Shown: positions 1 through 27,230 of the stretch, one piece after another
Layout: each line of letters opens with the position of its first letter
Numbering within the stretch: the first letter of the stretch is position 1
The notes under the pieces: generated by a model
What the model was told of the DNA's origin: nothing
The model's database searches: none
What the model saw: the letters and a program-made list of their open reading frames with translations, nothing else
Virus record (IMG/VR): IMGVR_UViG_3300033571_005471
Coordinates: 1 to 27,230 of that record
DNA: 27,230 nucleotides
DNA from: a virus
Direction: 5' to 3' (one strand)
Made by a program: the position numbers and the translations under genes

Positions 1-353
1 CTGCACCGTTCGCAGCTGGGGTCGTTTGGGCCTAATCGCGGCACGTCGCCGTAGATCAGCCCCTTCTGGATTTGATAAACCATTGAATGGGCAATGCCAT
101 ACCGTTTGGCAAGTTCCGCCTTGCTCTCTAGCGAATCCTTAATCTTGATTGCAACCTCATCAGAGAGGCGCCGCTTACTGCACGGCTTGCAAGCAAGGAT
201 CTGTTCAGGTGTCAGGTTGTCAATGTCTGGGCCGCTGATTGAATGCTTGTAGCCGCAAGATTTGCATTTCCACTTTTTGTATTTTCCAGACTTTGTAATT
301 GACGTGCTTTTAACCAGCATCCGACCCCCACACTTCGGGCATTCCAAAGTCAC
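1..353 (-). CDS. Zinc-ribbon and helix-turn-helix protein, 3' end cut by window edge
   Basis: Read directly from the minus strand, about 117 residues are visible before the left edge. The N-terminus has a four-cysteine zinc ribbon (CPKCGG, then CKSCGY about 27 residues later). A second Cys pair (CKPC) follows, then a helix-turn-helix-like segment, SKAELAKRYGIAHSMVYQIQ, and CERC at the edge, perhaps starting another zinc site. This layout suggests nucleic-acid binding: a small regulator, or the recognition part of an HNH-type homing nuclease whose catalytic part would lie outside. The start is GTG at 353, chosen because it overlaps the previous gene's TGA (GTGA), like most junctions here. It is the last visible gene of the leftward operon. 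The exact role is unknown. Confidence 0.75.
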   Translation of the reverse strand, partial: MTLECPKCGGRMLVKSTSITKSGKYKKWKCKSCGYKHSISGPDIDNLTPEQILACKPCSKRRLSDEVAIKIKDSLESKAELAKRYGIAHSMVYQIQKGLIYGDVPRLGPNDPSCERC

Positions 354-595
354 TGCGCCACCACCCCCAGCCTGATTGTGGTGGAGCTGAGCAGCATCTG
401 AGCTAGAAGCCACTCCTCGCCCGTGTCGTCCACCACCAGATAGGCGGGAATGGAGACGGTGCCGCCCCTTTTGTCTTCGGCTTTGATGTCACGAAGCGCG
501 GTGATCTTGGCAGTGGCCTGACTGGGCCAGCCGCGAACGTAGACGTTTTGGCCGATGTTGAATTGCCAGTGGCGGCGTTTGGTTGGGGTGATCAT
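350..595 (-). CDS. Hypothetical small protein, 81 aa
   Basis: ATG start at 595 overlaps the upstream stop as ATGA, and its own stop overlaps the next gene's GTG, so it sits in a translationally coupled chain. The basic N-terminus (MITPTKRRHWQF) is followed by alternating hydrophobic stretches (NVYVRGW, AYLVVDDTGEEWLLAQMLL) that look like a small beta-barrel, SH3-like fold. That reading is inference from the pattern only. There is no signal peptide, membrane segment or catalytic motif, and I do not recognise the family. Confidence 0.7.
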   Translation of the reverse strand: MITPTKRRHWQFNIGQNVYVRGWPSQATAKITALRDIKAEDKRGGTVSIPAYLVVDDTGEEWLLAQMLLSSTTIRLGVVAQ

Positions 596-918
596 GGTTG
601 GTTTTCCAGTTGCTTTAACCGCTGAAGTGCGGCCTTGATAATGTCAATTCCGTCATCTGTAAGCGAGCATCCTGTTTCCAGTGCTTGTAGTCCCTGCTCC
701 GCCAGCGACGGAGGCTTCGGGCGGCGGGCGGCGAAGAGAAATTCAGACGATTGATGCCATCCATCGTCTTTGATCCACTCGCAACACGCCTCCAGCTCCT
801 GATCTGCGCCCCATTGCGCAGCGCGGTTGGCGACGCCCAGCACAGCGCCATCCTTATATGGCTCGCTTAGCCATTCCGTGAACAACTTAGGCGGCACCTT
901 CACAGGATGATCAGCCAC
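592..918 (-). CDS. Hypothetical phage protein, 108 aa
   Basis: Soluble, acidic and Trp-rich (EWLSEPYKDGAVLGVANRAAQWG, shortened here to its key W and G residues, then CCEWIKDDGWH), ending in a predicted helix (IIKAALQRLKQLENQ). The start is GTG at 918. A strong Shine-Dalgarno, GGAGG, lies 6 bases before it and settles the start. The gene overlaps its upstream neighbour by 8 bases and its downstream neighbour by 4. The opening with a helical, Trp-containing segment followed by a Cys pair feels like a small accessory protein of cyanobacterial phages, but I cannot name a domain. No function is assigned. Confidence 0.75.
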   Translation of the reverse strand: MADHPVKVPPKLFTEWLSEPYKDGAVLGVANRAAQWGADQELEACCEWIKDDGWHQSSEFLFAARRPKPPSLAEQGLQALETGCSLTDDGIDIIKAALQRLKQLENQP

Positions 919-1084
919 GCCTCACCTCCATCCCCTGTAACTCAATCTCCCGCCCCAGCACTGCGGCCCCAGCGACCATGCCCATCAGGCACAGCGCGAG
1001 GGCGATCACGGCTCGGCGACGGGCAACGGCCTGGGCAGCAGCTGCAGCACGTCGCCGCTGGTCCTGCCGGAGCGCAACAGCCAA
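911..1084 (-). CDS. Small single-pass membrane protein, start uncertain
   Basis: The C-terminal half has one clear membrane segment, VIALALCLMGMVAGAAVLG, followed by a short charged tail (REIELQGMEVRRG). Upstream in frame is an Arg/Ala-rich stretch. The frame stays open to 1285, but that part overlaps the better-supported 58-aa gene, so a long form is unlikely. Possible starts are TTG at 1084 (57 aa, given here) and GTG at 1009 (32 aa). The 1009 GTG overlaps, as GTGA, the stop of a 32-codon ATG frame running from 1104. If that is the true arrangement, two 32-aa peptides are encoded. The role is unknown; the size suits a small membrane-active or accessory peptide. Confidence 0.45.
   Translation of the reverse strand: MAVALRQDQRRRAAAAAQAVARRRAVIALALCLMGMVAGAAVLGREIELQGMEVRRG
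925..929 (-). promoter_or_regulatory. Strong Shine-Dalgarno (GGAGG) for the 108-aa gene
   Basis: GGAGG on the minus strand lies 6 bases upstream of the GTG at 918 and within the last codons of the preceding small membrane-protein frame. Most other starts in this window have weak or no SD and rely on stop/start overlap, so this site stands out and fixes the GTG start. Confidence 0.7.
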
Positions 1085-1091
1085 GCGGTGA

Positions 1092-1268
1092 TTAGATGGA
1101 GCATGGGGTTTCGGTGATGCTGATAATCTCTGCGCCTGGGAATTGGACCTGGAAGGCCTCTCGAACGGCAGCACGATTCCACCCCTTGGGGCATGTCCAT
1201 TCGAGCTTGTGGATTGTGTCATCGGTGGGACGGCGATAAGTGATCTTGTGGGTGATTCCGGTGAACAT
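1092..1268 (-). CDS. Hypothetical small protein, 58 aa
   Basis: ATG at 1268 lies 3 bases after the stop of the upstream gene, and the stop is TAA at 1092-1094. The product begins MFTGITHKITYRRPTDD and has a central KLEWTCPKGWNRAAVREAF segment and a C-terminal PGAEIISITETPC. Its mixed composition and codon use look like a real soluble protein, unlike the Ala/Arg-rich alternative frames across the same bases. The fold suggests a small alpha/beta unit (strand, helix AAVREAFQ, strand AEIISIT). I do not recognise a family. It overlaps and displaces the upstream part of the neighbouring membrane-protein frame. Confidence 0.65.
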   Translation of the reverse strand: MFTGITHKITYRRPTDDTIHKLEWTCPKGWNRAAVREAFQVQFPGAEIISITETPCSI

Positions 1269-1271
1269 GGT

Positions 1272-1589
1272 TCAAGAGGCGTCACGGGCAGAGGTGATGA
1301 GTTCGCGGATGATCTCCAGTTCAGTGAGCAGGTCGTCGGCTATACCCCTGGGCAGCGCTGGGCCTGAATCCCAAGCGTTGTCATTGATCGCGCTGGCGTT
1401 TGTCTTCGCCGCGTCGATCAACCCCACCATCAACGGCATCAGCGGCCTATTCCGCTCGCCGCAGTCGCGCAGGGTCAGCAGGGAGTAGACGTGTGCAGGG
1501 ATCGCAGCACGGGCGGCCTGGAGGATCAGGTCGGAAAGTGCGGGGTTGCATTCAAAGGGGGTGAGGGTGGGGTTCTGCATAGAAGTCAT
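1272..1589 (-). CDS. Hypothetical helical protein, about 105 aa
   Basis: The start is ATG at 1589 (MTSMQNPTLTPFECNPALS). It overlaps the stop of the upstream gene as ATGA, so I prefer it to the longer open frame reaching 1772, whose extra part is Arg/Pro-rich and out of keeping. The protein is mainly helical (LSDLILQAARAAIPAHVYSL, DDLLTELEIIRELITSARDA, both amphipathic). No catalytic or metal motif is visible. The next gene starts 3 bases after its stop, consistent with one operon. Function unknown. Confidence 0.65.
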   Translation of the reverse strand: MTSMQNPTLTPFECNPALSDLILQAARAAIPAHVYSLLTLRDCGERNRPLMPLMVGLIDAAKTNASAINDNAWDSGPALPRGIADDLLTELEIIRELITSARDAS

Positions 1590-1795
1590 CGCGTTCTGCC
1601 AAGCGAAGGGTTGCGTTCTTCGGCGGTCAGGCTGGGGTGGTCGTACCAGTCCGGATACTCCTGAGGCTGGTCTTCGTCGGTGGGGTCGTCGTCGGTGGGG
1701 GCGTAGAGAGTGGGGGTCACAGGCGAGTGGTGCAGACCTACCAACTCTACCGCTAAGGAACCGGATTTGCACCTATGATGAGGCAGATCCGTCAC
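1586..1795 (-). CDS. Hypothetical acidic small protein, start uncertain
   Basis: The C-terminal part is rich in Asp, Glu, Pro and Tyr (TDDDPTDEDQPQEYPDWYDH, then SLTAEERNPSLGRTR). The stop overlaps the next gene as ATGA, which supports translation through this frame. The start is unclear. GTG at 1795 gives 69 aa; a TTG or GTG further in is possible; the open frame extends to 1987 but would then run antisense to the first 180 bases of the sigma gene. If 1795 is right, its start lies only 10 bases from the divergent sigma start at 1806, leaving no room for separate promoters. Confidence 0.45.
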   Translation of the reverse strand: MTDLPHHRCKSGSLAVELVGLHHSPVTPTLYAPTDDDPTDEDQPQEYPDWYDHPSLTAEERNPSLGRTR

Positions 1796-1805
1796 ACTCG
1801 TCCCG

Positions 1806-2867
1806 GTGCCTGCCAGCTCCACCCAGTCCTGGTGGCTCGAATCGATCGGCCGGGTGGCCCTGCTCACGCCGGCCGAGGAAATCGAGCTGGGCACCGCGAT
1901 CCAGCGATGGCAGCAGCATCCCGACCCGTGCCCGCCAGGCATCCGGCGCAGGGGCATCCGAGCCCGTGACCGATTTGTGAGCGCCAATCTCCGGCTAGTG
2001 GTCGACTACGTGGCGAAGCGCTGCCACCGGCTGGCCAAAGCGTTTGACCGCGAAGACCTGATCCAGGCGGGCAACATGGCCCTGATCACCGCCGCCGAGC
2101 GATTTGACCCGACCCGTGGCTATCGGTTCTCCACCTACGGCTACTGGTGGATCCGCCAAGGCGTCAACTTATGGGTTGACAAGCACGGCCGGTCGATCGC
2201 CATTCCAGGTTCCCACTGCCAGCACCTGGCGAAACTGGGCCCGATTACGCAACGACTAGAGCGCGAACTGGGCCGCCTGCCAACACAATCTGAGATTGCC
2301 GCCGAGCTGGGCGTCAGCCTGAAGGTCCTAGCAGCAGTGCGCGAAAACGGCAGGGGGATCGGATCGCTCGACCAAGTGGTAACCGATGACGGGCTGGAGC
2401 TTGGCAGCACGGTGGCGGTGTGGGACCGGTCGCTAGAGGATGAGGAAGATGAGCGCGAAAGATGGCGGCAGGCTGAGCAACTGCGCGGCCTGATCGCCAG
2501 GTTGGCGCCGCAGGATCAGCGGCTGCTGTGCATGGCTTGGGGCCTAGACGGTGTGGAGATCCCCCGCGCAGAACTGGCTCAGCAGGAGGGCCTGAGCACA
2601 CGGGCGCTGGAGGTGCGGCTAGAGCGGCTGCAGGCGTCGCTGGCGGCTGAGTCGGTGCAGCTGGTGCTGGTGGCTGTGGCACGGGAGAAGGTTGAACTGA
2701 AGAAGTGGCCCAGGCGAAAACGAAAGCGGCCAGATCAGCTAGTGTTGGTGCCAGTCGAAAGGGTCAAGCCCAAGCCTGTTGTCTTACGCAGATGCGGATC
2801 CAATTTGCGAAACTGGCTGACGCTGCGGGAGCGGCTGCGGCTGGCGGTTAGTAATGGGAGTTGGTGA
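1806..2867 (+). CDS. Sigma-70 family RNA polymerase sigma factor, phage-borne, divergent -35 reader
   Basis: It directs RNA polymerase to promoters. Visible in order: region 1.2 (about 9-40, WWLESIGRVALLTPAEEIELG); region 2 (about 56-134, RFVSANLRLVVDYVAKR, EDLIQAGNMALITAAERFD, YRFSTYGYWWIRQ); region 3 (about 135-210); region 4 (about 225-280, LRGLIARLAPQDQRLL, WGLDG); and a very basic tail (296-350, KKWPRRKRKRP). Region 1.1 is absent. The region 2.3/2.4 residues for -10 opening are kept (F108, T110, Y111, W114, W115, Q118), but the usual ITR is VNL. In region 4.2 the helix is STRALEVRLER instead of TRERIRQIEA, so two key -35 contacts are lost (E to A267, R to V270). The start is GTG at 1806; TGA at 1779-1781 closes the frame upstream. 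It lies opposite the late operon. It may read the repeated late element (inference). Confidence 0.93.
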   Translation: MPASSTQSWWLESIGRVALLTPAEEIELGTAIQRWQQHPDPCPPGIRRRGIRARDRFVSANLRLVVDYVAKRCHRLAKAFDREDLIQAGNMALITAAERFDPTRGYRFSTYGYWWIRQGVNLWVDKHGRSIAIPGSHCQHLAKLGPITQRLERELGRLPTQSEIAAELGVSLKVLAAVRENGRGIGSLDQVVTDDGLELGSTVAVWDRSLEDEEDERERWRQAEQLRGLIARLAPQDQRLLCMAWGLDGVEIPRAELAQQEGLSTRALEVRLERLQASLAAESVQLVLVAVAREKVELKKWPRRKRKRPDQLVLVPVERVKPKPVVLRRCGSNLRNWLTLRERLRLAVSNGSW

Positions 2868-2899
2868 TGGTGTGGCCCACCTGGCGGGTGTTGATGGGG

Positions 2900-3181
2900 T
2901 CAGGCTGCTGAGCGGCGCCCCAGTCCCAGCTCCCGCGCCCACTGGTGATGCTCATCCGTCGGCTCGCCCAGTACCGGCGCACCCTTCAGCGCCAGCTCCA
3001 CCTGCAGGTTGGCCGCCTTGCGCTGCAGCTCAATGATCAAATGCTGCTGGTGATACCAAGCCTGAATCAGCTCGTCGCAGCGCTCCGCCAGCTGATCCCG
3101 GCCCATGTGCGCGGCGGCGCGGCGGTCGCGTTCCATCTCGAAACAGCTCGACAGGCTGAGGGTGAGATCGAGACCCAGCAT
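2900..3181 (-). CDS. Hypothetical helical/coiled-coil protein, up to 93 aa
   Basis: The core is a long helix with heptad-like spacing (QLAERCDELIQAWYHQQHLI, then ELQRKAANLQVELAL), suggesting a short coiled coil, followed by a charged tail ending LGLGRRSAA. ATG at 3181 gives 93 aa. Internal ATGs at 3136 (MERDRR) and 3106 (MGRDQL) are equally possible because none has a good Shine-Dalgarno. The gene is convergent with the sigma gene, whose stop lies 32 bases away. Its start at 3181 shares the palindrome CATG with the plus-strand start at 3180. Function unknown. Confidence 0.65.
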   Translation of the reverse strand: MLGLDLTLSLSSCFEMERDRRAAAHMGRDQLAERCDELIQAWYHQQHLIIELQRKAANLQVELALKGAPVLGEPTDEHHQWARELGLGRRSAA

Positions 3182-3377
3182 GTCCGCAACGCAGTTGGTT
3201 CAGTCTGTGCAGCCACCTGTGCAGCCCACGCCATACATCACCGTCAAGCGTGACGCCCGTGGTGGCGCCTGCTGGGTCGTGGTGGGCCTGGGTACAGAGG
3301 TGCGCTGCTACTGCGGCCAGCGGGCGGTGGCGATGCTGGAGATGATGTGCGCCTCTCGCGGGATCCCGACGCCTTAG
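3180..3377 (+). CDS. Hypothetical small protein, 65 aa, plus strand
   Basis: ATG at 3180 (MSATQLVQSVQPPVQPTPYI) ends with TAG just before the metallophosphoesterase stop at 3382. The body (ITVKRDARGGACWVVVGLGT, EVRCYCGQRAVAMLEMM) looks like a beta-hairpin followed by a helix. Its codons end mostly in G or C, as in neighbouring real genes. It fills an otherwise empty 200-base gap between two minus-strand genes, which is the main reason for calling it. The open frame extends back to 3105, but that part lies antisense to the 93-aa gene. An AGGGTGAG about 13 bases upstream is a weak ribosome site. No family recognised. Confidence 0.5.
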   Translation: MSATQLVQSVQPPVQPTPYITVKRDARGGACWVVVGLGTEVRCYCGQRAVAMLEMMCASRGIPTP

Positions 3378-3381
3378 GCGG

Positions 3382-4530
3382 TCACTCGGTGAAGATGGGG
3401 AACGATCCGGCGAACCCCTTGTGGCTGTGCAGGAACCGCATCCCCTGCTGCGGCCGCTCGATCCGATAGCCGCTCTGCAGGCCGTAGGGTGCGCATCCTG
3501 GCAGGCTGCCATTGCTGGTGGCCCTAGAGCCGAACCCCAGCGTGTGGAAATGGCCGTGGAAGGTGTGATCAGCCGGCACCGACTGATCCAGGTTCTTGGC
3601 GTGTTTGTCCACGTTCCACAGTGGCCCGGCCGCCCCGCCGTTGTATCGAACCGAATCACCATGGAAGAACCGCAACCGCTTGCCGTACACGTCCAGGTAG
3701 AGGCAGTCAGCATCAGCAATGAACCACTCCAGTCGCGATTCGTCCCGGTAATGCCGGCGCATTGAGCAGTACGCCAGATGCTCGTAGCTGTTCTCGGTGG
3801 CGTTGCTCTGCTGCTTCTTGGTGTTTCGCCCGTGATTGCCCACGTTGCACGGGATGAGGACTCTCTCCAGGTCGGAGTGCTCCAGCAGGTAGTCCAGTCC
3901 TCGCACGATCGCCCGCTCGCACCTGACGATCTGTTGCGTTGTGGTCAGCGTCTGATTCTGCACCGCATCACCATGGAGCTCACCCTCGATTAGATCGCCG
4001 CCCAGCCAGACCACGGCCTCCCGAATTGTCGCCGTGCTCCGTTGCCCGTTGATCACCTTAAGCGCATTGCGGAACACGGCATCTAGTCGGTCATCGAATA
4101 TCTCAGGGTTGAACTCATTGAGCCCATTGACGGATGACGGTTTGACGATCTGCCCGCAGTGCAAATCAGACAGCAGCAAGATTGGCACCGCCTCATCCTT
4201 CTGCGGATCCTTTGGCGGGGTGATCGTGCCTTGGTCAAAAATGTCCTTGATTTCAAGTGCCAGCGTCAGCGCATCCTGCACCGTTTCCAACTTGGCTAGT
4301 GCCCTTTCGGCGCTGGCCCTGGCGTCCCGCGTCTCTGCCCGCAACCGCCGCGCCTCAAGCTGCAGGGCCAGCAGCTCATCGGCCGTGTCGTTGCGTTTCC
4401 CATTTGGGCAGCACCCCGGCTTGCACATCGGCCGCTTCTGGCCCGACTCTTCAACCCACTCAATTGACGATTCAGGGATCCAGGCTCTACAGGGCCTCGA
4501 CCGGCGACATTGATAGGTGCGTTCGGTCAT
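3382..4530 (-). CDS. Calcineurin-like metallophosphoesterase, 382 aa
   Basis: A dimetal phosphohydrolase, probably acting on phosphodiester or nucleotide substrates; the actual substrate is unknown. Residues 8-45 hold a Cys-rich region (CRRSRPC, MCKPGCC) that may bind zinc. Residues 50-100 form a charged helix likely to be a coiled coil. The catalytic domain runs from about 115 to 335 with the family motifs in order: SDLHCG (D122, H124), GGD (D179), GNHGR (N232, H233), FHGDS (H290, D292) and GHFH (H327, H329). All metal ligands appear intact. It resembles a phage group with a NGxNEFNPEI segment after the first motif, here VNGLNEFNPEI. It lies 15 bases downstream of the HNH gene, so a role in DNA processing is plausible but unproved. 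Confidence 0.9.
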   Translation of the reverse strand: MTERTYQCRRSRPCRAWIPESSIEWVEESGQKRPMCKPGCCPNGKRNDTADELLALQLEARRLRAETRDARASAERALAKLETVQDALTLALEIKDIFDQGTITPPKDPQKDEAVPILLLSDLHCGQIVKPSSVNGLNEFNPEIFDDRLDAVFRNALKVINGQRSTATIREAVVWLGGDLIEGELHGDAVQNQTLTTTQQIVRCERAIVRGLDYLLEHSDLERVLIPCNVGNHGRNTKKQQSNATENSYEHLAYCSMRRHYRDESRLEWFIADADCLYLDVYGKRLRFFHGDSVRYNGGAAGPLWNVDKHAKNLDQSVPADHTFHGHFHTLGFGSRATSNGSLPGCAPYGLQSGYRIERPQQGMRFLHSHKGFAGSFPIFTE

Positions 4531-4545
4531 CGCCTTACAGGACCG

Positions 4546-4887
4546 TCACGGCTGGGGCTCTGGAGATGCCTCAGTCTGTTGAGTCCCATTGATCCACCCA
4601 TCAATCCGCGCCGCCCGATCCGGGCAGTGCCAGGGTTGGTGGGTGAACCACTCCCGCCAGTCGCTGGAGCCCTTGGCCCCGTTGCACCGCCGGCAGGCCG
4701 GCACTAGGTTTTCGGCCACGGTCAGCCCGCCACGGGAGCGCGGCAGCACGTGGTCAAGGGTATCGGCTGGGTCGGCGCAGTAGCCGCACTGGTGGTCCCA
4801 CTCGGCGAAAATCCGGCGCCGGAACCTGGCTGTGGTGACTTTCTTGGGTTGGAGCTCGGTCTGATCGATCAGGTGACCGAAGGGCAT
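4546..4887 (-). CDS. HNH endonuclease, 113 aa
   Basis: A small DNA endonuclease of the McrA-like HNH fold. The motif is complete: CGYC (C34, C37), DH (D45, H46), a central N60 in GGLTVAENLVPACRRCN, and a second Cys pair (C65, C68) for structural zinc. The basic N-terminus (KKVTTARFRRRIF) fits DNA binding. The start ATG at 4887 overlaps the endolysin stop by one base (TGATG). In many long-tailed phages a single-copy HNH next to terminase helps packaging. Here it lies between the lysis genes and the metallophosphoesterase, with terminase not in view. A packaging role or a selfish homing role are both possible. Confidence 0.93.
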   Translation of the reverse strand: MPFGHLIDQTELQPKKVTTARFRRRIFAEWDHQCGYCADPADTLDHVLPRSRGGLTVAENLVPACRRCNGAKGSSDWREWFTHQPWHCPDRAARIDGWINGTQQTEASPEPQP

Positions 4888-6086
4888 CAGCGCTCAGCGA
4901 TGACTGCCCAGCCCGTGTTGCTCCCTTCCACCATCCACCTAGGGCCGAAATTCCGCCGGCTGTACTTCATGAACCGCGCCACCCCTCCGATGGTTTTGCC
5001 GCCCACTAGGTCGGCCTCACCGAACGGATCGTGAACGATCAAATTGTCTCGATCGTGACCCACCACAATCAGCCAGTGGCCGCCGCCGCTCGGTGCCGAC
5101 ACGGGCCCCCGGTGCAGGAAGCCACAGGGCACCGGCACGCCCTTGGCGATCTGGTCTTCAATCGTGCGCCAGCCGGCCACCTTGGTGAACTTCGCTTGGA
5201 TGCCGTAGCTCGACAGGACCCGAATCTGCGCGGTCGGGTCGGTGGTGTCGCCATAGAACTGGACCCGCTTCAGATACTGATCGTCGCCGTTGGGCCCCGT
5301 GAGAGTGGCGGGCTTGAGGTACTGCAGCAGCATTGCGCAGCTTGAGCTAAAGCACATCCGCGCCGCCTGCGCTCGATCAACTGAGTCCATCTGGCTATAC
5401 CAAGGCACCTGCAGCGGGTTGCCGTGGCCGCCCTGCTGCTGAAGCTCCACCGCAGGGCGCCCAACGAACAGCACCACCTCTGCGGCACGGCGACGGGTCA
5501 AGCCCGGAAGATCCTTGTCGCCGGCCTTGTTCCACCTGGGCAGCTCTGCAGTGACCACTGCGGCCGGATCCTCACCCGCCAGGATGCGGCGCCGCAGGGT
5601 TGAATCCTGCATGGCGCCGATGCCGATGTTGTAAGTCCAACTTACAAGTGCGGCGATGCGATTGGGCGCCCAACCGGCGACCGCAGGAATGGCCTGTGCA
5701 ATGGCGCTGTAGAAGCGCTGCAGGTCGGCGCCTAGCTGGGCATCGGCCTGGGCCTGCGTGATGGCCTGGCCCATCTGCACGGCCTTGCCATTGATGCTGG
5801 TGGATCCCCATCCGATCGTTGGCACGCCAGCGGGGCACAGGTAGGCCTGCAGGTGGCAACCCTCGAACTCCTTGACTATTCGCAGGGCCGGGGCCAGCCA
5901 GGCGGCCACCGGAGCCGGAGCCGCTGCCGCAGGACTCCCCTGTGCCCGCCAGCCCTCAGTGAATGCCTGCCGCTGCTCAGTGGTGGCCCGCTCCCATGCG
6001 GCCTCCCACGCGGCCAGCTGGTGGGGGGTCATCGTGCCGGCGCGGGCGACGTGTTCAGCAGCGGCGCGGAAGGTGGCGAATGTCAT
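4887..6086 (-). CDS. Two-domain endolysin: GH24 muramidase plus C39-like cysteine peptidase
   Basis: It cuts peptidoglycan at the end of infection. Residues 1-55 are a helical N-terminal unit (HQLAAWEAAWERATTEQRQ). A GH24 lysozyme domain follows (about 65-215): E75 in KEFEG, then 8 residues to C84, then 5 to T90 in TIGWG. This is the E-8-(D/C)-5-T arrangement, with Cys where T4 lysozyme has Asp. The C-terminal domain (about 225-390) resembles papain-fold C39_2 peptidases: VPWYSQMD, then C245 in RMCFSSSCAM, H337 in GGGHWLIVVG and D353 in VHDPFG, a full C-H-D set. So glycan and peptide bonds may both be targets. There is no signal peptide, so export depends on the holin. The start overlaps the 51-aa gene by ATGA. 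Confidence 0.92.
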   Translation of the reverse strand: MTFATFRAAAEHVARAGTMTPHQLAAWEAAWERATTEQRQAFTEGWRAQGSPAAAAPAPVAAWLAPALRIVKEFEGCHLQAYLCPAGVPTIGWGSTSINGKAVQMGQAITQAQADAQLGADLQRFYSAIAQAIPAVAGWAPNRIAALVSWTYNIGIGAMQDSTLRRRILAGEDPAAVVTAELPRWNKAGDKDLPGLTRRRAAEVVLFVGRPAVELQQQGGHGNPLQVPWYSQMDSVDRAQAARMCFSSSCAMLLQYLKPATLTGPNGDDQYLKRVQFYGDTTDPTAQIRVLSSYGIQAKFTKVAGWRTIEDQIAKGVPVPCGFLHRGPVSAPSGGGHWLIVVGHDRDNLIVHDPFGEADLVGGKTIGGVARFMKYSRRNFGPRWMVEGSNTGWAVIAER

Positions 6087-6238
6087 CGGAGATCTGGCAA
6101 GCGGTCGGAGAGGGACTGATCGGCGCGGCGGTAGAGCCGGCGCCAGAGGGGCTTTACCACCAATTCAGAGAATCCGGTGGTGAACAACCACACCGCCAGC
6201 CCTGCCAGCAGATCAGCGTTGAGGTTGAGGTGATTCAT
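6083..6238 (-). CDS. Small membrane protein of the lysis block, 51 aa
   Basis: ATG at 6238 and TGA at 6083-6085, overlapping both neighbours as ATGA, which strongly supports it. After a short N-terminus (MNHLNLNADL) there is one hydrophobic segment (LAGLAVWLFTTGFSELVV), then a basic tail (KPLWRRLYRRADQ). One membrane span with a positive C-terminal side, directly before the endolysin, fits a holin-like or holin-accessory role. This is inference from position and topology, as no sequence family is recognised. Confidence 0.75.
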   Translation of the reverse strand: MNHLNLNADLLAGLAVWLFTTGFSELVVKPLWRRLYRRADQSLSDRLPDLR

Positions 6239-6525
6239 GCGTCGGGGTCAGTGGGTGCCCTGCGAGCCTTGGGAGACGCGTTACCGTCCTCGCGCCGGTG
6301 CAGTGCCGGGTTCTTGGTCCAGAACCCCACCACGCCGCCCACGGCACCACCTAGGGCCATGTCTGATGCGCGGCTGATCATGGTCTGCCCCGTCATCCAA
6401 CAGCGCTCCACATCACCACCAGCGCGGCGGCAGTCCACGATGAATCCGATCCCCCCGGCGACTGCGAGCCCTGCCGCTGCAGCACCGAGCCATGCAGGCG
6501 CTTGGCGGTTCATTTCAGGTTTCAT
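6235..6525 (-). CDS. Putative holin-like membrane protein, 96 aa
   Basis: Two hydrophobic, glycine- and alanine-rich segments are visible: WLGAAAAGLAVAGGIGFIV (about 12-30) and MALGGAVGGVVGFW (about 56-69). A loop containing two Cys and several charges (DCRRAGGDVERCW) joins them, and a charged tail (LHRREDGNASPKARR) follows. Two spans plus a charged C-terminus, two genes before the endolysin, match a class II-type holin layout. The small residues also resemble glycine-zipper pore segments. The start is ATG at 6525 (MKPEMNRQ), overlapping the upstream stop by ATGA; an internal ATG four residues on is possible. Confidence 0.7.
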   Translation of the reverse strand: MKPEMNRQAPAWLGAAAAGLAVAGGIGFIVDCRRAGGDVERCWMTGQTMISRASDMALGGAVGGVVGFWTKNPALHRREDGNASPKARRAPTDPDA

Positions 6526-6800
6526 CGCCCCATCTCCAGCCGAATAATCCGCCGATCGTGGTCGATGACCCTGCCCTCAAGGATTTTGAGGTTCTGATCG
6601 ACGCGGTTCTGGTTGTTCACCACTTGGTCAATTCGCGCCTCAATCTGGTTGAGCTTCGAGGGCAGTTCAGTAACCAACCACCGCACGCCCGCAGCCGTTC
6701 CCATCACCGTGCCAGCCAGGACAGCTGCTGCTGCTGCCTGTAGAACCTGAGCCAGGCTCCATCGCTGTGGCTGCGGTGGCGATGGCTGAGGGCCGGTCAC
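6522..6800 (-). CDS. Membrane-anchored coiled-coil protein of the lysis block, 92 aa
   Basis: GTG start at 6800. A Pro/Gln-rich N-terminus (TGPQPSPPQPQRW) leads into one membrane segment (LQAAAAAVLAGTVMGTAAGV). A long heptad-patterned helix follows (LNQIEARIDQVVNNQNRVDQ, then NLKILEGRVIDHDRRIIRLE), very probably a coiled coil. The layout recalls phage hemolysin/XhlA-like or spanin-like lysis helpers, though XhlA has the membrane segment after the coil. The position beside holin-like genes supports a role in lysis. No upstream Shine-Dalgarno is evident, and a 16-base hairpin lies 17 bases before the GTG. Confidence 0.72.
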   Translation of the reverse strand: MTGPQPSPPQPQRWSLAQVLQAAAAAVLAGTVMGTAAGVRWLVTELPSKLNQIEARIDQVVNNQNRVDQNLKILEGRVIDHDRRIIRLEMGR

Positions 6801-6817
6801 GGTCTGAGCGCTGTCTA

Positions 6818-6833
6818 CCTCAGTCTGCTGAGG
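6818..6833 (-). repeat. Short perfect hairpin before the lysis genes
   Basis: CCTCAG-TCTG-CTGAGG on the plus strand forms a 6-bp stem with a 4-base loop in the 51-base gap between the 52-aa gene and the GTG-started 92-aa gene. No U-run follows on the minus strand, so it is not a typical terminator. It could tune translation of the first lysis gene or act as an RNA-processing site; both are guesses. Confidence 0.4.
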
Positions 6834-6851
6834 GGGCCCTAGCCGGACGGA

Positions 6852-7010
6852 TCAGCGCAGCGATTCCTCAATGGCCTGAATCAGGCCCTCGTCACGCGAA
6901 TGGGCGGCGTAGGGGTCTGTATTCATGCCGAGCAACCACTGATAGAGCGGGATTTCCAGCACCCGCTCATCGTCGGCGGCGGGGATGTAGCCAGGATCGG
7001 AGGGAAGCAT
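6852..7010 (-). CDS. Hypothetical acidic small protein, 52 aa
   Basis: ATG at 7010 starts 8 bases after the stop of the 1604-aa fibre gene; the stop is TGA at 6852-6854. The product begins MLPSDPGYIPAADDERVLEI and ends with RDEGLIQAIEESLR. It is acidic, soluble and probably helical at the C-terminus. It shares the MLPSD opening with the J-like protein, likely by chance. Small acidic proteins directly after a fibre gene are often fibre-assembly helpers, but nothing here proves that. Confidence 0.7.
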   Translation of the reverse strand: MLPSDPGYIPAADDERVLEIPLYQWLLGMNTDPYAAHSRDEGLIQAIEESLR

Positions 7011-7018
7011 GATCAGAG

Positions 7019-10000
7019 TCAGAGCACGATGTTAGGGTTGATATTGAACCCGTGCTCAGGACTGATGCCCCGGGCGTAGGAGCGCAGGCCCACATTCAGG
7101 AAGAACGTGCCATCGGCTTGGTTCAGGGCGGCAGTGGTGATCACGGGGTTGTAACGCTTGGTGGATGTGCCAAGTGGGTGAGGCTCGCCATAGAAGGGCT
7201 CGACTAGGCCGGTTGTATCGGCCAGTGTCGAGCCATTCACCGCTGCCGTGATCCTGTTGCCGACTGCATAGGTAAGGCCCGATGTTCCGGCCAGCGTGTT
7301 CCAGTTGGCCTGAGTGGTGCTGCCCAGCGACAGGATTTGATAGGTAACACCAGCCGCTGCAGAGTTAACGTCAATCCCGTACTTAGGTAGGATCTGAGTT
7401 GTCTGCGCTGCACTAAGTCCGGCAACCTTAAAGATGGTTAGCGCTGTGTTGTCGGCAGTCAACGCAAGGCGGCACCTGGATCCTAAAAACACCGTCCCCC
7501 CGCGCTCCTGGTCTAACACTCCCTCGTTGCCTAGCAACACCCCACGGGTTTTTGCGGTGTTGTAACCGTTAGAGCCAAACCGCCCGACGAATCCCTGAGA
7601 TATAGGACCAGTCGAAGCCGCGGAGAATTGAGTTTCAAACGAAACACGGAGAACCAAGCTGCGCTTAGCATGGATAAATTGATCCAGAAATGGCCCAGAG
7701 TTATTATCAGATGGCTCGGCCCCACTTGAATCCAGTAGATGAATATGATTAGGCAGGTAATTAGTCCCGTCTGCGGTTCTGAACCAGGAACGTGTGCCAG
7801 CTTCAGCCGTTTGACTGTATGACTGCCGATCGCCCATTTGGTCAATGGACACCGGCTCGTTGCCAATTGATCCTAAGAACGTGTGGTGGAACTGGTGCCA
7901 CGTCCACGGTGCAGCAACCGGCGCCGAGCCGTAGTGAGCGTCACCAGACAACGGCACAACATTGGTAACCCCCATGCTAGCGCTGGTGATGGTCGTATTC
8001 CCGCGCAGGTAGATATTGCTAAGCCGCAGCACCACCAAACCATTGGTGGCAATATACGGCTCGCGTATAGCGCCTAGTGAATCCTTGTGTGATGGCAGGG
8101 CTGGGCCAAATACGGTATGACGCAGGTTCACCACATCGGTGGCGCTGCCCTCCAGCCGGATTGCTGCATTTGAGGTCCAAGCGTCATAAGTAGAAATCCG
8201 ACTATTGCTAATTCGTAGCTGATTAAGCAACGTATCAACGTTCGTAGCAGTGTTAGTAGTGAATGCCCCACTGGGAAGCGCAACACTGCTGAATAGAAAG
8301 CTAGCAACGGGAAGCGAGCCTTCAGCCACCAGCTTGATAAGCTCCGGCACCCCTAAATGGTGAATGCCGCCCAAATAATCAACGCCGCGACGGCAAAGAA
8401 TTTGACGGGCAATAACGTTTAGGTGCAATTGGTTGCCAGCGCTTGCATTGTCGCGTAGTTGCAGTGTAAACGTCCTAAAGTTTACCCTTGTGGTTAAATT
8501 GCCATAACCTGAGCCGTCAAAATGGTTGTCATTGATATTTGAGTCAAAAATTAGTGGCCAATCGGTTTGCGTTGGGTCACTAGCACGGAACTGAACATTG
8601 CACTCCCACACCGAAGCAGGATCGTAAAGCCCCGGCGCGATCTTGATCTCAGCGGTCTGGTTGCCGCTACCAATCACGGCGTTGGCATATTCCGCAGCCC
8701 GCGCCATGGTGGGAATGGCGAACTCCGGACTGGTTGGCGGGGTGTCGAACATTTGATCGAGGTTCCGATCCGTCGCAGTGCTCTGCACGTAGATCGTGAC
8801 CGTGCCGGTAGCGGCCGAGACCAGCCGTTGCGCCTGCCGCCAGGCCTCCAGGCCGCCGATGGTCACCGCCTCCGGTGCCGCTTCTAGCGCTGCGTCAGTG
8901 CTCGCCACCGTGGCGTTGCCGCCAGTCGCCCTCAGCTGTGCAATGCTCGCCAGCCGCACGGCACCAGCACGGTTGATCTTCGCTTCCGACTGTGAGCTGA
9001 ATTCAGTGGTGCCAGTGATCACCACATCCTGCAGCTGGGCAGTGGCGCCCACCTGAATCCCGTTCGGGAAGTCCGTCCGTTGCGCCTCATCGAGAGTCTG
9101 GCCGCCGAGTGATTCAAGGCTGATCGTGGCGCCTGTGGCGATGTCCTCAAGGCCCTTAGGCGTTATTTCAAAGCCGTCCTCATTGGAGCCCTTAGGTGTT
9201 ACTCGACCGCCCGCTGCGGAGGTAAAATAATAGGTGAACTTATTGAACTCGGACATATCGCCCTGCACTGCAGGCATGGCCTTGGAGTTGTTACCAAAAC
9301 CAGCCCATTCCCATTGGTGGTTATAGAGCCGGATCGTGCTGGGCCTGCGGAACTCCACCGCCCAATTCCCCAATCCCGTTGCAGCACCACCAGAAGGCGC
9401 GGTCGGGAAGTCCGTTGCGCTGCTGGGGTCGCGGTCACGGGTCGCGGCAGTCCGTGGCACCAGCGCGGTATGGGCCGCGGCATCAGTGAACCCCAGCGCC
9501 CTCAGCAAGGCATAGGCGCCTAGGTAGTCGGTAGCGCTGCGATACTGGTCGCGCACGGGGCCGGCGCTGGTCCAGATTGTGGCCCAGTTGATGTTCAGGG
9601 TGGTTGAATCGTCAACGTCGCTGGTGTCGGTGTCGAGCACCAGAATGGGCGCCTCTTGGCTGATTGAATCCTCGGGGTTAAAATCCGAGGGCATGTGAAC
9701 GAACGTCTCGCCCCAGAGCGCCGGATCGGGCGATGAACCGGAGCTGGTAAACGTGCGCGTTGCTTGCCAGTGTTTGCCGGCATGTTTCACCACCGTTCCC
9801 TGGCGGTAGTACGTGCCCGATGCGTAGGTTTTCGACGCCGCGCCACGGCGGATGGTTATCTCACCGGTTCGCAGTACGCCAGAACCCGGCAGTGGTCCGG
9901 TGCCGGATGCGGTCACCAGCAGCACTTCCTCCCCGCCGCCGGCCAGCACGCGGCCAATCGCTCCATTGCTGCGGGCCGGGTCGGTCTGGAGCACCGTGTT

Positions 10001-11833
10001 GCGCTGCGGCAGCCTGGCGCTTGCCGTGTTGTTGAGGATCAGGCTGCAACGCCGCTCGGCCACGGTGCGGGTGTCCACTACGCGGCGGATGTAGACGCGC
10101 CTGCCCACTACGGCGTTACCTGGCGCTTCATTGGTGCCGGATTGCAGAGGCGCTGCGGTGATGCCAATACTTGCAGGGCTGGAGCTGCTCCAGGCGCTGC
10201 TGCTCAGCGTTGCCCGCCAGTCAGCGCCAGCGGGGTTGTCGATCCAGATCCGAGTGCCTGAGGCCAGCGAATAGCCCAGCGATTGCAACACCGCCGGATT
10301 GCTGGCGCTGTTCGGGTCGATTGCTAGGCCGTTGGTTAGCGTGATCGCTGAGCTGCTCGCGGCGGCTACCACGCCCAGTTCAATGCGGCGAATGTTGGAT
10401 GTTTTCTCGCTGAGGTTCAGCGGCACCCGCACCCGGCTAACTGCCCAGTTCTTGTCCTTGCCAAATGCGAAGCCCTTGTAACCCTTGGCGAGGGCAGAGC
10501 ATCCGCCGAAAGTGGAATTGCCGCCGTTGTCGGTGATCTCCCCGCCGGAGTCCACCATCGTGACTTCGGACTGGCCGATCCCGAAGATCGAAACCTTCTG
10601 GATGTAAGCGTTGTTAATTGCCGAAATGTGCCGGGTCTGGCGTGCAGGATCGCGGCGCAAGTTGTCCGGGTCGGCATCGATGTATGCCTGATAACCTTCC
10701 GTGGTGTTGGCCAGGTTTACCCAGTTTCCGCCTTGATACACCTGCCAGCAGCGCATATCTTTCTGCTGGTTGGTGCCAGTAAAGTTGGCGCAAACCATGG
10801 ACTTCAGGCCGCTGAGCTTGGCGCCGTCCCAGAACGCGCCGCCCATGCCGTATTCGGAGCGTACCGACACATTGAAGATGTACGGGCTGGCGCCTCTGGT
10901 GGTATCCCACGCGCTGGAAGGTGCTTGGGTCTGATCAATCGGGCCGACGATCTCATACTCACTGGCACGGGCCGCCAGCAGGGCGCTGCCCAGATTGGCG
11001 CCGGCCCCTACCGTGGATTGGATCTTGGCGTAGAACGTATCAAGCTCGGCCTTGCTGGCCGGCTGGAAGGGATCTAGAAGGTGGACAGATTCGGTGTGCC
11101 CAATCTTGTCCATCACGGTGAAGTCAAAGAAGAATCCCGTGCCGGAAATCTTCAGAATGGCCCGCCGGTTGCTGTAATCCGCCGCCTCATCTGCAAATGC
11201 GGGAACCCAGTTGGGACGGATGGTGGTCTTGCGCAGGTCCAGTCCGCGCATTGAGCACCCACGGGGCAGCAGCACGCCACCAGTCGAGGGGTTGAATGCA
11301 ATCAGCTCGGCCGGGGTCGGATCCTTTGCCGTGCCCCAGCTCGCCAGGCTGGTAGACCCACTACCGGGATCGTTCAGGGCGATGTGGACGCCACCGCTGA
11401 GCACGATCGTTACGCAGTCCACGTGAGCCCGTGGATCGCTGAAGGTGTACCAGTTCTTGCTGGTGATGATCGCCGCTTCGATTGCGGCGCGGTTGATTGT
11501 CTTAAAGGGCCGGGCCGAGGTGTAGCCGCACTCTAGGCGCTGCAGCTCGATTCGCCTCAGCTTCTGCGCGATTACCTCTTCGTCGGTTGCCCCCGCTTCG
11601 TGGCTGTTGTAGGCGCCGCCAACGAATCGGTCTGAGCCGATGTAGGGATCAACGTAGAGGGTGAACGGTGCATTCAGGGGGTCAGCAACCGCAAGCGCAC
11701 CCGCCACCACACGAGCATTGCCGCCGAGCTGGCGAAGCATGTCGATAAGAACGGCGATCTGCCCCTTTGCATCCGCCTGACTGGCAGCCACGTCAAGGGC
11801 GCCGCTTTGGCCTGCCCGCTGCAGCTGGCTCAT
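7019..11833 (-). CDS. Large tail fibre / host-contact protein, 1604 aa, cyanophage-like
   Basis: A virion surface protein, probably for host contact. After an N-terminal helix (MSQLQRAGQSGALD..) that may attach to the tail, residues about 50-430 form a module with LYVDPYIGSDRFVGG, LECGYTSARPFKTINRA, FNPSTGGVLLPRGCS and ASPYIFNVSVRSEYGMGG. I know this module from structural proteins of T4-like marine cyanophages. A likely sugar-binding stretch follows near 680-720 (YYRQGTVVKHAGKHW). Further on are mixed beta-rich segments, including a second cyanophage-style block near 1080 (TVTIYVQSTATDRNLDQMF). Near 1500 is a short insertion-type domain (YQILSLGSTTQANWNTLAG). The last 500 residues are encoded by visibly more A/T-rich DNA, suggesting acquired segments. 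The start follows late element A by 39 bases. Confidence 0.88.
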   Translation of the reverse strand: MSQLQRAGQSGALDVAASQADAKGQIAVLIDMLRQLGGNARVVAGALAVADPLNAPFTLYVDPYIGSDRFVGGAYNSHEAGATDEEVIAQKLRRIELQRLECGYTSARPFKTINRAAIEAAIITSKNWYTFSDPRAHVDCVTIVLSGGVHIALNDPGSGSTSLASWGTAKDPTPAELIAFNPSTGGVLLPRGCSMRGLDLRKTTIRPNWVPAFADEAADYSNRRAILKISGTGFFFDFTVMDKIGHTESVHLLDPFQPASKAELDTFYAKIQSTVGAGANLGSALLAARASEYEIVGPIDQTQAPSSAWDTTRGASPYIFNVSVRSEYGMGGAFWDGAKLSGLKSMVCANFTGTNQQKDMRCWQVYQGGNWVNLANTTEGYQAYIDADPDNLRRDPARQTRHISAINNAYIQKVSIFGIGQSEVTMVDSGGEITDNGGNSTFGGCSALAKGYKGFAFGKDKNWAVSRVRVPLNLSEKTSNIRRIELGVVAAASSSAITLTNGLAIDPNSASNPAVLQSLGYSLASGTRIWIDNPAGADWRATLSSSAWSSSSPASIGITAAPLQSGTNEAPGNAVVGRRVYIRRVVDTRTVAERRCSLILNNTASARLPQRNTVLQTDPARSNGAIGRVLAGGGEEVLLVTASGTGPLPGSGVLRTGEITIRRGAASKTYASGTYYRQGTVVKHAGKHWQATRTFTSSGSSPDPALWGETFVHMPSDFNPEDSISQEAPILVLDTDTSDVDDSTTLNINWATIWTSAGPVRDQYRSATDYLGAYALLRALGFTDAAAHTALVPRTAATRDRDPSSATDFPTAPSGGAATGLGNWAVEFRRPSTIRLYNHQWEWAGFGNNSKAMPAVQGDMSEFNKFTYYFTSAAGGRVTPKGSNEDGFEITPKGLEDIATGATISLESLGGQTLDEAQRTDFPNGIQVGATAQLQDVVITGTTEFSSQSEAKINRAGAVRLASIAQLRATGGNATVASTDAALEAAPEAVTIGGLEAWRQAQRLVSAATGTVTIYVQSTATDRNLDQMFDTPPTSPEFAIPTMARAAEYANAVIGSGNQTAEIKIAPGLYDPASVWECNVQFRASDPTQTDWPLIFDSNINDNHFDGSGYGNLTTRVNFRTFTLQLRDNASAGNQLHLNVIARQILCRRGVDYLGGIHHLGVPELIKLVAEGSLPVASFLFSSVALPSGAFTTNTATNVDTLLNQLRISNSRISTYDAWTSNAAIRLEGSATDVVNLRHTVFGPALPSHKDSLGAIREPYIATNGLVVLRLSNIYLRGNTTITSASMGVTNVVPLSGDAHYGSAPVAAPWTWHQFHHTFLGSIGNEPVSIDQMGDRQSYSQTAEAGTRSWFRTADGTNYLPNHIHLLDSSGAEPSDNNSGPFLDQFIHAKRSLVLRVSFETQFSAASTGPISQGFVGRFGSNGYNTAKTRGVLLGNEGVLDQERGGTVFLGSRCRLALTADNTALTIFKVAGLSAAQTTQILPKYGIDVNSAAAGVTYQILSLGSTTQANWNTLAGTSGLTYAVGNRITAAVNGSTLADTTGLVEPFYGEPHPLGTSTKRYNPVITTAALNQADGTFFLNVGLRSYARGISPEHGFNINPNIVL

Positions 11834-11855
11834 GTGATCTCGCCGGCTCGATTCC

Positions 11856-11874
11856 TGCCCTCAGGCTATGGAGC
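11856..11874 (-). promoter_or_regulatory. Late element A (candidate promoter) before the large fibre gene
   Basis: Minus strand GCTCCATAGCCTGAGGGCA. The core TCCATAGCCTGA starts 39 bases before the ATG at 11833. The TAG stop of the 347-aa gene is inside the element. TAGCCT fits the TAnnnT pattern of a -10 box; no consensus -35 is seen 17 bases upstream. The same 17 bases (GCTCCATAGCCTGAGGG) recur at 24083-24101, and the 12-base core at 21801-21819. Confidence 0.55.
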
Positions 11875-12909
11875 CTGCTTTGCCAGCCTGATGCGGCCCG
11901 TTGCTACGAACTGCGCTGAGATCAGAATCACATCGGTGGCGCTGGTGTTCACTGCGGTCTTGCCCAGCAGGATGTCGGTTTCGTAGAAGATCCGCTCTCG
12001 CACGTGGCTGGCCACGTTGCTAGTTCGCTGATCCACCAGCTGGAACCGCGCCTTGGCCTTGCTGCCTTGGCTGGTGAGCATCATCAGCCGGAGCATTCCC
12101 AGGCCGCTCTGCTCACCAACTACGCGGCTGTGGTCCATCTCCCCATTGAAGGACCCAGCGCCGCGCAGGGCGCCCTTGGCGTACTCGCCGAACGCCTGGC
12201 CGATTGCTTCCTGGTCCAGTTGGGTGGCGTCCATCTCAAACACCCACCCGCTCAGATCGCACTGCATCAGCCAGCCGCGTTCCTCCGCATCCGCTGCCGT
12301 GTCGCTCAAGACCTGCGGCACTGGCGCCAGGTTCTGAGCCGGTTGCTCACCATCGGGGATCTCTGCGTCCTCAATGGCCTGCAGCAGGGCCAGTGCGGCG
12401 GCCACGTAGCCGGAGCGGCTAGAGGCCGGCAGGATCAGCATTGGGCCGGGTGAAACGTTGCGCAGCGGGATCAGGCCCTGGCTGCCTCCGTTGATCGCGT
12501 CGAGCTCGGTGCTGTAGAACCGAACATCGTCCATCTCATCGCGGTGGATGTAGGCCGTGGCGGTCTGCTGAAACCCGACCGTTGCTGTTGACTCCCAGAA
12601 CGCTGCCGATGAATTGGCGCTCCAGAATGTGCCGCCAGTAGTCCGCGCTGCCAGTGCAGGGCCCACGGCGGTCTGCCCGCCAGTCCAGAACGCATGGCCA
12701 TCCGGGCATGGCGCGAAGGAGTTCGTACCGATGCCCAGTGGCACACCGCGCAGGCCCACCAGCAGCACCTCATCACCCGACTGAAACGCCAGATCGGTCA
12801 GGTCCAGCGATGGCGAGGTGCCGCGCTGCAGCCGCTGATCAGCCAGCGCCGTGGGAGCCGGCCACTCGCGGCTGAGTTGAACAATTCCCTTGCGGCCCTC
12901 TACAGCCAT
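11866..12909 (-). CDS. Hypothetical tail structural protein, 347 aa
   Basis: No family recognised. The protein is beta-rich with Gly/Thr/Ser and aromatic patches (HAFWTGGQTAVGPALAARTT, GTFWSANSSAAFWESTATVG), as expected of a virion component. A helical stretch (AAALALLQAIEDAEIPDGEQ) divides it. The C-terminal part (FEMDATQLDQEAIGQAFGEY through ISAQFVATGRIRLAKQAP) again looks like beta structure. It begins at ATG 12909, overlapping the previous stop by one base (TGATG), and ends with TAG inside late element A. Its place between J-like and fibre genes suggests a tip, baseplate-collar or fibre-attachment part. Confidence 0.75.
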   Translation of the reverse strand: MAVEGRKGIVQLSREWPAPTALADQRLQRGTSPSLDLTDLAFQSGDEVLLVGLRGVPLGIGTNSFAPCPDGHAFWTGGQTAVGPALAARTTGGTFWSANSSAAFWESTATVGFQQTATAYIHRDEMDDVRFYSTELDAINGGSQGLIPLRNVSPGPMLILPASSRSGYVAAALALLQAIEDAEIPDGEQPAQNLAPVPQVLSDTAADAEERGWLMQCDLSGWVFEMDATQLDQEAIGQAFGEYAKGALRGAGSFNGEMDHSRVVGEQSGLGMLRLMMLTSQGSKAKARFQLVDQRTSNVASHVRERIFYETDILLGKTAVNTSATDVILISAQFVATGRIRLAKQAP

Positions 12910-13304
12910 CAGAGCGCACGGCCAGGCTTGCCGTTGATCACGAATGAAATGCTCACCTGGGTGTTGTCGCCCCTGCTCACGGCCACGCCCTGGCTGTTGA
13001 TCAGCGCTGGGCCCGATACCTCCCTAGTGCCGCCTTTGAAGATCGTCATCACCAGATCATCAGGCGTCTCACCATCATCAAAGATCCGATTCATCAGATC
13101 AACCGTGGGCTGATCGTCGGTCTTGTAGAGCAGGGTGGCGCTGCCGGATGTGGTGCGCTTGCCGTAGCTGAAAGTGTCGTCTAGTTCGCCGATGCCGGTT
13201 GTCTCCAGGGTCTGCCGCTGGGTCTCCATACTGACGCTGGTCGCCTTGGCGATCTTGGAGCCCCTAAACCGGAGCTCACCGTGAATTGCGTTGGCGACAG
13301 TCAT
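12909..13304 (-). CDS. Tail-tube-like small structural protein, 131 aa
   Basis: A compact beta-rich protein (MTVANAIHGELRFRGSKIAK, GSATLLYKTDDQPTVDLMNR, TQVSISFVINGKPGRAL). The alternating pattern with one helix (VDLMNRIFDD) resembles the fold of small tail-tube or tube-cap proteins. A separate, larger tail-tube gene exists at 22727-23920, so this one may be a tip or distal-tube adaptor. Start ATG at 13304 lies 20 bases after the upstream stop. The assignment is by pattern and context only. Confidence 0.7.
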   Translation of the reverse strand: MTVANAIHGELRFRGSKIAKATSVSMETQRQTLETTGIGELDDTFSYGKRTTSGSATLLYKTDDQPTVDLMNRIFDDGETPDDLVMTIFKGGTREVSGPALINSQGVAVSRGDNTQVSISFVINGKPGRAL

Positions 13305-13324
13305 TGGGCGGCCTCGACCTTTGT

Positions 13325-13711
13325 TCAGAGTCTAAGTTCAGCCCGAAATGTGCACCGGCAACTGATCCGCTTGCCCCCCTGCACCCGGCTGCCCTCGGGC
13401 GGCGCAACCCAGTACCACTTCAACCCAGGGCCAGGGTTAAGCAAGTCCACGTCCACGAGGTTCTTGCCGACGATCTCGGGGAACTCAACATCGTCCACCT
13501 TGCCCCGTGCTGCCGTGTGCGCTGCCCTGATCAGTGCATAGGCCGCCTGGGTGATGTTGCTGAACTCCAGTGTCATCGGTGCATCGCTGGCGCGGCTACC
13601 CCACTGCCGCACGCTGCGTACGCCGCTCTGTGAACGCATCTCCGTTACGGGCCAGTCCGGTTCGCCGAACTCATGGCCGGTGGGCTGAATCTCAGGAAAC
13701 TGAACCGTCAT
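13325..13711 (-). CDS. Hypothetical tail protein, about 128 aa
   Basis: Start set at ATG 13711 (MTVQFPEIQPTGHEFGEP), which overlaps the J-like stop as ATGA; the open frame begins four codons earlier. It contains beta-like stretches (PMTLEFSNI, LKWYWVAPPEGSRVQGGK, SCRCTFRAELRL) and one helix (AAYALIRAAHTAARG). The order helix, then WYWVAPPEG, then a final strand recalls small tail proteins that clamp neighbouring rings, but I cannot name a family. It lies directly after the J-like gene, so a tail-tip role is the most likely. Confidence 0.75.
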   Translation of the reverse strand: MTVQFPEIQPTGHEFGEPDWPVTEMRSQSGVRSVRQWGSRASDAPMTLEFSNITQAAYALIRAAHTAARGKVDDVEFPEIVGKNLVDVDLLNPGPGLKWYWVAPPEGSRVQGGKRISCRCTFRAELRL

Positions 13712-16700
13712 TGGATCACCCATGCGCCTGCTGTATCCCAGTCTGCAGCCACCAGCAGGATGCCTGCGTTGTTGATTGGCATGTGAACCGCCTCAATGTC
13801 ATAAACCCCGTCCTCGGTCGGGGTGATCCGGCTGATCTGGTACGTGCGGACTTGTGTGTTGACCTGCTTCACCGTGAACACGATCCCGGCGGGCGATCCC
13901 TGCCCGTTGGTGACCGTCAGCGTGCCGGCGTCGTTCACCGTGCCGCTGCCGCCCCAGCTCACCACGTCATAGCTGCCATTGGCCATGGGCTGGGTGCTTA
14001 CCACCGTGCCATCGCCCAGCACAACGCCATTGTTGAACTGATCGTAAAACGTTGCATCCATCGCGACCCGGATCAGATCCCCAGGGCCCACCCCGGTAGT
14101 GATGCCTTCCATTCCGTCGTATGTGGTTTTGAATCTGATCGTGTGATCCCTGAGCCTCCGCATCCTCAGGGTAAACTTCGCCACGTCAATAGCGTGGCTG
14201 CGGTTGGTGCAGAAGTTCGCCAGGTTGATCGACTCGATCGGCAGCGCGTCGCTGCCGTGCGGCGATGCCTCGCGTACCAGCACCTCTTGTTCCTCGGGGA
14301 ATAGGCCGGGGTTGGTGGGGTTGGTTGAGCTGCGTTCTTGGCGCCACTTCACGCTGATGCGTTTTGCTGGCCTATCCTCTGGCGGGATCGACTCAAACTG
14401 GAAGCTGCCCTCAGCGATGTTCCCGGCGGTAAAAAGGGCCTTGTGGGTAACCGCGCCAAATGTGATGAACGGCACTAGGTCGTATTGCCCGTTCACCTCG
14501 CGGAAATCCAGCAGCATTGCGCCGGCCATGTCTGCGATCCACTGGCGGGGCGGCTCATCGCTGATGACAACACCACCATCGAAAAAGTATTTACGGTCGT
14601 AGCACCACTGCGCTGCAGTCTGAAAATTATTCAGTTTGATCAGATCATCGCTGACGCTATTTGGCCCGTACTTTGCATTTGTTAGCCTGTCCAATGCAAG
14701 ATCAGGCCCAAGATGTGATGGGCCTTCGGTTAAGCTATTCAGCAGTCTGCGAACTCTAACGCCACCTGTCACATACACCGACAGCTGGCTAAACTGCCGG
14801 AACTCAAAGGCAGATTTGACATTGGCACCCACCAGGCTGATGCCTGTGTACTGCGGTGGCGATGTGTTTTCTCTGATCTCGTTAACGTAGACAATTTCAT
14901 GCTCTGGCCCGTTGCTGGCCGATGACTGGGCCTCTTCGTAGACGAATGCTTCGGCTAACTTGCCCCACGCATCTAGATAGTTATTATCATCTACCTGCGG
15001 CATTCCAATGTTATCGCGCCGTGCTGCCGTAATCGTGAACGTAGAGCGCGAGCGGGTCACTGTCTCGCCATTGGCCCGCCACACAACGCTGCTAGAGGTG
15101 CCGGTAACGACAGATGACAGCTTGGCGTCGAGAATCACCAGATCACCGGTAGCGGTTGAGCTGCGGATCTCCCAGCCAGACAACGGCTCAAACCTGAACT
15201 CCCACCGCTTTAGCGATGGCATCTGCAGGCTCAAATAGTTAAACGTTGGCTGGTCAGTGCTGCCACGCACGCCGAAACATGGAGCTAACTGGGTAAAAGC
15301 GCCATCGCCAAACTCGCGAAATGACACTCTGAAGAACGAATATCGTTCTTCAATAGTTGATACTGTTCCAGATTGGTACGAGTCAACATTTAACCGCTTG
15401 CCACGTTTTACGTTGTCGCCTTCGCGGAATAGGCACGCCCTGCCGTCAATATCCTCTAGCGTCAACGTATCGCGGAAATTGCACAGCCCGCCAACACGAA
15501 CACCGAGGGTAGACCGTAGCCCGACTTCAACAATCCTGCACTCGCTGGTAGTTGCAACATGGCCCAGTGCGCACCGCAATAGGTGCGGCCCAGATGTTGC
15601 GGTCTGTCTTGCGGTTGCTACGGTGCCATTTGTTCGGATGACGCTGCTGGTCACCGTTGCAGCAGTGCCAGCGCGAACAACCTCGAAATCAGCGTCGATC
15701 GTTATACCGGTTCCGCCAGTGCCGTCCTCTGAGTCGCTGACGAAGATTTGATCGTCAGGATCGCGATTCGTACATATTGCTAGTGCAGAACCGCATTTGT
15801 ATAGGTCGCCGACAACCAAGGCATCATCCCACCCCTTCTGCCGGCCTGCGATAGTTGAGGCAATATCGGCAGCAGTTTCTGAGTGCGCGTCAAGTTCCTC
15901 CACGGGAAATACAATCAATGACCGCACGCGCAACGGGCTGGTCAGCAGTTCGACGGGGCCAGAATCCTCATCAACGTCACCCTCGAACGTGATCTGGCCG
16001 CCTTGAATCGTGATCGTAATATCAAACTTGCTCTCAATCGTTTGGTTGTCATTGGCAACCCTGATCCAGTACGAAATCACATACTGACCATTGGCGGCAT
16101 TGTCGGTAATCAGCTTGGTCCGTACCGTTGCTGAATCGAATGTCGCTGTAACTTGGACCTGATCAGTACCAAGCGTGACGCCGCTGACGGTCATCCGCGC
16201 CGGAAAATCAAACCCTGTAATCCTTGTTTCAGTGCCAGCTACGTAGATCTTGGGGCTTGACTGCAACGCGAACGATGAAACCCAAGTGCCGCCCTCTGCT
16301 GCTGATTGAAATATCGTTTCATAGTCGCTGCTGCGATCAATGCGATACTTGAACGAATTACCAAGCGCAAATGACCCGGATACAACGCCAGAACGGCTAG
16401 AAAAAAATGCCGCCTCTTTTTGGCGTTGCACAACTACGGTCTGGTCTACGTCGCACACAACGTCACTGTTCCCGCTGCTGCCGCGTGGCTTAAGGCGAGC
16501 CGTTACCTGTGGCCTGAGCACCGGGTTGAGCTTCATGCCCAGGTTGTTGCCCATCAACTGATACAGCCCGAAGGTGGTACTGGTTGAGGGTTTGCCGGCA
16601 GCGCTGAACACTGCGGCATAGGTCCCGCCAACGCCACGGGCCTGAAACACGTCAGTGCTGCTAGCGCTGCCAGGATCGTTGGCGCCGGTGCGGCCTGCTA

Positions 16701-17334
16701 CGCGATCGGCCTCCGTGATCCGGCCACCATCTGGCCGATGATAGATCGTGATCCTGGCGCTGCTGTTGTTTGCGCCGCTGCTGCCCAGGTCGTATGTGCC
16801 GATGCTGTTGTCCCCGATGGCAAATCCCAGTGGATCGATGCTGGCCATCGGACCTTCACCAACCATGAAAACAGCCCGGAGCATCTGCGATCCGCCGAGG
16901 CTCCAGATCTGCGACCACAGCAGCGTCGTGTTCACACGCACGCCGCCATAGGTGACGCCGCCAATGGTCTCCCGGTTGGCGTAGATCACCGGGATGGGCT
17001 CGCCGATGCTCGCCACCTCCTGCACCGCGTCAAACCCGCTGCGGGGGGACAGCGCCTGCAGGTTGGTCTGCCCCTGGCCCAGCAATGCCCGCTGCGAGAG
17101 GGACCCGCTGCGTCGCGGGGCGGTGGGTGCCAGCAGCAGGCTGATCACCTGCACGCCGATGCTCACGGCGGCCAAGACCAGCGAAACAATCTGGGCGACG
17201 GTCAGTTCAACGCCAGCAACCGCTGCGGGCCTGGGGGCCTCTGCTGCCCGCTTGCTGAGCTCATCGCGCCAGAACTCATATTGCTCATCGCTCAGCCCCA
17301 GCAGGCTCGCCAGATAGCGATCAGAAGGCAGCAT
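13708..17334 (-). CDS. Lambda gpJ-like tail tip / central fibre protein, 1208 aa
   Basis: The distal tail-tip protein that closes the tube and leads DNA entry. It has a hydrophobic N-terminal segment (VAQIVSLVLAAVSIGVQVIS, about 46-65), then the family-typical SIGEPIPVIYANRETIGGV and LRAVFMVGEG near 110-165. A long middle part (about 300-800) is encoded by more A/T-rich DNA and looks inserted. A conserved phage-tail_3 type region follows (ISLVGANVKSAFEF.., WCYDRKYFFDGG.., QWIADMAGAMLLDFREVNGQ near 850-960), then beta-rich C-terminal domains (fibronectin-like, near 1080-1200). Order after L-like and K-like genes supports the call. ATG 17334 has GGAGG 7 bases upstream and overlaps the K-like gene by 14 bases. 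Confidence 0.9.
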   Translation of the reverse strand: MLPSDRYLASLLGLSDEQYEFWRDELSKRAAEAPRPAAVAGVELTVAQIVSLVLAAVSIGVQVISLLLAPTAPRRSGSLSQRALLGQGQTNLQALSPRSGFDAVQEVASIGEPIPVIYANRETIGGVTYGGVRVNTTLLWSQIWSLGGSQMLRAVFMVGEGPMASIDPLGFAIGDNSIGTYDLGSSGANNSSARITIYHRPDGGRITEADRVAGRTGANDPGSASSTDVFQARGVGGTYAAVFSAAGKPSTSTTFGLYQLMGNNLGMKLNPVLRPQVTARLKPRGSSGNSDVVCDVDQTVVVQRQKEAAFFSSRSGVVSGSFALGNSFKYRIDRSSDYETIFQSAAEGGTWVSSFALQSSPKIYVAGTETRITGFDFPARMTVSGVTLGTDQVQVTATFDSATVRTKLITDNAANGQYVISYWIRVANDNQTIESKFDITITIQGGQITFEGDVDEDSGPVELLTSPLRVRSLIVFPVEELDAHSETAADIASTIAGRQKGWDDALVVGDLYKCGSALAICTNRDPDDQIFVSDSEDGTGGTGITIDADFEVVRAGTAATVTSSVIRTNGTVATARQTATSGPHLLRCALGHVATTSECRIVEVGLRSTLGVRVGGLCNFRDTLTLEDIDGRACLFREGDNVKRGKRLNVDSYQSGTVSTIEERYSFFRVSFREFGDGAFTQLAPCFGVRGSTDQPTFNYLSLQMPSLKRWEFRFEPLSGWEIRSSTATGDLVILDAKLSSVVTGTSSSVVWRANGETVTRSRSTFTITAARRDNIGMPQVDDNNYLDAWGKLAEAFVYEEAQSSASNGPEHEIVYVNEIRENTSPPQYTGISLVGANVKSAFEFRQFSQLSVYVTGGVRVRRLLNSLTEGPSHLGPDLALDRLTNAKYGPNSVSDDLIKLNNFQTAAQWCYDRKYFFDGGVVISDEPPRQWIADMAGAMLLDFREVNGQYDLVPFITFGAVTHKALFTAGNIAEGSFQFESIPPEDRPAKRISVKWRQERSSTNPTNPGLFPEEQEVLVREASPHGSDALPIESINLANFCTNRSHAIDVAKFTLRMRRLRDHTIRFKTTYDGMEGITTGVGPGDLIRVAMDATFYDQFNNGVVLGDGTVVSTQPMANGSYDVVSWGGSGTVNDAGTLTVTNGQGSPAGIVFTVKQVNTQVRTYQISRITPTEDGVYDIEAVHMPINNAGILLVAADWDTAGAWVIQ

Positions 17335-17722
17335 CGCGGGGCCTCCAGTATTCGAGGGGCATCACCTGGGCGGCTACGTCCATCGGCAGCCACTGCGCAC
17401 CGCGGCGGTGATGCACAATCAACAGCCCGTCATCTACCACCACACCAACACCGAGGCACAGGGGCTGGCGGTGGAGCACCAGCGCGTACGGTTCCAGTCT
17501 GTGGGGGACCATTAAACGCCTCCATTCCCGCTGCAGCTGATCCCACTGCCCGGTGGCTGCCATGGCGAACCACTGCGGGTCTAGGTTGGGCATGGCCAGG
17601 CCAGCGGATCGGCGGACCTTGGCGCACATCACCAGGCAGCAGATACCCTCGCCGTCGTCAGGGTCAGCGCCGATCACGTGCGGCAGTTTGGCGCTCACCC
17701 ATGCCGGCCAGTTGCAGGTCAT
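17321..17722 (-). CDS. K-like NlpC/P60-type tail protein, probably inactive, 133 aa
   Basis: It occupies the place of lambda gpK, between L-like and J-like genes. The N-terminal WPAWVSAKLPHVIG and EGICCLVMCAKV match where NlpC/P60 tail peptidases have the nucleophile segment (usually DCWGLV); a Cys is present, but the preceding Asp is Ile. The C-terminal part (RQPLCLGVGVVVDDGLLIVH) matches the usual CHVGxxxxxG strand, but its catalytic His appears replaced by Leu. So the fold is probably kept for tip assembly while hydrolysis may be lost. The later HH pair (VHHRRG) could substitute. Start ATG 17722 overlaps the L-like stop (ATGA). Confidence 0.7.
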   Translation of the reverse strand: MTCNWPAWVSAKLPHVIGADPDDGEGICCLVMCAKVRRSAGLAMPNLDPQWFAMAATGQWDQLQREWRRLMVPHRLEPYALVLHRQPLCLGVGVVVDDGLLIVHHRRGAQWLPMDVAAQVMPLEYWRPRDAAF

Positions 17723-18186
17723 TGCAGCGCCAGATTCCCAGAAGTCGGCAGCGCTCCCACCAACACCTGGCTGAGCATCCTGCCGCCTGGTGAGTTGACG
17801 GCATCGAGCGGGCTGGCGAGCTGCAGCTTGACGATGGGCTCATTTGTGTCGCCCTGCACCTGCCGCGTTGCCCAGTATTCAACCGTCAGCAGCGAGCCGA
17901 GCGACTGATCAGCGCGATTGATCTTGACCGATCGCACCTCCAGTAGCCATTCGCTCTGGCTGGCCTCGGCAAACACGTTCAGGGTTAGGGCGGACGTTGC
18001 TGCGGCGATCACCGCCTCTGATCGATCGCCGCCACGGGTCGATGAGTTGGTCGCCACCGCGACGGGAAGATAGGGGTAGCTCTGCCCGTTGTGCGTGATG
18101 GTCTGACCAATAAAGTAGTTCTGGGCCAGCCAATCGGTGTAGGTTCCATTCCGGCGCTTGAACCGCAGGAAGTTGCAGATCTCCAT
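17719..18186 (-). CDS. L-like minor tail protein, 155 aa
   Basis: It sits directly after the tape measure, where lambda-like phages encode the minor tail protein L that starts the tail tip. The sequence is beta-rich (ITHNGQSYPYLPVAVA, SALTLNVFAEASQSEWLLEV, SLLTVEYWATRQVQGD, IVKLQLASPLDAVNSPGG), in line with tail-hub proteins of this group. Lambda gpL binds an iron-sulfur cluster; this protein has a single Cys (C4), so no such cluster is expected. The ATG at 18186 overlaps the tape-measure TAA by one base. The call rests on order and fold pattern. Confidence 0.7.
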   Translation of the reverse strand: MEICNFLRFKRRNGTYTDWLAQNYFIGQTITHNGQSYPYLPVAVATNSSTRGGDRSEAVIAAATSALTLNVFAEASQSEWLLEVRSVKINRADQSLGSLLTVEYWATRQVQGDTNEPIVKLQLASPLDAVNSPGGRMLSQVLVGALPTSGNLALQ

Positions 18187-21100
18187 TAGCTCAGACCCGC
18201 CTGGCGCCTGATGGTGACGTTGTTCACGTTCCGTTTGTGCGCCAGCGCGGCGCCTTGCTTGGCAGACTCGCGGCCGATCCGTTGCGCCTCATCTTTGGTG
18301 ACAAAATCGAGCTCGCCAATTTGCACGGTCTCGAATCGGATAAGGCCATCAACGCTGCCCACACCCATGCCAGCAGCGCCCATGCCGCCGTCGATGCCGC
18401 CGCGCTGGAATGGCACGCTCAGGCCCTCCATGCCCCGCTGGAACGGCACGCTCAGGCCGCTGGTGGATGCTGCAGCGCTGCCCTGCTGGGATGATGTGCC
18501 AGCGGTGGGGGCAGTGGCCTGGAATGGCACGGACAGGCCCCGCAGGCTGGCGCTGTTGATCGATTGGAGCGCCTCGGTGGCCTCAGCCGGGATGATGCTG
18601 CCGGCTTGGTAGGGGACGAACAGTTCGGGGCCGTTTTCGCCGACTGGGTAGGGGCGGCCTGCTGAGACGCCGCCGCCTAGGGCGCGGGGGAGCGCCGCAG
18701 GAAAATCGGTCATCGTAACGGCCGACGATGAATCCGCATATCTGCCAACATCGGCCATGTTGCCGCCACTAGGCGCAGCACCCGCAACCGCCCCAAGCGC
18801 CTTAAGGATGGTCTGCAGCACGATCATCGTCATCTGTTTGGCGATGATTTCTGCGGCCATCTGCGCAAAGTTCTGGGCCACGTCTTGGAAGAATCCGGCC
18901 AGCACCTCTCGCGCACTCGCGGCGCCGGTTATCAGTTCCTGGAACGCATTGCCAAACGCGCCGCCAATGCCATCGGCGCTGCGGCCCGCCAGCTCGGAGA
19001 TGCTGACCATTTCAGCCAGATCGGCTTTAAGTTGGCCGATCTGCAATGCAATGGCAGCCGGCTGGTCTAATTGCGCTGCAACGGCTTGGTCAATAAGCTC
19101 AATTTGCCTCGCATATAGGCCATTCATTTTCTCCAAGGCTGCAAGGTTCGCTGCCTTGTCTTCCGAATCTTGGATTGCATCAATGCCTTTTCTCAACACA
19201 GCAATCACAAGTGCCTGATCTTGATAGATCTTGGCCTTTTGAAGCTCGGCTTCAATCACATTACTGCTTACGCCTTCCATGGTTAGGCGGTTGCGCAGCT
19301 GCAGCTCCTTTGCATTGTTTTCCAGCTCTTCATTCTGATCAATCAGCCCTTGAGTTAGCTTCTGCGTAAATTCTATTCTATCAAATTCGCGCAGTTCGCC
19401 AATTTGCTCTTTGATCAATGCCAACTCTTTTTCTGCCTGCTTCACTCGCTCGCGGGCCTGGGCAATGTCGCCCTCTCCCTTCACGTCCCGCACGGGGGCC
19501 GGCTGAAACCCTGGCATGTCAGCGCCGGGGAGCAGCCGTTGTGACATTGGCACTGCGGCGCCGGTTGCAGCGCCGCTCCAACCGCTGATCCATGGCCGCA
19601 CTATGTTCTGTTCAAGCGCCCGCCACGGATCGCCACCGTTTAGAGCGTTGACGTGGCTGGTTACATGAGTGCCAAATGTTCGCCCGGTTTCACCTTGAGT
19701 GCCAAGAATGCCCCCCTTTGCAAGATCCATTCCAGGCGATACGTTCACCTTGTCAAAATGACCGAGCAGCATTTCATACCGCTTGCCGTCAACGCCGATG
19801 AATTCGCCTGTGATCCAGTTGCCGTACCCCTTGCCGCTGGCACCCCGCCCTGAGCCTTGGAATCCGGTTTTAATATTGGTCAGCGCGACAGGCGCGGGGA
19901 CCGCAGCACCGACGCCGCCAGGTAGCACCACGTCATAGCCCGACTGCTCAGCATCCGGGTCACGTGTCCATCTGGTTGTAGCACCGCCTCTGAATCCGCT
20001 GCCCGCCCCGACAGCGCCCCCTGCACTTCCCATCACCTGCGCTCTATTCTCCAGCGCATCAATCCGCTGGCGCTCGGTCATGTTCGCCAAGGTTTGCTTG
20101 TGGACGGTTTCGGCCTGCTGCAGTGCGCGGCGTGCATCGTTCACGGTTCGCTGAGCTTCTGCAACCCGTGAGGTGCCTTCGCTGAATCCCATCATGAATT
20201 CAGTGAGCATCTTGGCCGCTGCCCGAGCTGGGCCCATTAGACCCTCACTCCAGAGATTGAGCGCCCTTGATTGGATAGTTTGAGTAAATTCAAACTGCTT
20301 CAATGCAAGCGATTTGCTGTTTTCATACCGCTGATTATCCAGCTCGATTGCATTGCTTTGCAGGCCTTCATTTGTCTGCAACTGATTTTCTGCAAGGCGA
20401 GCCTGCATCCGAATTTGCTCGGCCTCGTATTTGCGGCCGGCAGCTTCGGCGGCTTTGGCGGCTTTTTCGGCGGCTTCGCCACCAGCCGTGGTGCCGTTTG
20501 TAGTGCCACCCGTAAGCGGTGGGATAACTGGCGCAGGCGGCACGCCAGGCATAGCCAGCGCCCTTTCGTTTTGCTGCCTTAATCTGTAATCAGCTCGCTG
20601 CTGTTCTATATTCCGCTGGCGCATTTCCGCCATCATGCCTTGCTGCGTTAATGGGTTGAGCCCCATTGCCCGCACCGCAGCATTAGCATTACGCGCAAAC
20701 TGCGCCTCCCTGTCCCTTGCCCCGGCGGTATTATTTGCCTCATCAATCAACCGCTGAATCTCGCTAACTACAGCGGTCGCTTGCGTTAATGCCCACTTGA
20801 AAACAGGCTCTAGCGTCTTGCCGATTGTTTGCGCCAAAACCTGCACAGAATCGGTCAGGGTTGACATTCGACCCCTTAAGGTGTCGCTTTGCGCAATAGC
20901 ACCATTGGCGTACTTTCCGCCACTATCGGTCAGCTTAATCAATGCAAATTCAACAGCTTCAGCGCTGATTTGCCCCTTTTCAAGCGCTTTTTGAAACTCA
21001 ATGCCTGTTAATCCATACTCTTTACGCAAGACCTGCTGTAGCGCAACGCCACGCTCTTGGAACTGGAGCAGCTCTTCGCCCTGCAGTCTGCCCTTTGCTT

Positions 21101-21779
21101 GAACCTGGCCATAGGCGGTGGCTAGGCCGCCAAGCTCCGCACCAGTGGCGCCGCTGACATCGGCTAGGCGCCTGGTAATGTCAACAACCTTTTCTGTCTC
21201 AACGCCAAACGCCTGAAGGCGCTTTGCCGTGTCAATCAGCTCTGTGCTGGTGAACGGAGTAACCGCGCCAAGCTGCTGCAGCTGCTGAACTATGTCCTTT
21301 GCTCGCTCGGCGCTCCCTGTCAGCACCTCTAGGCTTCTGGTTTGCGATTCAAGCTCAGCTGCGTTGCCAAATACGAACCTGACGGCCTCAATCCCTGCGT
21401 AGGCCGCAATTAGGCGGCCCGCGGCAGCTGCCATGCCGGCAATCCTTGTATTGGTCTGGCTTGCCGTTCCATCTAGTCCTTGGAGCCTCCCCTCCAGCCG
21501 CTGAATCTCAGCCCCGTACTTCTGGAACTCCCGGCCACCGATCCGAGCCTGTTCCTGCAGCCCGCGCAATGCCGCCACGCTGGTTCGGATCCCGGCAATC
21601 GTGCCGTCATTGGCGCGGGCGAGCTGCAGCGTTGCGGTGCGCAGCGCTGTTTTCTGCTGCTTGGTTACCTGCGCGGCCTGGCCCAGATCCTGCAGCGACC
21701 GTTTCACCCGATCGATATTCCCGCCGCCCTTCACGTCGGCCGAGATCTGGATGGCGGTTTCCATGCTCATCCGGGCCAT
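18186..21779 (-). CDS. Tail tape measure protein, 1197 aa, with degenerate M23-like insert
   Basis: It sets tail length and helps DNA passage. The N-terminal helices (RVKRSLQDLGQAAQVTKQQK) lead into the conserved tape-measure region (about 130-330; VTPFTSTELIDTAKRLQAFG, GATGAELGGLATAYGQVQAK). Long Gln/Ala/Glu-rich coiled coils follow. Near 600-730 is an M23 peptidase-like segment: LLGHFDKVNVSPGMDLAKGG, GTQGETGRTFGTHVTSHVN. The last motif has two His separated by three residues instead of one, so activity is doubtful. A hydrophobic stretch lies near 985-1015 (MTMIVLQTILKALGAVAGAA). The C-terminus repeats GLSVPFQ three times. The gene starts 38 bases after late element B and follows a terminator-like hairpin. 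Confidence 0.95.
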   Translation of the reverse strand: MARMSMETAIQISADVKGGGNIDRVKRSLQDLGQAAQVTKQQKTALRTATLQLARANDGTIAGIRTSVAALRGLQEQARIGGREFQKYGAEIQRLEGRLQGLDGTASQTNTRIAGMAAAAGRLIAAYAGIEAVRFVFGNAAELESQTRSLEVLTGSAERAKDIVQQLQQLGAVTPFTSTELIDTAKRLQAFGVETEKVVDITRRLADVSGATGAELGGLATAYGQVQAKGRLQGEELLQFQERGVALQQVLRKEYGLTGIEFQKALEKGQISAEAVEFALIKLTDSGGKYANGAIAQSDTLRGRMSTLTDSVQVLAQTIGKTLEPVFKWALTQATAVVSEIQRLIDEANNTAGARDREAQFARNANAAVRAMGLNPLTQQGMMAEMRQRNIEQQRADYRLRQQNERALAMPGVPPAPVIPPLTGGTTNGTTAGGEAAEKAAKAAEAAGRKYEAEQIRMQARLAENQLQTNEGLQSNAIELDNQRYENSKSLALKQFEFTQTIQSRALNLWSEGLMGPARAAAKMLTEFMMGFSEGTSRVAEAQRTVNDARRALQQAETVHKQTLANMTERQRIDALENRAQVMGSAGGAVGAGSGFRGGATTRWTRDPDAEQSGYDVVLPGGVGAAVPAPVALTNIKTGFQGSGRGASGKGYGNWITGEFIGVDGKRYEMLLGHFDKVNVSPGMDLAKGGILGTQGETGRTFGTHVTSHVNALNGGDPWRALEQNIVRPWISGWSGAATGAAVPMSQRLLPGADMPGFQPAPVRDVKGEGDIAQARERVKQAEKELALIKEQIGELREFDRIEFTQKLTQGLIDQNEELENNAKELQLRNRLTMEGVSSNVIEAELQKAKIYQDQALVIAVLRKGIDAIQDSEDKAANLAALEKMNGLYARQIELIDQAVAAQLDQPAAIALQIGQLKADLAEMVSISELAGRSADGIGGAFGNAFQELITGAASAREVLAGFFQDVAQNFAQMAAEIIAKQMTMIVLQTILKALGAVAGAAPSGGNMADVGRYADSSSAVTMTDFPAALPRALGGGVSAGRPYPVGENGPELFVPYQAGSIIPAEATEALQSINSASLRGLSVPFQATAPTAGTSSQQGSAAASTSGLSVPFQRGMEGLSVPFQRGGIDGGMGAAGMGVGSVDGLIRFETVQIGELDFVTKDEAQRIGRESAKQGAALAHKRNVNNVTIRRQAGLS
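18410..18535 (-). repeat. GLSVPFQ repeat in the tape-measure C-terminus
   Basis: Three near-identical DNA units (plus strand: ctggaatggcacgctcaggc, ctggaacggcacgctcaggc, ctggaatggcacggacaggc) encode GLSVPFQ each time; two lie close together and the third about 85 bases away. This suggests recent small-scale duplication in the tail's distal end. Confidence 0.6.
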
Positions 21780-21800
21780 GCTTTATTCGTTCGCCGGTCC

Positions 21801-21819
21801 TACGGTCAGGCTATGGATC
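21801..21819 (-). promoter_or_regulatory. Late element B (candidate promoter) before the tape measure
   Basis: Minus strand GATCCATAGCCTGACCGTA: core TCCATAGCCTGA starts 38 bases before ATG 21779. It lies about 10 bases downstream of a terminator-like hairpin (21830-21859). A new promoter would be needed here if that hairpin stops the upstream transcript. Unlike elements A and C, no stop codon of an upstream gene is involved, so conservation of the core cannot come from coding. Confidence 0.6.
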
Positions 21820-21829
21820 CCCAAACAGC

Positions 21830-21859
21830 AGAAAGGCCCCAGTCTCCCAGGGCCTTTCT
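21830..21859 (-). terminator. Terminator-like hairpin between chaperone and tape measure
   Basis: A perfect 10-bp inverted repeat, AGAAAGGCCC ... GGGCCTTTCT, with a 10-base loop in the 130-base gap. On the minus strand the second arm ends TTTCT and is followed by GCTGTTTG, a modest U-rich tail; on the plus strand the arms read the same way. It would end or attenuate the transcript from the tail-tube/chaperone genes. Confidence 0.6.
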
Positions 21860-21909
21860 AAGGCAAGCAATTGCCGAGCTTTCGCTCCAACTGCTTTAAA
21901 AGCATAGCA

Positions 21910-22721
21910 CTATAAATTCTGCCGCTCCACCTGGCGGACCGCACCCAGGTACTCCCGCTCCAGCAGCCGCAGGTCCTCCAGCAGCCACACCCGGTCACCG
22001 CGCTTCACGCCCTCATCTCTGGCGCACTGAATGAACACCCCGTAATCGAGGCCCACGGGTCCGGCCATGCTTACTCGCCACTGGGTCTGCATCTTCAGGA
22101 ACCAGGCCAGCGCTTCGCAGTTCTCCGGCAGGATCCCGAACGTCTTGGGCCGCTGCTCTACCTCGGGCACCTCCAGGCCGAACACGGCTGCAGCGTCTGC
22201 CGCATCCTTGCCGTCGTCACTATCGCTCTTCGCGGCGCCAGCGAGGAACAGCGCCGCGTCTATGAGTTTTTTGCTCGGAAGCCTCCAGCCTTCGCTGCTG
22301 ACTTCTCAGTAGGCCGGCCGACGCTTTCGGTCCACGCATTGAAGATTGCCGACGCGGCGCCTTGCATCTGCAGCATCCTGGCCTTGGTGGCTGGCGTGAA
22401 CTCCAGCGGCTGATCATCCTCGCCCACCACCTCATCACCCCAGCCACAAAGCACCTCAGCTGCCAGGTCCTGATAGGTGCAGGGGAGCGGCTCGGTGACG
22501 GGCTGCAGGTCGGAGCTGCCCCGGTAGTCCCTAAGCGCCTCGTAGCGCTTGACTGTGGCCACCACTAGCGCGTTGTGCTGTTCGTTCAACTCATCGCACT
22601 GTTCTTGATCGAGCATCCGAAAATGCGCGGTGAAGGTGTAGGCTTTCTTTACTCCTGATTTAGACGGCAGGTCAACACTTACCGGCCACTCGATGTGGTC
22701 CGGCTGATACAGGTGAAACAT
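21910..22721 (-). CDS. Tail assembly chaperone GT fusion by -1 frameshift, about 270 aa
   Basis: Predicted -1 frameshift product: 152 codons of the G-like frame, slip at A AAA AAC (22266-22272), then 118 codons of the overlapping frame. The extension starts LIDAALFLAGAAKSDSDDGK and includes ENCEALAWFLKMQTQWRVSM, GPVGLDYGVF and WLLEDLRLLEREYLG. This pattern fits small phage proteins next to tape measures (DUF1799-like, from memory). In lambda the equivalent gpGT brings tape measure and tube protein together during assembly and is absent from the virion. Separate translation of the second part from GTG 22185 (91 aa) is possible but less likely, since its reading frame continues open back to the slip site. 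Confidence 0.8.
22231..22286 (-). promoter_or_regulatory. Programmed -1 ribosomal frameshift signal
   Basis: Three parts in order on the minus strand. An SD-like GGAGG lies at 22286-22282. Nine bases later is the slippery heptamer A AAA AAC (22272-22266), in frame with the G-like gene and followed by TCA TAG. After a 7-base spacer there is a stem-loop with 8-bp perfect arms, CGCGGCGC (22258-22251) and GCGCCGCG (22238-22231), and a 12-base loop. The layout matches the E. coli dnaX signal (upstream SD, A AAA AAG, downstream stem). Confidence 0.82.
22260..22721 (-). CDS. G-like tail assembly chaperone, zero-frame product, 153 aa
   Basis: The short form of the chaperone pair, lying between tail tube and tape measure as in lambda. 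It begins MFHLYQPDHIEWPVSVDLPS, a beta-rich opening, then helices (QEQCDELNEQHNALVVATVK, YQDLAAEVLCGWGDEV, ATKARMLQMQGAASAIFNAW). The ending GGFRAKNS stops at TAG just after the slippery site. Many G-like proteins have such a beta N-terminus, a WGDEV-like helix and a variable tail. Expected to coat the tape measure during assembly in excess over the frameshift form. It starts 5 bases after the tail-tube stop, without a clear Shine-Dalgarno, so coupling is likely. Confidence 0.82.
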   Translation of the reverse strand: MFHLYQPDHIEWPVSVDLPSKSGVKKAYTFTAHFRMLDQEQCDELNEQHNALVVATVKRYEALRDYRGSSDLQPVTEPLPCTYQDLAAEVLCGWGDEVVGEDDQPLEFTPATKARMLQMQGAASAIFNAWTESVGRPTEKSAAKAGGFRAKNS

Positions 22722-22726
22722 GAGGA

Positions 22727-23920
22727 TCAGAAGAAAACGAGGCGGGTTTCGTCGTTGCCAGCTGCGGACTTGGGCAGCGCGGTGAATGGGATCTGCAACA
22801 TGCTGTTCCCGTCAGAATCAGAGAACGAGAGGTCGCCGCTGATTGCGGCCTTGGGACAGAAGAAAATGGAGCTCTCGGTAGCCGTCGTGCCCTGTTGCAC
22901 AACGAACGGGCCATCGCTCGCGCCGCTGTTGTCTGCTGCGGCGGTAAAGAAGTTCTTCGCCGACACAGGCGGGTTTTCGATCGTGATCGTGCCGTTCGGG
23001 TTGGGGCGGTCGGTGATGCGGGCTTGAGGCTCGCAGCCGATCAGTGAGCGGAACACGGTTGACAGGCCCCAGTCAAACGTGAACCCTTCAGAGCAGGGAT
23101 TAAAGCCCTGGAACCGCAACGCCTTGGTGTGGGTCGGGGTGACGGGCACCGGCTCGGCCTGGTTGCTGTAGACGAATCCTTCAGCGCTCCTAGCGGTGGG
23201 GGTGGTGTAGCGGCCAACGCCCGTAATCGTGAACGTGCCGTAACCGTTCAGAGTGCTGTTGAGAACCGGGCTGCCGCGGAATCCTTCGATTCGGTGAACA
23301 TTGGCGCCGTCTTTCACCGCCACGATGGTGCAGCTGCTGCCGTTGCCAAAGGTGCTGATCGGCTGGAGCAGGGACAGTGCGGGGATCTTGTAGCCCACTG
23401 CGCCACCAGTGAATGACGCCGTAGAGGGAACTACGGTCACCTGCCGGCTGGCGCCGTCGTGCGCCACGATCACGCCCTTATGGCCGGTGTTGGCGCCGCT
23501 GGTGATCTCGATTGGCAGGCCCAAGTAAGCGTCCGTTGCAGGGTTGCTGCCGCCTAAGTCCGCCAGGGTGAGGGTGTTGGCGCCGCCTGCGGTGGCGGTG
23601 CCGGTCAGCTCGGCCATTGCCGAGACGTTCATACCGGCTGCCTGCAGCAGGGGCGTGAACCGGGGCGCAGTCGCCGCAACGCCAGAACCGCCCCACTCGA
23701 ACGTAATCGTTACCGCCACGTGTTCATTGGTCAGCGGCTGGCGGTCGGCGCCTAGGAACCCTTTGATCAGGGCACGCTCCACGCGAGTACCGGTGATCGG
23801 GTTCACCTCCAACGACACGATCTTCACCGCGTCGGTATTGGCGATCGAGCTGGCCAGGGTGCCGTAACTGGTTTCGGCCTTCACCAGCGCGAAGCTGTTG
23901 CGAATCAGGAGAGCTGTCAT
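22727..23920 (-). CDS. Major tail tube protein, 397 aa
   Basis: It forms the non-contractile tail tube. The N-terminus (MTALLIRNSFALVKAETSYG) and the following SLEVNPITGTRVERALIKGF and EHVAVTITFEWGGSGVAA have the beta pattern of siphovirus tube proteins. A segment near 110-180 (GLPIEITSGANTGHKGVIVA) looks like a small inserted beta domain seen in other phage structural proteins. The C-terminal half returns to tube-like strands (TFTITGVGRYTT, LRFQGFNPCSEGFTFDWG). At 397 residues it is longer than lambda gpV, in line with the insertion. ATG 23920 overlaps the 47-aa gene's stop (TGATG). Position before G/GT and tape measure supports the call. Confidence 0.85.
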   Translation of the reverse strand: MTALLIRNSFALVKAETSYGTLASSIANTDAVKIVSLEVNPITGTRVERALIKGFLGADRQPLTNEHVAVTITFEWGGSGVAATAPRFTPLLQAAGMNVSAMAELTGTATAGGANTLTLADLGGSNPATDAYLGLPIEITSGANTGHKGVIVAHDGASRQVTVVPSTASFTGGAVGYKIPALSLLQPISTFGNGSSCTIVAVKDGANVHRIEGFRGSPVLNSTLNGYGTFTITGVGRYTTPTARSAEGFVYSNQAEPVPVTPTHTKALRFQGFNPCSEGFTFDWGLSTVFRSLIGCEPQARITDRPNPNGTITIENPPVSAKNFFTAAADNSGASDGPFVVQQGTTATESSIFFCPKAAISGDLSFSDSDGNSMLQIPFTALPKSAAGNDETRLVFF

Positions 23921-24063
23921 CAGTCCTTGGCCTTCGGCGCGGGTTGAGCGGGCTTGACGGGCTCAGGCTTGGGCGCCTCAGCAGCGGGCACCATCTGGCC
24001 ACTGGGGAGCATCACGAACTCGCCAGACAGGCCGTGATGTTCATAGTGTTGGTCGGCCGCCAT
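23920..24063 (-). CDS. Small Pro/Lys-rich protein before the tail tube, 47 aa
   Basis: ATG 24063 to TGA 23920-23922, overlapping the tail-tube ATG by one base. The first half (MAADQHYEHHGLSGEFVMLP) is followed by a Pro/Ala/Lys-rich tail (PKPEPVKPAQPAPKAKD), probably unstructured. Tiny genes with such a tail are common beside phage head-tail genes, but this one has no known family. It is the first gene after late element C (36 bases upstream), so it is probably co-transcribed with the tail tube. Confidence 0.75.
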   Translation of the reverse strand: MAADQHYEHHGLSGEFVMLPSGQMVPAAEAPKPEPVKPAQPAPKAKD

Positions 24064-24082
24064 AGTTAGGGTTGAGCTTCCG

Positions 24083-24101
24083 TACCCTCAGGCTATGGAG
24101 C
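24083..24101 (-). promoter_or_regulatory. Late element C (candidate promoter) before the 47-aa and tail-tube genes
   Basis: Minus strand GCTCCATAGCCTGAGGGTA: core starts 36 bases before ATG 24063, and the TAG stop of the tail-terminator-like gene is inside the element, as in element A. Seventeen bases match element A exactly. TAGCCT is a possible -10; the -35 position (ATAACG) is not shared with the other copies. Confidence 0.55.
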
Positions 24102-24548
24102 GGCGTTGATTGCGTTATCTCGGGTTCGGTAGCGGATCAGGAAGCGCTGCCCGATCCATCCGGCGGTTGCATCGGCCGCCTCGTACTGCGGCGCCCAGCC
24201 ATCGGGCTGCACGTCATGCGCAAGGCCACCGAGGGTCCGGTCGCTCATCATGCGGGTATGCACATCCACGCCGATTGGGTCCGCTAGTTGGTCGGGCACG
24301 TCGCCGCGCACGTAGGTTTCGATCAACACCGGCAGCGCCTGGTCGAGTCGCCCCAGGCTCGCGCCGGTGGTGCGTGGGGCATTAACCGGGTTGTCCTCGC
24401 CAGGGCTGACGATGAGCGCCGGGGCCTCCGACCTAGAGAGCGCCTGCACCCGGCTGCGGTGGATCCTCGTGCCGACTTGCACCGTGCCGGGCAGGGTCAC
24501 GGTGGCGATGTGATTGAGAATCTGCTCTCGGATGCTGGGGGCGGTCAT
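24093..24548 (-). CDS. Tail terminator-like (lambda gpU-like) protein, 151 aa
   Basis: It probably caps the tail tube on the head side and stops its growth. It has the family's usual length and opening helix (MTAPSIREQILNHIATVTLP), then PALIVSPGEDNPVN, the strand LPVLIETYVRGDVPDQL, the helix LADPIGVDVHTRMMSDRTLG and a final strand RFLIRYRTRDNAINAAP. Order terminator, tube, chaperone, tape measure follows the lambda U-V-G-GT-H layout. ATG 24548 lies 3 bases after the previous stop; its own TAG stop lies in late element C. The assignment is from pattern and synteny. Confidence 0.75.
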   Translation of the reverse strand: MTAPSIREQILNHIATVTLPGTVQVGTRIHRSRVQALSRSEAPALIVSPGEDNPVNAPRTTGASLGRLDQALPVLIETYVRGDVPDQLADPIGVDVHTRMMSDRTLGGLAHDVQPDGWAPQYEAADATAGWIGQRFLIRYRTRDNAINAAP

Positions 24549-24551
24549 GGC

Positions 24552-25025
24552 TCAGGATGGGGGATTCTGCGGCTGAAGTCCGTCGATGAATTGCTGCGGC
24601 AGGTCGTAGCCGCTGGCGAGAGTGATCAGGTATGCCTGCAGGTTGACAGGGATCATTTGGGCGGCCATGCCCAAGCCCCATGCCTCCAGGAAGGTGCGGG
24701 CGTCGCCTTGTGATGCCTGGCCCAGGCCGACGCCGATCATCAGGTGGAGCACCGGTGCGGATTGGGCGATAGCGGCAACAAACTCATTAATCGCCGCATC
24801 AGCAGCAAGCGCCGCGCCAAACTCCAGCCACCGGCCAGCTGCGGCGCCATTGATGCCAAAATACGCCTCAGCTTCGGCCTTGGAGTCGAACCAGAACCAG
24901 CCGTCAACCGGATAGGTTGCGCTGCTGCGATCCTCTGCCCGCAAAGTAAAATTTGGAGCGTAAATACCCGTGCTGGCGTAGCTTAGAAAGTCGCCTGTAA
25001 ATTTGTAGAAACCGGGGTTGATCAT
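24552..25025 (-). CDS. Hypothetical fibre-associated protein, 157 aa
   Basis: The N-terminal half is aromatic and beta-like (MINPGFYKFTGDFLSYASTG, YAPNFTLRAEDRSS, DGWFWFDSKAEAEAYFGI). The C-terminal half is strongly helical and hydrophobic (SAPVLHLMIGVGLGQASQGD, LGMAAQMIPVNLQAYLITLA). No family recognised. It overlaps the leucine-rich-repeat gene by ATGA, so the two are coupled and may work together; the C-terminal helices could form a fibre-assembly chaperone or a host-contact domain. DNA here is a little richer in A/T than in the tail genes. Confidence 0.7.
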   Translation of the reverse strand: MINPGFYKFTGDFLSYASTGIYAPNFTLRAEDRSSATYPVDGWFWFDSKAEAEAYFGINGAAAGRWLEFGAALAADAAINEFVAAIAQSAPVLHLMIGVGLGQASQGDARTFLEAWGLGMAAQMIPVNLQAYLITLASGYDLPQQFIDGLQPQNPPS

Positions 25026-26221
25026 GCGGTTACCGTCCAGCCCTTGCTAGTGGCTATAGTTGGGGTGTGGCCGGTAGTGCCCCAGTTGCCAGTTACCGTG
25101 ATCGTGCGTGGGCTACCGCTTGCGGTGGGGAGATTTGTATAGATTTCATCAAGCGCTGCCGGGCCCAAGGATAAGTTAGCAAGGTTGATATTTTGATTAG
25201 CAGGGAAAGTGGCCCTGACCCTGGCAATACTAGGAGAATTGGTTGCAAAATTTGTTAAGTTTGATACACTAGACAGCACAAAAGCTGGCACTTCCTGAAG
25301 CGCGGGATCACTTTGCAAACAGCCAGAAACATTGGTTGCCGCCGCTAGGTTCATTGGTGCCACTTCCTGGAGATTGGTGCAGTTAAAGAAAAAGTTGGTA
25401 AATGTATTTCCTAGCGCTGTATTATACAGGGGAGCCCGCACGATCCCCGACCCGCTCCAGAAACTGTTAAAGTTATTGCCCTTTCCAGTATCTATTAGCG
25501 GCGGTACTCGCATACTTCGCGTGCCAGACCCGTAACCAGAAAATGATGTTCCATTTGCTGTATTAAACAAGGGCAGTTCTGGAAGCAAAAAACAATCTTG
25601 TACGAAGCCTGGGAATAACAACCCTGCTGCCGTATTGAACAAATGCAGCTTCTGAAGGGACGATGATCCACGTAGAAAACTTGTGTAGTTTGTTTGTGTG
25701 CTTGAACCGCCAACCCATTCAAACTGTTCTAGGTACCGATGCACCCATGAATCAGTGGCAAACGTGGTTACTGTTCCCACGTTGTTCATCGCCAGTCGTA
25801 TATCCAGCCACCCTGAGCTGCGGCCATTCACTAGGCCCGCTTGTGTGTGCTTTACGCTCAGGTCGATTACGCTCAGCGTTTGACCTGCCTGCGGAGTAAC
25901 TGTTACGATTGCAGTCTTATAGCCGCGACTTGTTACAGCTCCCAAGCCAGACGCTGCGTAGCTGTAGTTATAGAGAGCAGTCGTGTTGCTTGCAACGTTG
26001 ACCGGTGCGCTGCCATCGCCCCAATCAACTGTGAACGCTCCGGTGCATCGAATCGTGGCAAAGTTTGAGCCGTGATCAAATACTGCATATAGGCCACAAA
26101 ATACCTGATCCGTGGCGGCGACTGCGGGCAGTGCTGGCCAATCGGCGGGGCGGGTCCAAGTGGTGGCAGGGGCGCCGCCAACTGGGTTAAACGTTCCGCT
26201 CTGCTTTACTCGCAAGGTCAT
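25022..26221 (-). CDS. BspA-like leucine-rich-repeat tail protein, about 399 aa
   Basis: A probable virion surface or fibre protein. After a PKD-like patch (FTVDWGDGSAPVNVASN, about 60-80) come at least four repeats of 23-25 residues: LFNTAAGLLFPGF, LFNTANGTSFSGY, LIDTGKGNNFNSF, LYNTALGNTFTNF, then a weaker MNLAAATNVSGC. These look like BspA-type (DUF285-like) leucine-rich repeats, known from some cyanophage structural proteins and bacterial surface proteins. Such repeats can vary in number and alter binding. Start set at ATG 26221 (MTLRVKQSGTFNPVGG), overlapping the fibre stop by one base and preceded by GGGGG; the frame opens six codons earlier. DNA is visibly A/T-richer than its neighbours. 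Confidence 0.82.
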   Translation of the reverse strand: MTLRVKQSGTFNPVGGAPATTWTRPADWPALPAVAATDQVFCGLYAVFDHGSNFATIRCTGAFTVDWGDGSAPVNVASNTTALYNYSYAASGLGAVTSRGYKTAIVTVTPQAGQTLSVIDLSVKHTQAGLVNGRSSGWLDIRLAMNNVGTVTTFATDSWVHRYLEQFEWVGGSSTQTNYTSFLRGSSSLQKLHLFNTAAGLLFPGFVQDCFLLPELPLFNTANGTSFSGYGSGTRSMRVPPLIDTGKGNNFNSFWSGSGIVRAPLYNTALGNTFTNFFFNCTNLQEVAPMNLAAATNVSGCLQSDPALQEVPAFVLSSVSNLTNFATNSPSIARVRATFPANQNINLANLSLGPAALDEIYTNLPTASGSPRTITVTGNWGTTGHTPTIATSKGWTVTA

Positions 26222-27230
26222 CAGATGCCCCCAATCCAAAGGTCGTTATCAACCGCATTGGTGGGCTCAACGGTGCCGATCCAATAAACCGCTGCTGCGC
26301 CAGCCGGTCTTGCTGCGCTGGAGTTTGTGCCGTGGGTGACAACTTGCATGGAATTGACAACCCGGCTGTCATCACCAGCGGCCACCGTGTTGGCTGTAGT
26401 GCCGACATTCAGCGATGCAGAGCCACCTAGGGTCGGCAGCCCTGATAGCGAGCCGTAAGCGATCTGGGCCCCGTCGCCGCCGTCGTGGTTGTGGCTGTTG
26501 CCGTTGGTGACTCCCTGCGCTGCGGGGGCATAGGCGGCGTTTCCCTCGGCGGCAGTCAAATAGCTGGGGTGCGGATCTGCTGCCGCCTCATGCGCTCCGA
26601 TTGCCGCCGCCACCTCCGAGTCCCTGGCGATGCCTGAAGGGATGTCGCCATCGGTTAGCGCAGTGGCTGACTGCCTGTATCGAGAGTCTCCTTCGGCCTG
26701 GGTCAGGTACTGAGCGTGCGGGTCCGCTGCGCCTTCGTGGGCCGATACTGCTGCTGCTGCCGCCCCTGCCGCCTCTTTGCCCCCCAGCGCCGCGCTCAGC
26801 CCTGTTACCTGCGACTGCGCCAGCGTGATGGCATCGTCGCCGCCGCTGCCGTGGCTGTTGGCGTGCGCTGTTGGCGTGCGAGCGTTGCTCAGTCTTGCGT
26901 CGCCCTCCAGTATTGGGGTCGCCGCTGATTGCTTCAGAAGTTTCCCGGTCGTCCCGTCAAACAGCGCCGCCCGCCCGTCTGTGCTGCTAACGGGGCCGAC
27001 CACATCGCCAGACCCGCTGCCGCCACCACCCGGCTCAAACGGCAGATCGTTAAACGCAGTGCCAGCAATTGTGCTGCCACTGACTACACCATCACCTACT
27101 TTCCGGCGGCCTGTGCTGCGGCCTGTAGCGGCGTCTTTCTCTATCCATACCTCACCCTCCAGCAGGATTGGGTTGGTTGCAGTGATCGCCGCCAGGGTTG
27201 AAAACCGCTGCTGCAACCTGCCCGTGAAGA
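26221..27230 (-). CDS. Tail fibre protein, 5' end uncertain at window edge
   Basis: Residues near the N-terminus, NPILLEGEVWIEKDAATG and RRKVGDGVVSGSTIAG, match the short attachment segment common to many phage fibres (usually ILLEGE.. then ..KIGDG). A glycine linker (EPGGGGSGSGDVVGP) follows. Two repeats resemble trimeric fibre shafts: HEGAADPHAQYLTQAEGDSRY-like and HEAAADPHPSYLTAAEGNAAY-like units (key residues ADPH, YLT, AEG). The C-terminus ends TVEPTNAVDNDLWIGGI. A TTG at 27216 could start the gene, but the frame stays open to the window edge, so an upstream start is possible. It heads the visible leftward operon and overlaps the next gene by TGATG. Confidence 0.83.
   Translation of the reverse strand, partial: FTGRLQQRFSTLAAITATNPILLEGEVWIEKDAATGRSTGRRKVGDGVVSGSTIAGTAFNDLPFEPGGGGSGSGDVVGPVSSTDGRAALFDGTTGKLLKQSAATPILEGDARLSNARTPTAHANSHGSGGDDAITLAQSQVTGLSAALGGKEAAGAAAAAVSAHEGAADPHAQYLTQAEGDSRYRQSATALTDGDIPSGIARDSEVAAAIGAHEAAADPHPSYLTAAEGNAAYAPAAQGVTNGNSHNHDGGDGAQIAYGSLSGLPTLGGSASLNVGTTANTVAAGDDSRVVNSMQVVTHGTNSSAARPAGAAAVYWIGTVEPTNAVDNDLWIGGI

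Follow-up and report, generated by a model that had tools for sequence, protein, structure and literature searches.

Sigma gene and its surroundings

The window, that is, the whole stretch of DNA that was analysed, has a length of 27,230 nucleotides and represents a complete IMG/VR virus record. The gene considered here is located on its plus strand:

1806..2867 (+): phage sigma-70 gene encoding 353 amino acids, GTG start; regions 1.2-4 plus a 74-residue C-terminal tail

The protein matches Pfam families PF00140, PF04542 and PF04539 above the cut-offs, which assigns regions 1.2, 2 and 3, and the open reading frame matches the PHROG phage-sigma family at 3e-46. The top NCBIfam match is TIGR02997 (cyanobacterial RpoD/SigA) with 160 bits, below the curated cut-off of 384.5. 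When the AlphaFold model was compared with the PDB using Foldseek, sigma-A chains matched best. The scans of Pfam, PHROG and NCBIfam gave no match to the gp55 family; host-type sigma-70 families were matched instead. The opposite strand encodes a siphovirus late operon with endolysin, tail fibre, tail proteins, tape measure and tail terminator. A first-pass annotation of this DNA had described a full-length sigma factor of cyanobacterial type, not of gp55 type, carried by a phage and not by a host chromosome, and antisense to late genes, and all of these features are found here. In the window's subgroup, the pN/pS values are 0.31 for the core of the protein and 0.28 for region 4. The open reading frame is a real sigma-70 factor under purifying selection, and the virus carrying it is an S-LBS1-like cyanosiphovirus.

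The region upstream of the gene contains the following box:

1773..1780 (+): TATGAT -10-like box, different from the late element described below

By-eye comparison of positions 1740-1785 with relatives revealed a TATGAT or TATAGT box with GGTTCCG or GGAACCG approximately 10-25 bp upstream, and this arrangement is kept in several of them. It is possibly the promoter of the sigma gene itself together with an operator. A scan for consensus promoters and terminators around the gene found none. Since this box and not the late element precedes the sigma gene, the arrangement is consistent with earlier expression by the host polymerase.

Promoter-reading regions

Two regions involved in promoter reading are located as follows:

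2115..2174 (+): region 2.3/2.4, residues ~104-123, GYRFSTYGYWWIRQGVNLWV; the residues that melt the -10 and recognise -12 are retained
2565..2654 (+): region 4.2 helix-turn-helix, residues 254-283; R266 and E269 at the -35 contact positions

The segment GY.FSTY.YWWI.Q of region 2.3/2.4 is invariant or nearly so in alignments of the relatives, in agreement with the earlier observation that the -10 melting residues are kept. In the E. coli sigma factor, an Arg and a His of region 3.0 contact the extended -10 sequence. Alignment with a cyanobacterial SigA places Ala and Ser at these positions in the window sigma, a substitution that agrees with an altered upstream promoter edge.

The helices of region 4, residues 254-261 and 265-283, are predicted with confidence in the AlphaFold model. 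Pfam Sigma70_r4 has no match in the protein, though the helix-turn-helix fold is still predicted. An alignment with relatives and host sigmas places R266 and E269 opposite E585 and R588 of E. coli. The first-pass annotation had assigned Ala and Val to these positions in a register that was off by one residue; the residues were therefore incorrect, while the loss of the contacts stands. Judged from the alignments, both -35 contacts of region 4.2 are lost in either register. It is important to note that one other sigma (L104) keeps both E and R in region 4.2, yet has a QLALF tail motif and a late element with one mismatch. The loss in region 4.2 is thus not strictly tied to the tail.

Late promoter element

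The late element was first found by a repeat search upstream of three late genes of the window. It can be written as TCCATAGCCTGA-N4-A and is of the -10-only type:

24083..24099 (-): late element TCCATAGCCTGAGGGTA, upstream of the gene at 22727-23920; TAGCCT corresponds to -12 to -7
21801..21817 (-): late element TCCATAGCCTGACCGTA; the tape-measure gene starts 38 bp downstream, at 21779
11856..11872 (-): late element TCCATAGCCTGAGGGCA; the gene for a tail fibre of 1604 amino acids starts 39 bp downstream, at 11833

These are three exact copies of TCCATAGCCTGA on the minus strand (24099, 21817 and 11872), against an expectation of 0.06 at no more than one mismatch. The related phages provided 34 non-redundant sites, in which twelve columns of the element are conserved. 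Column 16 is A in 25 of the 34 (p ~6e-10), and if TAGCCT is read as -12 to -7, this A is placed exactly at the predicted +1. At six sites a start codon is found within one base of this position. No -35 signal was detected upstream: TTGACA-like hexamers at normal spacing occur at 5 sites compared with 4.9 in shuffled sequences, and single columns rise slightly, the highest to 0.45 bits. A -10-like core shared without a -35 sequence, as noted in the earlier reading of the late elements, is thus seen both in the three copies and in the null rate of the hexamers.

With at most one mismatch, the element occurs in 36 of the 46 records that belong to this sigma group (37 of 47 when S-LBS1 is included) and in none of 35 records that carry other phage sigmas. 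A control with the reversed pattern gave 4 of 46. The corresponding Fisher p-value of 2e-14 overstates independence because the records are related. The ten group records in which no element could be recognised include several short contigs. Within each record all matches lie on one strand, which is opposite to the sigma gene in those records where both were compared. The 15-mer TGATCCATAGCCTGA matches at least 120 stretches in IMG/VR; most of these were estimated to be chance matches, and they were kept out of the evidence.

A late element at 4676 lies downstream of the annotated start of the major capsid gene in S-LBS1 (L052:4621-6516). The true capsid start may therefore lie further downstream.

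We infer that the window sigma is the reader of the late element. The prediction of a sigma factor that opens -10 boxes and does not read TTGACA, which had been made in the first pass, is supported by the retained -10 residues, by the lost region 4.2 contacts and by the co-occurrence of a matching element with this sigma group.

C-terminal tail

The C-terminal part of the window sigma contains two copies of a short motif:

2658..2672 (+): clamp-binding-like motif 1, QLVLV, residues 285-289, two residues after the last region-4 helix; pN/pS 0.14
2673..2735 (+): disordered linker of 21 residues, 290-310, with the basic patch KKWPRRKRKR; pLDDT <50, pN/pS 0.57
2736..2750 (+): clamp-binding-like motif 2, QLVLV, residues 311-315; pN/pS 0.05, the lowest of the gene

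The tail had been given as 55 residues, while 74 follow the last region-4 helix; they are predicted with low confidence by AlphaFold. In the window's subgroup, the two motifs (pN/pS 0.14 and 0.05) evolve more slowly than any other part of the gene, compared with 0.57 and 0.50 for the linkers. A beta-hairpin formed by the two QLVLV strands was considered and rejected, as the model has no strands there and a pLDDT below 50. Motif 2 is followed by about 35 more residues (window 2751-2864, RNWLTLRERLRLAV), which are common to several relatives and include a weak helix at 340-349. Other sister tails stop right after the clamp motif.

The sequence QLxLF is the consensus for binding to the bacterial beta clamp and is mostly found near the C-terminus in unstructured segments (PMC4549789). 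The tails of sister sigmas fit the QLxLF or QLxLxL-type motif exactly, while the two QLVLV copies of the window represent a weaker form. The tails of the relatives range from 29 to 102 residues and are mostly unalignable, and the motif occurs in them as QLSLF, QLALF (in two lineages), QLSLW, QLTLL, QLNLL, QLALPL, QLVLPL and QLSLRI. A second structure model, that of a sister sigma ending in QLSLFAA, likewise has an unstructured tail.

Generic regular expressions match the clamp motif in 32 of the 35 tails of the window's clade. The remaining three read QPTLPL, QLGLP and QPSFW, and only after these variants had been added were all 35 matched. Among phage sigmas with a diverged region 4.2, the motif is found in 29 of 36, compared with a mean of 0.94 and a maximum of 7 in shuffled tails; the strict forms are found in 9 of 36 compared with 0.09. 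Host sigmas with an intact region 4.2 have it in one case out of 23. A search of the C-terminal 42 residues of 471 proteins from these phages gave 17 motif matches, eight of them in sigmas and nine in the 463 non-sigma proteins. A further sigma scan, which returned mostly known members, found the motif in none of the other long-tailed phage sigmas. One group of phage sigmas from several loci (L389-L442) has a different C-terminal stretch, MLMSNPL.DTPLGH, without clamp motifs.

The basic cluster (~299-308) is absent from several sister sigmas, while the QLxL[FVL] motifs are retained there. The suggestion of the first-pass annotation that the basic tail might replace the -35 contacts is rejected as the main explanation for this reason: the patch is not conserved across the clade. 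The clamp-binding motifs had been missed. With them the interpretation is improved to that of a late sigma which is probably tethered to the host replication clamp.

A gene for a DnaN-type clamp was found in none of 21 related phage records, whereas the positive controls matched; a search for T4 gp45-type clamps gave no match in 16 records, nor in any control. DnaN is present in the host genomes, and in the two that were read the sequence ends in VMPVQIR. Since the phage records have no DnaN-type gene, the natural target would be the host protein, and we infer from the motifs that the tail of the window sigma could bind it.

Similar ends are found in DNA methyltransferases (phrog_757) of sister phages, one ending in QLNLLSVA (L228:18058-18669, plus strand) and the other in VEQLSLVA (L231:12440-13096, minus strand). 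These clamp-binding-like sequences suggest that several phage proteins may be hooked to the host clamp.

Sister sigmas and phylogeny

The clade of the window sigma is supported by an SH-aLRT value of 91 in a core tree of 230 columns. On this tree the tail motif was gained essentially once; tail, region 4.2 and element are therefore associated through retention in a divergent clade, not through repeated gains. An independent-contrast test of region 4.2 loss against the tail motif had too few independent pairs, and repeated co-evolution is therefore not claimed.

Two sister phages contain tandem sigma genes, of which the first type is canonical (SRERIRQ) and lacks a tail, while the other is diverged and ends in QLSLFAA:

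L230-L232 (G013), 20207-21061 and 21225-21965: tandem sigma genes; a second case is L233-L234 (G015)

The pair looks as if the canonical sigma served the middle genes and the QLSLFAA sigma the late genes. A 5.6-kb contig from a Synechococcaceae MAG (L135) encodes a clade member with both QLELF, in the place of motif 1, and QLSLW; this contig is probably viral DNA binned with its host. The KBS2A sigma, which has an intact region 4.2 and lies outside the clade, also ends in QLPLIP.

Proposed mechanism

We consider it probable that the sigma factor reads a -10-only late promoter while tethered to host DnaN, as a convergent analogue of the T4 gp55/gp33/gp45 system. According to this proposal, regions 1.2-3 would dock on the host RNA polymerase and melt the late promoter (TCCATAGCCTGA, with A at +1). 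Region 4 would be retained as a polymerase-binding domain that does not read a -35 sequence. In place of the -35 contacts, the motifs of the flexible C-terminal tail would bind the hydrophobic clefts of the host beta clamp. Clamps that remain on freshly replicated phage DNA would thereby act as anchors for the holoenzyme, and the late genes would fire after replication. A single chain could thus combine the role of T4 gp55 (-10 reading and a clamp hook on a long linker) with that of gp33 (a body on the polymerase flap and a hook on a short linker). Activation of late transcription by clamp binding, and its coupling to replication, belong to this proposal. The wider statement, that this is a second and independently evolved clamp-coupled late system, in which a sigma-70 factor without -35 reading and with a bivalent tether to the host beta clamp triggers late genes upon replication, is one towards which we lean on balance.

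A real though unlikely alternative is that the late sigma does read the -10-only element, but that its tail provides an extra contact with the polymerase, dimerisation or control of proteolysis, the timing being set by accumulation of the sigma. All of the promoter evidence holds without a clamp. Motif 1 adjoins region 4 and could touch the polymerase, and in phages of the phiEco32 type the late genes are run by a phage sigma and TAATGTATA, with no clamp mentioned in the part of PMC4331800 that is available. However, the tails of the sister sigmas end in textbook clamp pentapeptides on unalignable linkers, as in T4 gp55 (PMC2988020), and this argues for the clamp tether.

It is distinctly improbable that the element is an inter-gene recombination boundary or an activator site, and the sigma a host-like group 2 factor with a drifting C-terminus. 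The element frequently coincides with the end of a gene, in several cases immediately following a TGA stop codon, and S-CBS1 and S-CBS3 do have group 2-type sigmas with a canonical region 4. The A at +1, the start codons at about +1, the orientation on one strand and the restriction of the element to this sigma group speak, however, against this reading, as do tail motifs under stronger constraint than the core and a region 4 that has no signature of drift. Hardly probable is a role of the motifs in replication, in which the sigma would sequester the host beta clamp or tie the polymerase to forks: SocB does block replication through the clamp cleft (PMC9690074), but here they belong to a protein that looks like a functional sigma and is accompanied by a late promoter element, and a blocker would need no regions 1.2-4 under purifying selection.

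Comparison with known systems

The nearest named relative of the window sigma is that of S-LBS1 (SLBS1_A33, MG271909), with 76% identity over residues 5-293. It is likewise antisense to late genes and has both QLVLV motifs, and its genome has five late elements with at most one mismatch. Its tail is shorter, the last ~35 residues being missing. The S-LBS1 paper annotates the sigma only as RpoD-like, and no analysis of tail or promoter was found in it. RpsD4 of S-CBS1 and S-CBS3 and RpoD of KBS2A are also phage-borne cyanobacterial sigmas antisense to late genes, and in S-LBS1, S-CBS1 and S-CBS3 the sigma gene is located downstream of those genes. However, the S-CBS1, S-CBS3 and KBS2A proteins have a canonical region 4.2 (SRERIRQ, SREAIRQ, SRERVRQ) and no late element, and the tails of the S-CBS1 and S-CBS3 sigmas are short, unlike that of the window sigma. 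Phage-borne cyanobacterial sigmas are thus already known, as the S-LBS1, S-CBS1 and S-CBS3 examples demonstrate; according to a review, 65 of 153 cyanophages have one.

For the cyanosiphoviruses, the present analysis provides a late promoter predicted at base resolution together with a candidate reader. Exchange of Q for A in the two pentapeptides would be a direct test point, and it is available in the isolate S-LBS1. If the proposal is true, small cyanobacterial siphoviruses use the host clamp and a single sigma protein. Searches of an open-access library returned no description of a sigma outside T4 that binds a clamp, and none is known to us.

The sigmas of phiEco32 and 7-11 similarly combine a phage sigma with a short late promoter of -10 type (PMC4331800), but belong to another sigma lineage and read another promoter (TAATGTATA). 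Known binders of the beta clamp, such as transposases, DNA polymerases and Hda, also carry a C-terminal QLxLF-type motif in a disordered segment; no sigma factor is among those described in the accessible portion of PMC4549789.

The closest parallel in mechanism is the T4 system. T4 gp55 reads a -10-only late promoter without -35 reading, and these promoters are activated through the gp45 clamp, to which both gp55 and gp33 attach by epitopes at their C-termini (PMC2988020). The gp55 linker is divergent (PMC2988020) and has about 21 residues, while that of gp33 has about three (PMC7892883). The gp33 protein occupies the polymerase flap, which is the usual seat of sigma region 4. The window sigma resembles this system (PMC2988020, PMC7892883, PMC9690074), as far as can be read from its sequence, in the -10-only promoter, in the absence of -35 reading and in a clamp epitope at the C-terminus on a variable linker; as in gp33, the first hook is near region 4, and the second follows after a linker of 21 residues. 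It differs in being a full-length sigma-70 factor, one protein and not two, without recognisable relation to gp55. The hooks are of the bacterial QLxLF type and not the LDFL of T4, the would-be target is host DnaN, and the phages are unrelated cyanosiphoviruses. In published descriptions (PMC2988020, PMC9690074), only the T4 family links late transcription to replication by way of a sliding clamp. If the proposal is true, this strategy extends beyond T4 and can arise from a sigma factor of the ordinary host type.

Follow-up and report, generated by a model that had tools for sequence, protein, structure and literature searches.

In Escherichia phage T1 the gene pair ST40/ST39 (Drexlerviridae; PHROG 569/680) carries the heptamer A_AAA_AAC in frame by the stop codon of G, with a stem 7 nt downstream. 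In Stenotrophomonas phage Silvanus the corresponding end reads A_AAA_AAC TGA and is followed by a 10-bp stem, also at 7 nt, and the record annotates the tape measure chaperone as a joined frameshift product. In the dnaX gene of E. coli an SD sequence, a heptamer and a stem follow each other in this order, and the very efficient shift shortens the product. The slippery site of phage lambda is G_GGA_AAG. A -1 shift near the end of lambda G fuses T to it just 5' of the tape measure gene, and lambda is listed among the low-level frameshift sites (PMC5009743). According to the same review, -1 frameshifting is widespread in tail chaperone genes and some tailed-phage sites function without stimulators (PMC5009743). 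The heptamer of dnaX is A_AAA_AAG; A_AAA_AAC is only a weak slippery sequence in E. coli (PMC4066793, PMC5009743). A T1-like phage was described with a tail chaperone frameshift (PMC4319613), phages with an experimentally confirmed frameshift are listed in PMC5313236, and two HK97-like tail chaperone genes gave 6-7% in a reporter test (PMC3711429). AAAAAAC and GGGAAAC slippery sites are reported for the pre-tape measure chaperones of the Caulobacter phages phiCbK and Colossus (PMC3556154). At the place of the tail chaperone, an A_AAA_AAC site is published for Loki (PMC5313236), and an AAAAAAC or GGGAAAC site possibly for Dragolir (PMC6003738).

The DNA analysed here, referred to as the window, stems from an uncultured tailed phage and comprises positions 1 to 27,230 of the virus record IMGVR_UViG_3300033571_005471, and all genes concerned are read from its minus strand (Table 1). 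With a probability of about 0.94, the locus is predicted to contain a programmed -1 ribosomal frameshift of a T1-type tail assembly chaperone gene pair. The site is well preserved and clear but not exceptional, as frameshifts of this kind have been described in lambda, T1 and many further phages. The first-pass annotation had described a G-like frame ending with an in-frame A AAA AAC, the upstream GGAGG, a GC-only stem and a -1 frame of 118 codons that ends before the tape measure gene. This observation was confirmed in all its parts, each element being found again on the minus strand, with the -1 frame stopping at 21910, ahead of the tape measure gene, whose start is at 21779. The stem arms CGCGGCGC and GCGCCGCG enclose a loop of 12 nt. 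The T-like frame would be read only after the shift.

Table 1. Features of the G/T locus and its neighbours in the window
Feature	Position	Strand	Remarks
Tail terminator	24093..24548	-	phrog_4204, E=6e-30
Major tail protein position, 397-aa ORF	22727..23920	-	by position only
G-like tail assembly chaperone ORF	22260..22721 (22721 to 22260)	-	153 aa; end GCA AAA AAC TCA TAG
SD-like GGAGG	22282..22286	-	9 nt 5' of the heptamer
Slippery heptamer A_AAA_AAC	22266..22272	-	in the G frame; TCA TAG next
0-frame stop TAG	22260..22262	-	one codon past the heptamer
Stem 5' arm CGCGGCGC	22251..22258	-	7 nt past the heptamer
Stem 3' arm GCGCCGCG	22231..22238	-	pairs with the 5' arm; 8-bp GC stem
T-like -1 frame	21910..22266	-	118 sense codons (22266-21913) and stop 21912-21910
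Tape measure protein gene	18186..21779	-	1197 aa; PF20155 TMP_3, E=8e-25; TIGR02675

The heptamer AAAAAAC occurred once per strand in the 27 kb window. In-frame XXXYYYZ motifs were present at 20 of the 7,048 codon positions of the window genes, so that the chance of finding one among the five codons that close an ORF is about 1.4%. A composite pattern of SD and heptamer, drawn from the relatives, matched the window a single time and was absent from 100 shuffles.

The locus shares its gene order with T1, as well as the in-frame A_AAA_AAC by the stop of G and the stem at 7 nt, and the similarity within the T family runs through Silvanus-type relatives. T1 differs in a TAA stop right at the heptamer, in a stem of other sequence and in having no upstream GGAGG. 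Silvanus has homologous G and T genes, but its proteins are only distantly alike and it has no SD-like element. phiCbK and Colossus belong to another phage group, and the passage on their slippery sites describes no stimulators (PMC3556154). The placement of the shift, which the first-pass annotation had likened to the point where lambda makes gpGT, agreed with gene order and family profiles; the slippery site itself is a different one. The designation 'dnaX-like' held for the layout of SD, heptamer and stem and their similar spacing, but not for the heptamer, which is A_AAA_AAC here and A_AAA_AAG in dnaX, nor is the product shortened as in dnaX: the shift lengthens it. The statement that the three stimulatory parts are rarely so clear was overstated for the stem, since comparable stems and spacings were found in T1, haarsle, SO-1, Silvanus and Marilyn; the SD-like element does seem to be a peculiarity of this clade.

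The genes follow each other in the order terminator, major tail protein position, G/T and tape measure gene. The major tail protein was assigned by position alone, as the 397-aa ORF had no family match in Pfam, PHROGs or NCBIfam. In profile searches the G-like protein matched phrog_569 (E=2e-9), and the T-like protein matched phrog_680 (E=7e-22) and PF08809 DUF1799 (E=4e-14). With both proteins matching these profiles, G and T are predicted to be a T1-type tape measure chaperone pair (PHROG 569/680, DUF1799). PHROG names both families 'tail length tape measure protein'; they were taken to be chaperones despite this label because of their position and the annotated relatives. The same two families matched G and T of Silvanus, S-CBS1 and Marilyn, and G of PS-1 and R656 matched phrog_569. 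The family phrog_17368 is fusion-like, its first half matching G-like and its second half T-like proteins. Structure models of moderate confidence were compared with a viral fold library (BFVD); the G model matched tape measure chaperones, and the top match of the T model was the pre-tape measure chaperone of Caulobacter phage Colossus. The moderate-confidence G model gave no match in the PDB at E<=0.001, and G alone gave no tblastn match in the phage collection. A DNA search of this collection yielded only a 69% match to Synechococcus phage S-H1, in part of the tape measure region. Neither of the two alignments found a relative when scanned against contigs of bacterial and archaeal genomes.

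T and the tape measure gene are separated by 130 nt, and this gap contains a strong hairpin (AGAAAGGCCC..GGGCCTTTCT) at 21829-21859 on the minus strand. In close relatives this gap measures only tens of nucleotides and is without the hairpin. A terminator is annotated at the same place in the T1 and Silvanus records. The C-terminus of T reads VERQNL in the window and SIA in several close relatives.

For the relatives, 71 loci with G were collected from IMG/VR, and further loci were added through alignment searches. Three of them (L001, L072 and L152) represent the virus of the window itself or a copy identical to it and are not independent, and one match (L081) was excluded from the context set as a second, unrelated AAAAAAC on the same contig. 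The heptamer was in frame in the window and in each of the 67 relatives whose G gene has an undamaged end, and it was present in 47 of the 47 distinct related contexts. Two loci were rejected as counter-examples. L054 has five A instead of six, so that G runs on in a third frame (163 aa) instead of entering T, and is probably a homopolymer assembly error or a broken copy; in L070 the G frame is broken upstream, and the locus was treated as a sequence error or a broken copy. The 0-frame stop of the relatives stands either right after AAC (TGA, TAA) or as TCN TAG, with the heptamer and the -1 frame constant. The frameshift reading is supported because these two are fixed while the stop varies between two forms.

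T was conserved as a protein from its first residues, KKLIDAA, across the relatives. No ATG, GTG or TTG occurred in the first approximately 28 codons of T in nearly all relatives, and in the window there was none before codon 30; an exception was L064, with a GTG in the -1 frame 5' of the heptamer. These data bear on the explanation that T forms a gene of its own, started from GTG 22185 or from an ATG further on, without any frameshift and with an incidental heptamer. A GTG does exist at codon 30 of T, and T figures as a short ORF in its own right in several relatives' GenBank records. Such a start would nevertheless leave about 28 codons untranslated that are conserved as protein, and it would have to lie still further in for two relatives of one sub-lineage (L023 and L027), whose first start is found 47 codons in, at codon 48 of T. 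As a -1-frame stop lies directly 5' of the heptamer in these two, their -1 frame can be entered at the heptamer only. With the constraint on synonymous sites of heptamer and stem described below, a separate T gene is very improbable. Relatives lacking the heptamer and using separate starts did not appear among the collected loci with an intact G end; the heptamer was kept in all of them, and the N-terminus of T was without a usual start codon in nearly all.

Synonymous changes per codon were compared with their expectation in 42 sequences, using pairs from a minimum spanning tree; this is a simple procedure in which the tree edges are taken as independent. The codons GCA AAA AAC showed 0 synonymous changes, about 20 being expected. 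The GGA of the SD-like motif showed 2 instead of 9.3, the codons GCG GCG CTG of the 5' arm 0 instead of 21, and GGC GCC of the 3' arm 0 instead of 12. The loop codons TTC CTC GCT were normal with 15 changes compared with 17 expected. The constrained elements constitute the lowest 7-codon windows of both genes, with z values of -3.5 and -5.1. Selection acts on the nucleotides of the heptamer, the SD-like GGA and both stem arms; the loop evolves normally.

In stability the 40-nt stem region ranked within the top 1.5% of tail-gene windows, and the stem was more stable than synonymous recodings with p=0.035 in the window and p=0.002 to 0.11 in most relatives. The wider 91-nt fold was not unusual (z = +1.07), and its minimum free energy structure uses other pairs. 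The stem therefore looks special only locally and comparatively. Covariation in the stem was slight, two pairs having a compensatory change, and shuffles were not clearly exceeded. Synonymous shuffling of the window by itself gave no significance for the SD-like element (p=0.28), whose GG.GG pattern is in part imposed by two conserved adjacent Gly residues.

In remote phages of the G/T family, X_XXA_AAC was located directly at the G stop in 12 of the 14 phages checked, T1 included. The G end consisted of A_AAA_AAC and a stop in T1, ESP2949-1, TR1, ACG-M12, haarsle, SO-1, S-CBS1 and Silvanus, and of G_GGA_AAC and a stop in PS-1, R656, Marilyn and Kintu. The T1-like phages HBM00 (L238) and VAC10 (L242) had no classical heptamer at the G stop near 610 (CCAAAAGCAC, GCAAAAGTT); they may use another slippery motif. 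The occurrence of G_GGA_AAC in four phages in place of the A run also speaks against slippage of RNA polymerase on this run as the cause of the frame change. In favour of such slippage, the run comprises six A, and one relative (L068) has seven; six A is, however, short for slippage of a bacterial polymerase. The phase exactly fits tandem tRNA slippage, and the SD and stem elements are under constraint. Polymerase slippage is hence very improbable, like a separate T gene.

A stem about 7 nt past the heptamer recurred in T1, haarsle, SO-1, Silvanus and Marilyn, and at 6 nt in S-CBS1. Stability beyond synonymous recoding was found with a Fisher p=3e-8 for 13 phages without the window, a set in which some phages are interrelated and which includes S-H1 of uncertain kinship. 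No such stability was detected in Kintu, PS-1, TR1 and ACG-M12. An SD-like element was not general among the remote phages (p=0.74) and seems to be particular to the window's clade. S-H1 was rejected as a homologue; it has A_AAA_AAC, but its proteins belong to other families (phrog_20784, phrog_337). In S-H1 (L237, 3101-3651) the A_AAA_AAC stands one codon before the gene stop with a large tail gene just downstream. This site is possibly another tail chaperone frameshift and is annotated as separate genes.

The frameshift might be real and the stem and GGAGG nevertheless be non-stimulating by-products of an Ala/Gly-rich, GC-rich coding sequence. The unremarkable 91-nt fold, the shuffling result for the SD and the low covariation fit such an origin, as does the existence of tailed-phage sites without stimulators (PMC5009743). 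Against it stand the two arms with 0 synonymous changes where about 33 were expected, next to a normal loop, the 2 changes compared with 9.3 in GGA, and the reappearance in remote phages of a stem at a distance of about 7 nt from the heptamer (Fisher p=3e-8). An origin as by-products is accordingly unlikely, though less so than the two explanations considered above.

The first-pass claim of a G/GT-type chaperone frameshift with SD and stem was thus supported by gene order, family profiles, heptamer conservation, the conserved N-terminus of T without a start codon and the synonymous constraint on each element. In the proposed frameshift most ribosomes would terminate at TAG and release G (153 aa). 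A minority would probably be paused, both through base-pairing between GGAGG and 16S rRNA and through the stem 7 nt past the heptamer, whereupon the Lys and Asn tRNAs would slip from AAA AAC to AAA AAA. The slipped ribosomes would read 118 more codons, which would yield a fused GT protein of about 270 aa. On the model of lambda, both G and GT would bind the tape measure protein, the T domain would recruit the major tail protein, and the slip rate would set the ratio of G to GT. The stimulators have a plausible role here because A_AAA_AAC is inefficient in E. coli (PMC4066793), from which the host of the window's virus may differ. For T1-type chaperones as a group, a stimulated shift can be proposed tentatively, in which a weak X_XXA_AAC is combined with an immediate 0-frame stop and a stem at about 7 nt, to which this clade would have added the SD-like element; the share of GT would then differ from the roughly 3% of lambda.

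An unannotated group of uncultured phages gains a correct gene model, consisting of G and a GT fusion and not of a missing or truncated T. The sequences of the relatives also form a set for comparison that shows selection on heptamer, SD and stem individually and is useful for gauging the contribution of stimulators at weak heptamers in bacteria.
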